DNA of 64,000 nt. Origin: Rhodoligotrophos defluvii. Its GTDB lineage: Bacteria > Pseudomonadota > Alphaproteobacteria > Rhizobiales > Im1. Position numbers and translations under genes: made by a program. The stretch is from NCBI RefSeq assembly GCF_005281615.1, contig NZ_SZZM01000001.1:1583455-1647454 (forward strand). The letters are read 5' to 3'. Positions 1-64,000 of the stretch are shown in pieces (position 1 is the first letter of the stretch; every line of letters starts with the position of its first letter). Below the pieces are notes generated by a model. It searched no databases. It had not been told where the DNA came from and saw only the letters and a program-made list of their open reading frames with translations.

Positions 1-20
1 CGAAGTGTTCGCGCGATCAT
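1..20 (-). CDS. Start of a coupled downstream gene, cut by window edge
   Basis: An ATG at 20-18 on the minus strand overlaps the stop codon of the Lrp-type gene (ATGA). It is preceded by GGGAGGAGGA, a near-perfect ribosome binding site with about five bases of spacing. Only six codons (M-I-A-R-T-L) fit before the window ends, so no function can be given. The tight coupling suggests co-transcription with the regulator. Confidence 0.5.
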
Positions 21-550
21 GTCTTCCTCCTCCCGGCAAAACTGGCGACAAATCTTGCCGCCTCTTCTTTCAGCGCGTGCGTATCCTTGATCACGCCGTG
101 ATGCTTGTAGACGCGGCCGATCATGAAGCTTTCGGTGTCATTGATGCCTTCCACGGTCTTCAGTTCGTCGAGCAGAAAGCTGTGCAGCTCGGCGGTTGAG
201 CCAAGAGTAAGCTCGATGATGAGGTCATAGGGGCCGGTCATCGAGTAGACCCGCTCGACGAAATCGTAGGAGGCAAGCCGCGCCGCCACCTCGTCCAGGT
301 GCTTGCGCGCGACCTCCAGGCCGATGATGGCCGCCACGCCCTTGCCGCGGCGCAACGGGTCGGTCATCGCCTTCACCGCGATCACCCCATCATCGATCAG
401 CCGGCGCAGCTTCTTGCGCGCGGTCGCTTCCGTGACACCCACGCGCCGCGCCAGCTCCACCGTCGACAGGCGGCCGTCCGTGCTGAGCGCCCGCACGATC
501 GCCTGCTCCACCGCATCGAGCTCGCCGGCTATATCGGTTTCCAGCATCAT
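17..550 (-). CDS. Lrp/AsnC-family transcriptional regulator
   Basis: This 177-residue protein has the two-part Lrp/AsnC layout. A winged helix-turn-helix occupies about residues 10-60 (STVELARRVGVTEATARKKL), and a ligand-binding RAM/AsnC domain covers about 75-150, with the typical MTGPYDLIIEL strand. Proteins of this family sense amino acids or related small metabolites and usually control neighbouring transport or catabolic genes. It lies 71 bp downstream of the M20 hydrolase gene on the same strand and may belong to the LysR-amidinotransferase-M20 unit. Two consecutive ATG codons (550 and 547) could serve as start. The effector cannot be told from sequence. Confidence 0.9.
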   Translation of the reverse strand: MMLETDIAGELDAVEQAIVRALSTDGRLSTVELARRVGVTEATARKKLRRLIDDGVIAVKAMTDPLRRGKGVAAIIGLEVARKHLDEVAARLASYDFVERVYSMTGPYDLIIELTLGSTAELHSFLLDELKTVEGINDTESFMIGRVYKHHGVIKDTHALKEEAARFVASFAGRRKT

Positions 551-621
551 TCCGGCCAGTAATTACGCCTTTCAGGCAATCAAACTAGCCAATTGTGCCG
601 CAATCCGTCAATCCATCCGCT

Positions 622-1857
622 CTATTTTCCTGCAGCAAACTCCTCGAGAATGGTGCCGGTGGCCTCTGCCATCACCCGCAAGCCGGCGACGATGTCATCG
701 GGAGCGGTGTCTTCCTCGGGCGTGTGGCTGCGGCCGCCTATGCTGGGCACGAACAGCATGCCGGCCGGAATCTGGCTGGCCATGCTCATGGCATCGTGGC
801 CGGCGCCGCTCGGCATCGTTCTGGAGCTGAGCTGCAGGCGTTGCGCCGCCCGGGTCAGATGGCCGATCATGCTCGGTGCCATGGCGGCCGACGGCTCGCC
901 TCCGGCCAGCACCACCGATCCGGTGGCGCGGGCTTGTGCAGCCGCGACTTGAGCGAGCTCGGGCATGGCCGCCTCGATCCGGTCGAGCGCCTCGAGCGAC
1001 GGGCTACGATACTCGACCAGCAGCTCGGCCCGCTCCGGCACCACGTTGAAGGCCCCCGGCGCGATCTTGGCTCCACCCAGGTTGAACACGGTGTTTGGCC
1101 CGCCATGGGTCTGCACGAAGTCGCGGAAGGCGGTGGCGAAGGCAAACATGGCCTGGGCCGCATCGGACCTGGCGGCCATGGGCGTGGTGCCTGCATGGTC
1201 CGCGCGCCCGTGAAAGGTTGCCCGCGCCCGACGGATGCCGACGATCTCCGTCACGATGCCAACGGCACGGCCTTCGCTTTCCAGCACCGGCCCCTGCTCG
1301 ATATGAATCTCGATATAGCCGGCGTGCCGCTGCGGATCGATCCGGGCGATCTCGGCGTCGGCAAGGCCGGCGGCAGCCCGCGCTTCAGCAAGCGTGCGTC
1401 CGTCCGCGCCCTTCGCTTGAGCCACCTCATCCCAGGTGAGCGAGCCGCCGAACACGCGGCTGCCGAGCAGCGACACGATCGTGCCTTCCTCATCGCTGAA
1501 CGACACCACCCCGATGCCGACCGGACCGGGCGCGCCGGCAGCCATGAAGGCGCGGGCGATCTCCAGCCCTGTCATGACGCCGAGGGCGCCATCGAGCCAA
1601 CCGCCCATGGGCACCGTATCGGTATGGGAGCCGATCAGCAGATAGCGCTCGGCTCCGGGCGTATAGCCGAACACATTGCCGATGCCGTCGATCGAGGCGT
1701 CGAGGCCGGCTTGCTCCATGCGGTCACGCAGCCAGCGGCGCGCCGCCATATCCTCTTCGCTCAAGGCGAGGCGGCTGCCGCCCTTGCCCACATTGCCGAT
1801 GGTGGAAAGCTCTTTCAGGTCGCGCAGCAGCCGTGCGCCGTCGACATTCAGGTTCAT
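622..1857 (-). CDS. M20-family Zn-dependent amidohydrolase (N-carbamoyl-L-amino acid / allantoate amidohydrolase type)
   Basis: A 411-residue enzyme of the HyuC/AllC group of peptidase family M20. The metal ligands are visible: GSHTDTVPMGG (His78, Asp80), the LDG Asp near 89, SDEEGT (Glu123/124), HIEQGPVLE, and a late GHDAMSMA His. The ADHAGTTPM motif of the dimerisation lid is also present. Family members hydrolyse N-carbamoyl amino acids, allantoate or ureidoglycolate, releasing ammonia and CO2 in the cytoplasm. The ATG at 1857 is preferred to the TTG two codons upstream. It sits 12 bp behind the amidinotransferase gene, so the two are probably one operon. The true substrate is open; a ureido compound fits the neighbourhood. 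Confidence 0.88.
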   Translation of the reverse strand: MNLNVDGARLLRDLKELSTIGNVGKGGSRLALSEEDMAARRWLRDRMEQAGLDASIDGIGNVFGYTPGAERYLLIGSHTDTVPMGGWLDGALGVMTGLEIARAFMAAGAPGPVGIGVVSFSDEEGTIVSLLGSRVFGGSLTWDEVAQAKGADGRTLAEARAAAGLADAEIARIDPQRHAGYIEIHIEQGPVLESEGRAVGIVTEIVGIRRARATFHGRADHAGTTPMAARSDAAQAMFAFATAFRDFVQTHGGPNTVFNLGGAKIAPGAFNVVPERAELLVEYRSPSLEALDRIEAAMPELAQVAAAQARATGSVVLAGGEPSAAMAPSMIGHLTRAAQRLQLSSRTMPSGAGHDAMSMASQIPAGMLFVPSIGGRSHTPEEDTAPDDIVAGLRVMAEATGTILEEFAAGK

Positions 1858-1869
1858 GACCAATTCTCT

Positions 1870-2862
1870 CTACAGTCGGATCAGGGGCTGGTGGGCGCAG
1901 CGGAATGAGCCGCCGACGCGATAGACGGCCTCGTAAGGCGTGCGGATCACTTCGAAGCCGCGTGCCTTCAGTTCGCCGGCGACGTAGTCGTGGGGCTCCT
2001 CCGAAGGCATCATCACGGTGCGGTCGTCGAGCACCAGGTTGTTGCAGGCGAGGTGCCGCTTGGCGGCCTCCTTGCCGACGACGATGCGGTCCCAGTTCGC
2101 AAGATGGCCCGGCAGACCCTCGGGAAAGGCCTCCATGCACACCACGGCTAGCCCCTCGCGCGGGGTCATGAGCACGCAGTCGAGGTGGGGGAACAGCGGG
2201 TCGAGCTTCACCATCTCCACATCGTATTCGGGGCCGAGCGCATGCTGCAGCCAGCGGGCACCCTCGGGATTGGAGCAGTTGCCCGAATGCCCCACCAGGA
2301 TCTTCTTGCCCAGCACGAAGATGTCGCCGCCTTCGAGATAGCCCCAGCCCGGCCCCTCCGCATTGTCATCCGCCCCCCCATCCGGCTGGGCGAAATAACG
2401 GGCGCCCCGCTCCATGGTCGAGGCCAGGATGTGCCGCACCGAGAAGCGCTGGCGCCGGTGGAACAGCGAGCGCGGGGCAAGCTCGATGACGTTGTTGCCG
2501 ATGGTGACGAAGGGGTCACGCAGCCAAGGGGTCATGCAGCCATGGTTCTCGCCGCGCGGGAAGGCGAGATTGCCATCGCTTAACCGTCGCGGCTGGTGGA
2601 TCTTGATGCCAAGCCCGCGCAGCAAGACCACTGCGCCGTCGAGCTGGGATTTGAAGGCGGCGAAATAGTCCGGATCGGCCTCGGCCACCGGCCGGCCCTG
2701 GTTTGTTATCCAGAAGCGCTCGAAGTCCCCGTAAGCGCGCGCTTTGGAGTCCGCCAGGAATTTCGGGATGATGAACTGATCGGCCCAGCCATAGATGCAT
2801 TCCTTGAGGGTGCCCCATTCGCTGCTGACGCCGATCGGCTCCGTTCCATTCTGCGTTTCCAT
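1870..2862 (-). CDS. Amidinotransferase-fold (GME superfamily) protein, glycine amidinotransferase-like
   Basis: This 330-residue protein shows the guanidine-modifying superfamily hallmarks: a LEGGD motif (residues 176-180), the catalytic HLD (His226, Asp228) and a C-terminal Cys322 in GGSFRCAHQP. In arginine:glycine amidinotransferase the equivalent Cys attacks the guanidinium carbon and carries the amidino group. Relatives include dimethylarginine hydrolases and arginine deiminases, so transfer versus hydrolysis cannot be settled by eye. The ATG at 2862 gives normal family length; the frame stays open further upstream but would overlap the LysR gene. It lies 17 bp downstream of the LysR gene and 12 bp upstream of the M20 hydrolase. 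The neighbourhood (two ureohydrolases, creatininase, DUF1989) supports a role in guanidino-compound metabolism. Confidence 0.85.
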   Translation of the reverse strand: METQNGTEPIGVSSEWGTLKECIYGWADQFIIPKFLADSKARAYGDFERFWITNQGRPVAEADPDYFAAFKSQLDGAVVLLRGLGIKIHQPRRLSDGNLAFPRGENHGCMTPWLRDPFVTIGNNVIELAPRSLFHRRQRFSVRHILASTMERGARYFAQPDGGADDNAEGPGWGYLEGGDIFVLGKKILVGHSGNCSNPEGARWLQHALGPEYDVEMVKLDPLFPHLDCVLMTPREGLAVVCMEAFPEGLPGHLANWDRIVVGKEAAKRHLACNNLVLDDRTVMMPSEEPHDYVAGELKARGFEVIRTPYEAVYRVGGSFRCAHQPLIRL

Positions 2863-2879
2863 GTCCCTGTCTTTCGTTG

Positions 2880-3815
2880 TCAGGCTTCCAACAGCGCAGG
2901 TACCAGCCCATGCGCCTTGCGCAGGTCCTCGAGGAAGGCGTTGAGCACACGAAGATCCGCCAAGCCTTTCCTCACCGCGAACTCGAAATCGGAGTAGAAG
3001 GCGAATTCCTGCGGCAAAAGCGGCTTCAGCTCGCCCTTTTCGATCCAGGCTTCGGCGTAGTGGCACGGGAGATAGCCGATGAACGCGCCGGACCGGATCA
3101 GCGACAAGGTCGCCTCCATGTCATAGGCGGTGGCGGCTGCCTTCAAGCCGGACATGGGCGAGACCTGGCGGTGCACCATGTAGCCGCGCGCCACGAAGTC
3201 GGACGCCAAGACGTCTGCTTTGCTCACCGCATCCTCAGGACGGTTGAACAGGCGGTGCCGCCGTCCGCAATAGAGCATGTGCCTTTCCCGGAACAGGTGC
3301 TCGTAATGCAGTCCGGGCACGTGGTGATAGAAGGCCGATATCCCCACCTGCAGACGGCCTTCCAGCAGCCGCTTCTCGATGGTGGCGGGCTCGGCGACGT
3401 GCAGATTGATGTGCACCGAGTGATCGCGCGAGGTGAACAGGCGGATCGCTTCGTGCAGCCGGCAGTCCTGGTTGCTGGTGGTGGTGTCCACGACGCCCAC
3501 ATGCAGCTCGCCCACCAGCTTGCCGCGCAGCTCGCCGATATCCGCGCGGATGGAATCGAGCGCCTCTTCTAGACGCAAGGCGGCCATATAGATGCGCCGG
3601 CCCTTGTCCGTCAGCTTGAAGCCGACCCGTCCGCGGTCGCACAGGCGGATGCCGAGCCGGGACTCCAGGGTCGACATCTGGGTGCTGATGGTCGAGGCGC
3701 TGACATTCAGCTCGGCCTGAGCGCCCGCGAACCCGCCATTCTCTACCACCTTCACGAACAGGCGCAGAAGCTTGATGTCCGATGGAGCGAGCTGGGGAAC
3801 ACGACTGAGCGGCAT
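2880..3815 (-). CDS. LysR-family transcriptional regulator
   Basis: 311 residues with an N-terminal LysR winged helix-turn-helix (about residues 10-70, including LFVKVVENGGFAGAQAELNVSASTIS) followed by a periplasmic-binding-like effector domain. The start at ATG 3815 gives the standard length; the frame is open to 3920, but that part would run into the divergent gene's leader. It is the first gene of the minus-strand unit with the amidinotransferase and M20 hydrolase, and is divergent from the DUF1989 gene. Inverted repeats in the shared 104-bp promoter region (3825-3855) are candidate binding sites. It likely controls both directions. The effector is unknown. Confidence 0.9.
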   Translation of the reverse strand: MPLSRVPQLAPSDIKLLRLFVKVVENGGFAGAQAELNVSASTISTQMSTLESRLGIRLCDRGRVGFKLTDKGRRIYMAALRLEEALDSIRADIGELRGKLVGELHVGVVDTTTSNQDCRLHEAIRLFTSRDHSVHINLHVAEPATIEKRLLEGRLQVGISAFYHHVPGLHYEHLFRERHMLYCGRRHRLFNRPEDAVSKADVLASDFVARGYMVHRQVSPMSGLKAAATAYDMEATLSLIRSGAFIGYLPCHYAEAWIEKGELKPLLPQEFAFYSDFEFAVRKGLADLRVLNAFLEDLRKAHGLVPALLEA

Positions 3816-3824
3816 GAACTTACT

Positions 3825-3855
3825 TTCGCCTATAACGAAGCGAATTTTTCTCGTT
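3825..3855. promoter_or_regulatory. Candidate LysR operator: two overlapping inverted repeats
   Basis: TTCG-N7-CGAA at 3825-3839 contains the T-N11-A core expected of LysR boxes. It overlaps AACGA-N12-TCGTT at 3834-3855. Both lie between the divergent LysR gene (start 3815) and the DUF1989 gene (start 3920). The assignment to this LysR is inferred from position. Confidence 0.5.
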
Positions 3856-3919
3856 TGATCTTTACCGTAAGCGAGCCGCCACGCAAACTCCGGCAAAACC
3901 CAGAAGGAGTAGTGAGGCA

Positions 3920-4525
3920 ATGGCCAACGGCGAAATCATGACCATTCCGGCGCGGAAGGGGCGCGCGGCTCGGCTGACCAAGGGCCAAGCCATCAAGATC
4001 ATCAATACCCACGGCCATCAGGTGGTCGACACCTGGTGCTTCAGCCTGGAAGAGCTCACCGAGTTCATGTCCATGGAGCACATCCGCCCGACCTTGGGAA
4101 AGATCTTCCCGACCAAGGGCGACGAGCTCTACACCAACCGCCGCCGGCCGATCCTGTTCTTCGAGGAAGACACCTCGCCGGGCATTCACGACACGCTGAT
4201 GGCAGCTTGCGACGACTATCGCTATGGCCTGCTCGGCTGCAAGGAATACCACGACAACTGCACGGACAACCTGCATGCCGCCATGCGCCAGATCGGCTTG
4301 CGCGCGCCCGAGACGCCGAGCCCGCTCAATCTGTGGATGAATATCCCGGTCGACCAGCAGGGCCGCACCAGCTGGGGTGAGCCGGTCTCCAAGCCGGGCG
4401 ACTATGTGGTGCTGCGCGCGCATATGGATTGCGTGGTCGCCATGTCGTGCTGCCCGCAGGACATCCTGCCGATCAACGGCAAGGCAGGAAACACGGTGGA
4501 AGCCCATTATCAGATCCTCGACTAA
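3920..4525 (+). CDS. DUF1989 (urea carboxylase-associated) family protein
   Basis: 201 residues matching the DUF1989 family, with the recognisable C-terminal block HMDCVVAMSCCPQDILPING. Potential metal ligands include His90, Cys97, Cys107, His111, Cys114, Cys171 and Cys177/178. Family members were long called urea-carboxylase-associated proteins. Some pairs are now known as carboxyguanidine deiminase (CgdAB), acting between guanidine carboxylase and allophanate hydrolase. Here only one DUF1989 gene is present and no biotin carboxylase or allophanate hydrolase is in the window, so it may do a related deimination or deamidation. AGAAGGAG lies about ten bases before the ATG. It is divergent from the LysR gene and probably controlled by it. 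Confidence 0.85.
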   Translation: MANGEIMTIPARKGRAARLTKGQAIKIINTHGHQVVDTWCFSLEELTEFMSMEHIRPTLGKIFPTKGDELYTNRRRPILFFEEDTSPGIHDTLMAACDDYRYGLLGCKEYHDNCTDNLHAAMRQIGLRAPETPSPLNLWMNIPVDQQGRTSWGEPVSKPGDYVVLRAHMDCVVAMSCCPQDILPINGKAGNTVEAHYQILD

Positions 4526-4557
4526 GCTGGGCCCGGCGGCGATCGGTGCGGCCGGCA

Positions 4558-5544
4558 TCATGGATTGACGGCGATCAGCACCTTGCCGACCGTGCCGCGG
4601 CTTTCGAGGCAGGCCTGCGCCGCCCGGATCTCCGCGAGCGGAAACTCCGCGGCAACCGGAATCGTCAGGCGCCTCGCTTCGATCGCCTCGATCACATGCC
4701 GCAGGCCCCTGCGCCATTTCTGCGAGCCGGGCACCGCGTGCAGCAGCTCGAAGCCGGCGAGTGAGGTCGACCGCTCGTAAAGCTTCTTACGTATGTCGAA
4801 ATGCGGGTCGCCTGCCGCCTCGCCGATATTGATCACGCGCCCATAGGTGCGCAGCGCATCGAAGCTGCGGCGCAGGATGTCGCTGCCAAGCGAATCGATC
4901 ACCAGATCGACGCCGCGGCCGCCGGTCTCAGCCAGGGCCACCTCGACGAAATCCTCCTTATCGCGCGCGATCACGCGGGCAGCGCCGAATTTGAGGGGTA
5001 TCTCGGTCTTGGCCGGCGAACCGACCGTGCCGATGACCCGCGCGCCCGCCGCCGTCGCCAACTGGGTCAGGGCCAGACCGACGCCGCCGCCGATGGCGTG
5101 CACGAGGATGGTTTCGCCCTTGCGCACCCGGTGGGCGGTGTAGAGCAGGTGATAGGCGGTGAGCGCAACCACGGGAAAGGCGGCCGCCATGCGCCCGTCC
5201 ATGCCCGGCGGCAGGGGAATGACATATTTCTCCGGCACCACCACCATGTCGGCGAACCCGCCGAGCATGGCGGGGCCGGTGATGGCGCTCACCGCCTGGC
5301 CCTCGCGCAATGCGGAGACGCCGCGGCCGCAGGCCCGCACGAAGCCGGTGACCTCGCCCCCGAGAACCGACGGATAGGGTATCGGGTCGGGATAGATGCC
5401 TTGGCGCTTCTGTATGTCGCCCCAATTGCAGGCTGCCCGCACCACGTCGATCAGCACCTGGCCTGGCCCGACTGCTGGCTCCGCCACGTCTTCGAGCCGC
5501 AGCCGCTCGAGCCCGCCGGGCGTCTCGACTACCGCCGCGCGCAT
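4558..5544 (-). CDS. Zinc-independent quinone oxidoreductase / MDR-family alcohol dehydrogenase
   Basis: 328 residues of the medium-chain dehydrogenase/reductase superfamily, NADPH:quinone reductase branch. It has an N-terminal GroES-like part (MRAAVVETPGGLERLRLEDV) and a Rossmann nucleotide motif (HAIGGGVGLALTQLA) near residues 145-160. Structural zinc cysteines are not evident. Such enzymes reduce quinones or enals with NADPH. The ATG at 5544 is chosen because the upstream permease ends at 5546, leaving one base between them; further upstream starts would overlap it. As last gene of the BMP-transporter unit it may process a downstream carbonyl product, but this is only contextual. Confidence 0.85.
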   Translation of the reverse strand: MRAAVVETPGGLERLRLEDVAEPAVGPGQVLIDVVRAACNWGDIQKRQGIYPDPIPYPSVLGGEVTGFVRACGRGVSALREGQAVSAITGPAMLGGFADMVVVPEKYVIPLPPGMDGRMAAAFPVVALTAYHLLYTAHRVRKGETILVHAIGGGVGLALTQLATAAGARVIGTVGSPAKTEIPLKFGAARVIARDKEDFVEVALAETGGRGVDLVIDSLGSDILRRSFDALRTYGRVINIGEAAGDPHFDIRKKLYERSTSLAGFELLHAVPGSQKWRRGLRHVIEAIEARRLTIPVAAEFPLAEIRAAQACLESRGTVGKVLIAVNP

Positions 5545-5545
5545 G

Positions 5546-6499
5546 TCAGTGGCTCTCGCGGTGATAGTATTTGCCGACTGCTTGCGGCGCGACATTGCGG
5601 CCCGAGATCAGCACGAGCGCGAGGATCGAGACCACATAGGGCAGGGTCGAGAAGATCTGGTAGGGCACGTCGGGGTTCTCGAACTGCAGGCGCAGCTGGT
5701 AGGCATCGAACACGCCGAACAAGAGGCAGGCGAGCAGCGCGCCCACCGGGTTCCAGCGCCCGAGAATGACCGCGGCGAGCGCGATGAAGCCCTTGCCGGC
5801 GCTCATGTGCTCGGAGAACACGAACACCTGCGAGAGCACGAGATAGACACCGCCCATGGCCGCGAGGGCGCCGGCCACCAGCACGCAAGCATAGCGCAGG
5901 CCGGCGACCGATAGGCCCGCTGCGTCGCAGGCGCGTGGATTATGCCCCACCGCCCGGATGCTGAGGCCCAGCGGTGTCCAGTACATGAGGATGTAGAGCG
6001 CAGGCACCGCCAGATACATGAGATAGACCAGCAGGTCCTGGTTGAAGAGCACCGGGCCGATGACTGGAATGCTGGACAGAACCGGGATGGCGATCGGCCG
6101 GAACCCGGGCAGCAGCTGGGTGTTGGCGGTGGCGCCTATGGCGATACGGGCGAGGAAGGCGGTGATACCAAGCGAGAACAGGTTGATGGCGACGCCGGCG
6201 ACGATCTGGTTCACCCCCAGCGAGATCGACATGATGGCCATCGGAAGGGCCAGCAGCACGCCAAGCGCCATGCCGACCAACACGCCAGCGAAGGGAGATC
6301 CGGTATGGAAGGTGCCCAGCGCCGCGCCAAAGGCACCCATCAGGATGAGCCCTTCCAGGCCCACATTGAACACGCCCGAACGCTCCGACAGCACGCCGGC
6401 AAGGGCGGCAAAGATGAGCGGCATGGACAAGCGCAGGGCCGAGGACAGGAACTGGACCAAGGCCTGCATGTCCGAGAACAGCTCGAGCATGGCACTCAT
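5546..6499 (-). CDS. BMP-type ABC importer, inner-membrane permease (NupQ-like)
   Basis: 317 hydrophobic residues with about eight predicted membrane segments. It carries the family signature SERSGVFNVGLEGLILMGAF seen in nucleoside permeases of the BMP/NupOPQ class. It would form the membrane channel with the permease gene immediately upstream, with which it overlaps by four bases (ATGA at 6499-6496). Known relatives import nucleosides or purine-like compounds and autoinducer-like sugars. The cluster context suggests a nitrogen-rich ligand here, but specificity is unproven. Confidence 0.92.
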   Translation of the reverse strand: MSAMLELFSDMQALVQFLSSALRLSMPLIFAALAGVLSERSGVFNVGLEGLILMGAFGAALGTFHTGSPFAGVLVGMALGVLLALPMAIMSISLGVNQIVAGVAINLFSLGITAFLARIAIGATANTQLLPGFRPIAIPVLSSIPVIGPVLFNQDLLVYLMYLAVPALYILMYWTPLGLSIRAVGHNPRACDAAGLSVAGLRYACVLVAGALAAMGGVYLVLSQVFVFSEHMSAGKGFIALAAVILGRWNPVGALLACLLFGVFDAYQLRLQFENPDVPYQIFSTLPYVVSILALVLISGRNVAPQAVGKYYHRESH

Positions 6500-7587
6500 C
6501 CTCCCTGTGCGGCCTTGATCGCGGCCGACATGGTGCGCCGGCGCTCGATGAGACGCGCCCAGCGGCTGCGCTGGAAGCTGAAGGCGAGGCCGGTGGCCAC
6601 GAAGATCACGATCAGGCCCTTGAGCGCCTCCACAAGAGTGACCGGCACGCCGGCCGCGCGCTGCATCATATTGGCGCCGCTTTCGAGCCCGGCCATGAAG
6701 GTGGCCGCCACAATGGTGCCGAGCGCGTTGGTGCCGGCCAAAAACGCGATGACGATGCCGTCATAGCCATAGCCGGCACTAAACAGATGGAAGAGGCGGT
6801 GCTTGAGGCCCATCACCTCGAAAGCGCCGGCGAGACCCGCAAGCGCGCCGCCCACCAGCATGGATGTCATGATATGCCGGCGAACCGACATGCCGGCATA
6901 GCGCGCGGCTTGAGGATTGGCCCCGACGGTCTGCAGGGAATAACCGACGGAGGTGTAGCGCATCACCACCGAAAGCAGCAGAGCGGCGATCACCGCCACG
7001 ATCACGCCGGCATGGGCGTCCGTGCGGGGCATGATATAGGGCAGCCACAGGCTCTCGCGGATCTCCTCGGAATAGGGATAGGGCGCGCCCTCCGCCATCA
7101 GCGGCCCCGAGACCGCATAGCTGACGATGTTGATCGCCACGTAATTGAGCAGCAGGGTGACGATCACCTCGTTGAGATCGCGATAAGCTTTCAGCAAGGC
7201 CGGTATGGCCGCCCACACCGCACCGCCGGCGAGCCCGCCCGCCGCGCAGAGCAGGATGCCGAGCAGGCCCGGCAGCTCAGGGCCATAAAGCGCGACGATG
7301 GTGGCGAACAGCCCGCCCATATAGATCTGCCCCTCCGCCCCGATATTGAACAGGCCGACCCGCAGCGGCAGCGCCACGGCGAGACCGGCAAGCAGCAAGG
7401 GACAGAGCTTGACCAGAGTGGCGGAAAGCCCCCAATAGTCGAAGAAGGCGCCACCGAACAGCTCGCGATAGGCGGCGATCGGGCTGTGCCCGGTGGTGAG
7501 GATGAGCAGCGCCCCGATGGCGAGCGCGATGAGCACCGCCCACACGCTCTTGAGCATATAGACCCACCTGAGCAGCTCCAGGGTCAC
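6496..7587 (-). CDS. BMP-type ABC importer, inner-membrane permease (NupP-like)
   Basis: 363 residues, strongly hydrophobic, with the paired signature LRVGLFNIGAEGQIYMGGLF typical of the larger permease in nucleoside-type BMP transporters. The start is GTG at 7587, overlapping the ATPase stop in a GTGA arrangement, so translation is coupled with the preceding gene. It partners the 5546-6499 permease, the twin ATPase and the substrate-binding protein, all in one minus-strand unit. Confidence 0.92.
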   Translation of the reverse strand: MTLELLRWVYMLKSVWAVLIALAIGALLILTTGHSPIAAYRELFGGAFFDYWGLSATLVKLCPLLLAGLAVALPLRVGLFNIGAEGQIYMGGLFATIVALYGPELPGLLGILLCAAGGLAGGAVWAAIPALLKAYRDLNEVIVTLLLNYVAINIVSYAVSGPLMAEGAPYPYSEEIRESLWLPYIMPRTDAHAGVIVAVIAALLLSVVMRYTSVGYSLQTVGANPQAARYAGMSVRRHIMTSMLVGGALAGLAGAFEVMGLKHRLFHLFSAGYGYDGIVIAFLAGTNALGTIVAATFMAGLESGANMMQRAAGVPVTLVEALKGLIVIFVATGLAFSFQRSRWARLIERRRTMSAAIKAAQGG

Positions 7588-9137
7588 GCCGCTTCCTCCT
7601 TGATGCCGGCCATCATCTTGCCGATGCGCTCGGAGGTGATCTGCTTGGGATCGAGGATGCCCATGATCCGGCCCTTGAACATGACCGCGATCCGGTCGCA
7701 GACGGCGAGAATGTGCTCGAGCTCGGTCGAGATATAGATGATGCCGACGCCCCTGTTGCGCTGCTCGATGAGCGTGTTCTGCACGAACTCGATGGCGCCG
7801 ACATCGAGGCCCTTGCAGGGCTGCGACACCACCAGCAGTTTGGGGTCGGCCTCGATCTCCCGCGCCAGGATGAGCTTCTGCTGATTGCCGCCCGAAAGCC
7901 TGCGCACATGCTGGTCGATCGAGCTTGTCCGCACCCGGAACTTATCCACGAGCCGGCTGGCGTTCTCGCGAATGGCGGCCTGGTTCAGAAAGAACCCGTG
8001 CTGCACGAACGGGGGGCGGTCATAGGCGCGCAGCATGAGGTTGGCGGCCACGCTCTGGTCGAGCACCAGGCCGGTGCGGTGCCGATCTTCCGGCACATAG
8101 GCAATGCGCAGCTTGTGCAGCCGATCGCGGATGGAATAAGGGGCGATATCCCGGCCCTCGAGCCGCATGGTGCCGGCGTGATAGGCGCGCATGCCGGCTA
8201 TGGTCTCCGCGAGCTCGGCTTGGCCGTTCCCGTCCACACCGGCAATCCCGAGGATCTCGCCTGCATGCAGATCGAAGCTGACCCCGGCCAGCGCCTCGTT
8301 CCCCCGTTCCCCATAGGCACGTACGTCGCGCACCTCGAACAGCACGCACCCCGCGCGCCCTTCCGGCCGCTCCAGATCGAAAATGACGTCGCGGCCAACC
8401 ATCAACCGAGCAAGTTCGGACGGATTGGTGTCCTTCGTCTCCAGCTCGTCGGTCACCCGACCCGCCCGCATCACCGTCACCCGGTCGGACAGGTCCATCA
8501 CCTCTTCCAGCTTGTGGGTGATGAAAAGGATGGTCTTGCCGGCGGCCTTCAGCCGGCGCAGCACGGCAAAGAAGGACTGGGTCTCGCCCGGCGTGAGCAC
8601 GCTGGTCGGCTCGTCCAGAATCAGGAGATCCGCATCGCGATAGAGCGATTTCAAAATCTCCACCCGCTGCTGCATTCCGATCGGCAGGCGCGAGACCACC
8701 TCCGTGGGCTCGATTTCGAAGCCGAAGCTGTCGGAAAGCTCGGCGATCCGCCGCTCATGGGCCTTCAGGTCCAACCGTGGCCCTTGCCCATGCAGGCCGA
8801 GGATCACGTTCTCGGTCACGGTCAGCGGATCCACCAGCATGAAGTGCTGGTGCACCATGCCAATGCCGAGCTCCAGCGCATGCCTCGGGCTGTCGATGCG
8901 AACGGGCAGGCCGTCCAGCAGGATTTGGCCGCTGTCGGGCTGCAGCAGCCCGTACAGCATGTTCATCAGCGTGGTCTTGCCGGCGCCATTCTCGCCGAGC
9001 ACCGCATGCACGCTGCCCCGCCGGACGTGGATCGTGACATTGTCGTTGGCCTTGAGGCTACCGAAGCTCTTGCACAGATCCTTGACGACGAGGTGGTCCT
9101 CGCCTCGCCGTCCGACGTCCGGCTGGTGTTCAGTCAT
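7584..9137 (-). CDS. BMP-type ABC importer, double ATP-binding subunit (NupO-like)
   Basis: 517 residues with two ABC domains fused, as usual for sugar and nucleoside importers. The first domain has Walker A GENGAGKTT, the signature region LPIGMQQRVEI and Walker B LLILDEPTS. The second has a degenerate Walker A (GVDGNGQAE), a good signature LSGGNQQK and a Walker B region reading VVSQPCKGLD; this asymmetry is normal in the family. The ATG at 9137 is preferred; the frame extends to a GTG at 9188. It follows the substrate-binding protein gene by 54 bp and overlaps the next permease by four bases. Confidence 0.92.
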   Translation of the reverse strand: MTEHQPDVGRRGEDHLVVKDLCKSFGSLKANDNVTIHVRRGSVHAVLGENGAGKTTLMNMLYGLLQPDSGQILLDGLPVRIDSPRHALELGIGMVHQHFMLVDPLTVTENVILGLHGQGPRLDLKAHERRIAELSDSFGFEIEPTEVVSRLPIGMQQRVEILKSLYRDADLLILDEPTSVLTPGETQSFFAVLRRLKAAGKTILFITHKLEEVMDLSDRVTVMRAGRVTDELETKDTNPSELARLMVGRDVIFDLERPEGRAGCVLFEVRDVRAYGERGNEALAGVSFDLHAGEILGIAGVDGNGQAELAETIAGMRAYHAGTMRLEGRDIAPYSIRDRLHKLRIAYVPEDRHRTGLVLDQSVAANLMLRAYDRPPFVQHGFFLNQAAIRENASRLVDKFRVRTSSIDQHVRRLSGGNQQKLILAREIEADPKLLVVSQPCKGLDVGAIEFVQNTLIEQRNRGVGIIYISTELEHILAVCDRIAVMFKGRIMGILDPKQITSERIGKMMAGIKEEAA

Positions 9138-9191
9138 TGCCGTTCCGACCCATGACTCATGCGAGCGGGAGACCTTGCCGCCAGACACCGG

Positions 9192-10148
9192 TCAGATCTT
9201 CACCTCACCGTTCTTCAGCTTCTGGATCAGCGCTTCCGTCTCCTGCACCACCTCCTGCGGGATCGCTGGGTTATAGGTGCCGAAACGGCCGGCCTCGGTG
9301 CCGATGTCGTAGATGTAGACCTTGCCCTCGGCCTTGCCTTCCTTGGCGAGCCTCAGGAAATCGACGAGGGCGATGCGGAAGTCCATCACGGCCGACTGGA
9401 GCACCGTGTCCTTCCAGTTCTCGTACACATCCTTCCAGATGCCGAACCCCCAGGCATCCTTCTCCTGCAAGGCTTGCAGCGCGCCGATCTGTGCATTGTC
9501 GAGCACGGGGAAGATCACGTCCACGCCCTGGTTCAGCTGGTTGAGGGCCGCCTCCTTGCCTTTGGCGATGTCGTCCCAATCGTTCGTATAGGTCACCGCC
9601 ACCGGCGCGCCGGGCGTTACGCTGTGGACGCCGGCGGTAAAGCCCTCCAGCAGGTCGGTCGCGACCTTGATCTTCTGGCCGGTGATGTAGCCGAAGTTCT
9701 GGTTCTTCGACATCTTGGCCGACAGGAAGCCGATCACATAGCCGAAATGCTTGAAGTCGAAGCTGACGGAGGCAATGTTCTTGGCCGAGATGAAGCCGTT
9801 GGTCACCACGAATAGGGTATCGGGGAAGCGTTCGGCCGCGCGCTCCACCGCGTCGACGAACTCGCCGCCATGGCCGATCACCACGTTATAGCCGCGGCGC
9901 GCATAGTCGGAGAGCGCTTCCAGCTGGTCGGGCTGAGCCACCTTCTCGATATAGGCCGTCTCGATGCCAAGCTTCTCCTCGGCATCCTTCATCGCCTCGT
10001 AGCCGGTCTGGTTCCAGGCCTGGTCCGTGATGTTGCCGGGCATCACGATGGCCGCCTTGAACTCCTGGGCGAAAACCGCTGCCGGCCCCATCGCCGCCAA
10101 TCCGGCGACCGCCGTCGTGGCTAGGAAACTCCGTCTCGTCATCCGCAT
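9192..10148 (-). CDS. BMP-family ABC transporter substrate-binding protein
   Basis: 318 residues of the BMP/Med lipoprotein-like family (periplasmic type I fold). The N-terminus MRMTRRSFLATTAVAGL is a probable Tat signal peptide (twin arginine followed by SFLA), with cleavage near AVFAQ at about residue 28. No lipobox cysteine is seen. The body shows DQAWNQTGYEAM and GYNVVIGHGGEF, typical of the group. GGGAGGATAGCC precedes the ATG at 10148. It captures the ligand for the permease/ATPase genes that follow. Relatives bind nucleosides and purines; the ligand here is unknown. Confidence 0.93.
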   Translation of the reverse strand: MRMTRRSFLATTAVAGLAAMGPAAVFAQEFKAAIVMPGNITDQAWNQTGYEAMKDAEEKLGIETAYIEKVAQPDQLEALSDYARRGYNVVIGHGGEFVDAVERAAERFPDTLFVVTNGFISAKNIASVSFDFKHFGYVIGFLSAKMSKNQNFGYITGQKIKVATDLLEGFTAGVHSVTPGAPVAVTYTNDWDDIAKGKEAALNQLNQGVDVIFPVLDNAQIGALQALQEKDAWGFGIWKDVYENWKDTVLQSAVMDFRIALVDFLRLAKEGKAEGKVYIYDIGTEAGRFGTYNPAIPQEVVQETEALIQKLKNGEVKI

Positions 10149-10192
10149 GGCTATCCTCCCTTTCCCATGTGTTTTTTGTCCCGTGCCGCCGG

Positions 10193-11089
10193 TCATTGCG
10201 GAACCAGCGCGACCGGTTGCGTATAGAACGGCACCTCGTCGATCCGCGGCTGGTAGGTTCCGGCGCGCTGCAGGGCCAGAAGATGATTGGCAATCTCTTC
10301 GAGTGTTGCGAACCACACGTCGCCGCGCGCCTTGATGTCGAGTAGCATCTTCTCCAAGTGGTGCCAGCGGGTCAGGCGGCCGGTCAGGAACGGGTGCCAG
10401 ACCGTAATCCATAAGCCGCCATGGGCGTAATGAGCCTCGAATTCATCCATGTAGTTGCGGATGGCTTCGGTGGGCGAGCGCACTGGCATGGCATAGCCGA
10501 GCTCCGGCGTGTGGGCATATTGCGGGTAGTCGTCCATGCCCCAATGGGCGGGCAGCTCCACCAGCTGGCCGTTCCCCGTCGAGAGCAGATAGGGCACGTC
10601 ATCGCCCATCAACGAGGCATCGTAGAGGAAGCCTTCCTCCACCAGCAGCTCGCCGGAATGCCTGGAGAAAGAGTACATCGGCGCGCGCCAGCCGCGCGGG
10701 CGGCGGCCGGCCACCCGTTCCAGGATGTCTATGCTGCGCCGCAGCCGCTCATGCTCCTCCTCACGTGAGAGGTCGTAGGAGTTCTCGTGGATATAGCTGT
10801 GCAGCGCTACCTCGTGACCATCCACCACCATGGCCTCCACCGCGCGCGGATATTGCGCCGCGCACCAGGCGGGCACGAAGAAGGTCTGCCTTATGCCTAG
10901 CTTCCGGTAGGTGGCGAGAATACGCGGCACGCCCACCATCGGCCCGTATCGCAGCATGGATGTGGTGGAGACCAGCGTGGGCGCCTTCTCAGCCGAATGG
11001 ATATGGACGAGACTGTCCGCGTCCATGTCGAAGGTCACGGCCACGGCGCAGCGCGCCCCATTCGGCCAGGGCGGCGGATTGCTGATCAT
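10193..11089 (-). CDS. Polysaccharide deacetylase (NodB) family hydrolase, PuuE/allantoinase-like
   Basis: 298 residues with the NodB homology fold. FDMDAD (about residues 20-25) supplies the catalytic and metal Asp, HSYIHENSYD supplies the His pair, and WRAPMYSFS and a late TVWHPF complete the active site. Cytoplasmic members without a signal peptide, such as PuuE, act on small cyclic amides (allantoin) or formyl compounds and not on polysaccharide. The position between a ureohydrolase gene and a BMP importer, and the lack of an export signal, favour this small-molecule role. Confidence 0.88.
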   Translation of the reverse strand: MISNPPPWPNGARCAVAVTFDMDADSLVHIHSAEKAPTLVSTTSMLRYGPMVGVPRILATYRKLGIRQTFFVPAWCAAQYPRAVEAMVVDGHEVALHSYIHENSYDLSREEEHERLRRSIDILERVAGRRPRGWRAPMYSFSRHSGELLVEEGFLYDASLMGDDVPYLLSTGNGQLVELPAHWGMDDYPQYAHTPELGYAMPVRSPTEAIRNYMDEFEAHYAHGGLWITVWHPFLTGRLTRWHHLEKMLLDIKARGDVWFATLEEIANHLLALQRAGTYQPRIDEVPFYTQPVALVPQ

Positions 11090-11131
11090 GCGGCGGCCCC
11101 GGCTTTTGCTCTGCGCGCCATCAGCGCCTCC

Positions 11132-12127
11132 TCAACGGGCATGGGCGTTACGCCAAGCATCTTTGCGCCCGCCTCGCGCGGCAGCAAGGCAGCAGAGTGC
11201 CTCCGCCACCAGCCGGGCGGCAAGCACGCTCGTCGTACCGCTCGCCGTATCGAAATCGGGTGAGACCTCCACCACGTCGAAACCGGCGAAGCCATCGCGC
11301 CCGGCGACCCGTACGCCACGGATGATCTCGCGCGAGGTGAGCCCGCCGGGTTCAAGGCTGTTGGTGCCCGGCGCATAGGCCGGATCGATGCTGTCGATAT
11401 CGACGCTGATATAGAGCTTCGCGCCCCCGGCGGTGGCGATCGCGCGGGCCTTCTCGGTCACCGCCTCGATGCCCTCCTGCTCGATCTGCTCCATCGGAAA
11501 CACGGAGATGCCCATCTTCTTGTAGAGCGGCGTCCATTCCGGCAAGTTGCGCGGGCCGCGCGCGCCGATGATTGCCACCCGTTTTGGGTCGATATGCTCA
11601 AGCTCGCAGATCCGCAATACGGGGGATGCCCGGGTGAGGCGATCGCCGTCGAGCGCCTCGCTCAAATCGAGATGGGTGTCGAAAACCAGCAGTCCCATGG
11701 GCGCGCCATGGTGGTTTGAAACGGCCTTCACGGCCGGATAGGTGATGCCATGGTCACCACCCAGGCTCAGCGGCACCGCGCCCTTGTCGAGAACCTGCTC
11801 CAGTCGAGTCTCGAAACGGCGATAGCTCTCCACATTGTTTCCGGGCACCACGTCCACATCGCCGATATCGGCGATGCGCAGATGCTCGACGATGTCCACA
11901 TCCCAATCGAAATTGTGCCGGCCGAACAGCAGCGAGAACTTGCGGATCTCTTGCGGCGCCCGCCGCGTCGCGCCGCCGCGGAACGTGGCGATGCCGTCAT
12001 AGGGCATGCCGATGATCACCGCATCGGCATCCAGGCGGGCCAGATCAGGCACATAATCCACGGCCATGAATGGCGGTACGTCGCCATAGATCTTGGGCAC
12101 GTCCCCGGGACGAAGAGCTTCGCGCAT
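11132..12127 (-). CDS. Ureohydrolase (agmatinase/arginase family) A
   Basis: 331 residues of the arginase/agmatinase fold. Metal motifs are intact: GGDHGITYP (His), FDTHLDLSEA (Asp, His, Asp; Thr replaces the more usual Ala) and ISVDIDSIDPAYAPGT. These enzymes release urea from guanidino compounds using two Mn or Ni ions. The exact substrate (agmatine, guanidinobutyrate, guanidine and so on) is not readable from motifs. The ATG at 12127 is chosen because the frame upstream enters the control region shared with creatininase. It is first gene of the minus-strand unit that includes the BMP importer, so import and urea release are probably co-regulated. Confidence 0.9.
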   Translation of the reverse strand: MREALRPGDVPKIYGDVPPFMAVDYVPDLARLDADAVIIGMPYDGIATFRGGATRRAPQEIRKFSLLFGRHNFDWDVDIVEHLRIADIGDVDVVPGNNVESYRRFETRLEQVLDKGAVPLSLGGDHGITYPAVKAVSNHHGAPMGLLVFDTHLDLSEALDGDRLTRASPVLRICELEHIDPKRVAIIGARGPRNLPEWTPLYKKMGISVFPMEQIEQEGIEAVTEKARAIATAGGAKLYISVDIDSIDPAYAPGTNSLEPGGLTSREIIRGVRVAGRDGFAGFDVVEVSPDFDTASGTTSVLAARLVAEALCCLAAARGGRKDAWRNAHAR

Positions 12128-12421
12128 CGGCTCTCCCTGAGCTTTCTTCCCGTGAGGGCGCGTTCGGTCGGCCGCTATCCGGCTCTCTTCCCTCACATCG
12201 TGAGGTTCCCACCGGCCATGCCTTGGGTAAATATGAAACATCTGAAGGTCAGTTCGCAATTCATCGAACTGTCGCGTCGCAGCCCACCTTTCCCAACTTG
12301 GCCGCTCGCGAAAGATCACTTCGACATTTTTGTATTCTCTCAAGCAATCGCTCCGGGCCATGATTTCCAGGAAGGACGGGCCGCAGGGATCCGATCACCG
12401 AACGACACAGGGAGAAACCCC
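12128..12421. promoter_or_regulatory. Divergent control region between ureohydrolase A and creatininase
   Basis: 294 bp without a gene. It contains a strong inverted repeat CAGTTCG-N8-CGAACTG at 12250-12271 and a hairpin CCTCAC-ATC-GTGAGG at 12191-12205. Both are candidate regulator sites for the two divergent units. I looked for guanidine riboswitch-like paired hairpins with ACG loops and did not find a convincing one. Confidence 0.5.
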
Positions 12422-13207
12422 ATGACCGTGCGCATGAACGAGCTGAGCTGGACCGACTATGACCGCAAGGTCCGCGAGGAAAATCCTGTGGTCTTCGTAA
12501 CGGTGGGCTCTCACGAGCAGCATGGGCCCCATCTCCCCATGTGTTGCGACGAGGTCATCCCCACCGCCATTGCCGAGAAGGCGGCGGAGCGGATCGGCGG
12601 CCTCGTCGCGCCATCCATTGTGTTCGGCTACAAGTCGCAGCCGCGCTCCGGCGGCGGCAACCACATCCCTGGCACGATTAGCCTCGATGCTGCCAACCTG
12701 ATCGGCACGGTGAAGGACGTCATCACCGAGCTCGCCCGCCACGGCGTGCGCCGCATCGTGCTGATGGACGGTCATTATGAGAACACCATGATGATCGTGG
12801 AGGGCGTTGACCTGGCCCTGCGCGATCTGCACCGTGACGGGATCGACGACGTCAAGATCATGCGCATCGGCTATTACGAGTTCACCACGCCGGAGGTGGA
12901 GAAGGCGGTCTGGCCCGATGGCTTCCCAAGCTGGCCGCTGGAGCATGCTGGAGTCATGGAAACCTCCATCATGATGTATCTGCGCCCCGAGCTGGTGCAT
13001 CTGGACCGGGTGCCCAGCCACGGGCCGGCCGCGTTTCCGCCTTATGACGTCTATCCCGTCACCTGGGAGAACTGGCCGTCGCTGCCCCGGGATGGGGCGC
13101 TGGTTGCCAGCACGATCGCCTCCGCCGAAAAGGGCAAGCTGCTGTTCGATTGTTATGTCCGGGGGGTCGCCGACGCTGTGGCGAACGAGTTCGGCCTCAA
13201 GCTCTGA
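12422..13207 (+). CDS. crnA: Creatininase (creatinine amidohydrolase)
   Basis: 261 residues, the length of Pseudomonas creatininase, and from memory very similar along its whole length. The metal ligands fall in register: Glu32 and His34 in HEQHG, Asp43 in CCDE, His118 and Glu120 in DGHYEN, each two residues earlier than Glu34/His36/Asp45/His120/Glu122 of the P. putida enzyme. The GYKSQPRSGGGNHIPGT block is also shared. The enzyme interconverts creatinine and creatine in the cytoplasm. The ATG at 12422 matches the family N-terminus (MNELSWTDY). It is divergent from ureohydrolase A and 24 bp ahead of ureohydrolase B. A dedicated creatinase is not adjacent; M24-fold candidates lie at 21498 and 60163. 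Confidence 0.9.
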   Translation: MTVRMNELSWTDYDRKVREENPVVFVTVGSHEQHGPHLPMCCDEVIPTAIAEKAAERIGGLVAPSIVFGYKSQPRSGGGNHIPGTISLDAANLIGTVKDVITELARHGVRRIVLMDGHYENTMMIVEGVDLALRDLHRDGIDDVKIMRIGYYEFTTPEVEKAVWPDGFPSWPLEHAGVMETSIMMYLRPELVHLDRVPSHGPAAFPPYDVYPVTWENWPSLPRDGALVASTIASAEKGKLLFDCYVRGVADAVANEFGLKL

Positions 13208-13231
13208 GGAGAGCGCCGGAGAAGCCATGTC

Positions 13232-14191
13232 ATGAGCCAGTCACCGTTCCAGCCTGTCGATGCCGCCCTGGTGCCGCGCTTTGCCGGTATCGCGAGCTTC
13301 ATGCGCCTGCCGGTCGTGGCCTCGCCTGCGGGACTGGACATCGCCCTGTTCGGGATCCCGTGGGATGGCGGCACCACCAACCGGGCGGGCGCGCGCCACG
13401 GGCCCCGGGAGATCCGCAGCCAGTCGAGCCTGATGCGCCGCGTGCACCACGTCACCGGCACCGAGCCGTTCTCGATCGCCAAGGTGGCTGATATCGGCGA
13501 TCTCGCGGTCAACCCGATCGACCTTAGGGATGCCCTGCGGCTGATCGAACAAGGCGTGGCGCGCGTTGTCGAAGCGGGCGCGATCCCGCTCGCCGCAGGC
13601 GGCGATCACCTGGTCACGCTGCCCGTCATGCGCGCCGTAGCGCGATCCCGGCCGGTGGGCATGATCCATTTCGACGCCCATTCCGATACCAATGACCGCT
13701 ATTTCGGCGACAATCCCTATACGCACGGAACCCCGTTCCGCCGCGCCATCGAGGAAGGGCTGCTCGATCCGAAACGGACGGTCCAGATCGGCATCCGCGG
13801 CTCGATTTACGAACCCGGCGAGCATGATTGGGCGCGTGGGCAAGGGGTGCGCGTTGTCTACATGGAGGAGTTCGTCCGGCGCGGTGCCGAGGACGTCATG
13901 GCGGAAGCGCGCGCGATCGCCGGCGATGGACCGACCTACGTGTCCTTCGACATCGACTGTCTGGATCCGTCCATGGCGCCGGGTACCGGCACGCCCGAAG
14001 TCGGCGGCTTCACCACGCGCGAGGCCCAGCAGATGCTGCGGCTTCTGGACGGCGTCCCTATCGTCGGCGCCGACGTGGTGGAAGTCGCGCCGCCCTTCGA
14101 CGTGGGCGGCATGACGGCGCTCGCCGGCGCCACCATGATGTTCGAGCTGCTCACCGTGATCGCCAGGCAGATTGCGGCGCGCGACCGCTGA
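13232..14191 (+). CDS. Ureohydrolase (agmatinase/guanidinobutyrase family) B
   Basis: 319 residues, with the same length and motif layout as guanidinobutyrase (GbuA)-type enzymes: PRFAGIASFMRLP near the start, GGDHLVTLP, HFDAHSDTND and VSFDIDCLDPSMAPGTGTPEVGG. All Mn ligands are present. Members split urea from 4-guanidinobutyrate, 3-guanidinopropionate, agmatine or guanidine. It lies 24 bp behind creatininase on the same strand, so creatinine or creatine handling and urea release may be coupled. It is clearly different in sequence from ureohydrolase A, suggesting two distinct guanidino substrates. Confidence 0.9.
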   Translation: MSQSPFQPVDAALVPRFAGIASFMRLPVVASPAGLDIALFGIPWDGGTTNRAGARHGPREIRSQSSLMRRVHHVTGTEPFSIAKVADIGDLAVNPIDLRDALRLIEQGVARVVEAGAIPLAAGGDHLVTLPVMRAVARSRPVGMIHFDAHSDTNDRYFGDNPYTHGTPFRRAIEEGLLDPKRTVQIGIRGSIYEPGEHDWARGQGVRVVYMEEFVRRGAEDVMAEARAIAGDGPTYVSFDIDCLDPSMAPGTGTPEVGGFTTREAQQMLRLLDGVPIVGADVVEVAPPFDVGGMTALAGATMMFELLTVIARQIAARDR

Positions 14192-14533
14192 AGGCTCGCG
14201 GGGGGCGACGGGGCTCGACCATCTCCGTCCGAGGGCATGGCGAAGCAGCAGACGGCGACAGTCAAACGCCCGTCGAGGCCTTTAACTGTGCCGCCGGGAT
14301 TCCGGTTCCACCGGGCCGTCGACATTGTCCCGAGGTATCGGTGAAAGCTGTGTACTCCTGCCGAAGACGTGAGGTTTACGATTCCAGATTGCAGCGGGAA
14401 GTGTGGCCGAAACTGGGGTATCCCATAGCCTGGCATACGCGGAAAGCATCGACAACCTGAAATGCTGTATGCAGCTCATTGACGCGAGGAGGGAATGCTG
14501 TAAAGTTGCGGCAAGTCCTGGGGCGCCGCTGCA
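14192..14533. promoter_or_regulatory. Intergenic region upstream of PotA-type ATPase
   Basis: 342 bp without a convincing gene. Its distal part holds the operator-like palindrome at 14464-14475 and a promoter (TTGACG at 14479-14484, TAAAGT at 14501-14506, spacer 16). The first 270 bases contain nothing I can name. Confidence 0.45.
14464..14475. promoter_or_regulatory. Candidate GntR operator 1 (GCTGTATGCAGC)
   Basis: GCTG-TATG-CAGC is an inverted repeat with 4-bp arms around the TGTATNCA core typical of FCD-type GntR sites. It stands three bases before the -35 TTGACG of the ATPase gene. The same 12-mer occurs in opposite orientation at 19643-19654, and a one-base variant at 21473-21484. Confidence 0.6.
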
Positions 14534-15700
14534 ATGATGGTCATGGCAACCGACAAAAGCGATCAAGAGGAGATGCAGCGGATCGTGGCGAAGAGTAGAG
14601 GGGAGAGGGGCTTGCATTCCGAGCCGTTGGTTGAGGCGCGCAAGCTTCAGAAGAGCTATGACGGCAAGCTTGTCATCGAGAATCTGGACCTCACGATCCA
14701 TAGAGGCGAGTTCCTCACCCTGCTCGGGCCATCCGGATCGGGCAAGACCACGCTGCTGATGATGCTGGCCGGCTTCGAAGCGCCTACCGCCGGCGAGATC
14801 TTCTATCAGGGCCGCTCCATCGCCAACCTGCCGCCACATGCGCGCAATTTCGGCGTGGTCTTCCAGAACTATGCGCTGTTTCCGCACATGTCGGTGTTCG
14901 ACAACGTGGGCTTTCCGCTCAGCGTGCGCAAGCTCTCCAGGGCCGAAATCGCCAGCCGGGTGAGGCAGGCGCTCGCCATGGTGCAGCTCGAGGAATTCGG
15001 CGAAAGGCGCCCGCCGCAGCTTTCCGGCGGCCAGCAGCAGCGGGTGGCCCTCGCCCGCGCGCTGGTGTTCGAGCCGGACCTTGTGCTGATGGACGAGCCG
15101 CTGGGCGCGCTCGACAAGAACCTGCGCGAGCAGCTGCAGGTGGAGATTAAGCATCTGCACGACCAGCTGGGCATCACCGTGGTCTATGTCACCCACGACC
15201 AGACCGAAGCCATGGTCATGTCGGACCGGATCGCCATCTTCAACCGGGGACGGATCCAGCAGCTTGGTGCGCCCAGGCAGGTCCACGAGCACCCGGCCAC
15301 CGCCTTCGTCGCCCGCTTCATGGGCGAGATGAACGCCTTCACCGGCAAGGTCATTGCGGCGAATGCCCAGGGCCAATGCGAGATCGCGCTAGGCGAGGGC
15401 CTGCGCTTCGTCGGCACCAGCGCGGGCGCGCCGATGGTCGGGTCCACCCGGCTGATGGGCGTGCGGCCCGAGCGCATCATGCTCAACCCGCCGCCGGAGA
15501 GCTGCGACAATATGGTGCCCGGGCGGGTGGCGGAGTGCATCTATCTCGGCGACCGCATGACCGTGCTGGTCGCGGTGGACGGCGGCCTCAACTTCACGGT
15601 CAGCGGCGGGGTGGCGAGCATCGACAATCCGCCTCGGCCCGGAATGCCCGTGCATATCGGCTGGAGCAAGGAGCACTGCCTGATCCTGGAGCCGGACTGA
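14534..15700 (+). CDS. PotA-type ABC transporter ATP-binding protein (importer 1)
   Basis: 388 residues. The ABC domain has Walker [12 protein letters not shown], a Q-loop in [14 protein letters not shown], signature LSGGQQQR, Walker B LVLMDEPLGALDK and the H-loop VTHDQTEA, followed by a C-terminal TOBE-like regulatory domain (from about residue 290). This is the architecture of spermidine/putrescine-type ATPases. Three in-frame ATGs lie at the start (14534, 14537, 14543) and no strong ribosome site separates them. The gene stands alone and converges on the gntR gene nine bases away; its permease and binding-protein partners are on the opposite strand. A GntR-type operator lies upstream. Confidence 0.92.
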   Translation: MMVMATDKSDQEEMQRIVAKSRGERGLHSEPLVEARKLQKSYDGKLVIENLDLTIHRGEFLTLLGPSGSGKTTLLMMLAGFEAPTAGEIFYQGRSIANLPPHARNFGVVFQNYALFPHMSVFDNVGFPLSVRKLSRAEIASRVRQALAMVQLEEFGERRPPQLSGGQQQRVALARALVFEPDLVLMDEPLGALDKNLREQLQVEIKHLHDQLGITVVYVTHDQTEAMVMSDRIAIFNRGRIQQLGAPRQVHEHPATAFVARFMGEMNAFTGKVIAANAQGQCEIALGEGLRFVGTSAGAPMVGSTRLMGVRPERIMLNPPPESCDNMVPGRVAECIYLGDRMTVLVAVDGGLNFTVSGGVASIDNPPRPGMPVHIGWSKEHCLILEPD

Positions 15701-15708
15701 GCCGCGGG

Positions 15709-16422
15709 TCAGGTCGGGTCGAAATGCCGCGACAGCCGGCTCATGCTGTAGGCGATGTAGTTGCGCGCCGTCCAGCCGATGGCGCGTGTATCGCCCAGCT
15801 CGAGCGCGCGCCGAAGCTCCGCCAGCTCCGCGTGGAGGGCCTCCAGTGCCTCGGGCCATACGCTCTCCACGATGTCGTACCAGACCCGCGCCGTTTGCAT
15901 GTAGAGGCTGTCGTGCAGCTCGCGTAAGGGCTCGTTGCTGATCAGCCGGTTCAGCAGTCTATGGCGGTCGTTCTCGATGATCCAGAAGGTGCGGAGATCA
16001 GGCTCCTCGCGGAGCTTCTCCGCCCGTGCGATGAGCGCCTGGATTTCCGCGAGGGCCTGCGGAATATTGGCCTTCTGAATGAAATCCGCCATGATCTCGC
16101 TGATGCGCAGGCGCAGCTCGTAGACATCCTTCAGGCGCCGGAAGTCCACCCCCGTCACGATCGTGCCGACCCCATCGCGGATCTCCACCAGCTTTTCCGA
16201 CTCGAGCCGCTGCAGGATCTGCCGGATCGGCGTGCGACTCACCCCGAACTCCTGGGCCAGCGCCACCTCCTTCAGCACCATCGTCGGGGGATATTCGAAG
16301 AAGCAGATGCGATCGCGCATGGTCTGGTAGATCGCGTTGATCCGTGACCGCCCGCCCTTGCGGACCGAGGGTGCCTTTGGCGCGGCCTCCGTGCTCGCAT
16401 CGGATTTCTGGTGTCTGTCCAT
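15709..16422 (-). CDS. GntR-family transcriptional regulator with FCD domain
   Basis: 237 residues: a winged helix-turn-helix at about 35-100 (ALAQEFGVSRTPIRQILQRLESEKLV) and an all-helical FCD effector domain at about 105-225. FCD GntR proteins generally repress catabolic and uptake genes until a small organic acid or amino compound binds. It is the last gene of the permease/binding-protein unit, 59 bp after the inner permease, and is tail-to-tail with the ATPase gene. The shared palindrome GCTGTATGCAGC in three nearby promoter regions is its most likely target. Confidence 0.9.
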   Translation of the reverse strand: MDRHQKSDASTEAAPKAPSVRKGGRSRINAIYQTMRDRICFFEYPPTMVLKEVALAQEFGVSRTPIRQILQRLESEKLVEIRDGVGTIVTGVDFRRLKDVYELRLRISEIMADFIQKANIPQALAEIQALIARAEKLREEPDLRTFWIIENDRHRLLNRLISNEPLRELHDSLYMQTARVWYDIVESVWPEALEALHAELAELRRALELGDTRAIGWTARNYIAYSMSRLSRHFDPT

Positions 16423-16481
16423 CAATGGTCCGGTCGGTTCACGATGCGCGGGCTCGCGAGGCTCGCAACGGTTGGCGATGA

Positions 16482-17306
16482 TTATTGCCATAGAGGCCGG
16501 CTGCCCACCAAGCGCTGCGAGCGGCGGCGCAGCATCTCGACCACGGCGAGGAATACTGCGGAGAGCAGCAGCAATATGGTGGCGGCGGCGGTGACATTGG
16601 GGCCGGTATTGTCCTTGATGCCGGAGAACATCTGCAAGGGAATGGTCTTCTGGGCCGGCGCGGTGACGAAGGAGGCGATGACGACCTCGTCAAGCGAGGT
16701 GGCGAAAGCGAAGACCGCGCCCGTGACGATGCCGGGCAGAATGATCGGCAGCATGACGCGGCGGAAGATGGTCAGCGGCTTGGCGCCCAGCGAGCTTGCG
16801 GCGCGCCACAAGTTGCGGTCGAAGCCTTGCAGGGCCGCGAGCACGCTGATGGTGACGAAGGGCAGGCCCAGCATGGCGTGCAGCAGGATCGCGCCCCAAT
16901 AGGTGTTGTTGAGGCCGACGGAGACGAGGGCCAGATAGCCGCCGAGCGCCGCGATCACGATGGGCACCATCAGCGGAAAGATCGAAAGGAGCAGCGTCGC
17001 CGTCTTCATGGTGTTGCGGAGGCGGTCGATGCCGATGGCCGCCATGGTGCCGATCAGCGTGGCGAGCGCCGCGGCGGCGGTGCCGATCAGCGCCGTGTTG
17101 CTGACGGCGTTGCGCCAGGCGGGCGAGAACAGAACCTCCTCATACCAGCGCAGCGAGAGGCCGGGCAGCGGAAAGGTCATGATGGTGCCGGCGGAGAAGG
17201 AGATGGGAATGACGATGAGCGCCGGCGCCACCAGCAAGACGAGCAGCACGGCCGTGAATGTGCCGAGCAGGCCCTTCGACAGAGGCAGATCGTATTGCTC
17301 GCTCAC
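16482..17306 (-). CDS. PotC-type ABC transporter permease (importer 1)
   Basis: 274 residues with about six membrane spans. The EAA loop ASSLGAKPLTIFRRVMLPIILPG contacts the ATPase. The start is GTG at 17306 (SEQYDLPLSKG follows), overlapping the upstream permease stop as GTGA. The reading frame remains open far upstream in the shadow of the neighbouring gene, but a 274-residue product is the family norm. It pairs with the larger permease at 17303-18487. Confidence 0.9.
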   Translation of the reverse strand: MSEQYDLPLSKGLLGTFTAVLLVLLVAPALIVIPISFSAGTIMTFPLPGLSLRWYEEVLFSPAWRNAVSNTALIGTAAAALATLIGTMAAIGIDRLRNTMKTATLLLSIFPLMVPIVIAALGGYLALVSVGLNNTYWGAILLHAMLGLPFVTISVLAALQGFDRNLWRAASSLGAKPLTIFRRVMLPIILPGIVTGAVFAFATSLDEVVIASFVTAPAQKTIPLQMFSGIKDNTGPNVTAAATILLLLSAVFLAVVEMLRRRSQRLVGSRPLWQ

Positions 17307-18487
17307 CCTTTGAGCCCTCCGGTGGCCGCCCGCATGGGCCGCAGCCAGGCGAACAGGGCGCCGATGGCCGACAGGAAGATGACCATGAAGATGACGCCCA
17401 GGGCGGCGGCGAGCGACTGGTTGCTGTAGCGGATGGCGGCGAGCTCGACGAAGGTGCCGAGCATCTGGTCGGCGCCGCCGCCGACCAGGGCGGGCGTGAT
17501 ATAATATCCGCTGGCGGAGGCGAACACCAGGATGCAGCCGGCCGCGATGCCTGCCCTGCTTTGGGGCAGGTAGACGCGGCGGAACACGACCCACGGGGTG
17601 GCGCCCAGCGAGCCGGCGGCGCGCAGCTGGTTGCGCGGGATCACGCGCATGACGTTGTAGATCGGCAGGATCATGAACGGCAGCAGCACATGGGTCATCG
17701 CGATGAGAACGCCGATGCGATTGAACACCAGCTGTATGGGCGCGGTGGTGATGTGCAGCCCCATGAGCGCCTGGTTCACCAGGCCATTGTTCTGCAGAAG
17801 CAGAATCCAGGCCATGGCGCGCACCAGGACGGAGGTCCACAGCGGCAGCATCAGCAGGAGCAGCAGGGGCATGGCCTTTTGCGGCGGCAGCGAGGCGAGG
17901 TAGACCGCGATGGGCAAGCCAAGGGCGAGGCAGAGGGCGGTGACCGTGAGGGCAATGCCAAAGGTACGGATGTAGATGGCCCGGTAGATGCTCTGCTTGT
18001 CCTCCGTGATCATGCCGTTTTCGCCGCGCTTCAGGTCGAGGGCGGCAAGCAGGAACCGGTCGGTCCATGGGCCACGGGCCGCCCATATGGCCTGCCAGAT
18101 CCGCGGTTCTGCCCAGCGCGGGTCCTGGGCGATGAGGCGCGATTGCGGATCGCCGCCGCTGTCCTCCGCCATCGCCAGCGCGCGCAGGGTGGACAGGACC
18201 AGGCTGCGTGCGCCGGGAAATTCGATGTTCAGGCGGCTGGCCGCTGGCCCCCATTGCGAGACCGGCGTGGCGGCGAAATCCTGCACCAAGGCTTCATAGG
18301 CTGCGGTGGGAACCGGCGCTGCGCCGTTCCAGCCTTCAAGGCTGGCCAGGGTGCGGGGCAGAAGGCGCGCCGCCTCGCTGTCGCGCACGCTTTCGACCAC
18401 CATGAGGCACACGGGGATGACCAGCGTCACCGCCAGGAACAGCACCAGGGGGATGAGCAGGAGTGCTGTTCCAAGGTGCCGTCGCAT
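17303..18487 (-). CDS. PotB-type ABC transporter permease with enlarged periplasmic loop (importer 1)
   Basis: 394 residues, about 100 longer than ordinary PotB proteins such as the 290-residue one at 58440. The extra part follows the first membrane segment (about residues 40-145) and is polar, so it probably forms a periplasmic domain. The rest has the usual five spans and the EAA loop AAGSLGATPWVVFRRVYLPQS. ATG 18487 (MRRHLGTALLL) is preferred; an ATG five codons earlier is possible. It overlaps the next permease by four bases and lies 26 bp from the binding-protein gene. Confidence 0.9.
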   Translation of the reverse strand: MRRHLGTALLLIPLVLFLAVTLVIPVCLMVVESVRDSEAARLLPRTLASLEGWNGAAPVPTAAYEALVQDFAATPVSQWGPAASRLNIEFPGARSLVLSTLRALAMAEDSGGDPQSRLIAQDPRWAEPRIWQAIWAARGPWTDRFLLAALDLKRGENGMITEDKQSIYRAIYIRTFGIALTVTALCLALGLPIAVYLASLPPQKAMPLLLLLMLPLWTSVLVRAMAWILLLQNNGLVNQALMGLHITTAPIQLVFNRIGVLIAMTHVLLPFMILPIYNVMRVIPRNQLRAAGSLGATPWVVFRRVYLPQSRAGIAAGCILVFASASGYYITPALVGGGADQMLGTFVELAAIRYSNQSLAAALGVIFMVIFLSAIGALFAWLRPMRAATGGLKG

Positions 18488-18513
18488 GATCTCCGCCCGC
18501 AAGACCAGTGCAG

Positions 18514-19554
18514 CTATTGCGCCGCGAACAAGTTGAACCGTTCGGTCAGAGGCTGGATGTTATCCGCCCAGAAGCCGGCATCCAAGCTGATGGCGCCCTG
18601 CATGTTCGGGCCATAGGTGGGCAGCTCTTCGGCCACATCCTCAGGCAGCGCATCGAGCGCCTTCGTGTTGGTGGGGCCGTAGGCGACGAGCTTGGAATGA
18701 ATTTCCTGCTGCTTGGCGCGCGAGGCAAATTCCAGGAACTTCAGAGCCGCCTCCTTGTTCGGGCTGTTGCGCAGCACCACCCAGGAATCGACCGCATAGA
18801 TGCTGCCCGGCCAGATGAACTTGAAATTGCGCTTGTCCGTCTCGTTGGCGGCGGTGATGCGCGCATTGAAGGCGAGCACCATGGCCGCCTCACCGGAGGC
18901 GAGCAGCTGGATCGACTGGGCGCCGCTTTCGAAATAGAGAAGCTCCGGCTTGATGGTTTCGAGCTTGGCGAAGGCGCGGTCGACCCCTTCGGGGGTGGAA
19001 AGCACCTTGTACACCTCGTCGGCCGGAACCCCGTCGCCGATGAGAGCGAGCTCGAGCGCATATTTCGGCCCCTTGCGAATGGCGCGCTTGCCGGGAAAGC
19101 GCTCGAGGTCGAAGAAGTCGGCGACGGTCACGGGCCCCGCGCCGAGCTTGTCCGCATCATAGGCGATGCCCGTGGACCAGGTGATGGCGCCGACCCCGCA
19201 CTTGCTCACCGCCGCGGGGATGAGCTCGTCCTTCTGCGGGATCTTGGACCAGTCGATCGGCTCGAACAGGCCTTCGGCGCAGCCGACCAGCACCTCCTCC
19301 GCTTCCGCCTCCACCACGTCCCAGCCGGGGTCGCCCCCGGCTTCCACCCGTGTGCGCAGGACGCCGATGCCGCCATTCCAGGAATCATCGATGACCGGGA
19401 TGCCGGTCTCGGCCGTGAACGGCTTGAAATAAGCCTCGCGCTGCGCGTTCTGCGGGGCTCCTCCCCACCCGATGATGGTCAGGTCACGCGCGAGTGCGGT
19501 GCCGTGAAGCGCCATGGTCGCAGCCAAAGCCGCGGTAATCAGAACAGCCCTCAT
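18514..19554 (-). CDS. PotD-type extracellular solute-binding protein (importer 1)
   Basis: 346 residues. A Sec signal peptide (MRAVLITAALAATMALHGTALA) is cleaved near residue 22. The mature part begins RDLTIIGWGGAPQNAQREAYF, the type II periplasmic fold of spermidine/putrescine-type binding proteins. Proteins of this group bind polyamines, opines, amidines or other cationic amines. It is the first gene of the minus-strand unit binding protein-permease-permease-GntR. Its promoter (19612-19640) has an adjacent GntR-like palindrome. The ligand is not predictable from sequence. Confidence 0.92.
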   Translation of the reverse strand: MRAVLITAALAATMALHGTALARDLTIIGWGGAPQNAQREAYFKPFTAETGIPVIDDSWNGGIGVLRTRVEAGGDPGWDVVEAEAEEVLVGCAEGLFEPIDWSKIPQKDELIPAAVSKCGVGAITWSTGIAYDADKLGAGPVTVADFFDLERFPGKRAIRKGPKYALELALIGDGVPADEVYKVLSTPEGVDRAFAKLETIKPELLYFESGAQSIQLLASGEAAMVLAFNARITAANETDKRNFKFIWPGSIYAVDSWVVLRNSPNKEAALKFLEFASRAKQQEIHSKLVAYGPTNTKALDALPEDVAEELPTYGPNMQGAISLDAGFWADNIQPLTERFNLFAAQ

Positions 19555-19611
19555 CGACCCTCTCCTTCTGTTTGTTCGAGAGTTGCTGCACACCTAGTAC
19601 CGAACATGGAG

Positions 19612-19640
19612 TATACAGCCGCTTTGCCATGCCGAGTCAA
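19612..19640 (-). promoter_or_regulatory. Putative promoter of the importer 1 unit
   Basis: Read on the minus strand: -35 TTGACT (19640-19635), a 17-bp spacer and -10 TGTATA (19617-19612). A second partial copy of the GntR half-site (GCTGTATACTCC on the minus strand) overlaps the -10. Confidence 0.5.
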
Positions 19641-19642
19641 CA

Positions 19643-19654
19643 GCTGCATACAGC
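19643..19654. promoter_or_regulatory. Candidate GntR operator 2
   Basis: The minus strand reads GCTGTATGCAGC, identical to operator 1, and lies two bases upstream of the -35 box of the binding-protein promoter. Confidence 0.6.
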
Positions 19655-19676
19655 AAGCTGCGAGCCTATTGCCTCT

Positions 19677-21056
19677 TCAGACGATGTTTGGCAGCGGCGG
19701 CGGACCGAAGCTTTCCTGCAGAAAGGCCGCGAGCCTCAGGATCAAGGCCTCCTCGCCATAGCGCCCGACCAGCTGCACGCCGATCGGCAGGCCAAGGGAA
19801 TGGATGGTGGTGGCGAGCGTCACGGCGGGGTGTCCCGTCATGTTGAAGAAGGCGGTGAAGCGGGTCAGCGCGTTGCCGATGGCCTCCTCCATTCCGTCCA
19901 TGGCAACGGTGACCGTGCCGATCTTCGGAGCCGGTATGGGTGTTGCCGGCGTGAGGATCGCGTCTACATCGGTGAACACCTGCTGCATCCCCTCCCTGAA
20001 TTGGGTGACGAGCCGCTTGGCCCGCACATAGTGCTCGGCCAGGATGTACTGGCCCAAGGCCAGGCCAGCCCGGAAATCAGGGCTATAGAGCGCCCCGCGC
20101 CCATCCAGGTAACGCATGTGGTAGCTGAGCGCCTCCGGCATCTGAATGGTGAGCGATGCGGTGCGGGCATAGGTGGCCTCGGGCATGGCCACTTTCGCGA
20201 TGCGCGCCCCGGCACGCTCCAGCGCCCTGAGCGCGTTCTCGGCGGCCGTGAGGATTTCAGGGTCGGCGCGCTCGAAATAGAAGCGGTCGGGAATGCCGAT
20301 GCGCAGGCTTCCCAGGCTGTGCACATCGGGCTCGGCTTCCGGGGGGAGATCGGCGCAAGCCCGAAACAGCGCCATGCAATCGGCCACCGTGCGGGTGATC
20401 AGGCCGAGATGGTCGAGCGACCAGCAATAGGGCACCACGCCGTCCATGGGCAGGCGACCGAAGGTCGGTTTCAGGCCCACAAGCCCGTTCAAGACCGCCG
20501 GAATGCGAACCGAGCCGCCGGTGTCGGTGCCGAGGGCGAATGCGGCAAGCCCATGGGCGACCGCGGCGGCCGAGCCGCTGGACGAGCCGCAAGCGAGCCG
20601 CGCCGGGTCATACGCATTCACCGCCGTGCCGTACAGGGCGTTTTCGCCCGTGGTGCCATAGGCGAATTCATGCAGGTTGGTCTTGCCGAGGCTCACGGCG
20701 CCGGATGCGTTCATGCGGTCGATGATCGCCGCGTTGCGGGTGGCGATATTGTCGTGCAGCACAGCCGACCCGCCAGTGGTGAGCACGCCTTCGATATCGA
20801 TGAGGTCCTTCGTGGCGAAGGGAATGCCGAGCAGCGCCGACGCCGCCTCGCCTCGCGCAAGCCGCTGGTCGCTTGCCGAGGCAGAGCGCCGCGCCAGGTC
20901 CGGCGTGACGGTGATATAGGCCTTGGCTGCCGCGTTGAGCCGGGCGATCCGGTTCAGAAAGACTTCAGCCAGCTCCAAGGCGCTGAGCTCGCGGCGTTGC
21001 AGCCGCTTCGCCAGCGCGCTGGCCGGCTCGAAGCACAACCGGCTGGGGTTCGACAT
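19677..21056 (-). CDS. Amidase-signature hydrolase, AtzE-like
   Basis: 459 residues of the amidase signature family. The Ser-cisSer-Lys triad is visible: Lys in PFATKDLID, the glycine-serine stretch ACGSSSGSAAA and the nucleophile region GTDTGGSVR. C-terminal features (TPATPIPAPKIGT; LGLPIGVQLVGRYGEE) resemble AtzE, the 1-carboxybiuret hydrolase of cyanuric acid breakdown. AtzE works with the small AtzG subunit, and a DUF4089/AtzG-like gene immediately precedes this one with overlapping stop and start codons. No cyanuric acid hydrolase is seen, so the substrate is probably another amide brought in by importer 1. Confidence 0.9.
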   Translation of the reverse strand: MSNPSRLCFEPASALAKRLQRRELSALELAEVFLNRIARLNAAAKAYITVTPDLARRSASASDQRLARGEAASALLGIPFATKDLIDIEGVLTTGGSAVLHDNIATRNAAIIDRMNASGAVSLGKTNLHEFAYGTTGENALYGTAVNAYDPARLACGSSSGSAAAVAHGLAAFALGTDTGGSVRIPAVLNGLVGLKPTFGRLPMDGVVPYCWSLDHLGLITRTVADCMALFRACADLPPEAEPDVHSLGSLRIGIPDRFYFERADPEILTAAENALRALERAGARIAKVAMPEATYARTASLTIQMPEALSYHMRYLDGRGALYSPDFRAGLALGQYILAEHYVRAKRLVTQFREGMQQVFTDVDAILTPATPIPAPKIGTVTVAMDGMEEAIGNALTRFTAFFNMTGHPAVTLATTIHSLGLPIGVQLVGRYGEEALILRLAAFLQESFGPPPLPNIV

Positions 21057-21262
21057 TACAGCTTGACCGGCAAATCCGCGGCTGGAGGGGTCGTGCCCAG
21101 ATCCTCGCGCCGCAAGCCCTCGAGCTGCGCCAGCAGATGCGGCAGGCCGGAGATGATGCCCATGGTCGGCGCCACCAGTTCAGCCAGATCCTCATCCCGC
21201 CAGGGATGGGCGGCCATCTGCTCGCGCACCAGGCGCAGGGTTTCTCCTTGCAGCGGTTGCAT
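21056..21262 (-). CDS. AtzG-like small amidase subunit (DUF4089)
   Basis: A 68-residue helical protein (VREQMAAHPWRDEDLAELVAPTMG) resembling DUF4089/AtzG. AtzG assembles with AtzE into a heteromeric amidase and stabilises it. The start ATG at 21262 follows AGGAAGGAG with ideal spacing. Its stop TAA shares one base with the amidase start (TAATG), giving tight translational coupling and equal dosage. Upstream is a good promoter (21332-21360). Confidence 0.8.
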   Translation of the reverse strand: MQPLQGETLRLVREQMAAHPWRDEDLAELVAPTMGIISGLPHLLAQLEGLRREDLGTTPPAADLPVKL

Positions 21263-21331
21263 GCGGCGCTCCTTCCTGAGAGCGATGGCCGGCCAGGTCT
21301 GGAACGACCGGCCGGCCTGTTGCGAGGCGAG

Positions 21332-21360
21332 TTTAAGGCACTGAGCAAGCGGCCTGTCAA
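21332..21360 (-). promoter_or_regulatory. Putative sigma70 promoter of the AtzG/AtzE-like genes
   Basis: The minus strand carries TTGACA (21360-21355), a 17-bp spacer and CTTAAA (21337-21332), placing the transcript start about 60-65 bases before the small-subunit ATG. A weak relative of the GntR palindrome (GGTGCATACTTC on the minus strand) lies about 14 bp upstream of the -35. Confidence 0.55.
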
Positions 21361-21472
21361 GCGTTGTCGCCAGTGAAGTATGCACCGCCTCAGGATGTGT
21401 ATGGTTATTGATTCGCGGTATTGCTTTATATCTCGCCTTGACGGGTGCCGGCAGACCGCTTACGACGAATAT

Positions 21473-21484
21473 GGTGTATGCAGC
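21473..21484. promoter_or_regulatory. Candidate GntR operator 3 (GGTGTATGCAGC)
   Basis: One base different from operators 1 and 2. It stands 13 bp before the creatinase-like gene start, downstream of a possible promoter (TTGACG 21438-21443, TACGAC 21461-21466), where binding would block transcription. Confidence 0.55.
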
Positions 21485-21497
21485 TTGGGGCATTCAG

Positions 21498-22658
21498 ATG
21501 GCCACGATCAGTCAGTCCGAGTACATCGCCCGCACCTCCGCCTTGCAAAGCCGATTGGTAGAGAACGGCATCGACCTCGCCCTTATCGCCGATCCCGATT
21601 CGATCATCTATTTCGCCGGCTTCTGGAACTATCTTGGCGTGGAGTTCGGGCGGCCCACCATCTTGCTCGTGCCCCGTGACGGCGAGCCGACCCTGATCAC
21701 GCCGCTCATGGAATCGGAAATGTGCCGGGAAATGAGCTGGGTGCCGGACGTGCGGCCATGGGCGGACGGTATCGATGGCGAATGGTTCGGCCCGATCGAA
21801 GCCGCTCTGGCCGGGAGCGTGCGCACGGTGGCGATCGAGACCACCAAGCTTCACCCGACCATCGGATTGCGCCTGCGGCCGCTCTTCGCCGGCAAGACGC
21901 TGGCCGACCTCGACCCGATCATCAGCCGGATGCGGATGGTGAAATCACCTGCGGAGATCGCCATCATGCGCGATGCGGGCAAGGTGGCCGTGGCCATGGT
22001 CGAGGGCGGGCGCGCGGCGATCGGCGAGGGCGTGCCGGAATACGAGGTGGCGCTGGCGGTGCTGGAGGCGGGAACGCGCAGGGCCGCCTCGCTGCTCGAT
22101 GGCCAGATCGACCGTTTCGTGTCGCCCACCATCTATAACCTGCAGGTCATGCAGTCGGGCCATGACACCTGCATGGTGCACCGCCGGTCCTCGGTGCGCA
22201 GGATCGAGAAAGGGGATCCGATCTATCTCTGCTTCTGCGGCATCGCCAATTTCAAGAACTACAAGCTCGGCTTCGACCGGGAATTCTTCGTCGGCTCCGC
22301 CACCGACGAGCAGCTCAGGATCTACGAGACGGCCGTGCGGGCGCAGCAAGCCGCCTTGGCGGCGATCAAGCCGGGCGTGCCGTGCGAAGAGGTGAACGCC
22401 GCCGCGGAAGAGGTCTATCGCGAGGCGGGATTCGGCCCCTCCTACAGGACCGGTCGCTCGATCGGCTGCTCGTTCCTGGAAGCGCCGGAGCTGAAGCGAG
22501 GCGACAAGACGCCCCTTGCCGCCGGCATGACCCTGGCAGTGGACGGCGGTATCACCGTCCCGCATGAATTCGGCGGCCGGATCGGCGATTCGGTGGTGGT
22601 GACGGAAACCGGCTTCGAATATCTCACGCCCTATCCCCGAGAGGCTGCTATCCTCTAG
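21498..22658 (+). CDS. M24-fold hydrolase, creatinase-like, metal ligands absent
   Basis: 386 residues with an N-terminal creatinase-N domain (about 1-135) and a C-terminal pita-bread domain. RMRMVKSPAEIAIMRDAG and GVPEYEVALAVLEAGTR closely recall creatinase (RMRMIKSAEE; QVPEYEVAL, from memory). The catalytic His of creatinase (His232) aligns with His in SGHDTCMVHRRSS. The five metal ligands of aminopeptidase P-type relatives are replaced: Asp by Cys (YLCFCG), Asp by Gly, His by Arg (GRSIG), Glu by Asp (AVDGG) and Glu by Gly. It is therefore probably a metal-free C-N hydrolase and not a peptidase. ATG 21498 is preferred; another start lies at 21471. It shares GntR-type control with importer 1. 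Confidence 0.87.
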   Translation: MATISQSEYIARTSALQSRLVENGIDLALIADPDSIIYFAGFWNYLGVEFGRPTILLVPRDGEPTLITPLMESEMCREMSWVPDVRPWADGIDGEWFGPIEAALAGSVRTVAIETTKLHPTIGLRLRPLFAGKTLADLDPIISRMRMVKSPAEIAIMRDAGKVAVAMVEGGRAAIGEGVPEYEVALAVLEAGTRRAASLLDGQIDRFVSPTIYNLQVMQSGHDTCMVHRRSSVRRIEKGDPIYLCFCGIANFKNYKLGFDREFFVGSATDEQLRIYETAVRAQQAALAAIKPGVPCEEVNAAAEEVYREAGFGPSYRTGRSIGCSFLEAPELKRGDKTPLAAGMTLAVDGGITVPHEFGGRIGDSVVVTETGFEYLTPYPREAAIL

Positions 22659-22696
22659 ACTGGGATGAGGTATTGCTGTCCGCCTCAATCGCGGCC

Positions 22697-23677
22697 CTAA
22701 GCGCTGACCAGCTGCGATAAATGGTCGAGAGCCCAGCGGATCTCGGGCAGGGCGCGTTCCGCTGCTTCCCATCCGGCCTCGATGGCAAGGCTCGCCTTTT
22801 CGAAATCGAACAGGCCGACATCTCCGGTTCGTGGCGAAATCAGCACATCGGGCGGATCGCCGGCGAGCCGCGAGCGTGCCAGCCGGTCTTGTGCAATGTT
22901 GAAGGCCGCCACCAGAACTGCGGAGATGCCGGGCGGGCTCGCGTGCAGATCTCGCGGCGGCGGCACCGGCACCGGCGCGGGCATGGTGTCGGCGCCGACC
23001 TGCTCGACGGCCCGCACCACGTCCGGCTGCTGGATCACGGTTCCGCCGAAGGCATCCGCATTGACGTTGACGGCAATGACCAGGCGCGCGCCCGCCGCGC
23101 GGCAAGCGGACACCGGAATCGGGTTGACCACCGCGCCGTCGATCAGCCACTGCTGCGCGAAATGGATCGGCTTGAATACCCCGGGCAGCGCGTAGGACGC
23201 CCTGATCGCATCGACCAGGCGGCCCTTCTGAAGCCAGATCTCATGCCCGGTCAGCAGCTCCGTTCCGATGCAGATGAACGGGCGGTCGAGATCCTCGATC
23301 AGCGTATCGCCCAACTGCTCGTTCAGCATGCGTTGCAGACGGTCGCCGGCGATCAAGCCGCCGCCGCGCCAGGAGAAGTCGAGCAGCGAGAAGATGCGCC
23401 TGCGGGTGAGCTTGCGCGCAAAATCCTCCAGCGGGTCGAGCTTGCCCGCCACATAGCATCCGCCCACCAGGGCGCCGATCGATGTTCCGGCGATGATGTC
23501 GACGTCGATCCCGGCCTCGGCCAGGCGATGGATGACGCCGATATGGGCCCAGCCACGCGCCGCCCCGGCGCCTAGCGCCAGCCCCACCCGCGGCCGCTGC
23601 CTCGCCGGGATCAGGGCCGGTGCCTCACTTGGCCCCGAGCCGTTCTCAGATCCGTCCACCCGACTCCAGAATCTCAA
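22697..23677 (-). CDS. Patatin-like phospholipase family protein
   Basis: 326 residues. The patatin core shows an oxyanion hole in ALGAGAARGWAHIGV (about 35-50), the nucleophile Ser in GTSIGALVGG and the catalytic Asp in IDGAVVNPIP, giving the Ser-Asp dyad of patatin/NTE-type hydrolases. There is no signal peptide, so a cytoplasmic or inner-membrane-associated lipase is likely. The first 28 residues are low-complexity and a later start is possible. The gene is convergent with the M24 gene and precedes hisI on the same strand only after a 400-bp gene, so no operon role is evident. Confidence 0.9.
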   Translation of the reverse strand: MRFWSRVDGSENGSGPSEAPALIPARQRPRVGLALGAGAARGWAHIGVIHRLAEAGIDVDIIAGTSIGALVGGCYVAGKLDPLEDFARKLTRRRIFSLLDFSWRGGGLIAGDRLQRMLNEQLGDTLIEDLDRPFICIGTELLTGHEIWLQKGRLVDAIRASYALPGVFKPIHFAQQWLIDGAVVNPIPVSACRAAGARLVIAVNVNADAFGGTVIQQPDVVRAVEQVGADTMPAPVPVPPPRDLHASPPGISAVLVAAFNIAQDRLARSRLAGDPPDVLISPRTGDVGLFDFEKASLAIEAGWEAAERALPEIRWALDHLSQLVSA

Positions 23678-23816
23678 GACTGTCCACTCGTGCGTCTGCT
23701 GCCTGCGACCGGCGCGCCCGCCCTTGCGCCATTTGAGATAAATTCACCACGCCTGCGGTTTCAGATCGATTAAGTCGCTCCCGATCCATGCAAGCCCAGC
23801 TCGGGTCCTTCAGCCT

Positions 23817-24296
23817 CTACAGCTGTGTCGGATTGGGAACATCCCCGTAGACCTCCAGGGGGTCGAACGTCTTTTCCGCTTCCCGGTATTCGAGCCTGAG
23901 CTCGGGCGACACGCTGCTCTGCAGCGGCACGGACCGGTAGAAGCAGGAGCGGTAGCCTACATGGCAGCTCGCGCCGGACCCCGCGACCTCGACCTTGAGC
24001 CAGACTGCATCCTGGTCGTCATCGATGCGAAGATCGACCACCTTCTGCACGAGCCCGCTGGAGGCACCCTTGTGCCACAAGAGCTTGCGCGATCGGCTCC
24101 AGTAATGCGCCTCGCCGGTCTCGATCGTGCGCTTGAGGGCCTCGGCATTCATATAGCCGACCATGAGCACGTCCCCGGTGGCCGCATCGGTGGTCACGGC
24201 GACGATCAGCCCGTCCGCGTCGAATTTCGGCGCGAGATCGTGTCCCTCCTCGACCTGTTCGATGCTGAGGCGTTTTGCGAAGATTGTATCGGTCAT
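23817..24296 (-). CDS. hisI: Phosphoribosyl-AMP cyclohydrolase
   Basis: 159 residues. The product opens the purine ring of phosphoribosyl-AMP in the third step of histidine synthesis. Signature motifs: [34 protein letters not shown], and the zinc/magnesium sites in DDDQDAV (Asp-x-Asp) and [16 protein letters not shown] (Cys residues). The single-domain form without the HisE pyrophosphohydrolase is normal in alphaproteobacteria. ATG 24296 gives the standard length. It lies 32 bp downstream of folE on the same strand. Confidence 0.95.
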
Positions 24297-24328
24297 GGCC
24301 TGGGTTCTGAACGGAAACAGGACTGGCG

Positions 24329-24961
24329 TCAACGGGCGTGGCGGATCAGCTCGAAAAAGCGGGCCTGCAGCACCGCATCGGCCTTGAACGCGCCGGTGAA
24401 CTGGGTGGTGATGGTCGAGACATTGGGCTTCTGCACACCGCGCAGCGACATGCACTGATGGACCGCGTCCACCAGAACCGCGACACCGCGCGGCTTAAGC
24501 GCCGTCGCCATGGCATCGGCAATCTGTGCCGTCATCGTCTCCTGGGTCTGCAGGCGGCGGGCGAACACCTCCACGACGCGCGCGATCTTCGATAGGCCGA
24601 CCACACGGCCGCTCGGGAGATAGGCGACATGGGCTTTGCCGACGAAGGGCACCATATGGTGCTCGCAATGGGAGGCCACCTCGATATCGCGCACCAGCAC
24701 CATATCGTCATAGCCTGCCGTCTCCTCGAAGGTGCGCGACAGGATCTCCAGCGGATCCTGCCCATATCCCTTGAAGAACTCGCGATAGGCGCGCACCACC
24801 CGCTCGGGCGTCTCGGCGAGGCCCTCCCGCTTGGGGTCATCGCCTGCCCAGCGGATCAGGGTGCGCACAGCCGCCTCCGCCTCTTCCCGTGTCGGACGGC
24901 CGGCGGCATGCCCTGGCTCGTCCTCCCTGTGCCGCGCGAGAAGGCTCACGATCGCATCCAT
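24329..24961 (-). CDS. folE: GTP cyclohydrolase I
   Basis: 210 residues. It converts GTP to dihydroneopterin triphosphate, first step of folate synthesis. Family motifs are clear: [22 protein letters not shown] (zinc Cys and His), [20 protein letters not shown] and [16 protein letters not shown] (second zinc Cys). The ATG at 24961 marks the family-length start. Upstream and divergent is the NifU-like gene; downstream is hisI, a pairing common in rhizobia-like genomes. Confidence 0.96.
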
Positions 24962-25022
24962 ATGACTTCCTGAACCCCCGCGCTGTGGGCCGCACGACGT
25001 CGTGTCGCACGCCGGGCCTTCG

Positions 25023-25050
25023 TTGCCGATTTTCATACACCATATAGAAT
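25023..25050 (+). promoter_or_regulatory. Putative promoter of the NifU-like/yidD pair
   Basis: TTGCCG (25023-25028), a 16-bp spacer and TAGAAT (25045-25050) lie in the divergent folE/NifU-like region, about 85 bp before the NifU-like start. Confidence 0.4.
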
Positions 25051-25136
25051 TGGCGCGGCAGCCCCGCAAGCCGACGAGCCCCGGCGGGCGATGTCGCGCT
25101 GGAGGAGTATCGCCGCTTGCGAACCGATCGGACGAG

Positions 25137-25598
25137 ATGCTGAACGACATTTACAATAGGCAGATCCTGGGCTTCGCTGCCGATATCCCTCTGACCGAGC
25201 GGCTGGCGGAGCCCGATGCGACGGCCGTCGCCCACTCCCGCCTGTGCGGGTCCAAGGTGACGGTCGACCTCAAGATGGCGGACGGGGTGGTCACCGCCTT
25301 CGGGCACGAGGTGAAGGCCTGTGCTTTGGGGCAGGCCTCATCCTCCATCATGGCTAGGCACGTGATCGGCTCGACCGCCGCGGAACTGCGCGCGCTGCGC
25401 GGCAAAATGTACGCCATGCTGAAGGAGGGCGGGCCGCCTCCGGATGGGCGCTGGGCGGATCTCGCCGTCCTGCAGCCGGTCCGCGATTTCAAGGCGCGGC
25501 ATGCCTCGACTCTGCTCACCTTCGATGCGGTCTGCGACTGTCTCGACCAGATCGAGGCAAAGCAGGCGCGCCCATCGGCCGCCGCCGCGGGGGCTTGA
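25137..25598 (+). CDS. NifU/IscU-like iron-sulfur scaffold protein
   Basis: 153 residues resembling the NifU N-terminal fold. Three conserved Cys positions appear in [22 protein letters not shown] and VCDCLDQIE. Family members assemble transient Fe-S clusters; this short alphaproteobacterial branch sits beside folE/yidD and its exact client is not established. ATG 25137 starts MLNDIYN. Its stop is one base from the yidD start (TGAGATG), so the two are translationally coupled. Confidence 0.85.
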
Positions 25599-25599
25599 G

Positions 25600-25941
25600 A
25601 TGGTGCTGGATCGCCTGCTGGCGCAAATCGGCATAGGCTTGATCACCGCCTATCGATACACCCTTTCCTCCATTTTGGGCCGCACCTGCCGGCATCTGCC
25701 CAGCTGTTCGGAATATGGCATTGAAGCCTTGCGGCGGCATGGCGCATGGCGCGGCGGATGGCTGCTGGCTTCTCGCTTGGCCCGATGCCATCCCTGGGGC
25801 ACCCACGGGCTTGATCCGGTGCCGGAGCATTTGGCCGACCACGGTCTGCGATTTTGGCGATACGGCCGTTGGCGGGGCGATCACATCCGGCACGGCTTCG
25901 CGCAACGGCCATCGCTGAACGACAGAGGCCGCCAAGGCTGA
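25600..25941 (+). CDS. yidD: Membrane protein insertion efficiency factor
   Basis: 113 residues. The conserved block YRYTLSSILGRTCRHLPSCSEY with RHGAWRGGWLLASRLARCHPW and THGLDPVP identifies YidD, a small basic peripheral membrane protein that assists YidC-dependent insertion. The C-terminal extension of about 30 residues after DPVP is basic and typical for alphaproteobacteria. It is coupled to the NifU-like gene and not to rnpA/yidC, as is usual in this bacterial group. Confidence 0.95.
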   Translation: MVLDRLLAQIGIGLITAYRYTLSSILGRTCRHLPSCSEYGIEALRRHGAWRGGWLLASRLARCHPWGTHGLDPVPEHLADHGLRFWRYGRWRGDHIRHGFAQRPSLNDRGRQG

Positions 25942-26074
25942 TGATGCCCTGACGGCCTCTCCGCTCGAAGTGGCCTCTCGATGGCACAGGATTCTGCGGC
26001 GCTAGGGTAAATGCCGCGTAAACCTGCGCTGGCGAGGGGGAGGACCGGCCACTTCGCCCGGTGGACACAGTCCG

Positions 26075-26788
26075 TTAGAAGATCGGTAGCTGATAGCTCA
26101 CCGCGGCGCGGAACGTGTGCATGCCGTCCGTGCGCAGCCGGCCCGAGCCCTTCGGCATGTTGAAGTCGAACTGCTTCGCATCGAGATCGGTATAGAGATA
26201 CTCGCCGCGCAAGCTGACATTGTCGGTGAGCTTCGTCTCGATGCCGCCGCCATAGGTCCATCCCTTCACCAGGTCATCCGCCTTGATACAGGTCTGGCAA
26301 ACCCGGCTCTTCATCGCCACATCGGCAAGTGCCAGGCCGGCCGTTCCATAAAGGAGAACGTCGCCGAGCGCATAGCCCACGCGGCCGCGGAAGGTGGAGA
26401 ACTGCCGGAGCTCGACGGTCGTACCCAGCCCGGCACCTTTGACGCTGCCGAAGCTCGTGTCGGCCTCGGCACCCAGAACCATGTTGCCGAGCTGCATGTC
26501 GAAGCCGGCGAGACCGCCGAGCATCGGCCCCTCGACCCGAGCCTCTTCCGGGCCCCGGAACGCATTGACATTGGCTTTGGATTTGGTGAAGCCACCGAGC
26601 ACACCCACATGAAAGCCCTGCCACGGCAGCGGGCTGGGCTGCGACACCGCGTGAACCGTCTCGTAGCTCGAGACCGGCGGTGGCGACGGCGGCAGGTCGG
26701 CAGCGAGAGCTTGGCTGGTCAAGGCCAAGCACGTGAGCGTCGTCAGCGAAATCGACCTGGAGTAACGCAACAATCTGGAACTACCCAT
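26075..26788 (-). CDS. Outer-membrane beta-barrel protein (Omp25-like) 1
   Basis: 237 residues. A Sec signal peptide (cleavage near SQALA|ADLPP, residue 29) is followed by an eight-strand-type barrel: PWQGFHVGVLGGFT, GPMLGGLAGFDMQLGNMVLGAEAD, FRGRVGYALGDVLLYGTAGLAL and a terminal strand FRAAVSYQLPIF ending in Phe, as expected for BAM recognition. A Cys pair (CQTC) is unusual for the family. It is the most divergent of four paralogues flanking thrS. A promoter with a 17-bp spacer lies upstream (26871-26899). Confidence 0.9.
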   Translation of the reverse strand: MGSSRLLRYSRSISLTTLTCLALTSQALAADLPPSPPPVSSYETVHAVSQPSPLPWQGFHVGVLGGFTKSKANVNAFRGPEEARVEGPMLGGLAGFDMQLGNMVLGAEADTSFGSVKGAGLGTTVELRQFSTFRGRVGYALGDVLLYGTAGLALADVAMKSRVCQTCIKADDLVKGWTYGGGIETKLTDNVSLRGEYLYTDLDAKQFDFNMPKGSGRLRTDGMHTFRAAVSYQLPIF

Positions 26789-27165
26789 GAAAAACTCTCT
26801 CTCAAACAGACCTTGCTTGCCCCCAAAAGGCACAACCTCAAAGCGAGTTTGCTCACGCCTTTTAACAGGGTATTAAGTAATTGCAACCTTAAGATGCAAA
26901 GCCCATGTTGACTCGAGCGGAGCCAAAACTGAACGGCCCATCAGCCTGTTAGGAGGCCTCAGTGGTTGCCGCAGCCATGAGCCGGAGCGGTTAACCCAAG
27001 CCGCGTGGCCGTTCGGCAACAGGAGTGCTGCGGCAGCGAGCGCCTTGACGCCCGGCCTTAGTGCCGCCAAAACCACACGGGCGCGCGGGCCCCAGGTCCG
27101 CCTATCCCATGCAAGCGACGCTTACCTGCGTGGTATGCAGCGAGTGAGCAGGAGACAGAACAGCT
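26789..27165. promoter_or_regulatory. Divergent region between beta-barrel 1 and thrS
   Basis: 377 bp without a gene. The half near the barrel gene is AT-rich and holds its promoter. The thrS half is GC-rich; AGCAGGAGACAG serves as ribosome site for thrS. I see no T-box or other recognisable riboswitch. Confidence 0.5.
26871..26899 (-). promoter_or_regulatory. Putative promoter of beta-barrel 1
   Basis: The minus strand reads TTGCAT (26899-26894), a 17-bp spacer and TTAATA (26876-26871), about 83 bp upstream of the start codon, in a markedly AT-rich stretch. Confidence 0.45.
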
Positions 27166-29115
27166 ATGATCCAAGTGACTTTTCCGGACGGCAGCCAGCG
27201 TTCCTTCGAGCGCGGCGTTTCCGGCGCCCAGATCGCTGCCTCAATTTCGAAATCGCTGGAGAAGAAGGCCGTCGCCATGACGGTCGACGGCAAGCTCGCC
27301 GACCTTTCCGACCCGATCGAGGCCGATGCCGACGTCCGCATCATCACGCGCGAGGACCCGGAGGCGCTGGAGCTGATCCGGCACGATGCGGCGCATGTGC
27401 TGGCGGAAGCGGTGCAGGAGCTCTATCCCGGCACGCAGGTCACCATCGGTCCGGTGATCGAGAACGGCTTCTATTACGACTTTGCCCGCAACGAGCCCTT
27501 CCACCCGGAGGATCTTCCGGCGATCGAGCGCAAGATGCGCGAGATCATCGCCAGAGATAAGCCGTTCACGAAGGAGGTGTGGAGCCGCGATCAGGCGAAG
27601 GCCTATTTCCGCGACAAGGGCGAGAGCTACAAGGTCGAGCTGATCGACGCGATCCCCGAGGACCAGCAGATCAGAATCTATCGTCAGGGCGAGTGGCTTG
27701 ATCTCTGCCGCGGGCCGCACATGACCTCCACGGGCAAGGTGGGCAACGCCTTCAAGCTGATGAAGATTGCCGGCGCCTATTGGCGGGGCGATGCCAACAA
27801 TGCGCAGCTGCAGCGCATCTATGGCACGGCCTGGGCAAGCGAGAAGGACCTGCAGGATTATCTCACCCGGCTGGCGGAGGCCGAAAAGCGTGATCACCGG
27901 CGGCTCGGCCGGGAAATGGACCTGTTCCATTTCCAGGAGGAAGGCCCCGGCGTCGTGTTCTGGCATGGCAAGGGCTGGACGCTCTATCAAACGCTGCTGG
28001 CCTACATGCGCCGGCGCCAGCAGGAGGCCGGCTATCTCGAGGTCAACACGCCGCAGCTGCTCGACCGCGCCCTGTGGGAGGCATCGGGTCACTGGGAGAA
28101 ATATCACGAGAACATGTTCGTGACCGAGACGGAGGATGAGCGCAGCTTCGCGCTCAAGCCGATGAACTGCCCCGGCCACGTGCAGATCTTCAAGCACGGC
28201 CTCAAGAGCTACCGCGACCTGCCGCTGAAGATCGCCGAGTTCGGCTTCGTTCACCGCTATGAGCCGTCCGGCGCCATCCATGGGCTGATGCGGGTGCGCG
28301 CCTTCACCCAGGACGATGCCCATATCTTCGTAACCCCGGAGCAGCTCGCGGAAGAATGCCTGAAGGTCAACGACCTCATCCTCTCGATCTATGAGGACTT
28401 CGGCTTTGCCGACGTGTCGATCAAGTTCTCCGACCGGCCGGCGCAGCGGATAGGTTCCGACGAAATCTGGGATCAGGCGGAGGCGGCCTTGCGCGACGTG
28501 CTCGAACGCACCGGCCGCCCGTGGACGTTGAACAAGGGCGAGGGCGCGTTCTACGGCCCCAAGCTCGAATATATTCTGAAGGATGCCATCGGCCGCGAAT
28601 GGCAATGCGGCACGTTGCAGGTCGACCTCAACTTGCCCGGCCGGCTCGGCGCCTTCTACATCTCGCCGGAAGGCGAGAAGCGGGTGCCGATCATGCTGCA
28701 CCGGGCCATGTTCGGTTCGCTGGAGCGGTTCATCGGCATACTCATCGAGCACTTCGTGGGCCACTTCCCGCTGTGGCTTGCGCCGGTTCAGGTGATGGTC
28801 TGCCCGATCGTCTCGGAGATCGACGGCTATGCGGCCGAAGTGGCGCGAGCGCTGGCTGCTGCCGGCTTGCGGGTCGAGACGGACCTGCGCAACGAGAAGA
28901 TCAATTACAAGGTGCGCGAGCACTCTCTGGCCAAGGTGCCGGTCATTCTCGTGGTCGGCAAGCGCGAGCGGGACGAGCGCTCGGTCAACCTGCGGCGGCT
29001 TGGCTCGAAGGATCAGGCGACACTCGGCCTGGACGAAGCGGTGCGGAGCTTGGCGGCAGAGGCGGTCCCGCCGGATCTGGCGCGGCACGGGACCAAGGCA
29101 GCCGCTGCCGCTTGA
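27166..29115 (+). CDS. thrS: Threonyl-tRNA synthetase
   Basis: 649 residues with the full bacterial ThrRS layout: TGS domain (1-62), an editing domain with [17 protein letters not shown] and the [14 protein letters not shown] region, a class II catalytic core (about 245-535) with [22 protein letters not shown] and [13 protein letters not shown] and the motif 3 region [17 protein letters not shown], and a C-terminal anticodon-binding domain ([11 protein letters not shown]). It charges tRNA-Thr in the cytoplasm. The start ATG follows GGAGACAGAACAGCT. It is flanked by paralogous beta-barrel genes, one upstream and three downstream. Confidence 0.97.
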
Positions 29116-29128
29116 GGCGCAAAAAAGC

Positions 29129-29151
29129 AGGGGGCGCCCACGGCGCCCCCT
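29129..29151 (-). terminator. Intrinsic terminator of beta-barrel 2
   Basis: AGGGGGCGCC-CAC-GGCGCCCCCT forms a perfect 10-bp stem with a 3-base loop. On the minus strand it is followed by GCTTTTTTG, the U-tract expected of an intrinsic terminator, 23 bp after the barrel 2 stop. It can also serve thrS as a weaker stop from the other side. Confidence 0.8.
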
Positions 29152-29173
29152 GTCATCATCTCACGCGTGCCAC

Positions 29174-30088
29174 TTAGAATGCCGGCAGGTAGTAGGTGAT
29201 GCCGGCGCGGATCATGTGAGAGCCGTCGAACGAGGCATTCGTCCGGTTCTGCGGCTTCCACTCGGTCAGCTTGGTCTTCATGGCGACGTTGAACGGGAAG
29301 GCGTAGAGATATTCCGCCCGCAGGCTCAAGGCATCGGTGAACTTGTACTCGACACCGCCGCCCACCACCGGGGTGACACCGTAGCGCGCATCGCTGTACT
29401 CGCCCCAGTAGGGGTGCTCGGTCTTGAGCTTTGCATGGGCCACGCCGACGCCGCCTGTTCCGTAGAGCAGCATGTTGTCGAAGGCATAGCCGAGGCGGGC
29501 ACGGAACGAGTAGAACTCGTCGATGCTGGCCTTTGCCGGGTAGGTGTAGCGGCCGCTGTCGAAGTCCTGCCGCAACCGGGCCTGTCTCTGCTCCTTCGTC
29601 TCGCCCTGCACCTTCACCTCGGCCGGCGCCTTGGTGTCGCCCTTGTCGGTCTTGATAAGCTCGTAGATGGGCTTGCCGTCTTTGTCCTTCACAGGGTCGC
29701 CGGAGCTGTCCACCTTGGCCCTGCGCGCCATGCTCGGGTCACGCCTGTTGAGCTCGTTCACCAGCTTGTGCCCGCGGCTGCCGCTGATCGAGCCGAACGA
29801 CCCGTCGAACTCGGCCCCCAGCACCCAGTTGCCCATCTGGCCATGGATGCCGGCCAGGCCGCCGAACATGGGACCATCCATGTCGAGGTGGCTGAGCTTG
29901 TGCTCGTGCTCGCCGAAGCCGTAGGTGCCGAGCAGCCCCAGGCTAAAGCCCTGCCAGGGCTTGTAAGGCGCGGGAATGCTGATGGCGGCCGGCGGCTCGT
30001 AGACGGGAAGGTCGGCCGCAAGCGCAGGCACAACCCCCAGCGCCGCCATAGCCGTCGCCAGCCCACTGGTCCAACGCACTAAACGCAT
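29174..30088 (-). CDS. Outer-membrane beta-barrel protein (Omp25-like) 2
   Basis: 304 residues. Signal peptide MRLVRWTSGLATAMAALGVVPALA, then ADLPVYEPPAAISIP, a periplasmic Pro-rich lead-in shared with barrel 3. Barrel strands include PWQGFSLGLLGTYGFG, FGGLAGIHGQMGNWVLGAEFDGSFG, FRARLGYAFDNMLLYGTGGVGVAH and the terminal GITYYLPAF. Between strands 3 and 4 is a long charged insert (about residues 95-165, rich in Lys, Asp and Glu), probably an external loop. It is a close paralogue of barrels 3 and 4, and its flanking DNA is also similar to theirs. Confidence 0.9.
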   Translation of the reverse strand: MRLVRWTSGLATAMAALGVVPALAADLPVYEPPAAISIPAPYKPWQGFSLGLLGTYGFGEHEHKLSHLDMDGPMFGGLAGIHGQMGNWVLGAEFDGSFGSISGSRGHKLVNELNRRDPSMARRAKVDSSGDPVKDKDGKPIYELIKTDKGDTKAPAEVKVQGETKEQRQARLRQDFDSGRYTYPAKASIDEFYSFRARLGYAFDNMLLYGTGGVGVAHAKLKTEHPYWGEYSDARYGVTPVVGGGVEYKFTDALSLRAEYLYAFPFNVAMKTKLTEWKPQNRTNASFDGSHMIRAGITYYLPAF

Positions 30089-30273
30089 ACTGTCCTCCAA
30101 AATATCCGTTCCAATGAACTCGCTTGTCGCGTGCAGTCCATGCTGCGTTACAACTGTGCATCGGGGCGGGAATGCGGCTGAAAACGAGCAGATATGGGAG
30201 GGGAAACGTAACGGTTGAGCTGTGTCTTTTGCGACACGCCGGGTCTCGCCGGGGAAGGGCGCTGGCGAGTTAG

Positions 30274-30320
30274 GAGCATGTTCGAGCGAAGTGGCTACCG
30301 GTCCGCGTGAAGAAATGCGA
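30274..30320. repeat. REP-like palindromic element, degenerate copy
   Basis: This matches the copies at 42720 and 61453 with a few changes (GAGCATGTTCGAGCGAAGTG, then a CTACCGGTCCGCGTGAAG block). It is the most diverged of the three. Confidence 0.75.
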
Positions 30321-30391
30321 TGCGGTTTCGCGATTCGGAGAAGGCGGACTGCTTCTTAAGTGGTGGGCGGCGCTTCCGTGGGCCGCCAGGG

Positions 30392-30424
30392 CCTGTTCGA
30401 CCGCAGGAGCTGCGGCCGAACAGG
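30392..30424 (-). terminator. Hairpin after beta-barrel 3
   Basis: CCTGTTCG and CCGCAG arms pair with CTGCGG and CGAACAGG around a GAG loop, with one unpaired position. There is no U-tract on either strand, so it is a probable transcript-end stabiliser or Rho-assisted stop, not a classical intrinsic terminator. It is 20 bp past the barrel 3 stop. Confidence 0.5.
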
Positions 30425-30444
30425 ACATCGTGTCGGAGATCCGC

Positions 30445-31293
30445 TTAGTTGATCGGCAGGTGGTAGCTGATGCCTGCGCGGATCATGTGGGTGCCGTCGA
30501 ACGACGCGTTCGTCCGGTTCGGCGCCGACCAGTCCTCCTGCTTCTGCTTCATGGCCACCTTGAACGGCATGGCATAGAGGTATTCCGCCCGCAGGCTGAG
30601 GCTGTCGGTGAACTTGTATTCGACACCGCCGCCGACCACCGGCGTAAAGCCGAAGTTCTCGTCGTCATACGCGCCCAGAACGGGATGGTCGCTCTTCAGC
30701 TTCACGTGGGCGACAGCGATACCACCGGTACCGTACAGCAGGACATTGTCGAACGCATAGCCGACGCGGCCGCGGAACGAATAGAACTGGTCGATGCTCG
30801 TCTTGGCGGGATAGGTGAAGCTCTCCCGGGCAAAGGCTGCTTGTTGGGCGGCGGCTCCGGGCTGTTTTCCGAGCCCTTCGCTCAGCACGGCCAAGGTAAG
30901 CGCGCCGTCAACCGGACCCAGAGGGCGGATTGCCTCGAATACGTCGTTGGCGGGAGCGCCGGCCTTCGCCTTCGCCCGGCTGCCGCCGATCGCGCCGAAG
31001 GATCCGTCGAACTCCGCGCCGAGCACCCAATTGCCCACCTGGCCGTGGATGCCGGCGAGACCTCCAAACATTGGCCCATTGACGTTCAGGCCGGAGAGCT
31101 CGTTGCCCTTGCCGAAGCCGTAGGTGCCGAGCAGGCCCAGGCTGAAGCCCTGCCAGGGCTTCAGCGGGGCGGGCGCGGGAATGCTGACCGCCGCCGGAGG
31201 CTCGTAGGCCGGAAGATCAGCCGCAAACGCAGGCACAACGCCCAACACCGCGGCCGCCGCTGTCAATCCGGCGGCCCAACGCACAAAAATCAT
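30445..31293 (-). CDS. Outer-membrane beta-barrel protein (Omp25-like) 3
   Basis: 282 residues. Signal peptide MIFVRWAAGLTAAAAVLGVVPAFA, then ADLPAYEPPAAVSIPAPAPL. Barrel strands (PWQGFSLGLLGTYGFG, FGGLAGIHGQVGNWVLGAEFDGSFG, FRGRVGYAFDNVLLYGTGGIAVAH) are nearly identical to barrel 2, and the C-terminus is GISYHLPIN. The variable loop (about residues 90-150) is shorter than in barrel 2 and Ala-rich. High identity plus matching flanks indicate recent tandem duplication. Confidence 0.9.
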   Translation of the reverse strand: MIFVRWAAGLTAAAAVLGVVPAFAADLPAYEPPAAVSIPAPAPLKPWQGFSLGLLGTYGFGKGNELSGLNVNGPMFGGLAGIHGQVGNWVLGAEFDGSFGAIGGSRAKAKAGAPANDVFEAIRPLGPVDGALTLAVLSEGLGKQPGAAAQQAAFARESFTYPAKTSIDQFYSFRGRVGYAFDNVLLYGTGGIAVAHVKLKSDHPVLGAYDDENFGFTPVVGGGVEYKFTDSLSLRAEYLYAMPFKVAMKQKQEDWSAPNRTNASFDGTHMIRAGISYHLPIN

Positions 31294-31635
31294 ACTGTCC
31301 CTCCAAAAGGAATTACTTGAAATGAACTCGCTAATCGCGTGTAGTATGCACGACGCCTTACAATCACACGTGGTGACAAGAATGGGGCCAAAAACGAGCG
31401 GATGTGAGGTTGATGGCGTTGTGTGTCTTTTTGGACACGCTTGAGTTGCGGCCCCAAGCCTCTCGTAAGCCGCTGAGCAGAACGGATTTTTGGCGCAACG
31501 GTGCGCCAATCTGCTTGTCCACATGCCCGCAGCGGCCCCGCCAGATTGTGCGGGCGGTATCCACATCGCATGGCTGATCGGCTGCTCGACCGCAACGGCG
31601 CTACGGTCGAGCAGGGAACCGCACGAGATTTCTGC
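31294..31635. other. Intergenic region between beta-barrels 3 and 4
   Basis: 342 bp. It contains the barrel 3 leader, which repeats parts of the barrel 2 leader (ATGAACTCGCTAATCGCGTG; AAAACGAGCGGATGTGAGG; GTGTC-N6-GACAC at 31433-31448), and the hairpin that ends the barrel 4 unit (31582-31614). I see no gene. Confidence 0.7.
31582..31614 (-). terminator. Hairpin after beta-barrel 4
   Basis: CTGCTCGACCG pairs perfectly (11 bp) with CGGTCGAGCAG across an 11-base loop, 21 bp past the barrel 4 stop. It corresponds to the hairpin after barrel 3 and also lacks a U-tract. Confidence 0.5.
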
Positions 31636-32631
31636 TCAGTTGATCGGCAGGTGGTAGCTGATGCCGAACCGGATCAAATGGATCCCGTCTAGGGACGAGT
31701 TTGCCCGGCTCGTCACCTCCGCGCCGTCGGCTGTTTTCTGCTTGCCCTTGGTGCTGACTTCGAACGGCAATGCATAGAGGTATTCCGCACGGAAACTTAC
31801 GTCGTCGGAGACCCGGTAGGCGACGCCTGCGCCGACCACGGGGGTAACGCCATAGGTCTGGCTGCGATAGCTGCCTCCTGCGTGTTCTGCCTGGAGCTTG
31901 ACATGGGCGATGCCCAGGCCGCCCGTGCCGTACAGCAACAGGTCATCGAAAGCGTAACCGACGCGGCCCCGCAGCGTGTAGAACTCGTCGAGAGAAAGTT
32001 TGGCTCGGTCGCTGCCTGGCGCAGCCTGGAGCTTGGTCCGCACCGCCGCGCTTGCGTCTTCCGGTGCTGATTTGCTCACGGCATCAACCCCGCTGGACGA
32101 TGGCTTATCGTCTTTCGGGAGCTTGACTTCCCTGCTGTGATCCGGGCTGGACAGCGGCGCATCTGGCGCGATGCTGGCCGTGTCGCGCTTGATCCGGGGC
32201 GACACCCCTTGGCGAAGGCCAAATGCATTCGTTGGGGTTTTCAGCCGGGCGGACGCCGCGGCCGGATACTTGCTCATGTCGGGGAGATTGCGTTTGACAT
32301 AGCCTCGGTCCGCGCTCATCCAGCCGAACGAGGCGTCGAACTCCCCACCAAAAACCCAGCTTCCGTGCTGGCCATGCAGGCCCGCAAAGCCGCCGAACAG
32401 CGGCCCATCGAGTTCCCGCAGGCGCGTGACCGAGTCATCGACGGAACCGAAGCCGTATGCCCCGAGCAGTCCCACTGAAAGACCCTGCCACGGTCTCTGG
32501 GCCTTCGCGCCGAGAAAATTGTCTCGGGCAGATACGGAATGATGGGCGCCGAGATCGGCAGCGATTGCCGACGTTCCCCCCATCATGGCGGCAATGGCGG
32601 CAATTCCGGCAGCCCAATGCGCAAGCTTCAT
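31636..32631 (-). CDS. Outer-membrane beta-barrel protein (Omp25-like) 4
   Basis: 331 residues, the longest of the four paralogues. Signal peptide MKLAHWAAGIAAIAAMMGGTSAIA, then ADLGAHHSVSARDN in place of the Pro-rich lead-in. Core strands are conserved (PWQGLSVGLLGAYGFG, FGGFAGLHGQHGSWVFGGEFDASFG, LRGRVGYAFDDLLLYGTGGLGIAH) and the C-terminus GISYHLPIN equals that of barrel 3. The variable loop is long (about residues 95-210), charged and Ser/Ala-rich, so surface-exposed diversity is concentrated there. Confidence 0.9.
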   Translation of the reverse strand: MKLAHWAAGIAAIAAMMGGTSAIAADLGAHHSVSARDNFLGAKAQRPWQGLSVGLLGAYGFGSVDDSVTRLRELDGPLFGGFAGLHGQHGSWVFGGEFDASFGWMSADRGYVKRNLPDMSKYPAAASARLKTPTNAFGLRQGVSPRIKRDTASIAPDAPLSSPDHSREVKLPKDDKPSSSGVDAVSKSAPEDASAAVRTKLQAAPGSDRAKLSLDEFYTLRGRVGYAFDDLLLYGTGGLGIAHVKLQAEHAGGSYRSQTYGVTPVVGAGVAYRVSDDVSFRAEYLYALPFEVSTKGKQKTADGAEVTSRANSSLDGIHLIRFGISYHLPIN

Positions 32632-32848
32632 AGCTCCCTCCGAAATGCATTTGTGGAAATCAACTTGCTTTTGCAGGCACGTATGACTGGCGGTTACAAC
32701 CATCGATCGCGGCTGGAATAGGGCTGAAATCAAGCGTCCAAGAGATAGCCGTGCCTGGCGGGGCGCGCGTTTCTTAACGGGCCGTTATGGGAAGCCGTGC
32801 TGTTTTCCCGTACAGCGACGATATCGATGCGAGTCTCGGGGCGCTCTG

Positions 32849-35041
32849 ATGGTTCACCTGCGGCGGGACTGGATGTTGGGGACCCTGGCCAGTTGCCGGT
32901 CCGTCCTTTGGGCACTCGCGCTCCTGTTCTGCGCCGCCCCCGGCTTGGCCCAATCGCCCGAGGCGGTGGACCAGACGCGTCCCGCCGCGGCCGACCAGTT
33001 GCTGAAGCTGCTCGCCGATCCCGCGGTGCAGGCCTGGCTGAAAAACCAAGCAGAGCAGGCTGCCCAGGCCACCCCGCCCCCAGCTGCTCCGGGGGCCGGC
33101 CTTACGGTGGCGGCGCTCGATGCGCATCTTGCGGCCATCCGCGCGCACATCGAGAGGCTCGCGGCGGCTGCGCGCGAACTGCCGCAGGAGTTCGAACGGC
33201 TGGGAGCAGCGGCGGCGCGAGAGCTCGCGGCGGGGTCGCCATTCCGCATGATCCTCGCCGCGATGCTGGCGCTCGCATGGGGCCTCCTGCTGCAATGGCT
33301 GTTCCGGCGCGCCACGGTGGGCCTCGCCGCTTGGCCCGCGACCATGGCGATAAGAGGCCCGCGCGACCGCCTTCTCGGACTTGGCGCCCTGCTGGTGCTC
33401 AAGCTGGGCTCGTGGCTCGCGCTTGCCGCCGGCATCGTCATCGCGTTGATCCCCTTTCACCTGTCGCTGCTCAGCCGCAGGCTGGTGCTGGCCGGCATGG
33501 TCGTCTGGCTTGCCGCGCTCGCCGCCATGCGCATCAGCGATGTTTTCCTCGCGCCGGTGCACGGCGCCGATGATCCGCTCCGGCGCTTCCGGCTGTTGCC
33601 GCTCACCGACACGGCCGCCCGGTTCTGGCGCGAGCGCATCGTGCTCTTCGTCGGCTGGTTCGTGTTCGCCTGGGTCGCCGTTCATCTGGTGGACCTGCTC
33701 GGCGTGTCCGCCGCCGGGCGCGACCTCCTTGCCTATACCCTCGGCCTGGGCCTGCTGGTCATCCTGCTCGAAATGATCTGGGCACGTCCGGCCGCGCAGG
33801 CTCTTCCCGCAGCGGCCGCCGAAGCCGGTCCACGCCGCCGTGGGCAGGCGCTGTGGCGGTGGGTGCTGTCGGTCTGCGCAGGTTTGGCCTGGGTGCTGTG
33901 GGTCGCCGGTGCCATGCGGCTGTTCTGGCTGGTGGTCGTGGCCGCCGCCGTGCCCTTGGCCATCCGCATCACCCGGCACGCCATCCAGCATGTCTCCCGT
34001 CCGGGCGAGATCCAGGAGGCGCCCCCCGCGCCCAGCCTGCTGGCGGCCTCGATTGAGCGTGGCGCGCAGGCCGGTCTCATTCTGCTCGCCATCGCGTTTC
34101 TGGCCTGGGTTTGGAATATCGATCTGATTGGGGCGGCAGCGGACTCGAGCCCGCTGGCCCGGCTCGTTCGCGGGGTGCTGGATGCCCTGATCATCGTGCT
34201 GGCGGCGGACCTATTCTGGCATGTGGCCAAGACGGCAATCGACATGAAGCTGTCGGAGGCGTCAGCGCAGGGCCATAGCGAGGAGGAGGCTGCACGCCGC
34301 GCCCGGCTGCGCACGCTGCTGCCCATCCTGCGCAACGTTCTCCTCGCGGCGCTCATCGTCGTGGCCGGAATGATGGCGCTCGCAGCACTCGGGGTGAATA
34401 TCGGGCCACTGATCGCCGGGGCGGGCGTGATCGGCGTCGCCATCGGCTTCGGCGCCCAAACCCTGGTCAAGGACATCATCTCCGGCATGTTCTATCTGTT
34501 CGACGACGCCTTTCGGGTGGGCGACTACATCCAGAGCGGCTCCCACAAGGGCACGGTGGAGGGCTTCAGCCTCCGTTCGATCCGCCTGCGCCACCAACGT
34601 GGCCCTATCTACACTGTCCCCTTCGGGGAGCTGGGGGCGGTCGAAAATCTCAGCCGCGACTGGGTCATCGACAAGCAGACCATCAATGTGACCTACGACA
34701 CCGATCTCGAGCAGGTCCGCAAGATCATCAAGGATATCGGCCAGAAGCTGAAGGCAGATCCGGAACTCGCGCCGCACATCATCGATACGCTCAAGATGCA
34801 AGGGGTGCAGGAATTCGGCGACTACGCGATCCAGATCCGCATGAAGCTCACCACCAAGCCGGGCGAGCAGTTCGTGATCCGCCGCAAGGCTTTCGCCATG
34901 ATAAAAAAGGCCTTCGAGGAGAAGGGCATCAAGTTCGCGCGGCCCGTGGTGCATGTGGCGGGCGGCAGCGAGGCGGAGGCGGCCGCCGCGCAGCAGGCAC
35001 TTGCCCTGAGACAGGCGGGCGAAGCGGCAGGGCCCGCTTGA
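32849..35041 (+). CDS. Mechanosensitive ion channel family protein (large MscS type)
   Basis: 730 residues. A signal peptide or first hydrophobic segment ends near GLAQSPEA (about 35). An Ala-rich periplasmic helical part (about 40-130) and roughly ten membrane segments follow (130-520). The MscS pore and beta-domain region is at about 505-700: ALGVNIGPLIAGAGVIGVAIGFGAQTLVKDIISG, FYLFDDAFRVGDYI and YTVPFGELGAVENLSRDW. The ending is Ala/Glu-rich. Such channels open under hypo-osmotic membrane tension. The size and extra N-terminal spans resemble YbiO/YnaI-type paralogues more than the short MscS. Confidence 0.92.
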   Translation: MVHLRRDWMLGTLASCRSVLWALALLFCAAPGLAQSPEAVDQTRPAAADQLLKLLADPAVQAWLKNQAEQAAQATPPPAAPGAGLTVAALDAHLAAIRAHIERLAAAARELPQEFERLGAAAARELAAGSPFRMILAAMLALAWGLLLQWLFRRATVGLAAWPATMAIRGPRDRLLGLGALLVLKLGSWLALAAGIVIALIPFHLSLLSRRLVLAGMVVWLAALAAMRISDVFLAPVHGADDPLRRFRLLPLTDTAARFWRERIVLFVGWFVFAWVAVHLVDLLGVSAAGRDLLAYTLGLGLLVILLEMIWARPAAQALPAAAAEAGPRRRGQALWRWVLSVCAGLAWVLWVAGAMRLFWLVVVAAAVPLAIRITRHAIQHVSRPGEIQEAPPAPSLLAASIERGAQAGLILLAIAFLAWVWNIDLIGAAADSSPLARLVRGVLDALIIVLAADLFWHVAKTAIDMKLSEASAQGHSEEEAARRARLRTLLPILRNVLLAALIVVAGMMALAALGVNIGPLIAGAGVIGVAIGFGAQTLVKDIISGMFYLFDDAFRVGDYIQSGSHKGTVEGFSLRSIRLRHQRGPIYTVPFGELGAVENLSRDWVIDKQTINVTYDTDLEQVRKIIKDIGQKLKADPELAPHIIDTLKMQGVQEFGDYAIQIRMKLTTKPGEQFVIRRKAFAMIKKAFEEKGIKFARPVVHVAGGSEAEAAAAQQALALRQAGEAAGPA

Positions 35042-35150
35042 CGCCGCAGCGGAACCCGATTTCATACGGCGGCAGCGGCCTTGACTTCACAATGGCCGAT
35101 CGCCAGTTGCCAGTCACGTCACCGACACACCGACACAAGAGTAATCGAGC

Positions 35151-35765
35151 ATGCCCCCAGCTTCTGTCGAGGCCGCCGCCCAGCAGGCGTCAACCAACGA
35201 TCTCACCGACACGGTCAGCCTGCTTTTGACGCGCCGCTCTCAGGCGATCGCCAATCTCACCGATGCCGGTCCCGACGCGAAGGACCTGCGCATTATCTTG
35301 ACCGCTGCCGCCCGCGTGCCCGATCACGGCAAGCTCGCGCCCTGGCGCTACATCGTCTTCAAAGGCGACAGGCGGGCCGCTTTCGGGGCCTACCTCGAGC
35401 AGCGGCTGCGCGCGAGCCGCCCCGATGCGGGGGAGCTGATGTTCGAGAAGGCCCGCACCACCTTCACCGAAGCGCCGGTGGTGATCGGGGTCGTGTCGCG
35501 CGCCGCGCCCCATGTGAAGATCCCGGAATGGGAGCAGTATCTCTCCGCCGGCGCGTCCTGCATGAATATCGTGATCGCGGCGACCGCCCTCGGCTACGGT
35601 GTCCAGTGGGTGACGGGCTGGTATGCCTATGATCGGGAGGTTGCATCCCATCTCGGCCTAGCCGATCATGAGCGGATGGCGGGCTTCATCTTCATCGGCG
35701 GCATGGGGGAACGGCCGACGGACCGGGCGCGGCCGGACCTCGCAGCCTTGGTCAGTGAGTATTAG
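35151..35765 (+). CDS. Nitroreductase family protein (YdjA-like)
   Basis: 204 residues of the FMN-dependent nitroreductase fold. RRSQAIANL near residues 28-36 and PDHGKLAPWRYIVFKG bind FMN; AGASCMNIVIAATALGYGVQWVTGWYAYD is the conserved middle helix region and IFIGGMGERPTDRARPDL the C-terminal phosphate-binding part. The enzyme likely reduces nitro compounds or quinones with NAD(P)H; the physiological substrate is unknown. The HAD gene follows eight bases after its stop. Confidence 0.9.
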   Translation: MPPASVEAAAQQASTNDLTDTVSLLLTRRSQAIANLTDAGPDAKDLRIILTAAARVPDHGKLAPWRYIVFKGDRRAAFGAYLEQRLRASRPDAGELMFEKARTTFTEAPVVIGVVSRAAPHVKIPEWEQYLSAGASCMNIVIAATALGYGVQWVTGWYAYDREVASHLGLADHERMAGFIFIGGMGERPTDRARPDLAALVSEY

Positions 35766-35773
35766 GAGCATAG

Positions 35774-36532
35774 GTGGGAACAGGGCAGGGCACGGCTCTC
35801 ACAGCCATGCAGATCCCGATCAGGGGCGTCCTCTTCGATAAGGACGGCACGCTGATCGATTTCCAGAAAAGCTGGGGCCCGGTGATGCGCAGCCTGGCCC
35901 TGCGCTTTGCCGATGGCGAGGAGGCCGAGGCGCTGCGGCTGATGATCGCCGCCGGATATGACCCTGCCACGGACACCTATCGATCCGGCTCCGTGGCGGC
36001 CGCCGGCACCTCCGTTGATCTTTGTGATCTATGGCGACCGGGGCTTGCACCCGACAGGCGCGCCGCCACCATTGCCGAGATCGATGCCCATTTCGCCCGA
36101 GGCGCGATTGATCACGCCGCGCCGGTCTGTCCGCTCGATGCGGTGTTCTCGGTCCTTGAGGCGGAAGGCCTGGTGCTGGGCGTTGCCACCAACGATGCCA
36201 CGCTCTCGGCGGAGCTCTGCCTCGAGGCGCTGGGTGTACGGCATCGGCTGTTCTCGGTGCACGGCTGGGACAGCGTTGCGAGCGCCAAGCCCGCGCCGGA
36301 CATGGTCCATGCCTTTTGCGCCGCGGCCGATCTGTTGCCGGCCGAGGTGGCGGTGGTCGGCGACAACCTGCATGACCTCCACATGGCCGCCGCCGCGGGA
36401 GCAGGTCTCAAGATCGGCGTGCTGTCCGGCAATTCGCGGCGGGAACACCTGGAGCGTCACGCCGATATTGTGATTGAGGACATCTCCTGCTTGCCGGCGG
36501 TTCTCAGCGACCGCCGACGGCTTGCCGGTTGA
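35774..36532 (+). CDS. HAD-superfamily phosphatase (phosphoglycolate phosphatase-like)
   Basis: 252 residues. Motif I FDKDGTLIDF contains the Asp nucleophile and general acid, motif II is in VATNDAT, and motifs III/IV are in SAKPAPDM and VVGDNLHDLHMA. An alpha-helical cap lies between motifs I and II. The GTG at 35774 is favoured over the ATG at 35807 because AGGAG stands five bases before it. It hydrolyses a small phosphate ester such as phosphoglycolate. The flavin reductase gene follows at 12 bp, so nitroreductase-HAD-flavin reductase form one unit. Confidence 0.88.
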   Translation: MGTGQGTALTAMQIPIRGVLFDKDGTLIDFQKSWGPVMRSLALRFADGEEAEALRLMIAAGYDPATDTYRSGSVAAAGTSVDLCDLWRPGLAPDRRAATIAEIDAHFARGAIDHAAPVCPLDAVFSVLEAEGLVLGVATNDATLSAELCLEALGVRHRLFSVHGWDSVASAKPAPDMVHAFCAAADLLPAEVAVVGDNLHDLHMAAAAGAGLKIGVLSGNSRREHLERHADIVIEDISCLPAVLSDRRRLAG

Positions 36533-36544
36533 GGAGACATTGCC

Positions 36545-37192
36545 GTGTTCTATGACGCGATTGCCAATGACCACGGGCTTCGGCACGACCCGTTCAAGGC
36601 GCTGGTGGTGCCGCGCCCCATCGGCTGGATCTCCAGCCTCGCTCGCGATGGAACCGTAAATCTGGCGCCCTACAGCTATTTCAATGCGGTGGGCAGCAAC
36701 CCGCATTACGTCCTGTTCTCGTCCGGCGGCTATAAGCACTCGGCCGCCAATATCGCCGCGACCAAGGAATTCGTGTGCAATCTCGCCACCTGGGACCTGC
36801 GCGAGCAGATGAACCTGACCTCGGCGCCGCTGCCGGCCGGGGTGGACGAGATGCGCATCGCCGGTCTCACCCCGGCGCCCTGCCGCCTGGTGCGCCCGCC
36901 ACGGGTGGCGGAATCGCCGGTGGCGCTGGAATGCGTCTATACCCAGACACTCGAGCTGCCCGCCGACGACCCGGACGAGCCGAATGTGATCATCATCGGC
37001 AAGGTGGTCGGTATCCACATCGAGGACGCGTTCATTCGCGATGGCTTGGTGGATGCGGCCGCCATGAAGCCCATCGCTCGCTGTGGCTATATGGACTACG
37101 CCGTGGTGACCGAGATGTTCTCCATGCGCCGGCCCAGCGCGGCCGAGGCACAAGCTCTGCTCGCGCGCCAAACTAAGCCGGCTGCTGAGTAG
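36545..37192 (+). CDS. Flavin reductase-like FMN-binding protein
   Basis: 215 residues with the split-barrel flavin reductase domain. PRPIGWISSLARDGTVNLAPYSYFNAVGSNPHYVLFSS is the FMN-binding region, and the C-terminal MDYAVVTEMFSM is typical of this subgroup. The start is GTG at 36545, preceded by GAGGAGAC. It may supply reduced flavin to an oxygenase or act as an FMN reductase in its own right. It is last of a three-gene unit. Confidence 0.88.
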   Translation: MFYDAIANDHGLRHDPFKALVVPRPIGWISSLARDGTVNLAPYSYFNAVGSNPHYVLFSSGGYKHSAANIAATKEFVCNLATWDLREQMNLTSAPLPAGVDEMRIAGLTPAPCRLVRPPRVAESPVALECVYTQTLELPADDPDEPNVIIIGKVVGIHIEDAFIRDGLVDAAAMKPIARCGYMDYAVVTEMFSMRRPSAAEAQALLARQTKPAAE

Positions 37193-37259
37193 AGCTGGCG
37201 GCTGTAGAGAGTCATGCAATGACCATAGGAGATCAGGGGTGCGTATTAAGCGCATCGTC

Positions 37260-37282
37260 ATGCCCCGGCTCGACCGGGGCAT
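37260..37282. terminator. Hairpin between flavin reductase and panC
   Basis: ATGCCCCGG-CTCGA-CCGGGGCAT, a perfect 9-bp stem, lies between the two convergent genes. There is no U-tract. Short ATGCCCCGG palindromes are frequent between genes in alphaproteobacteria and may act as bidirectional stops or as REP-like repeats. Confidence 0.5.
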
Positions 37283-37312
37283 CCAGGGCAGCGCGGTCCG
37301 CCGGGCCGCTGG

Positions 37313-38161
37313 CTAGTAGACCGCGATGTTGTCGATGAGGCGGGTCTTGCCGAGGCGGGCCGCCACCAGCAGGCGGCTGCCACGACCCGGGTCGGGCTCG
37401 GGCGCCAGGGTCTCCGCGTCGCGCAATTCCAGGTAATCCACGGAAAACCCGGCGGTGATGAGCACCGATATGGCCGCCTCGATTGCCTCGCCTGGCGCCT
37501 TCCCCGCGCGCAAAGCCCCTGCCACCGCCTGCAGCTGCTGGTGAAGCATCGGTGCGATCCGCCGCTCCTCGGCGGTGAGATAGGCGTTGCGCGACGACAG
37601 GGCGAGACCGTCCGCCTCGCGCACCGTGGGGCAGCCGATGATGCGGCAGGGAAGGTCGAGGTCGCGCACCATCTGCTTCACCACGAGAAGCTGCTGGTAG
37701 TCCTTCTCGCCGAAAAGGGCGATGTCGCATTGCGACTGGATCAGCAGCTTGGCCACCACCGTGGCCACGCCGCCGAAGAAATGCGGCCGGAAACGGTCTT
37801 CCAGGCCCTGCGTCGCTGGGCCGCCCACGGCGATGGCCGTGGCAAAGCCCGCCGCGTACATCTCCCCGCCGCCCGGAACGAAGGCGAGCGCGGCGCCCGC
37901 GCTCTTCAGCTTTGCCAGATCGTCCGCTTCCCGGCGGGGATAGGCGTCGAAATCCTCGGTGGGAGCGAACTGCTTCGGGTTGACGAAGATCGAGGCTGCC
38001 ACCTGGTCCGCCCGTCGCAGCCCCTCTTCGACCAGCGCCAAATGCCCGCGGTGAAGGGCGCCCATCGTCGGCACCAGGGCGACGGTCTGCCCGGCCTGGT
38101 GCCAGGCGCGGACATGCGCACGCAGTTCGGCAATGGTGCGGGCAACGGGAATTTCACTCAT
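37313..38161 (-). CDS. panC: Pantothenate synthetase
   Basis: 282 residues. It ligates pantoate and beta-alanine with ATP. VPTMGALHRGHLALV (about residues 27-41) is the HIGH-type nucleotide motif; FVNPKQFAPTEDFDAYPR, FGEKDYQQLLV and LALSSRNAYLT are further signatures. ATG 38161 matches family length. It is divergent from putA. panB is not in the window. Confidence 0.96.
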   Translation of the reverse strand: MSEIPVARTIAELRAHVRAWHQAGQTVALVPTMGALHRGHLALVEEGLRRADQVAASIFVNPKQFAPTEDFDAYPRREADDLAKLKSAGAALAFVPGGGEMYAAGFATAIAVGGPATQGLEDRFRPHFFGGVATVVAKLLIQSQCDIALFGEKDYQQLLVVKQMVRDLDLPCRIIGCPTVREADGLALSSRNAYLTAEERRIAPMLHQQLQAVAGALRAGKAPGEAIEAAISVLITAGFSVDYLELRDAETLAPEPDPGRGSRLLVAARLGKTRLIDNIAVY

Positions 38162-38304
38162 GACTCTTCCACGGGTTTCTGGTTGTGTCTTGGCGGGATG
38201 GCAGGACTTTGTCGACGGCGCATGTGGCATGATGTTACCGGCAACATGGCAGCATGGCTGTTACCACGTCCTGCGTATAGGCGTGAGGCGGACGGGACAG
38301 CAAT

Positions 38305-41300
38305 ATGAATATGGGTTTTTCAATGGCGGGCTTGGATGAGACGACGGCGTCGGCGGTGGCCCTGCGCAAGGCGATTTCCGAGCGGCTGCTCGGAGACGAG
38401 ACACAGATCGTGCGCAGCCTCATGGAAATTGCAGAGCTCGATGAGGCCCAGCGGCGCGAGGTCGAAACCCTGGCGCGCCAGCTGGTGCACGCGGTGCGCG
38501 CCGGCCGGCGTCAGGGCGGCGGGGTCGACGCCTTCATGCAGGAATACTCGCTCTCCAGCGAAGAGGGCGTGGTGCTCATGTGTCTCGCCGAAGCCCTGCT
38601 GCGCATTCCGGATGCCGCCACCCAGGACAAGCTCATCGCCGACAAGGTCGGCGGCCGCCAGTGGCGCGAGCATCTCGGCCATTCCGACAGCCTCTTCGTC
38701 AATGCCTCGACCTGGGGGTTGATGCTCACCGGTCGGGTGCTCGACATGCGCGGCACCAACGATAATGCTCTGATGGGCGTGGCAAAGCGCCTGGTGGCGC
38801 GCTCCGGCGAGCCGGTGATTCGCCAGGCGCTGCGCCAGGCGATGCGCATCATGGGCAAGCAGTTCGTGCTGGGCCGCACCATCGGCGAGGCGCTGGAGCT
38901 TTCCGAGCCTCAGGAGAAGATCGGCTACCGCTTCTCTTACGACATGTTGGGCGAGGCGGCCATGACCGCCAAGGATGCCCAGCGCTATTTCAAGGCCTAT
39001 ATGGATGCGCTCGATGCGGTGGCCAAGCACGCCGGGCCCCTCAAGCCCGATCAGCGGGTCTATGAGCGACCGTCTCTCTCGGTGAAGCTCTCGGCCCTTC
39101 ACCCGCGCTATGAGCCGAAGCAGGAAGCCCGGGTGATGGACGAGCTGCTGCCGCGCGTGCTGGAGTTGTGCAAGCGGGCCCGCGATACGGAAATCGGCAT
39201 CACCATCGATGCGGAAGAGGCTTTCCGGCTCGATCTTTCCCTCCGCCTCTTCGAGCAGCTGGCCGCCTCGCAAGCCCTTGCCCGCTGGGACGGGCTCGGC
39301 CTTGCCGTGCAGGCCTATGGCAAGCGCGCTTACCCCGTGCTGCAATGGCTCAACGTCCTGGCCAAGCGCACCGGCCGCCGTATCCCGATCCGGCTGGTCA
39401 AAGGCGCCTATTGGGATACGGAGATCAAGCGGGCCCAGGAAGCCGGGCTCGACGGCTATCCCGTGTTCACCCGCAAGCCCAACACCGACGTCTCCTATCT
39501 CGCCTGCGCCCGCTACATGCTCGCGCAAGGCCCGACCATCTACCCGCAATTCGCCACCCATAACGCCCATACCGTCGCTGCGATCACGGTCATGGCTAGG
39601 CCCGATCAGGATTTCGAGTTCCAGCGCCTGCACGGCATGGGCCAAGCGCTCTATGACGAGGTGGTCGGTGGCAACAAGCTCAACCGGCCGTGCCGCATCT
39701 ATGCGCCCGTGGGCACTCACGAGGATCTGCTGGCCTATCTGGTGCGCCGTCTCTTGGAAAACGGCGCCAACACCTCCTTCGTCCACCGCCTGGCCAATGA
39801 TGAAGCGCCGATCCGCGACATCATCGCCGATCCGGTGGAGGAGGTGGCGAGCCTCTCCTCGATTTCCCACCCGCAGATCCCGCTGCCGCGCGACATCTTC
39901 AAGCCGCGGCTGAATGCCAGGGGCTACCCGCTGTGGGATGACGACACCCGCGCCACCTTCCTGGAGAAGATGACCGCCGCGACCCAGCGCTCCATCGCTG
40001 CCACGCCGCTCATCGGCGGCGCGCCCCGCCAGGGCAAGGCCCGCAACGTCACCTCGCCCCAGGATCGGCGCGTCGTGGTGGGCACCGTGGCCGATGCGGA
40101 TGCGGCTGCGGTTGACGCAGCGCTCGCCGCTGCCAGCAAGGCGGCATCCGGTTGGGATTCCCGCGGCGGGGCCGAGCGTGCCGCCATCCTGGAGCGGGCG
40201 GCCAATCTATATGAAGACAACGTGCATCTGCTGGTCGGCCTCATGGTGAAGGAGGCGGGCAAGACGCTCGAGAACGCGCTTGCGGATCACCGCGAGGCGG
40301 TCGATTTCCTCCGCTTTTACGCGAGCGAGGCGCGCGCCAAGTTCTCAGGCGGCACGCTGCTGCCGGGGCCGACCGGCGAGCGCAACGAGCTTTGGCTGCA
40401 TGGCCGCGGGGTGTTCGCCTGCATCAGCCCGTGGAACTTCCCCCTCGCCATTTTCACCGGCCAGGTCACGGCGGCGCTGGCGGCGGGCAACGCGGTCATT
40501 GCCAAGCCGGCCGAGCAGACCCCGCTTGTGGCCTATGAGGCGGTGAAGCTGCTGCATCGGGCCGGCGTACCCGGCGACGTCCTGCATTTCCTGCCCGGCG
40601 GCGGGGCCGAGGTGGGCGGCCTGCTCACCGCGGACGAGCGGGTGAACGGCATCGCCTTCACTGGCTCCAACGAGACGGCGGCGATCATCAACCGCGCGCT
40701 CGCCGCCCGCAAGGGACCGATCGTGCCTCTCATCGCCGAGACCGGCGGGCTCAACGCCATGATCGTCGACTCGACCGCCCTGCCCGAGCAGGCGGTGCGC
40801 GATGCGGTGATGTCCGCCTTCGACAGTGCCGGCCAGCGCTGCTCGGCGGCTCGCCTTCTGCTCGTGCAGCGGGATATTGCCGGCAAGCTCCTGCCCATGC
40901 TGAAGGGGGCTGTCGAGGAGCTGTCGGTTGGTGATCCCGCGAACTATTCGACCGATGTCGGCCCGGTCATCGACGAGGACGCGGCCCGCGTCCTTAGTGC
41001 CCACAAGCAGCGCATGGGCCGCGAGGCCAAGACTCTGGTGGACCTGCCCCTGCCGGCCGAGGCGAAGCACGGCACGTTCATCGCGCCGGCGGTCTACGAG
41101 ATCGAGGACATGTCGGTGCTTGACCGGGAGGTGTTCGGGCCGATCCTCCATGTGGTGCAGTTCGACGGCGACAAGCTCGATGCGCTGTGTGACGCCATCA
41201 ACCGTTCCGGCTATGGCCTGACGCTGGGCCTGCATACCCGCATCGAGACAACCGCCGAGGAGGTGAGCCGGCGGGTGAAGGTGGGCAATGTCTATGTGAA

Positions 41301-41487
41301 CCGCAACCAGATTGGCGCGGTGGTCGGCGCCCAACCCTTCGGCGGCGAGGGCCTGTCCGGCACCGGGCCCAAGGCGGGAGGCCCGCACTATCTCTACCGC
41401 TTCGCCACCGAGCGGGTGATCTCCACCGACACCACTGCTTCGGGTGGCAATGCCAGCCTGTTCTCCATGGTGGGCGACGAGGAATAG
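38305..41487 (+). CDS. putA: Bifunctional proline dehydrogenase / delta-1-pyrroline-5-carboxylate dehydrogenase
   Basis: 1060 residues converting proline to glutamate. The FAD-dependent PRODH barrel covers about residues 150-470 (SVKLSALHPRYEP, LVKGAYWDTEIKRAQEAGLDGYPVFTRK, YPQFATHNAHT, RLHGMGQALYDEV). The NAD-dependent aldehyde dehydrogenase covers about 520-1010 (ISPWNFPLAIFTGQV, ETGGLNAMIVDSTALPEQ with the Glu, and SAGQRCSAARLL with the catalytic Cys). There is no N-terminal ribbon-helix-helix DNA-binding domain, so this form is not a self-repressor. A small inverted repeat ATGTT-N6-AACAT lies upstream at 38232-38247. Confidence 0.97.
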   Translation: MNMGFSMAGLDETTASAVALRKAISERLLGDETQIVRSLMEIAELDEAQRREVETLARQLVHAVRAGRRQGGGVDAFMQEYSLSSEEGVVLMCLAEALLRIPDAATQDKLIADKVGGRQWREHLGHSDSLFVNASTWGLMLTGRVLDMRGTNDNALMGVAKRLVARSGEPVIRQALRQAMRIMGKQFVLGRTIGEALELSEPQEKIGYRFSYDMLGEAAMTAKDAQRYFKAYMDALDAVAKHAGPLKPDQRVYERPSLSVKLSALHPRYEPKQEARVMDELLPRVLELCKRARDTEIGITIDAEEAFRLDLSLRLFEQLAASQALARWDGLGLAVQAYGKRAYPVLQWLNVLAKRTGRRIPIRLVKGAYWDTEIKRAQEAGLDGYPVFTRKPNTDVSYLACARYMLAQGPTIYPQFATHNAHTVAAITVMARPDQDFEFQRLHGMGQALYDEVVGGNKLNRPCRIYAPVGTHEDLLAYLVRRLLENGANTSFVHRLANDEAPIRDIIADPVEEVASLSSISHPQIPLPRDIFKPRLNARGYPLWDDDTRATFLEKMTAATQRSIAATPLIGGAPRQGKARNVTSPQDRRVVVGTVADADAAAVDAALAAASKAASGWDSRGGAERAAILERAANLYEDNVHLLVGLMVKEAGKTLENALADHREAVDFLRFYASEARAKFSGGTLLPGPTGERNELWLHGRGVFACISPWNFPLAIFTGQVTAALAAGNAVIAKPAEQTPLVAYEAVKLLHRAGVPGDVLHFLPGGGAEVGGLLTADERVNGIAFTGSNETAAIINRALAARKGPIVPLIAETGGLNAMIVDSTALPEQAVRDAVMSAFDSAGQRCSAARLLLVQRDIAGKLLPMLKGAVEELSVGDPANYSTDVGPVIDEDAARVLSAHKQRMGREAKTLVDLPLPAEAKHGTFIAPAVYEIEDMSVLDREVFGPILHVVQFDGDKLDALCDAINRSGYGLTLGLHTRIETTAEEVSRRVKVGNVYVNRNQIGAVVGAQPFGGEGLSGTGPKAGGPHYLYRFATERVISTDTTASGGNASLFSMVGDEE

Positions 41488-41514
41488 AAGAAAGACGAGT
41501 CGGGGAGCGAAACA

Positions 41515-42720
41515 ATGTTTGCGGAGATCTCGGGGAGAGCGGCCGATCTGAAGGCCAGGCTGGAAGCCTTCATGGATGAGCACGTCTATCCCAATGAACG
41601 CGAGCTTCTGGCGGAGCGCCGCGAGAGCGCCGGCCGGTGGTCGACCCATCCGCTCATGGAGGAGCTCAAAGGAAAGGCGCGGGCCCAGGGACTGTGGAAC
41701 CTGTTCTACACCCACGGGCCCGAAGGCCAGGGCCTCACCAACTACGAATACACCCATCTGTGCGAGATCCTGGGGCGCTCGCTCGCGGCACCCGAGGTCT
41801 TCAACTGCAATGCGCCCGACGTGGGCAACATGGAGATCCTCTCCCTCTATGGCACGCCCCAGCAGAAGGACCGCTGGCTGAAGCCGCTGCTCGACGGAGA
41901 AATCCGCTCCTGCTTTGCCATGACCGAGCCGCAGGTCGCCTCGTCGGATGCCACCAATATCGAGACCGCGATCCGCCGCGACGGCGACCATTACGTGGTG
42001 AGCGGCCGCAAGTGGTGGATCACCGGCGCCATGTCCACCCGCTGCAAGCTGGCGATCGTCATGGGCAAGAGCGACTCATCGGCGCCGAAGCACAAGCAGC
42101 AGTCTGTAATCCTTGTGCCCATGGACGCATCGGGGCTGAAGGTCGAGCGGCCCCTGTCCGTCTATGGCTATGAGCACCCGCCGCTGGGGCATGCGGAACT
42201 CGTATTCGACAATGTGCGCGTTCCTGCCGAGAACATGCTGCTGGGCGAGGGGCGCGGCTTCGAGGTTGCGCAAGGACGGTTGGGGCCTGGCCGCATCCAT
42301 CACTGCATGCGCTTCATCGGCCTGGGCGAGCGTGCCATCGAGCTCATGTGTAGGCGCGCCCTGTCGCGCCATGCCTTCGGCACCACCCTTGCCGAGATGG
42401 GGGGCGTGCGCCAGGCCATCGGCCAGTCCCGTTGCGAGCTGGAACAGGCGCGGCTGGTAACCCTCAAGGCCGCCTGGAAAATGGACAGGCAAGGCAGTAA
42501 GGCGGCGCGCCACGAGATCGCCATCGCCAAGGTCGTGGTGCCGAGCGCGGTGAGCCAGATCATCGACCGCGCCATCCAGGTGCACGGGGCCGGCGGCTTG
42601 AGCGGCGACTTCTTCCTCGCCGAAGCCTTTGCCGAGACCCGGTTCTTGCGCATCGGCGATGGCCCGGATGAAGTGCACCGCGAGGCATTGGCGCGCGCGG
42701 AGCTGTCACGCTTTTCCTAG
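41515..42720 (+). CDS. Acyl-CoA dehydrogenase family protein
   Basis: 401 residues with the three-domain acyl-CoA dehydrogenase fold. [19 protein letters not shown] and [12 protein letters not shown] form the FAD/substrate loop, [19 protein letters not shown] and [18 protein letters not shown] belong to the C-terminal helical domain. Sequence style resembles the ACAD10/ACAD11-like branch acting on longer or modified acyl-CoAs. It starts 28 bp after putA and may be co-transcribed. Its stop codon TAG shares its G with the first base of a REP-like element, so the repeat abuts and caps the gene. Confidence 0.92.
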
Positions 42721-42769
42721 AGCATTTTCGAGCGAAGTGGATACCGGTTCGCGTGAAGAAAATGCGACC
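42720..42769. repeat. REP-like palindromic element, intact first module
   Basis: GAGCATTTTCGAGCGAAGTG followed by a GGATACCGGTTCGCGTGAAG block and AAAATGCGACC. The ends GCATTTTC and GAAAATGC pair, and CGAA pairs with TTCG inside, so the element folds as a long hairpin. The second module seen at 61519-61555 is decayed here. Confidence 0.8.
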
Positions 42770-42817
42770 GACAGGACCTTAGAACGGCCTGGAGCATCTT
42801 TGAATCGTCATCCCGCT

Positions 42818-43246
42818 TCAGGAGACGATGTAACGCTTCATCTCCTCGGCCTCCAGCTCGGCCTCGGCGATTCGCATCTTGACCACATCCCCGATGGAGA
42901 TGATGCCTTCGAGGCGGCCATTGGTCACGACGGGCAGGTGCCGCACGCGATTCTCCGTCATCACCTCCATCAGCCGGGCGACGCTGTCATCCGGCGAGCA
43001 GGTAATGACATTGCTGATCATGATCCTGGCGATCGGCTCCGATAGAATGGCCGCGCCCCGCTCGGCCAGGGCATGAACGATGTCGCGCTCCGACACGATC
43101 CCGACAATGTCGCCGCCCTCGTCGAGGATCAGGAGCGCGCCGATGCGCCAATGGGCGAGGCGTTTGGCGACTTCATGCACCGTCGCAGTCACCTCGCTGG
43201 TGATCACATCGCGACCCTTCTGCTTGAGGATTGCCGCCACGGTCAT
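42818..43246 (-). CDS. Two-CBS-domain protein
   Basis: 142 residues made almost wholly of two CBS motifs. The first spans about 8-65 (ITSEVTATVHEVAKRLAHWRIGALLILDEGGDIVGIVSERDIV), the second about 75-130 (VRHLPVVTNGRLEGIISIGDVVKMRI). Such stand-alone pairs bind adenine nucleotides and report energy state. The start ATG at 43246 follows GGAGGACGGC. The partner protein is unknown. Confidence 0.93.
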   Translation of the reverse strand: MTVAAILKQKGRDVITSEVTATVHEVAKRLAHWRIGALLILDEGGDIVGIVSERDIVHALAERGAAILSEPIARIMISNVITCSPDDSVARLMEVMTENRVRHLPVVTNGRLEGIISIGDVVKMRIAEAELEAEEMKRYIVS

Positions 43247-43323
43247 GCCGTCCTCCATGCGCTGCTGGGTCCTGACACTGTAACATAGATCGCCGCAGCG
43301 CGGCAGCAATCACTTCGCTTCGT

Positions 43324-44046
43324 TCATGACGAGTAACTGTACCGCCGCGCCCAGCGGTCGATCGGGGCGAAGGCGAGCAGCCCAGCCAGGAATCCGCCGA
43401 TATGGGCCTGCCACGCGACGGTGCCCCCCTCGTTCGCGCCGAAGCTCAACAGCCCGAAAACGAGATTGATGCCGAACCACACGATGATGAACGTCAGCGG
43501 GCCGCGCATCGTGAAGGTTTCTCGGATCGACAGGGGCCGTGTGAAGCGCTGGTCGCGGCGGGCGGCCGCCAGCAAGCCGCCGGGGTCGGAGAACATCAGC
43601 CGGATGGCGGCTCCCATCTGGCCGGAGATGCCGGCGGAGGCGCCGATCACCGGGGCAATCGCACCCCAGTAGATGATGAGGTGCAGGAGGGCGCCGGCAA
43701 TTCCGGAAACGACCGTCAGCACGAGGAAGCCGGCGGTGCCGAGGCGGCGCGCCATGAGCGTGCCGAAAGCCAGCATCCAGAAGCTGTTCACCAGGAGATG
43801 CGCCCAGCTGCCATGCAGCAGCATGTGCGTCACGAAAGTCCAGAAATCAGCCCCGAGGCCTCCGGGCAGCGACCCCGCCGGCAGAACATAGCGTGCCGGG
43901 ATGAAGGCGAAGGCAAGGATCACCCACAGGTCCCACTCGGCGGGAAGGAGAGATCTGATCGCATGGATCACCACGAAGATGCCGATCAGCGCGAGGACGA
44001 CGGCCGGCGCGTTGAGCACCGGCTCGGAGGAGAAGGCTCGATTCAT
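43324..44046 (-). CDS. Rhomboid-family intramembrane serine protease
   Basis: 240 residues with about six membrane segments. The catalytic dyad is visible: Ser137 in the GASAG motif (IGASAGISGQMGA) and His215 in WQAHIGGFLAG. The conserved HMLLHGSWAHLLVNSFWM stretch of loop 1 to helix 2 is also present. It cleaves membrane-embedded substrates; targets are unknown. The inserted cytoplasmic segment between helices 4 and 5 (MFSDPGGLLAAARRDQRFTR) is common in alphaproteobacterial members. It lies 77 bp upstream of the CBS gene on the same strand. Confidence 0.92.
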   Translation of the reverse strand: MNRAFSSEPVLNAPAVVLALIGIFVVIHAIRSLLPAEWDLWVILAFAFIPARYVLPAGSLPGGLGADFWTFVTHMLLHGSWAHLLVNSFWMLAFGTLMARRLGTAGFLVLTVVSGIAGALLHLIIYWGAIAPVIGASAGISGQMGAAIRLMFSDPGGLLAAARRDQRFTRPLSIRETFTMRGPLTFIIVWFGINLVFGLLSFGANEGGTVAWQAHIGGFLAGLLAFAPIDRWARRYSYSS

Positions 44047-44407
44047 GCGTGGCAACACCCCGCGCTGGCAGCCCGCGCTCTGCGGGGCCATAGCGGCCCG
44101 GTGGGCGAGACCGGGGGATGGTCATGTCTCATGGCGGCCTCTCGCTGTGGTCAGTCGCATCGGCACATGCTGTTTCGCATTTTCCGGGGGGCCGCCGCCA
44201 GTGTTTTCGCGACGGCGAAACGCTCGCGTCGTCCCCGTGGAGGAAATGGACGAGACCGCCATTGGTGCCCGCATCCAAAAAGCTGGGTGGGGGCGCCCGG
44301 TCTCGGCGCTGCTCCAATATGGCACAGGCCAGGCTTGGCACGGTGCCTGCAGCAGGGGCTGTTCAGAGCGGGCGCAAAAGCCGCCTTATGTCATTGCAGA
44401 ACAGGGA
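44047..44407. other. Intergenic region between rhomboid and PAS_5 genes
   Basis: 361 bp between divergent genes. The PAS_5 frame stays open across it, so a longer PAS_5 protein cannot be excluded. A small hairpin TTTCGC-GACG-GCGAAA lies at 44205-44220. Otherwise I see nothing recognisable. Confidence 0.4.
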
Positions 44408-44986
44408 ATGCGGATGACCGTGGTAACCCCGTCAGGGGTTGAGCAGACAGGCATCGTTCATCCGGATGCCCGGCGGCTGCTGCAGCTCTGGAACCGCTGG
44501 CGCGGGGCCCAGCCCATCCCTTCCCGCAGCGCGATGAACCTGCAAGAGATGGGGGCGCTGCTGCCATTCATGATGGTGCTCGAGCGCAATCCTGTCCAGC
44601 CGCTGTTCAGATTGCGCCTGGCGGGCACCGCGCTCAGGCGCTTCACCGGCCGCGAGCTGACCGGCGTCGAGTTCTCCACCTTGTGGCCGGAGCACGACCG
44701 GGACCTGGTCGTGCAAGCCCTCAGCAGCACCATTTCCCACCTCGGCTGCCACATTTTTTTGGTGGCCGGCGCCACGCGATCCGGCCGCCAGGCCGCGTTT
44801 CAGTGCGTGTTCCTGCCCGTTCGGGTCGACGGGCGCCAGACGGTCCAGGTGCTTGGCGGCCTGTTTCCCCTTAACGACCCCTATTGGTTTGATAAACACC
44901 CGATAACCTCTTTCCGTCTGCTCGGTGGAAAAACCTTGGACACAGAGCCATTCGGCGATGTCGAGAAATTGGTTTCTCGAGCGTGA
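44408..44986 (+). CDS. PAS_5-domain protein of unknown function
   Basis: 192 residues matching the PAS_5 family found in rhizobia-like bacteria: LLQLWNRWRGAQPIPSRSAMNLQEMGALLPFMMVLE, FRLRLAGTALRRFTGRELTG and a closing strand QVLGGLFPLNDP. PAS domains sense small molecules or redox state, but this stand-alone group has no attached output domain. ATG 44408 or 44414 (MTVVTPSG) are the likely starts. A perfect 8-bp-stem palindrome overlaps its 3' end (44961-44980). Confidence 0.82.
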   Translation: MRMTVVTPSGVEQTGIVHPDARRLLQLWNRWRGAQPIPSRSAMNLQEMGALLPFMMVLERNPVQPLFRLRLAGTALRRFTGRELTGVEFSTLWPEHDRDLVVQALSSTISHLGCHIFLVAGATRSGRQAAFQCVFLPVRVDGRQTVQVLGGLFPLNDPYWFDKHPITSFRLLGGKTLDTEPFGDVEKLVSRA

Positions 44987-45009
44987 ATGGGTTAAACGGT
45001 AAATACCGT
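44961..45009. promoter_or_regulatory. Two palindromes at the PAS_5 3' end
   Basis: TCGAGAAA-TTGG-TTTCTCGA at 44961-44980 is a perfect 8-bp stem within the last codons of PAS_5. ACGGTA-AA-TACCGT follows at 44996-45009. The DNA after them (to about 45110) is strikingly AT-rich for this genome. They may end the PAS_5 transcript or bind a regulator of the peptidase gene. Confidence 0.45.
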
Positions 45010-45159
45010 CTTAGATTATCGAATTTGCTAAGAACAAGTTATTTTTAAGCATTTAGCCATCTGTCAAACATCAAAAGCAGATCTTCTTCGCATTACCTTT
45101 GTTTAAAAGATTGCCGCCCAAGGATGTCTCAACAAAGAAGAGATACGGGCGTCAAACAT

Positions 45160-45795
45160 ATGAAAGCACTGTTTACAACTGTCGTCCTTGCCGGAGCCAT
45201 CGCTGCCGCGGCGCAAGCCAATGCACAGACCAACCAGGGCGAGGGCTATCGCCTGGCCGCCAAGGCCGTTTATGTGAAGGTGCACGAACAGGCCCTGCCA
45301 CCGATCGGCTTCGTCGATTTCTGCAAGCGTTACCCGAACTCGTGCGATCGCCAGCGTACCGCGCCGGCCCGCATGGCCTTGACGCCCGAGCGGCTCAAGC
45401 AGTTGGTTTCCGTGAACGACTATGTGAACAGGAAGGTCAAGCCGGCCACCGATCACGAGCTCTATGGCCTTGAGGAGCACTGGACGCTGCCGGGCAAACA
45501 GGGCGATTGTGAAGACTATGCCTTGCTCAAGCAATACTATCTCGAGCAGCATGGCTGGCCGCGCTCCACCCTGCTGGTGACGGTCGTCATCGACCAGCGT
45601 GGCGATGGCCATGCGGTGCTGACGGTCAAGACCACCGCCGGCGATCTTATCCTCGACAACCAGAACCCGACCGTGCTCGACTGGTCGGAGACGCCCTACC
45701 AGTTCGTGAAGCGTCAGTCTTCCTATGATCCGCAGATCTGGGAAGCGCTGGATGCGACCAGCAGGCCGGCGCCCGCCGCCGTCGCCACCCGGTAG
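45160..45795 (+). CDS. Bacterial transglutaminase-like cysteine peptidase (BTLCP)
   Basis: 211 residues. A signal peptide (MKALFTTVVLAGAIAAAAQANA) is cleaved near residue 22, so the enzyme is periplasmic. The papain-like triad is present: Cys117 in QGDCEDYALLKQYYL, His151 in GDGHAVLTV and Asp166 in LILDNQ. Related LapG cleaves an adhesin in response to cyclic-di-GMP, but no LapD-like partner is adjacent here. The ATG at 45160 is chosen from the signal peptide; an upstream ATG at 45124 is in frame. The promoter region is AT-rich and carries palindromes. Confidence 0.88.
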   Translation: MKALFTTVVLAGAIAAAAQANAQTNQGEGYRLAAKAVYVKVHEQALPPIGFVDFCKRYPNSCDRQRTAPARMALTPERLKQLVSVNDYVNRKVKPATDHELYGLEEHWTLPGKQGDCEDYALLKQYYLEQHGWPRSTLLVTVVIDQRGDGHAVLTVKTTAGDLILDNQNPTVLDWSETPYQFVKRQSSYDPQIWEALDATSRPAPAAVATR

Positions 45796-45809
45796 AGAAA
45801 GGCCCCGAC

Positions 45810-46343
45810 CTAGCCGTCGAGCGGTTTCTCCAGCATGATCAGATGGTCCGCGAAGCCGGCCCTCCGATAGAGATCGTGGGCGGAGCGATTGCTGGCGAGC
45901 ACGCCGATGCGGATGAAGGATGCACCCTTGCGCCTGGCGTGGTCCTGTGCGGCTTTGATCAGGAGCCGGCCGATACCGCGCCCACGGAAGGCGCGCGAGA
46001 CGATGAGATCGTCGACCATGGCGTAAGTGAGCTGGCTGCGATCGCGCGCTTCGTCGGTCACCCGGGCGCGCACGCTGACATAACCGACCACTTCGCCGTC
46101 GATGTCCGCCACCAGGATCTCTCCGTCGGTGTCCGCGCAGTCCGCCAGCAGGTCCTCGACATACCACCGGCCCAGACGGCCGGAGACGCGCATGCGGCCA
46201 TAAAGCCCGGCTTCGAACCGGCGCAGTTCCTCTGCCAACGCGATGACGGCGGGAGTGTCCTCGTCTTCAAACCGGCGGACCAGCGCAGGGCGTCCCCGAG
46301 CGGCCGTAGCCGACGCATCCGGGTCCGGATCAGCCCTCGACAT
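45810..46343 (-). CDS. GNAT-family N-acetyltransferase
   Basis: 177 residues. The acetyl-CoA loop is RGRGIGRLLIKAAQDHARRKG, preceded by the strand MVDDLIVSRAF and followed by IRIGVLASNRSAHDLYRRAGF, a standard GNAT C-terminal pattern. The substrate is unknown. Its start overlaps the end of the zinc-finger gene by 14 bases in another frame, so the two are translationally linked. Confidence 0.88.
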   Translation of the reverse strand: MSRADPDPDASATAARGRPALVRRFEDEDTPAVIALAEELRRFEAGLYGRMRVSGRLGRWYVEDLLADCADTDGEILVADIDGEVVGYVSVRARVTDEARDRSQLTYAMVDDLIVSRAFRGRGIGRLLIKAAQDHARRKGASFIRIGVLASNRSAHDLYRRAGFADHLIMLEKPLDG

Positions 46344-46578
46344 ATTCCTTGTACAGCGCGTCTGCCGGATTGGAAGCTTCCGGTCCCAGGCTGCCTTTGT
46401 AGCGATAGACGGTCGAGCAATAGGGGCAGATGATCTCGCTGTCGTCGCCCATGTCGAGATAGACATGCGGGTGGTCGAACGGAGCCGAGGCGCCGACGCA
46501 CTCGAATTCCTTGACGCCAATCTCGATGACGTCCACGCCCCTGTCATTGTGGAATTTCGGAATGATCGTGTGCGCCAT
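46330..46578 (-). CDS. Zinc-finger (zf-CHCC) domain protein, NDUFS6-like
   Basis: 82 residues. Metal ligands Cys27 (EFECVG), His36 or His38 (FDHPHVYLDMG) and Cys51/Cys54 (ICPYCSTVY) match the CHCC finger of the complex I accessory subunit NDUFS6. Free-standing alphaproteobacterial versions are thought to associate with respiratory complex I. It is convergent on nothing and precedes the GNAT gene. Confidence 0.9.
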   Translation of the reverse strand: MAHTIIPKFHNDRGVDVIEIGVKEFECVGASAPFDHPHVYLDMGDDSEIICPYCSTVYRYKGSLGPEASNPADALYKEYVEG

Positions 46579-46762
46579 GATTGATCCATTGTCCTGCCGG
46601 CGGGCGGCGCGGCGGCTCCAAACCCGCCAAGCTTTGGTTTCGAGGCCTCCAGCAGGCCGGTGACCGCCTGTTCAGTCCGCCGGGCGATTGCTCTGTGCCG
46701 CGAATAGCATATCCTGGCGCCCCCGCAAAGCTTGCCCGTGACGTAGCATCAGGAGCAGAACC

Positions 46763-47509
46763 TTGCCGCAATTCTCTTCGCAAGGCGTGTGTATCGACTA
46801 TGAGGTGCGAGGTGAAGGCCCGCCGATCCTGCTGATCCACGGTTTCGCCTCCAATGCGCGTGCGAATTGGATCGATACCGGCTGGGTCGAGACGCTGGCC
46901 GACAATGGCCGCCAGGTGATCGTGTTCGATCACCGCGGCCATGGCAACAGCGAGAAGCTCTACCGGTCGGAGCTCTACACGACATCCGCGATGGCGGAGG
47001 ACGCACGCGCCCTGCTCGACCATCTGCACATCGCCCGCGCCGATGTGATGGGCTATTCCATGGGCGCTCGCGTGGCGGCCCGGCTCGCCATAGACCACCC
47101 GGAGCGAGTGGGGAAGCTGATCCTTGCGGGTCTCGCCGAGAACATGATCAACGGGGTCGCCGGCGCCCAGGAAATCGCGGCGGCACTGGAGGCCGAAAAT
47201 CCCGACGAGGTGCGGGATCCGCACGCCCGGCCCTTCCGCCTGTTCGCCGACGCCACCAAGAGTGACCGGCGCGCCTTGGCGGCCTGCATCAGGACGTCGC
47301 GGCAGAAGATCTCGGCCGAAGAGCTCGGACGTATCAGCGCGCCCACTCTGATCGTGGTCGGCGGGAAGGATGAGATCGCCGGACGGCCCGAGCCGCTACA
47401 GGCAGTCATTCCCGGCGCGGAGATCCTGGTGGTGCCCGATCGCGATCACATGCGCACGGTCGGCGACCGCCGCTACAAGCAGGGGGTGCTTGCCTTTCTC
47501 GAGAAGTGA
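46763..47509 (+). CDS. Alpha/beta-fold hydrolase
   Basis: 248 residues with the alpha/beta hydrolase fold. HGFASNARANW gives the oxyanion region, Ser99 lies in the nucleophile elbow GYSMGA, the acid Asp in VVGGKDEIAG and the His in PDRDHMRT. The start is TTG at 46763, supported by AGGAGCAGAACC just upstream and by the N-terminal strand FSSQGVCIDYEVRGEGPPILLIHG. It is probably an esterase or similar; the substrate is unknown. Confidence 0.9.
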   Translation: MPQFSSQGVCIDYEVRGEGPPILLIHGFASNARANWIDTGWVETLADNGRQVIVFDHRGHGNSEKLYRSELYTTSAMAEDARALLDHLHIARADVMGYSMGARVAARLAIDHPERVGKLILAGLAENMINGVAGAQEIAAALEAENPDEVRDPHARPFRLFADATKSDRRALAACIRTSRQKISAEELGRISAPTLIVVGGKDEIAGRPEPLQAVIPGAEILVVPDRDHMRTVGDRRYKQGVLAFLEK

Positions 47510-47540
47510 GCCGCCGATCAATGCTTTGGTCATAAAGAGA

Positions 47541-47569
47541 CGAGGCCGCGCCGGAACAGCGCGACCTCG
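47541..47569. terminator. Hairpin between convergent hydrolase and PRC-barrel genes
   Basis: CGAGG and CGCGC arms pair with GCGCG and CCTCG with one mismatch and a short loop, in the 89-bp gap between two gene ends. It lacks a U-tract. Confidence 0.4.
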
Positions 47570-47598
47570 ATCTCAGCCGATCCGACCTTAACGATCGA

Positions 47599-48348
47599 TC
47601 ACTGCGAGGTGCCGGTGGTCGAGCCGGTGCCGGCCGCACCGCCGGTGCCCGTCGCGCCGGTCATGGGCGTATTGGCCGCATCACCGGTGTTGTTGTTCCG
47701 CTCGGAGTTCATCTCGGCAACCGTCCGGAATTCCGGCGCCTGCTCGAGTTCCTCGCGGGTTGCGTTCACCACGAGCTTGGCTGTGTTGTCGCCCTGATCC
47801 ATCATCTGGACCTTGTCCATCTGGATCGCGACGTCCTTCTGGCCGATGCCGAGGAAGCCGCCGACGCCAACCACGATGCCCTGAACCTGACCATCCGTGG
47901 TGATGATCACATCGTTCACGTCACCAATGTCCTCGTCATTGGACGAGTACACGGTCGTGCCGATCAGGTCGGTCCCGAGATAGGTCCCTTCCTGCTGCAT
48001 GGTGATTTGCCCGTCGATCATATCACCCTCGCCCTGGTTGGTCTGGGCGGTTTGATCGGTCGTGCCGGGTGTCGCAGGTGTCTGCGCGGTCGTGCCGGTA
48101 TCGGTGCCGGTGCTCGGCGTTTGAGCCGTTGTCCCGGTGTCAGTCCCGGTGCCCGTGCTGGGGGTCTGAGCCGTCGTGCCGGTGTCCGGGCTCGGCGTGG
48201 CCGTACCAGGCGTGGCATTCTGGTTCTGCTGCGCCTGATCCGTCGTGGCTGGCGGCGTCGGATTGCTCGTTTGCGCCTGAGCAACGACGACTGGGGCAAG
48301 CCCCAGACCCGCCGCAATTGCGATTACACTAACCGTTTTCCTCAGCAT
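47599..48348 (-). CDS. Secreted PRC-barrel domain protein with Thr/Gly/Pro-rich repeats
   Basis: 249 residues. Signal peptide MLRKTVSVIAIAAGLGLAPVVVAQA, a linker of three imperfect DTGTTAQTPSTGT repeats (about residues 55-95), then a PRC barrel (about 125-200: YLGTDLIGTTVYSSNDEDIGDVND, GVGGFLGIGQKDVAI) and a disordered Gly/Thr tail. PRC-barrel envelope proteins of this kind are common stress-induced proteins in rhizobia. AGGAGGCAGAT precedes the ATG. An EcfG-type promoter lies upstream (48506-48530). Confidence 0.9.
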   Translation of the reverse strand: MLRKTVSVIAIAAGLGLAPVVVAQAQTSNPTPPATTDQAQQNQNATPGTATPSPDTGTTAQTPSTGTGTDTGTTAQTPSTGTDTGTTAQTPATPGTTDQTAQTNQGEGDMIDGQITMQQEGTYLGTDLIGTTVYSSNDEDIGDVNDVIITTDGQVQGIVVGVGGFLGIGQKDVAIQMDKVQMMDQGDNTAKLVVNATREELEQAPEFRTVAEMNSERNNNTGDAANTPMTGATGTGGAAGTGSTTGTSQ

Positions 48349-48584
48349 ATCTGCCTCCTGACCTTGCAATGATACTGCCCGAAGCGAAGTCGAGCCGACT
48401 TCGGTCGAAGCATATCTTCCGGTCCCAGCAGACGTCGGCTCTAACGGCGTACCCCAAGCGCCCCCGACTGCCAGACCGAAGGAAACCCAGCTTCTATGTC
48501 GGACTAACGCGCAATGCCGGGTTCGGTTCCACAAGCGTCGCGGAAGATCACTGTTATTCAGGGAAGTAGATCCTGCCGCCTGCT
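48349..48584. other. Leader of the PRC-barrel gene
   Basis: 236 bp. It holds the EcfG-type promoter and, in the leader, the perfect hairpin GAAGTCG-AGC-CGACTTC at 48386-48402. No gene is evident. Confidence 0.5.
48506..48530 (-). promoter_or_regulatory. EcfG-type (general stress sigma factor) promoter
   Basis: The minus strand reads GGAAC (48530-48526), 16 bases, then CGTT (48509-48506). This matches the GGAAC-N16/17-CGTT consensus of the alphaproteobacterial general stress sigma factor. It is about 158 bp upstream of the PRC-barrel start. Confidence 0.65.
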
Positions 48585-49406
48585 TCAACGGCCGTGAAAA
48601 ACCGGCCGTCGTTTCTCCATGAAAGCGATGCGGCCCTCGCGATAGTCTTCGCTGTCGAAGCAACGCGCGATCGCTGCGCGCGCGGGCTCGTCGAGCGCAC
48701 CGGGCACCGCCAGGGCATCGATGCAGGCATTGGCCGCGGCTATGCTGAGCGGCGCATTGTCGGCGATCGCGGCGGTGAGGTCGTCCACCCGTGCCTGCAG
48801 CGCCGACCTCGGCACCAGCAGGTCGATGAGCCCCATGCCGAGCGCCTCCTCGGCGGTGAAGCGGCGCGCCGTGTGAATGATCAGCTTGGCGCGGGAAGGC
48901 CCGACCGCATGCAGCAGCAGGCCCAGGGCGTCAGGCGGATAGGCGAGCCCGAGGCGGGCTGCCGGTATGGCGAAGCTCGCTCCTTCGGCGGCCACGCGCA
49001 TGTCGCAGGCCAGTGCGATCGCAACGCCCCCGCCGATGCAGAAGCCGTGAATCATGGCGATGACCGACTTGGGGCTGCCGGCGATCGCCCGGTAGGCCGC
49101 GCTGTTCTGCTGCTCATATAGGGCCGCGGCGGCCGCGTCGCTGCGCTCGCCTTCGAACTCGCCGATATCCGCCCCGGCGATGAAGGCCTGCTCGCCGGCC
49201 CCCGCCAGCACGATCGAACGGATTTGAGGATCCTCGTTGAAGGCCTGCATCAGCGGCGGGATGGCGCGCCACATCTCCACGCTCACCGCATTGCGCCGCT
49301 CGGGCCGGTTAAAGATCAGGTAACCAACACTGCCCATGCGGCGTGCCGCTATATGCTGTGTCGGCGATGGCAGTACGTCCCCATTTTCCAGAATCTTTTC
49401 GGTCAC
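48585..49406 (-). CDS. Enoyl-CoA hydratase/isomerase family protein
   Basis: 273 residues of the crotonase fold. Oxyanion-hole segments are AGEQAFIAGADIGEF and GFCIGGGVAIALACDMRVA; ARLGLAYPPDA and a C-terminal EGRIAFMEKRRPVF are also typical. The start is GTG at 49406 with GAGGTGA just upstream. The glutamates used for hydration are not obvious, so isomerase or hydrolase activity is possible. The gene stands alone. Confidence 0.9.
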   Translation of the reverse strand: MTEKILENGDVLPSPTQHIAARRMGSVGYLIFNRPERRNAVSVEMWRAIPPLMQAFNEDPQIRSIVLAGAGEQAFIAGADIGEFEGERSDAAAAALYEQQNSAAYRAIAGSPKSVIAMIHGFCIGGGVAIALACDMRVAAEGASFAIPAARLGLAYPPDALGLLLHAVGPSRAKLIIHTARRFTAEEALGMGLIDLLVPRSALQARVDDLTAAIADNAPLSIAAANACIDALAVPGALDEPARAAIARCFDSEDYREGRIAFMEKRRPVFHGR

Positions 49407-49572
49407 AGTCTCACCTCGCCCACATGGAACAGTCGGTCTGCGTGCCGCTAGCAGAGCCGCCTGCCGGCTGCAAGCCATCATGCTTCGGCTTGTACATGAT
49501 CGGCGGAGCGGCTATCTCGTTCTGTGTCGGCCGCAAGGCACAAGGCTCCCGCGGGAGCGGAAGGAGAAGGCA

Positions 49573-50409
49573 ATGGCGCGCATCACTGCATCGAGCGCGG
49601 TGCTCCAGCAGCTCGACCCGGTATGGACCCAAATCCGCGAGGAAGCCGAGCAAATCGCAGCCGCCGAGCCGGCCCTGGGCGGCTTTGTCTTTTCCACGGT
49701 GCTGTCCCACGACCGCTTCGAGGATGCGCTGTCGCAACGCCTTGCCCAGAAGCTCGGCCATACGGATGTCGGTGCCGATCTCATCGTGAAGGCCTTCGAG
49801 GATGCTCTGGAGGCCTATCCGGCGATCGGGGAAGCGGCGCGCGCCGACATCGTCGCCGTTTACGACCGCGACCCGGCCTGCAGCCGCTACGTCGAGCCTC
49901 TGCTGTATTTCAAGGGTTTCCATGCGGTTCAGACCTACCGCATGGCGCACGCGTTGTGGATCATGGGGCGCAAGGACTTCGCCCTCTATCTGCAAAGCCG
50001 CGCCTCGCAGATCTTTTCGGTGGACATCCATCCGGCTGCCCGAATCGGGCGCGGCATCATGATCGATCACGCCCACGCGGTGGTGATCGGCGAGACCGCC
50101 GTGGTTGAGGACGATGTCTCCATGCTCCATGACGTGACGCTCGGCGGAACCGGCAAGGACGTGGGCGATCGGCATCCGAAGGTGCGGCGTGGGGTGCTGA
50201 TCGGCGCGGGCGCACGGATCCTGGGCAACATCGAAATCGGGCATTGCTCGCGGGTGGCCGCGGGCAGCGTGGTTCTGCACGATGTGCCGCCGAATCGCAC
50301 GGTGGCCGGGGTGCCCGCGAAGGTGGTCGGCTATGCCGGGTGCGAAGAGCCAGCCCGGCGCATGGACCATGTGCTGCGCGACGAGTCTGGCCCCGACGGA
50401 ACGGTCTGA
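49573..50409 (+). CDS. cysE: Serine O-acetyltransferase
   Basis: 278 residues. A helical N-terminal domain (1-145) is followed by a left-handed beta-helix of hexapeptide repeats (DIHPAARIGRGIMIDHAHAVVIGETAVVEDDVSMLHDVTLGGTG and onward). The catalytic His/Asp pair lies in IDHAHA and the preceding helix. It forms O-acetylserine, the carbon skeleton for cysteine. AAGGAGAAGGCA precedes ATG 49573. DUF3126 follows, as in many rhizobia-like genomes. Confidence 0.96.
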   Translation: MARITASSAVLQQLDPVWTQIREEAEQIAAAEPALGGFVFSTVLSHDRFEDALSQRLAQKLGHTDVGADLIVKAFEDALEAYPAIGEAARADIVAVYDRDPACSRYVEPLLYFKGFHAVQTYRMAHALWIMGRKDFALYLQSRASQIFSVDIHPAARIGRGIMIDHAHAVVIGETAVVEDDVSMLHDVTLGGTGKDVGDRHPKVRRGVLIGAGARILGNIEIGHCSRVAAGSVVLHDVPPNRTVAGVPAKVVGYAGCEEPARRMDHVLRDESGPDGTV

Positions 50410-50526
50410 GACCGCTGCGGATCGCGGTTGCTGTCCCGCTCCAGGTTGGCGCATCTCCCGCACCACCCGGCTTGCGCGTGGCCCCACAGGTCCGCGCTGA
50501 CTTATGGATTCAACAAGGAGAAAACA

Positions 50527-50739
50527 GTGAAGGCAGATGAGATCCGAAAACTAGAGCAATATCTGCGGGAGAAGTTCCAGCGGCCGAACATCGAGGTGCG
50601 GCGGCGGCCGCAGAAGACCGACTCTGCCGAAGTCTATCTGGGTGAGGAATTCATCGGAGTCCTGTTCCGCGACGATGAGGATGGCGACCTGTCCTATAAC
50701 TTCCAGATGGCGATCCTGGACATCGACCTGCCAGAATGA
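50527..50739 (+). CDS. DUF3126 family protein
   Basis: 70 residues, starting at GTG 50527 after CAAGGAGAAAACA. The sequence KADEIRKLEQYLREKFQRPNI and the acidic GEEFIGVLFRDDEDGDLSYNFQM match this small family of unknown function. It lies behind cysE, its conserved neighbour in the order. Confidence 0.88.
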   Translation: MKADEIRKLEQYLREKFQRPNIEVRRRPQKTDSAEVYLGEEFIGVLFRDDEDGDLSYNFQMAILDIDLPE

Positions 50740-51561
50740 TCACGATGCCGGCGCGCCGGTGTCGGTGCGCAGCCGTCTGAGCAGGTCGGCGATCGTCGCT
50801 TCGAGCGACTGCCATTGTGTGAGATGGCGCTGATGAAAGCGGTAGACGGCTGTCACCTTGTCCGTAAGGTCCAGCCGTCTTTCGCAAAGTGGGGAAATGG
50901 CGGAGCCGTCCTCCACGGCGCAATGGAACAGCACGGGCTCGCCCTGCGGCTCTGCCTGCCCCACGTAGAGGTGCATAGCCCTGTAGGGTGAGCCCGGCTT
51001 GAACCGGTACCGGGTGAGTCCTGCCTCGATGGCCTCTCCCGGTCCGTCGAAATAGACGGGATAGATCCGCGTCAGCCGCTCGGTCGCGCTGGCCAGCGGT
51101 GTGCGCCCGGCCAGCTCTATCGTGACGAGGTGCTCGAGGTCTGCGCCGTCGCGGCCGTCAGCCGGCACACCCGCCGCGAACGGCCACGGGATCTGCAAGG
51201 TCACCCGAGTCACGGAACCGAAAATCCGCCTGCTCACCTGCAGCACATAAGGACGGGGAATGGATAGGCGTGCGTCGTGCAGCGTCAGCACCTCGGTTCG
51301 GCCGAAATCCCGTGCCTCGTCGTTTCCGCCGAACAGCAGCTCCGGATGCGGCGCGAAATAGGCCGCCAGCAGGCCGCCCGTGAACAGGGCAAAGAGCCCC
51401 GCCATGATCAGCAGAGGCCAGGTGAGCGACTGGCGCGACGTTCGGCGCGCGGATCCGGGCGCGGAGACCGGCCGTGCCGCAGGGCCCGGGCGCCGCGCAG
51501 GTTTTCCGCCTGCTCTCTCACGGGTCTCGGCGCGAGGCCGATATGGTGGGCTCTGGCGCAT
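50740..51561 (-). CDS. Single-span membrane protein of unknown function
   Basis: 273 residues. An Arg/Pro-rich cytoplasmic N-terminus (1-45) and one membrane helix (about 46-68: TWPLLIMAGLFALFTGGLLAAYF) are followed by a soluble, presumably periplasmic domain of about 200 residues. That domain contains two Cys (FHCAVE and PLCERR) close enough for a disulfide. I recognise no family. Its stop directly abuts the DUF3126 stop on the other strand. The ending resembles proteins that accompany exported or cell-wall functions, but this is not evidence of role. Confidence 0.75.
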   Translation of the reverse strand: MRQSPPYRPRAETRERAGGKPARRPGPAARPVSAPGSARRTSRQSLTWPLLIMAGLFALFTGGLLAAYFAPHPELLFGGNDEARDFGRTEVLTLHDARLSIPRPYVLQVSRRIFGSVTRVTLQIPWPFAAGVPADGRDGADLEHLVTIELAGRTPLASATERLTRIYPVYFDGPGEAIEAGLTRYRFKPGSPYRAMHLYVGQAEPQGEPVLFHCAVEDGSAISPLCERRLDLTDKVTAVYRFHQRHLTQWQSLEATIADLLRRLRTDTGAPAS

Positions 51562-51620
51562 TGGCCGCCATGCTCCTATGAGAGATCATCCGCGTCACCA
51601 AGAACCAGGAAAGGCAAGCA

Positions 51621-52148
51621 ATGACGATCTTCCGTCTCGAAAATATCGGCCCGCATCTTCCTCCGACCGGAGAATACTGGGTTGCACCCAGCGCCGCCGT
51701 CATCGGTAACATTCTGCTCGACCGCAATGTCAGCGTCTGGTTCGGCGCGGTGCTGCGCGGCGACAACGATCCCATTCATATCGGCGAGAACTCGAACATT
51801 CAGGATAATGCTGTGCTCCATTCTGACGAAGGCTGTCCGCTCACGGTGGGCCGCAACGTGACGGTCGGCCACAAGGCCATCCTGCACGGCTGCATCATCG
51901 GCGACAACAGTCTGATCGGCATGAATGCGACCGTGCTCAACCGGGCGCAGATCGGCAGGAATTGCCTGATCGGCGCCGGCGCGCTCATCCCCGAAGGCAA
52001 GATCATTCCCGACAATTCGCTGGTCATGGGCATGCCGGGCAAGGTGGTGCGCGAGCTCACCGAGGAGGAGCAGCAGGGGCTGATCGAGTCGGCCGAGCAC
52101 TACGTCGCCAATTGGAAGCGCTTCGCCAAGGGCCTCGCGGAGATCTAG
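51621..52148 (+). CDS. Gamma carbonic anhydrase-family hexapeptide protein
   Basis: 175 residues of left-handed beta-helix repeats. Three His in the metal-site pattern are present: His67 ([10 protein letters not shown]), His84 and His89 ([10 protein letters not shown]). A C-terminal helix ([27 protein letters not shown]) packs against the helix. Members include active gamma carbonic anhydrases and YrdA/PaaY-like relatives. It overlaps the NIPSNAP gene tail-to-tail by four bases. Confidence 0.92.
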
Positions 52149-52471
52149 GCCGGCGATTGCGTGAAGAAGTCGACGTCCTTCAGCGGGATCGAGGTGATGG
52201 AGGCGGCCAGCGGCCCGTCCGCTTCCGTCTTCGCCTTGAAGGCCGTCCATTCCGGATCGTTCCGGAACGCCTCCCAGCCCGCCTTCATCGCCGCCTCGTC
52301 CCGCCACGCGACAACGTACCAGAGCTCGCCGGGCACGGAAGCATGCTCCCAAAAATGGGTGACCTTGATGCCCAGCTTGTCGAACAGCCGCAGCGTGCCG
52401 TTGGCGAAGCGGTCGCGCAGCGCGGCCTCCTTCCCGGCCACTGGCATATAGCGTCTCAATTCGTAGATCAC
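52145..52471 (-). CDS. NIPSNAP family protein
   Basis: 108 residues with the ferredoxin-like NIPSNAP fold: [42 protein letters not shown] and [18 protein letters not shown]. The biochemical role of the family is poorly defined. It lies 24 bp downstream of the MocR-type regulator gene on the same strand. Confidence 0.9.
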
Positions 52472-52495
52472 GATCCCAACTCCCTCGAACGACGA

Positions 52496-53887
52496 TCAAA
52501 GCACAAGGTAGGATGCAGCCGGGCGCTTGCTGCGGAGCAGTTCGGCCACGATCTCCAGCCCCTGCTGGAGCTCGCCGCGCGACGGCGTCGCTCCGCCCAG
52601 GCTCAGCCGAACGGCTTGTGGCGCCGGACCATGGCCCACCATGAAGGCTTCCGCCGGCGTTACGGCGACGCCACGGGAATTCGCAGCAGCGACAAACCCC
52701 TCCGCGCGCCAGCTTTCCGGGAGGGTCACCCAGACATGCAGACCGGTGGGCAGGGCACTCACCTGATAGCCGCTCAGGAGGTCCGCGGCCATGGCCTGAC
52801 GCTTCCGTAGCTCTTCACGTTGCTCGTCCACCAGGCGCTGCGCCGCACCGTTCTCGATGAGCCGACTGGCGATCTCGACCGAGAATAGCGACGCCATCCA
52901 GGTGGTCGAGGCAAGGCCAGGGATGAGGTCTTTGGCCCGGCCTCGCGGGGCCGCGATGAAGCCAATGCGAAGGCCGGCCGAGATGACCTTGGAGAGGCTG
53001 GTGAGGTAGAAGCCGTGCTCCGGCGCAAAACTGGCAATGGGGGGCAGTGGCCTGTCCATCAGGCCGCCGCACACGTCGTTTTCGATGATCGCCACATCGT
53101 AGCGGGCGGCGATCTCGGCGAGTGCCTTGCGCCGCTCGACTGGCATGACCGCGAGCGTGGGGCTGTGATGGGTGGGGATGCAGAACAGCGCGCGAATGGT
53201 GCCACCCTTGCAGGCCGCCTCGAACGCCTCCGGGATCACGCCGTGCTGATCGATGGCTACGCTTTTCGGCGTCAGGTGCCGATTGGCGACCAGGAAGCGG
53301 ATGCCTGGGTCGGCCAGCTCTTCCAGCAGAATGGTGTCGCCGGGCTCGGTGATGGCGTTGAGGATGGCAGCAGCGGCCTGCTGCGCCCCGTTCACAATGA
53401 CGATGTCGTCCGCATGGGCGGGATACCCGAGCGCCGATAGCCATTTGACCGCAGATAGGCGGTGCTCGGGGAAGCCGAGCCATGGACGGTGGTATGGCAC
53501 CAAGGCTTCGATGCGATCGCCTTCGACCACATCCTGCATGGCCCGGGCGATCGCCGCCTGCTGCGAGGGCAGCACCACCAAGCAGTTGAAGCTCAGATCG
53601 ATACGGTCGGACTGGGCGCGGTTCGGCTCGAGCCGGGGCAGGTCGGACGGGCGCGAAGTGACGAAGGTACCGCGGCCGACGGAGCCCTCGATGAGATGGC
53701 GACGCTCCGCCAGGGCATAGGCCTTGCTTACCGTGCTGACGGAAAGCTTCAGCTGCCACGCCAATTCCCGGTGGGTGGGCAAGCGCGCCCCCGGCGCCAG
53801 CCGCCCCTCGGCAATGTCCTCCGCCAGGGCATCAGCGATGGCGACATAGAGCTTGCCTTTGCGGTTCTTGTAGTTCGGTATCCACAT
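52496..53887 (-). CDS. MocR/GabR-type regulator (GntR HTH fused to aminotransferase-like domain)
   Basis: 463 residues. An N-terminal GntR winged helix (about 10-80: RLPTHRELAWQLKLSVSTVSKAY) is joined to a class I aminotransferase-like domain (about 110-450). The PLP Lys lies in LTSLSKVISAGLRIGF. Such proteins use PLP to sense an amino compound and activate or repress catabolic genes. ATG 53887 (MWIPNYKNRKGKLY) is the natural start. A palindrome TTGTTGTACGACAA sits 12 bp upstream of it, and a near-identical site precedes the importer 2 unit. Confidence 0.92.
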   Translation of the reverse strand: MWIPNYKNRKGKLYVAIADALAEDIAEGRLAPGARLPTHRELAWQLKLSVSTVSKAYALAERRHLIEGSVGRGTFVTSRPSDLPRLEPNRAQSDRIDLSFNCLVVLPSQQAAIARAMQDVVEGDRIEALVPYHRPWLGFPEHRLSAVKWLSALGYPAHADDIVIVNGAQQAAAAILNAITEPGDTILLEELADPGIRFLVANRHLTPKSVAIDQHGVIPEAFEAACKGGTIRALFCIPTHHSPTLAVMPVERRKALAEIAARYDVAIIENDVCGGLMDRPLPPIASFAPEHGFYLTSLSKVISAGLRIGFIAAPRGRAKDLIPGLASTTWMASLFSVEIASRLIENGAAQRLVDEQREELRKRQAMAADLLSGYQVSALPTGLHVWVTLPESWRAEGFVAAANSRGVAVTPAEAFMVGHGPAPQAVRLSLGGATPSRGELQQGLEIVAELLRSKRPAASYLVL

Positions 53888-53898
53888 ATGAAGGGGAG

Positions 53899-53912
53899 TT
53901 GTTGTACGACAA
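53899..53912. promoter_or_regulatory. Candidate MocR operator 1 (TTGTTGTACGACAA)
   Basis: This 14-bp near-perfect palindrome lies between the divergent MocR and monooxygenase genes, 8 bp upstream of the -35 box at 53921. It differs by one base from the site at 56083. Confidence 0.65.
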
Positions 53913-53920
53913 TGTTCAAA

Positions 53921-53948
53921 TTGACATGCAAATCTCACTCAACATAAT
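53921..53948 (+). promoter_or_regulatory. Sigma70-type promoter of the monooxygenase/M19 unit
   Basis: TTGACA (53921-53926), a 16-bp spacer and CATAAT (53943-53948). The operator at 53899-53912 is centred about 49 bp before the expected transcript start. Confidence 0.6.
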
Positions 53949-54016
53949 CCAAAACGCAATACAAATCCTCGCGGGCTCCTTCGCCCCCTACCGGCTGCCC
54001 GGCCAAAGGAGCGGTC

Positions 54017-55054
54017 ATGAAGTTCGGCTTCTATCTTCCCTGCTATTATCCAGACATGTCCTACCCGGCGGCGCAACTCTATCGGGACACGATCGAGGAA
54101 GCCAAGCTGGCTGAGGAGCTCGGCTTCATCTCCCTGACCATCCCGGAGCATCATTTCATCAACTATCTCGTTCACCCGAGCCCGCTGCTCACGGCGGTGC
54201 GGGTGGCGGCGGAGACCAAGTCGATCCCGCTCATCAGCGCGGTGCTGGTACTGCCGTTCTACGATATTCGCAGGCTTGCCGGCGAGATTGCCCAGGCGGA
54301 CTGCCTGACCGATGGACGCATTCAGATCGGCGTCGGGCGTGGCGCCTTCCGCTACGAGTTCGACCGCTTCAATGTGCCGGTGGAGGAAAGCCGCGACCGC
54401 TTCGATGACAGTCTCAACCTCTTGATGGCGCTGCTCAGCGAGGAGGAGGTGAGCTGGGACAGCAAGTATTACAAGTTCGATGCGCTCACGATCACCCCGC
54501 GGCCCTATCAGAAGCCCTGTCCGAAGATCTGGGTCGCCGCGCTGTCGGAAGGCGCGATCGCCGGCACGGTGCGCCGCGGGTTCAATGTGATGACCACGCC
54601 GCTGCGTGACCCGTTCGAGGCGGCGAGCCGGCAGGCCAAGGCGTTCCTTGCGGCCTTGCCGCCCGGCAATCCGCTCAACCAGAAGCACTCCATGCTGCGC
54701 ATGGGCTTCGTGACCAAGAACGATGCGGACACGACCGAGAAGCTGCAGCTCGCGCTCGAGAACCATCGGCGGTTCGTCAATGTGTTCGAAACGCCCGGCA
54801 CGGTGAAAGGGGGCGCGATCGTGCCGCTCGACGTGCCCGAGACCCTGGAGGATATCCGCCAGAGCCTGATCATCGGGTCGCCGCAGGAGTGCCTGGACAA
54901 GATCGGGCACTATGCCGAGCTCGGGATCGACGACATTCAGGTGAACATGAATTTCGGCGCATCGCACAGGGATGTCATGGGCGCGCTCGAGCGCTTTGCC
55001 GTTCACGTCATGCCCCATTTCAAGAGCACAGCCTCGGCCGAGGTAACGGTATGA
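54017..55054 (+). CDS. LLM-class (luciferase-like) flavin-dependent monooxygenase
   Basis: 345 residues of the bacterial luciferase-like TIM barrel: FYLPCYYPDMSYPAAQLYRD, ISLTIPEHHFINYLVHPSPL, RIQIGVGRGAFRYEFDRF and KIWVAALSEGAIA. These enzymes use reduced FMN or F420 to oxygenate or oxidise small molecules. AAAGGAGCGGTC precedes ATG 54017. It overlaps the M19 gene by four bases (ATGA), so the products likely act in sequence. Confidence 0.9.
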   Translation: MKFGFYLPCYYPDMSYPAAQLYRDTIEEAKLAEELGFISLTIPEHHFINYLVHPSPLLTAVRVAAETKSIPLISAVLVLPFYDIRRLAGEIAQADCLTDGRIQIGVGRGAFRYEFDRFNVPVEESRDRFDDSLNLLMALLSEEEVSWDSKYYKFDALTITPRPYQKPCPKIWVAALSEGAIAGTVRRGFNVMTTPLRDPFEAASRQAKAFLAALPPGNPLNQKHSMLRMGFVTKNDADTTEKLQLALENHRRFVNVFETPGTVKGGAIVPLDVPETLEDIRQSLIIGSPQECLDKIGHYAELGIDDIQVNMNFGASHRDVMGALERFAVHVMPHFKSTASAEVTV

Positions 55055-56076
55055 CCACCGAAAGCACGCGCGCCGCCGAGCTGCACAAGCGCGCCCTCAT
55101 CGTCGACGGCCTGGTCTTCTCCTGCGACACCGACGCGGTGCTGCGGCAGGGCAATGTTGCCGCGGTGAACGTCACCGTGTCGGACTTCAACGCAGATTTC
55201 GAAGGCGCTTGCGACGATATCGCCGGCTGGCTGGCCCGGGCGGCCGACCCGGCGGGCCCCTGGCACATCGTCGAGACGGTACAGGACATTCATGCGGCTC
55301 GGCAGGCCAACAAGATCGGCCTCATCATGGGCTGGCAGAACATGCGCGCCATCGGCGACCGGCTCGACCGGATCCGCTTTTTTCAGCGGCTCGGCATCCG
55401 GGTGATGCAGCTGACCTATAATGAGCGCAACTTCATCGGCGACGGCTGCCTGGAGCCGGCGGATGCAGGCCTGAGCCTGTTCGGCCGGCGCGTCATCACG
55501 GAGATGAACCGGTGCGGCGTTGCCATCGACCTGAGCCATGTGGGCCACCGCTCGGCGATGGACGCGGCGAGCTTGAGCGAGCGGCCGGTGCTCCTGACCC
55601 ATGCTAACGCCAAGGCGGTGTCGGACATGCCGCGCAACAAGCATGACGCGCTGATCAAGGCGGTGGCCGAGACCGGCGGACTGATCGGCGCCAGCGTCTA
55701 TGGTCCGATGTGCTGGGACGGCAATCCGGAGCGCCGGCCGACGCTGGAGGATTTCTATCGCCATCTCGATCATATCGTCAGCCTGGTGGGCATCGAGCAC
55801 GTGGCCTTCGGCACCGATTTTCCGGCGGTGACCGATCTCGATACGGTCGGGTCCATCATTCAGATGACGCTCGATCGCTACCCCACGGCGATCACCAAAT
55901 ATGCTGCCGCCTTCGGCAACGAGGTGCGCACGCGCTATCCCGTGGACTGCGGCTCGCCGGCCGAGCTCGGCAAGATCACGGAGCTGCTGGTGACGAAAGG
56001 CTGGAAAGAGGCCGACATCCTGGCCTTCCTCGGCGGCAATTACTTGCGCGTGCTGGACGCAATCTGGACCGTCTAG
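55051..56076 (+). CDS. M19 (membrane dipeptidase) family protein with altered metal site
   Basis: 341 residues with the renal dipeptidase-type TIM barrel. Retained ligands: His in AIDLSHVGH, His in LLTHANAKAVSD and Asp in VAFGTDF. The N-terminal HxD motif (usually DGHND) reads VDGLVFSCD, and the bridging Glu (usually VEGGH) reads GWQNM, so three of the expected ligands are replaced. This argues against an ordinary two-zinc dipeptidase and for a one-metal or different hydrolase. No signal peptide is visible, so it is cytoplasmic. It is coupled to the monooxygenase gene. Confidence 0.88.
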   Translation: MTTESTRAAELHKRALIVDGLVFSCDTDAVLRQGNVAAVNVTVSDFNADFEGACDDIAGWLARAADPAGPWHIVETVQDIHAARQANKIGLIMGWQNMRAIGDRLDRIRFFQRLGIRVMQLTYNERNFIGDGCLEPADAGLSLFGRRVITEMNRCGVAIDLSHVGHRSAMDAASLSERPVLLTHANAKAVSDMPRNKHDALIKAVAETGGLIGASVYGPMCWDGNPERRPTLEDFYRHLDHIVSLVGIEHVAFGTDFPAVTDLDTVGSIIQMTLDRYPTAITKYAAAFGNEVRTRYPVDCGSPAELGKITELLVTKGWKEADILAFLGGNYLRVLDAIWTV

Positions 56077-56082
56077 CGCTTC

Positions 56083-56096
56083 TTGTCGTACGACAA
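56083..56096. promoter_or_regulatory. Candidate MocR operator 2 (TTGTCGTACGACAA)
   Basis: A perfect 14-bp palindrome between the M19 stop and the importer 2 binding-protein gene. It lies 8 bp before TTGACC (56105-56110), followed by a 16-bp spacer and TAACGT, the same geometry as operator 1 and its promoter. Confidence 0.65.
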
Positions 56097-56209
56097 TATC
56101 GCTGTTGACCGGTTTGTTTGACCGGGTAACGTGAATTGTAGTGCGATCCGGAAAATCCTGGGTGAGGCTGAACGGGTTTCCGGACTCCAATAAATGGGGA
56201 GACGACAAT

Positions 56210-57259
56210 ATGCTGCGCTCCGGACTCATCTCTCGGACAACCTATCGCGCCGCGCTGCTCGTTGCTTGCGCGACAATGTTCGCCAATACCGCGCTGGCTC
56301 AGGACACGATCACCATCGCCTCCTGGGGCGGCAATTATCAGGAGGCTCTGTCGAAGGCCATCTGGCAGCCGACGGCCGAGAAGCTCGGGATCACGATCCT
56401 GGAGGACACCACCAACGGTCTGGCCGATGTGCGTGCCCAGGTCTCGGCCAACAGCGTGTTGTGGGATATCACCGAGCTCACCATCGACGGCTGTGCCCAA
56501 GGCGAGGCGGAGGGCCTGTTCGAAGACCTGGATTACAGCGTGATCGACAAATCCGGCTTCGACCCGGCCGTGGTGCAGCGGACCTATATCGGCCTCAACT
56601 ACTATTCCAACGTGATCGGCTGGAATAAGGACAAGTTCAAGGAAGGTCCACAATCCTGGGCCGACTTCTGGGACGTGGAGAAGTTCCCCGGCCGCCGCTC
56701 ACTCCGCAACGATCCGGCCGAGGTGCTGGAAGCCGCCCTGCTGGCGGACGGCGTGGCCCCGGATCAGCTCTACCCGCTCGATCTCGACCGGGCGTTCAAG
56801 AGCCTGGAGAAGATCAAGCCGCATATTTCGGTTTGGTGGTCGTCCGGCGCGCAGTCGGCCCAGCTGGTGGCGGATGGCGAGGTTGACCTGATCGGCGCCT
56901 GGAACGGCCGCATCAGCGCCGCCATCAAGTCGGGTGCGCCTTTCGACTTCACCTTCAACCAAGGGCTGCTCATCGCCGATTGCCTGGTGATCCCCAAGGG
57001 CGTGAAGAACAAGGATCTCGCCATGAAGGCCCTGGCAACGGCGGTCTCGGCCGAAATGCTGGCCAACCTGCCTCAGTACATCGACTACGGCCCCGCCAAC
57101 CTGAAGGCCTACGAGACCGGCAAGATCACGCCGGAAATCGCCAAGACCCTGAACACCGCACCCGAGAATGCCGCCAAGCAGGCCGTGGTCCGCGGCGACT
57201 GGTGGGGCAAGCACGGGGCCGAGGCGCGTGAGCGCTGGGCGCAGTTCATCAACCAGTAA
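56210..57259 (+). CDS. PotD-type extracellular solute-binding protein (importer 2)
   Basis: 349 residues. A Sec signal peptide is cleaved near TALAQ (about residue 30). The mature protein begins DTITIASWGGNYQEALSKA, typical of spermidine/putrescine-type binding proteins. Ligand-pocket aromatic residues include the WW in HISVWWSSGAQSAQLV. TGGGGAGACGACAAT precedes ATG 56210. It heads the importer 2 unit: binding protein, ATPase, permease, permease. The overall similarity to the 18514 protein shows common descent but probably a different ligand. Confidence 0.92.
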   Translation: MLRSGLISRTTYRAALLVACATMFANTALAQDTITIASWGGNYQEALSKAIWQPTAEKLGITILEDTTNGLADVRAQVSANSVLWDITELTIDGCAQGEAEGLFEDLDYSVIDKSGFDPAVVQRTYIGLNYYSNVIGWNKDKFKEGPQSWADFWDVEKFPGRRSLRNDPAEVLEAALLADGVAPDQLYPLDLDRAFKSLEKIKPHISVWWSSGAQSAQLVADGEVDLIGAWNGRISAAIKSGAPFDFTFNQGLLIADCLVIPKGVKNKDLAMKALATAVSAEMLANLPQYIDYGPANLKAYETGKITPEIAKTLNTAPENAAKQAVVRGDWWGKHGAEARERWAQFINQ

Positions 57260-57339
57260 CACGATCCGCCAGGAGAGCCGATGCTGGTGCCCCCCGCGCC
57301 GGCTTCGGCTTTTCGGCATGGGAGCGTGACAGGGGTGCA

Positions 57340-58443
57340 ATGACGGTTCGTGAAGGTTCGGCGTCGCGCACGGGGCTGGACATCAGCATCAGGTCCCTGG
57401 TCAAGCAATATGGAGACTATAGGGCGCTCGATGGCGTCAGCCTCGATGTCGCCGCCGGCGAATTTCTGACCCTGCTCGGGCCTTCGGGCTCGGGCAAGTC
57501 CACCCTGCTGATGGTGATCGCCGGCTTCATCCGACCCACCTCCGGCCTGCTTTGCTTCGGCAGCCGCGACGTGACCAAGCTCGAGCCGCACAAGCGCAAT
57601 ATCGGCGTGGTCTTCCAGAACTATGCGCTGTTCCCGCACATGACCGTGGCCGCCAATGTCGCCTATCCCCTGAAGCTTCGCGGCCTGTCAAAGGCACAGG
57701 TTGCCGAGCGGGTCGACTGGGCCCTGTCGCTGGTCAAGCTGGAAGGCTTCGGCGACCGCACTATCGACCAGCTGTCGGGCGGCCAGCGCCAGCGGGTGGC
57801 GCTGGCCCGGGCGGTGGTGTTCGAGCCCGACGTGCTGCTCATGGATGAGCCCCTGTCCGCACTCGACAAGAAACTGCGTGAGCACATGCAGATCGAGATC
57901 CGCCGGCTGCACGACAAGCTGGGGGTGACCACGATCTATGTGACCCATGATCAGCGCGAGGCCCTCACCATGTCCGACCGCATTGCCGTGATCAATCACG
58001 GGCGGTTCGAGCAGGTCGCCGACCCCCGCACGCTTTACGAGAATCCGGCGAGCAGCTTCGTTGCCGATTTCATCGGTGATGCTACGGTGCTTGCCTTGGA
58101 GGGTAACGGCGGCCGCTGCACCCTCAACGGCCATCCCGTGCGCAGCCACGGCCGTGCGTTTTCCGGGCGGCAGGCCTTCCTGGTGCTGCGGCCGGAGAAG
58201 CTGCGCATCCTCAATGGCAATGACGACGAGCAGTGGAACCGGTTCGCCGGCGTGGTGAACGAGATCGTCTATCAGGGCGACAGCCTGCTGCTCTCGATCG
58301 AGCTGGAGCGGGGCGAGGTGGTCTTCCTGCGCCAGCCGACCGACCAGACGACACTCGAAGGGCTGCCCGCCAAGGGCGAGCCGATCGAGATCGGGCTGCA
58401 TGTGAATGACACACTGATCGTGCCCGGGCTCGCCGCGCAATGA
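57340..58443 (+). CDS. PotA-type ABC transporter ATP-binding protein (importer 2)
   Basis: 367 residues. Walker [26 protein letters not shown], signature LSGGQRQR, Walker [14 protein letters not shown] and the switch His in VTHDQREA are followed by a TOBE-type C-terminal domain. It energises the two permeases that follow and overlaps the first by four bases. Confidence 0.94.
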
Positions 58444-59312
58444 TGGTGCACCCGGCAGAAGAACTGGAGGCCGAAGACCGGGGGGAGCGGCTGCGGCTGT
58501 TGGCCTTGTCGCTGCCCTCGGTGCTGCTGGTCACCATCATTCTGCTGATCCCGGTGGGATGGCTGTTCTGGCTGTCCTTCTCGGGGCCGGACGGCCTGTC
58601 GCTGGTCAATTACATCAGGCTGTATGAGAACACCGCCTATCTCACGATCTTCCAAACCACGTTCCTGATCAGCCTCGTTGTCACGCTGCTCACCGCCGCA
58701 CTGGGCTATCCTTTTGCCTATCTCCTGTCGCAGCTGCCGCGGACACTCGCCATTCTCGGCCTGTTCGTGGTGTTGCTGCCGTTCTGGACGTCGACCCTGG
58801 TCAGGACCTATTCCTGGCTGGTGCTGCTGCAGCGCCGCGGGCTCGTCAACACGCTTCTCCTGAAGCTCGGCCTCGTGGGGGAGCCGCTGGGGCTGGTTTA
58901 TAACACCACCGGCGTGGTCATCGGCATGGTGCACATCATGCTGCCCTTCATGGTGCTGCCGCTCTATGCCGCCATGACCTCCGTCGACCCGACGCTGGTC
59001 AGGGCCGCCGTCAGCCTAGGCGCCACGCGCCGGCACGCCTTCTTCACCATCTTCGCGCCGCTGACCCTGCCTGGCCTCATCGCCGGCTCGCTGCTGGTGT
59101 TCATCTATTGCCTCGGCTTCTACATCACGCCGCAGATCCTGGGTGGCGGCCGGGTCAATCTCGTGTCCATGAAGATCCTGGAGAACGCCACCGTCTATTC
59201 GGACTGGGGCGCGGCCTCGGCACTGGGCGTCGTGCTCCTGGTCGCGACGCTTCTCATTTTCAAGCTGCTGCAGAAGATCCTGCCGGTCGAGCGGCTGTTG
59301 AGAAGGCCCTGA
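58440..59312 (+). CDS. PotB-type ABC transporter permease (importer 2)
   Basis: 290 residues with about six membrane spans and the EAA loop AAVSLGATRRHAFFTIFAPLTLPG. ATGA overlap with the ATPase gene. It is of ordinary length, unlike its counterpart in importer 1. Confidence 0.93.
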   Translation: MMVHPAEELEAEDRGERLRLLALSLPSVLLVTIILLIPVGWLFWLSFSGPDGLSLVNYIRLYENTAYLTIFQTTFLISLVVTLLTAALGYPFAYLLSQLPRTLAILGLFVVLLPFWTSTLVRTYSWLVLLQRRGLVNTLLLKLGLVGEPLGLVYNTTGVVIGMVHIMLPFMVLPLYAAMTSVDPTLVRAAVSLGATRRHAFFTIFAPLTLPGLIAGSLLVFIYCLGFYITPQILGGGRVNLVSMKILENATVYSDWGAASALGVVLLVATLLIFKLLQKILPVERLLRRP

Positions 59313-59315
59313 CGG

Positions 59316-60155
59316 ATGGATGATCCGACCATCACTCACCGTCAGCGCCTATGGCTATACGCCTATGGCATCGCCGTGAGCATCTTCCTTTTGGCGCCGA
59401 TCGCGATCGTCATCCCCATCTCGTTCTCGCCGGGCGAATTCCTGGAATTTCCGCCCTCCGAATTCTCCTTGCGCTGGTACCGCACCTTCTTCTCCAGCCC
59501 CGAGTGGATGAGCGCGACCTGGGTTTCCCTGAAGGCCGCAACGCTGACCGTCTTGCTGGCAACACCGCTGGGCGTGGCCGCCGCCTACGGACTGCATGTC
59601 TCGGAATCGCGCCTGGCCAAGAGCGTACGGCCGCTGCTGATCGTGCCGCTGATCGTTCCGGTGATCATCATCGCCATCGGCGTGTTCTATCTCTATGCGC
59701 GGCTGGCGCTCATCAACACGCTGACCGGGCTGGTCCTGGCCCATAGCGTGCTGGCGCTGCCTTTCGTGTTCGTGGTGGTGGGGGCGGGCTTCCAGCGCTA
59801 CGACATGGCGCAGGAGCTGGTCGCGCGCTCGCTGGGCGCCTCGCGCCTCAAGGCGTTCCTGACGGTGACGCTGCCGCAGATCCGGCCGTCGGTCATCTCG
59901 GCGGCCTTGTTCGCCTTCATCACGTCTTTCGACGAAGTGGTGATCGCTCTGTTCGTCTCGCGCGGACCCTCATCCACGCTCACCCGCAAGATGTTCACGT
60001 CCCTGCGCGATCAGGTCAGCCCGACCATCGCCGCGATCTCGACCATTCTCATCCTGGTGACGCTGCTGACAGCCGCCCTCATTCTCATCGCCCAGCTGCG
60101 GCAGAAGCCGCAAAGGGCCGCAGCGCTGGCGCCGGTCACGGCCCCCGAGGCCTGA
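59316..60155 (+). CDS. PotC-type ABC transporter permease (importer 2)
   Basis: 279 residues, six membrane spans, EAA loop ARSLGASRLKAFLTVTLPQIRP and the family stretch FAFITSFDEVVIALFVS. It follows the first permease by three bases. Its end is eight bases from that of the convergent M24 gene. Confidence 0.93.
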   Translation: MDDPTITHRQRLWLYAYGIAVSIFLLAPIAIVIPISFSPGEFLEFPPSEFSLRWYRTFFSSPEWMSATWVSLKAATLTVLLATPLGVAAAYGLHVSESRLAKSVRPLLIVPLIVPVIIIAIGVFYLYARLALINTLTGLVLAHSVLALPFVFVVVGAGFQRYDMAQELVARSLGASRLKAFLTVTLPQIRPSVISAALFAFITSFDEVVIALFVSRGPSSTLTRKMFTSLRDQVSPTIAAISTILILVTLLTAALILIAQLRQKPQRAAALAPVTAPEA

Positions 60156-60162
60156 TCGCGTA

Positions 60163-61326
60163 TCAGACGACATCGAGCGGCACGTCGCCGCCGCCGATCA
60201 GCATCTCGACGCCGTTTTCGGTGAGTGCATAGGTGCCGCCCTGAATGATGCCCAGCTGCTCGTCCACCAGCTGCAGATAGGCGTGCAGCACGAAGACCAT
60301 GCCCTCACGCATGGTCTGGTTCGAGCCGCGGCTGATCTGCAGCGGCTCGAGCCAGATGGGCGGGTAGGCGATGCCGATGCCGTAGCCGAAGCGCATCACC
60401 GCCGCCTGTTCGAGGCCAGCGGCGCGAACCGGCTCGAGGGAGGCTTCCTCGATATCGGTGACATTGGCGCCGGGGCGAATGGCAGCGATGCCGGCAGCAA
60501 GCGAGTGGCGGCCGATCTCGTAAACCTCGCGAGCGCGCCGGCTCGGCTCGCCCGCGGCCAGGGTGTGGATTGCGGTGGCGTGATAGCGGGCCTCGACGCC
60601 GGCGAATTCCAGATGCACGAGGTCGCCCCGCTCGATCACGCGGTTGCGCGCCGTGGCGTGGCCGCCGGCCGTGCGATCGCCGCTGGCGAGCTCCGTGGGA
60701 ATCGACCAGTAATCGCTGCCGGCCGACCGCATGGCATGTTCGATTGCATCCGCCAGGGCGATCTCGGTGATGCCGGGCTTCAGCGCCTGCCGCGCCGCGT
60801 CGAGCCCGGCTTGCGCATAGCGGCTGGCCCGGCGCAGATAGGCCATCTCCGCGGGCGACTTGATCAGCCGCGGCATGCCCATCAGCACGGTCGCGTCCAC
60901 GATCTGTGCCGGCGCAAGCGCCCGGGCGAGCGCCAGGCCCAGGGCGTGCGGCACGGCATAGGACTGGATCTCGATCGCCACCTTGCCGTCGCGCAGGCCC
61001 TTCTCGCGCGCGATCGCTGCGAAGATTGCCGGAATGTCGTCGAACATCAGCCGGTAGCAGCGAACGTCCTCCACCCACGAGCTCTCATAGGCAAGGGAGA
61101 GGTCCGTATCGCGCAGGATGATGGTCGGCTCATCCTCGTCGGCGGAGAAGATGAGTGCCTGCGGACTGTTCACACTGACCCAGGAGTCATAACCGCCGTA
61201 GTAATAAAGCGACTCCGGCGCCATGCTGATGCAATGGCCGATGCCTTGCTCCTTCAGCAGCCGCCGCGCTTCGGCCAGCCGCGCCCGGTGCTCCTGTTCC
61301 GTGAAACTCGCATATTTCGCCCGCAT
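60163..61326 (-). CDS. M24-fold hydrolase, creatinase/ectoine-hydrolase-like, metal ligands absent
   Basis: 387 residues: a creatinase-N domain (about 1-145) and a pita-bread domain. A His aligns with creatinase His232 (SGDRTAGGHATARN). The five metal ligands of true M24 peptidases are all changed: Asp to Glu (VHLEF), Asp to Thr, His to Tyr (FGYGIG), Glu to His (FVLHAYL) and Glu to Gly. It is thus probably a metal-independent amidohydrolase such as a creatinase- or ectoine-hydrolase-like enzyme. The ATG at 61326 (MRAKYASF) is preferred over an upstream GTG. It is divergent from the LysR gene and convergent with importer 2. Confidence 0.87.
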   Translation of the reverse strand: MRAKYASFTEQEHRARLAEARRLLKEQGIGHCISMAPESLYYYGGYDSWVSVNSPQALIFSADEDEPTIILRDTDLSLAYESSWVEDVRCYRLMFDDIPAIFAAIAREKGLRDGKVAIEIQSYAVPHALGLALARALAPAQIVDATVLMGMPRLIKSPAEMAYLRRASRYAQAGLDAARQALKPGITEIALADAIEHAMRSAGSDYWSIPTELASGDRTAGGHATARNRVIERGDLVHLEFAGVEARYHATAIHTLAAGEPSRRAREVYEIGRHSLAAGIAAIRPGANVTDIEEASLEPVRAAGLEQAAVMRFGYGIGIAYPPIWLEPLQISRGSNQTMREGMVFVLHAYLQLVDEQLGIIQGGTYALTENGVEMLIGGGDVPLDVV

Positions 61327-61374
61327 GGCTGCACTCCCCGCACACACTTCCGAGCATCATCCGGAAAGTTTGGG

Positions 61375-61386
61375 TATTGCGCAATA
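61375..61386. promoter_or_regulatory. Candidate LysR operator (TATTGCGCAATA)
   Basis: A perfect 12-bp palindrome in the divergent M24/LysR region, 49 bp from the M24 start and 203 bp from the LysR start. Its assignment to the adjacent LysR is positional. Confidence 0.45.
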
Positions 61387-61452
61387 GCGCGGGCATTTCC
61401 GCGGCGGTGACATGCTGGACGGCGGAAGACACCGGGCGGTAAACTCTGCTGG

Positions 61453-61555
61453 AGCATTTTCGAGCGAAGTGGATACCGGTTCGCGTGAAGAAGATGCGAC
61501 CAGGCAAAAACCTAGGGTGCTTCCGCGATTCGACGAAGCGCGGAAGCGCTCTAGG
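61453..61555. repeat. REP-like element, both modules
   Basis: The first module (61453-61502) repeats the sequence at 42720-42769 with one changed base in its end (AGATGCGACC). The second module (61511-61555) is a hairpin with arms CCTAG and GCTTCCGCG against CGCGGAAGC and CTAGG. This is the most complete of the three copies. Confidence 0.8.
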
Positions 61556-61588
61556 CAAGGCACCTGTCCAACTGCTCGGGAAACGGCC

Positions 61589-62539
61589 ATGCTGGAGAGC
61601 CGGAACTTGCCTGACCTGAAGGCCTTTCGCGTCTTCGTCGCGGTGGCGGAAGGGGGCGGCATCAAAGCGGCAGCGGAGAAGCTGGGCCGCACGCCGTCGG
61701 CCATTTCCATGACGCTCAAGGCCCTCGAGGAGAGCCTGGGCGCCCCGCTGTTCCAGGCCGAGCGCAAGGCGCATCTCACGCCCTTCGGCCGGCTGGTGCT
61801 AGATGAAGCGCGCGAGCTGCTGCACCACTTCGCCACCTCCTGCGCCACCATGCAGTCCTATGCGCGTAACCAGATCGGCCGCTGCGACGTGGCGAGCGTG
61901 ACGTCGGTGTCCATCGCCTTCCTGCCGGCGGCCATCCGGCGGGTGCAGCAGACCCTGCCCGAGTTCGGCGTCCATGTGCGGCAGATGGAATCCAAGTTTT
62001 CGGCCGATGCTTTGCTCGACGGTGTGGTGGACATTGCATTCGCGGCCCACCTCCCGCGGCCGGACGAAATCAGCTTCGAGCCGCTGTTCCGCGATGCCTT
62101 CGACATCGTTTGCGCCGAGAACGATCCGCTGACGAAGGAGAAGACGCCGTTGTCGTGGTCGGCCATCAGGGATAGGCCGTTCATCTTCAACGACAGCTTC
62201 GCGGTCATCCGGACGCCGGAGCTCCTGGAGATCACCGAGCGTGCGGTGATGTGGATCGGCAGCGTGTTCGCCCTGCTTGCCGCACTGCGGCAAGGGCTGG
62301 GGGTGAGCGTTCTGCCGCGCCTGTGCCGGGTGCAGGGGGCCGAGGGCCTGCGCTTCCTGCCGGTGGAGGATCCGACCGCGTTCCGGGTCGTCGGCCTGCT
62401 GTCGAAGAAAGACAGGCGCCAGCTGCCGGGCACACGGCATTTTGCCAATGCCGTGTACGAGGTCATCCAGGAGCAGGCCGGCATCTATGATTACGAACTG
62501 CTCTCGGCCAAGGAGCCGACGCAGTATCTCCCGGCCTGA
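61589..62539 (+). CDS. LysR-family transcriptional regulator
   Basis: 316 residues. The N-terminal winged helix (LKAFRVFVAVAEGGGIKAAAEKLGRTPSAISMTLKALEE) and effector-binding domain are typical. ATG 61589 follows the REP-like element by 33 bp, so the repeat lies within or just before its promoter. It is divergent from the M24 hydrolase gene, its probable target, and convergent with the aldehyde dehydrogenase gene. Confidence 0.92.
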   Translation: MLESRNLPDLKAFRVFVAVAEGGGIKAAAEKLGRTPSAISMTLKALEESLGAPLFQAERKAHLTPFGRLVLDEARELLHHFATSCATMQSYARNQIGRCDVASVTSVSIAFLPAAIRRVQQTLPEFGVHVRQMESKFSADALLDGVVDIAFAAHLPRPDEISFEPLFRDAFDIVCAENDPLTKEKTPLSWSAIRDRPFIFNDSFAVIRTPELLEITERAVMWIGSVFALLAALRQGLGVSVLPRLCRVQGAEGLRFLPVEDPTAFRVVGLLSKKDRRQLPGTRHFANAVYEVIQEQAGIYDYELLSAKEPTQYLPA

Positions 62540-62560
62540 CCAGCCGTCTGGCGGCCGCCT

Positions 62561-63988
62561 TCAGGCAACCAGTGCGCCGACCACCGCCTTGGTTTCCAGG
62601 TATTCCTCGAGGCCATAGACGCCCTGCTCGCGGCCATTGCCCGACTGGCCATAGCCGCCGAAGGGCGCCATGGAGTCATAAGGCGGATAGTTGATCAGCA
62701 CCTGGCCGGAGCGCAGGCGCGCTGCCACCTTCACCGCGGTTTCGCGATCGCCCTGCACATTCGCGGAGAGGCCATAGACCGTGTCGTTGGCAATCTGCAC
62801 CGCCTCGTCCAGGTCGCGATAGGGCATGATCGCCAGCACCGGGCCGAAGATCTCGTCGCGAGCGATGGTCATGTCCCGGCGCACATTGGAGAAGACGGTG
62901 GGGCGCACATAATAGCCGCGGTTCAGGCCCTCCGGTCGGCCGGGACCTCCGGTCACCAGCTTGGCGCCCTCGGCGATGCCCCGCTCGATATAGTGCTGGA
63001 TCTTGTCGAACTGCGCCTTGCTGATGGCCGGCCCGAGGTCGACGTCATCCCGGGTGGGATCACCCACCCGCATCGCCTCGGCCGCGCGCTTGGCAATGGC
63101 TTCCACCTGCTCCACGGCATCCGCCGGCACCAGCATACGCGCCGGCGAGGTACAGGACTGGCCCGTGTTGCGGAAGCAGTTTTGCACGCCGCGGGTGACC
63201 GCCGGCTCCAGGTCGGCGCTCTCCAGCAGGATATTCGCCGTCTTGCCGCCTAGCTCCTGAGCGACGCGCTTGATGGTATCGGCCGCGGCCTTGGCCACCG
63301 CCGCGCCGGCCCGGGTCGAGCCGGTGATCGACACCATGGCCACATCGGGGTGAGCGGAGATGGCGTGGCCGACGGTCGGCCCATCGCCGTTCACCAGATT
63401 GAACACGCCCTTGGGCACGCCCGCCTCGTGCAGCACGTCGGCGAAGATCATGGCGCCGAAAGGGGCGATCTCGCTGGGCTTGACCACCATGGTGCAGCCC
63501 GTGGCCAGCGCCGGCGCCACCTTCAGCACCAGCTGGTTGATCGGCCAGTTCCAGGGTGTGATCAGGCCGACCACGCCGATTGGCTCGCGCACGATCAGGG
63601 TCGTGCCTTGCGGCCGCTCGAAGGCGAAGCTTTCCAGGGCTAACATCGTGTGGCGAAGGTGGTTCACCCCCGTCTGCGCCTGGGCTTCCAGCGCAAACCG
63701 TTTTGGGGCCCCCATCTCGCGGGTAAGCGCCTCGGCGACCTCCTCTCGGCGGTCCATGTAGCAGTCGAGAATGCGCTGCAGCAGCTTGAGGCGTTCATCC
63801 TTCGTGGTCGCGGAGAAGGTGGGAAAGGCCGCCTTGGCCGCCGCAACCGCCCGGTCCACGTCAGCGGCGGTTCCGGCGGCGACCTCGGCGAAGGCCTCTT
63901 CGGTCGCGGGATTGGTCACCGCAATCCGCGCGGTGGAGAGCGGGTCGACCCAGGCGCCATCGATATAGAACTTCAGGGCGTGCTTCAT
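62561..63988 (-). CDS. NAD(P)-dependent aldehyde dehydrogenase
   Basis: 475 residues. The catalytic Cys279 lies in NTGQSCTSPAR and Glu245 in QELGGK; the NAD motif is ITGSTRAGAAVA, and TPWNWPINQLVLKVAPALATG is the conserved core helix. It oxidises an aldehyde to an acid. AGAGGAAATTCC precedes ATG 63988, so the gene is complete. It may finish the breakdown of an amine or amide imported by importer 2. Confidence 0.94.
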   Translation of the reverse strand: MKHALKFYIDGAWVDPLSTARIAVTNPATEEAFAEVAAGTAADVDRAVAAAKAAFPTFSATTKDERLKLLQRILDCYMDRREEVAEALTREMGAPKRFALEAQAQTGVNHLRHTMLALESFAFERPQGTTLIVREPIGVVGLITPWNWPINQLVLKVAPALATGCTMVVKPSEIAPFGAMIFADVLHEAGVPKGVFNLVNGDGPTVGHAISAHPDVAMVSITGSTRAGAAVAKAAADTIKRVAQELGGKTANILLESADLEPAVTRGVQNCFRNTGQSCTSPARMLVPADAVEQVEAIAKRAAEAMRVGDPTRDDVDLGPAISKAQFDKIQHYIERGIAEGAKLVTGGPGRPEGLNRGYYVRPTVFSNVRRDMTIARDEIFGPVLAIMPYRDLDEAVQIANDTVYGLSANVQGDRETAVKVAARLRSGQVLINYPPYDSMAPFGGYGQSGNGREQGVYGLEEYLETKAVVGALVA

Positions 63989-64000
63989 GGAATTTCCTCT

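Follow-up and report, generated by a model that had tools for sequence, protein, structure and literature searches.

Predicted EnuR-type operators at two promoters of a monooxygenase-dipeptidase-transporter gene cluster

The gene cluster and its two palindromic sites

The window analyzed here (64,000 nucleotides; contig 1, positions 1583455 to 1647454, of a 5.49-Mb genome) carries a mocR gene and, divergent from it, an operon encoding a luciferase-like (LLM) monooxygenase and an M19 family dipeptidase, followed by the genes of a spermidine/putrescine-type (Pot-type) ABC transporter (Table 1). One EnuR-type palindrome (site A) lies between mocR and the LLM-M19 operon, 11 nt from the MocR start codon, and another (site B) lies before the transporter, between the dipeptidase stop codon and the gene for the solute-binding protein. 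The predicted targets are not ectoine genes and look like an uptake and breakdown system for a nitrogen compound. Convergent with the transporter is an M24 peptidase gene, a distant relative of ectoine hydrolase (176 bits, far below the cut-offs), which is conserved in the congener G002 (86%); in G001, it was not found at this locus. The surroundings of this gene have no palindrome. A LysR-type regulator and an aldehyde dehydrogenase are encoded beyond the transporter.

Table 1. Positions of the genes and predicted regulatory elements in the window
Feature	Positions	Strand	Remark or basis
mocR, regulator of 463 aa (GntR wHTH and aminotransferase domain)	52496-53887	-	EhuR/EnuR clade
Site A, EnuR-type palindrome TTGTTGTACGACAA	53899-53912	+	sequence, genome pattern search, two congeners
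Box 3 of site A, ATTGACATG	53920-53928	+	repeats half-site ATTG(T/A)CATG; contains -35 TTGACA (53921-53926)
Candidate -10 of promoter A, CATAAT	53943-53948	+	16-bp spacer
ACGCAATACAAAT	53954-53966	+	genus-conserved element near expected start of promoter A
LLM monooxygenase	54017-55054	+	first gene of operon divergent from mocR
M19 family dipeptidase	55051-56076	+	
Site B, perfect palindrome TTGTCGTACGACAA	56083-56096	+	sequence, genome pattern search, two congeners
Box 3 of site B, GTTGACCGG	56104-56112	+	contains -35 TTGACC (56105-56110)
Candidate -10 of promoter B, TAACGT	56127-56132	+	16-bp spacer
AATTGTAGTGCGATCC	56134-56149	+	similar to ACGCAATACAAAT, opposite orientation, near expected start of promoter B
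ABC transporter solute-binding protein (SBP_bac_8)	56210-57259	+	PotD-like
ABC transporter ATPase	57340-58443	+	PotA subfamily
ABC permease	58440-59312	+	PotB/PotH-like
ABC permease	59316-60155	+	PotC/PotI-like
M24 peptidase	60163-61347	-	
LysR-type regulator and aldehyde dehydrogenase	61412-63988		

A preliminary description of this DNA had reported two almost identical palindromes with the same promoter geometry, and its measurements hold when read from the sequence. The sites differ by a single base and have the same orientation. At site A, the palindrome is followed by 8 nt (tgttcaaa), the -35 hexamer TTGACA, a spacer of 16 nt, and CATAAT; at site B, it is followed by 8 nt (tatcgctg), TTGACC, 16 nt, and TAACGT. 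The gap and the spacer are exact as described, and the -10 hexamers are the weak point. Genome-wide counts were obtained by pattern searches, and the search for further copies suggested in that description found none in the 5.49 Mb: without mismatch, TTGTYGTACGACAA matches sites A and B only, and the compound pattern TTGTN6ACAATN7TTGAC matches only the same two sites even at one mismatch, with 0 matches for its reversed control.

The whole cluster is kept in two genomes of the same genus, with protein identities of 79 to 93%, and both congeners have sites A and B at orthologous positions with the same 8-nt gap. Across the three species, 14/14 core columns are identical in each site, compared with 59/118 and 59/124 of the remaining intergenic columns. 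TTGT, ACAAT, and TTGAC are fixed while the palindrome centers drift (TGTACG, TGTATG, and GGCATG; CGTACG, CGCACA, and CATGCT), and because the center changes among the three species, the outer arms TTGT and ACAAT are the constrained part. These observations support palindromes A and B as real, conserved sites at two promoters, predicted to be bound by a regulator of the EnuR type.

With 11 of 12 positions as in the sigma-70 consensus, promoter A should not need an activator. The -10 of promoter B matches TATAAT at 3 of 6 positions. The candidate -10 elements are less clear than the rest of both sites, that of site B being poor; G002 has CATAGG in place of CATAAT at site A, and TAACGTGAATTG at the -10 of site B is the same in the window species and both congeners. 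The plus strand showed no terminator-like structure from the dipeptidase gene to site B, so promoter B may be internal to a single long operon. A conservation search for the mocR promoter gave no convincing candidate. Near the expected transcription starts of promoters A and B lie conserved TTGTANTGCG-like elements in opposite orientations, which could represent an additional half-box or be bound by another protein; the one at promoter A is possibly an extra half-box with an ACAA arm.

The MocR regulator and linkage of the motif to its clade

The window MocR has the architecture of the MocR subfamily, with PF00392 at residues 13 to 76 and PF00155 at residues 156 to 444, and its predicted PLP site is K300 in SLSK, aligned to K302 of the EnuR numbering. 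It passes the NCBIfam EhuR model NF052286 marginally, at 490.9 bits against a cut-off of 480, and is the third EnuR/EhuR-clade paralogue of the genome, the two others scoring 668 and 629. On contig 2, one of these better-scoring EhuR proteins is encoded together with eutABCD and ehuBCD. The other (629 bits) is encoded on contig 4 (G000, L066) with a second ehuBCD set and no eut genes within the 18 kb read; this set is perhaps a transporter for another compound. Beside the window MocR, no ectoine or hydroxyectoine genes (eut or ehu) are present at the locus. In a maximum likelihood tree, the LLM-linked MocR proteins, namely, the window MocR, its congener orthologues, a G002 paralogue, and two regulators from another order, formed a clade (98/95), the ectoine-linked side had a support of 95/96, and the joint clade had a support of 96/96 (97/92 for the joint EnuR/EhuR clade in an earlier tree without the rows from the other order). 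The window MocR is thereby sister to the ectoine-linked clade and outside it, and an LLM monooxygenase gene adjoins 6/6 members of the LLM-linked clade. At the positions that align with F417, R429, and S431 of EnuR, the window MocR has the same residues. The segment near position 244 is xxNPT in most ectoine-clade regulators and HHSPT or HHIPT throughout the LLM-linked clade. Residue numbers were transferred from a Ruegeria relative, which itself has G at position 244. The conserved PLP lysine and pocket positions, together with the changed segment, suggest, as a lead only, an amino-acid-like inducer unlike ectoine derivatives.

The EnuR/EutR operator consensus, as quoted in PMC8739950 from PMC5320631, is ATTGTN6ACAAT. 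Both window sites fit TTGTN6ACAAT, with G and C in place of the first A of the consensus. Among 297 genomes of the order, TTGTN6ACAATN7TTGAC was matched exactly 13 times and its reversed control 5 times; of the 13 matches, six are in the genus itself, and four of the other seven lie directly beside EnuR-type MocR genes (G052, G088, G042, and G069). With one mismatch, the unit adjoins the second LLM-linked MocR gene of G002 (G002:C4) and the MocR gene of G003, after which comes a true ectoine hydrolase gene in a bona fide ectoine operon. At the scale of the phylum (398 genomes), a match in G880 lies 19 nt from a MocR gene, and the pattern is not enriched over the reversed control (7 versus 10 matches), so the evidence lies in the linkage to regulator genes and not in raw frequency. 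A scan of genome contigs, made to find close MocR relatives, returned six distant loci. All six lack an exact site, and the one in Ruegeria has the two-box form. Since the neighboring MocR belongs to the EnuR/EhuR clade, for which a matching consensus has been published, and since the motif is linked to genes of this clade in other families, it is supported as the best candidate regulator of sites A and B.

Related modules occur elsewhere. Contig 4 of G002 (L063, 5767 to 14138) holds a paralogous module with an EnuR-like MocR, an LLM monooxygenase (56% identical), a Pot-type transporter, and the same operator geometry. This module also holds a succinate-semialdehyde-type dehydrogenase, which would fit oxidative aldehyde release from an amine. 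In G409 and G675, which belong to another order and have orthologous MocR-LLM-M19 loci, the MocR-LLM gap contains two TTGTN6ACAA palindromes, one of them situated after the promoter and before the LLM start codon. In the other order, two TTGTATCAGTACAA-type palindromes, 87 to 88 bp apart, flank the promoter between the MocR and LLM genes (L139, 8312 to 8413; L142, 1540 to 1640). LLM-M19 pairs in G409 and G675 adjoin a LysR gene, not a MocR gene (L140, 6063 to 9080; L143, 6931 to 9930), and thus combine the same enzyme pair with another regulator type. LLM homologues of about 45% identity within the same order have no adjoining MocR, M19, or transporter gene.

Overlap of the -35 hexamer with a further half-site

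Around EnuR-type genes, the layout reads ATTGTCATGA...AAT-N-ATTGACATGATTT, with TTGACA inside the second copy of the half-site. The second copy of the half-site ATTG(T/A)CATGA lies downstream of the first, at a distance of mostly 22 or 23 bp, and box pairs with up to 4 mismatches of 20 occur in 16 MocR loci, versus 0 to 5 for shuffled boxes. When 18 lineages were aligned on TTGAC, A at -1 (16/18) and G at +7 (17/18) were conserved as box columns, and A at +24 (15/18) and T at +28 (14/18) were conserved as -10 columns at a 17-bp spacer. The latter two fall at the positions that are strongest in a -10 element. These four columns were not used in site selection, from which the invariance of TTGAC itself partly stems. 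Because unselected columns are conserved for both the box and the -10, the TTGAC of EnuR-type promoters is both a true -35 hexamer and part of the predicted operator box. The window sites, with box 3 holding the -35 hexamer in each (Table 1), share the G at +7, but their spacer is 16 bp long and their first box is more degenerate (TTGTTGTAC and TTGTCGTAC), departing from the canonical ATTGTCATGA. For these sites, the register chosen by the direct-repeat scan was not the true one.

Proposed regulation and comparison with known systems

The best explanation as a whole, which we consider likely, is that the adjacent EnuR-type MocR is a repressor, that the palindromes serve as its operators, and that repression is relieved by an inducer. 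We infer that the window MocR binds a compound site at each promoter, consisting of the palindrome TTGTN6ACAAT and a third half-site box, which lies 22 bp (about two helical turns) downstream of the half-site and holds the -35 hexamer. When no inducer is available, a MocR-PLP dimer on the boxes would keep RNA polymerase off the -35, and both promoter A, serving the monooxygenase and dipeptidase genes, and promoter B, serving the transporter genes, would be shut off; mocR, with its start codon 11 nt from palindrome A, would probably be repressed as well. The inducer would be an amine or amino acid made in the cell from the imported compound, and it would form an aldimine with PLP, leading to the release of MocR and the activity of both promoters.

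The layout of operator and promoter and the known role of EnuR favor repression over activation, and repression by MocR at promoters A and B is accordingly rated here as quite probable, with activation rated as unlikely. EnuR acts as a repressor; its predicted operators overlap the -35 and -10, and a mutant unable to hold PLP represses constitutively (PMC8739950). The preliminary description had proposed a real activator site used at two promoters. Conservation and uniqueness in the genome uphold real sites at two promoters, and the activator role is not supported and probably wrong. In its model, which appears improbable, MocR binds the palindrome, centered near -51, recruits RNA polymerase at promoters A and B, and represses its own gene from site A. 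This would agree with the divergent arrangement, with the weak -10 of promoter B, with a palindrome situated upstream of the -35 rather than over it, and with GabR, TauR, and PdxR, which activate divergent operons and are often autorepressors (PMC5320631). However, the nearest characterized relative, EnuR, is a repressor, the -35 is covered by a third regulator box, and promoter A is near consensus (11/12). In addition, the orthologous loci in G409 and G675 have a predicted operator downstream of the promoter and ahead of the LLM start codon, a position typical of repressors.

Binding of the palindromes by a regulator other than MocR is very improbable. A FadR-type GntR protein would suit the GTAC-centered palindrome, and many further GntR proteins are encoded in the genome, but the GTAC center is not conserved in the congeners, which keep the outer TTGT/ACAA only, and a FadR-type operator was rejected on this ground. 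A LysR protein would find T-N11-A present; a LysR gene lies near 61.5 to 62.5 kb, and two LLM-M19 pairs (G409 and G675) are beside LysR instead of MocR. Those pairs nevertheless lack TTGTN6ACAA, save for one site well away from the genes, and the motif travels with EnuR-clade genes across families; a LysR box was likewise rejected. That a common GntR-like palindrome stands by chance beside two unrelated promoters is hardly credible: short palindromes are common and the -10 of site B is poor, yet the sites are conserved twice in three species, have identical geometry, and are unique in the genome, and chance was rejected as contradicted by this conservation.

The operator and the regulator favored here are of a known kind. 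The chances seem about even that a separate orthologous group of EnuR-like MocR repressors exists in at least two orders of the Alphaproteobacteria and that it controls a monooxygenase-dipeptidase pathway for a nitrogen compound, senses an amine or amino acid product through PLP, and has inherited the ectoine-type operator with its extra box as the -35. The set of LLM, M19, and Pot-type targets is not mentioned in the main text of the papers examined; the supplementary tables of PMC5320631 may list this group. An LLM, M19, and Pot-type catabolic module would thereby be tied to a regulator clade of understood chemistry, and the inducer, which should bear a primary amine and be a product of the pathway, would offer a direct route to the substrate. 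Duplication of the regulator would have carried the operator-promoter geometry to a new pathway. The overlap also raises the question of whether the -35 of EnuR-type promoters is itself an operator box; in Ruegeria pomeroyi, whether both predicted EnuR sites matter was left open (PMC8739950).

Among known systems, GabR (Bacillus subtilis) and TauR share the MocR architecture, a divergent target operon, and probable autorepression with the window system, but they are activators, and the sites published for them are direct repeats that differ in sequence (ATACCA; CTGGACYTAA) (PMC4494728). GntR regulators of the FadR subfamily resemble the window system in their GntR reading head and in having palindromes that contain GT/AC pairs as operators, but FadR conserves the palindrome center, whereas the window sites keep the outer arms and vary in the center. 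The nearest likeness is to EnuR/EhuR/EutR, the MocR-type repressor of ectoine uptake and catabolism in R. pomeroyi and Sinorhizobium meliloti, in clade, PLP lysine, pocket positions F417, R429, and S431, the operator TTGTN6ACAAT, and operators that overlap the promoter core, with palindrome-N7-TTGAC also present at the true ectoine operon of G003. The window system differs from it in its predicted targets, namely, LLM monooxygenase, M19 dipeptidase, and Pot-type ABC transporter genes; the ectoine genes of the genome lie elsewhere, with their own EhuR proteins. The palindrome center in the window is GTAC instead of CATG, and the pocket segment is HHSPT or HHIPT instead of the xxNPT of most ectoine-clade members.
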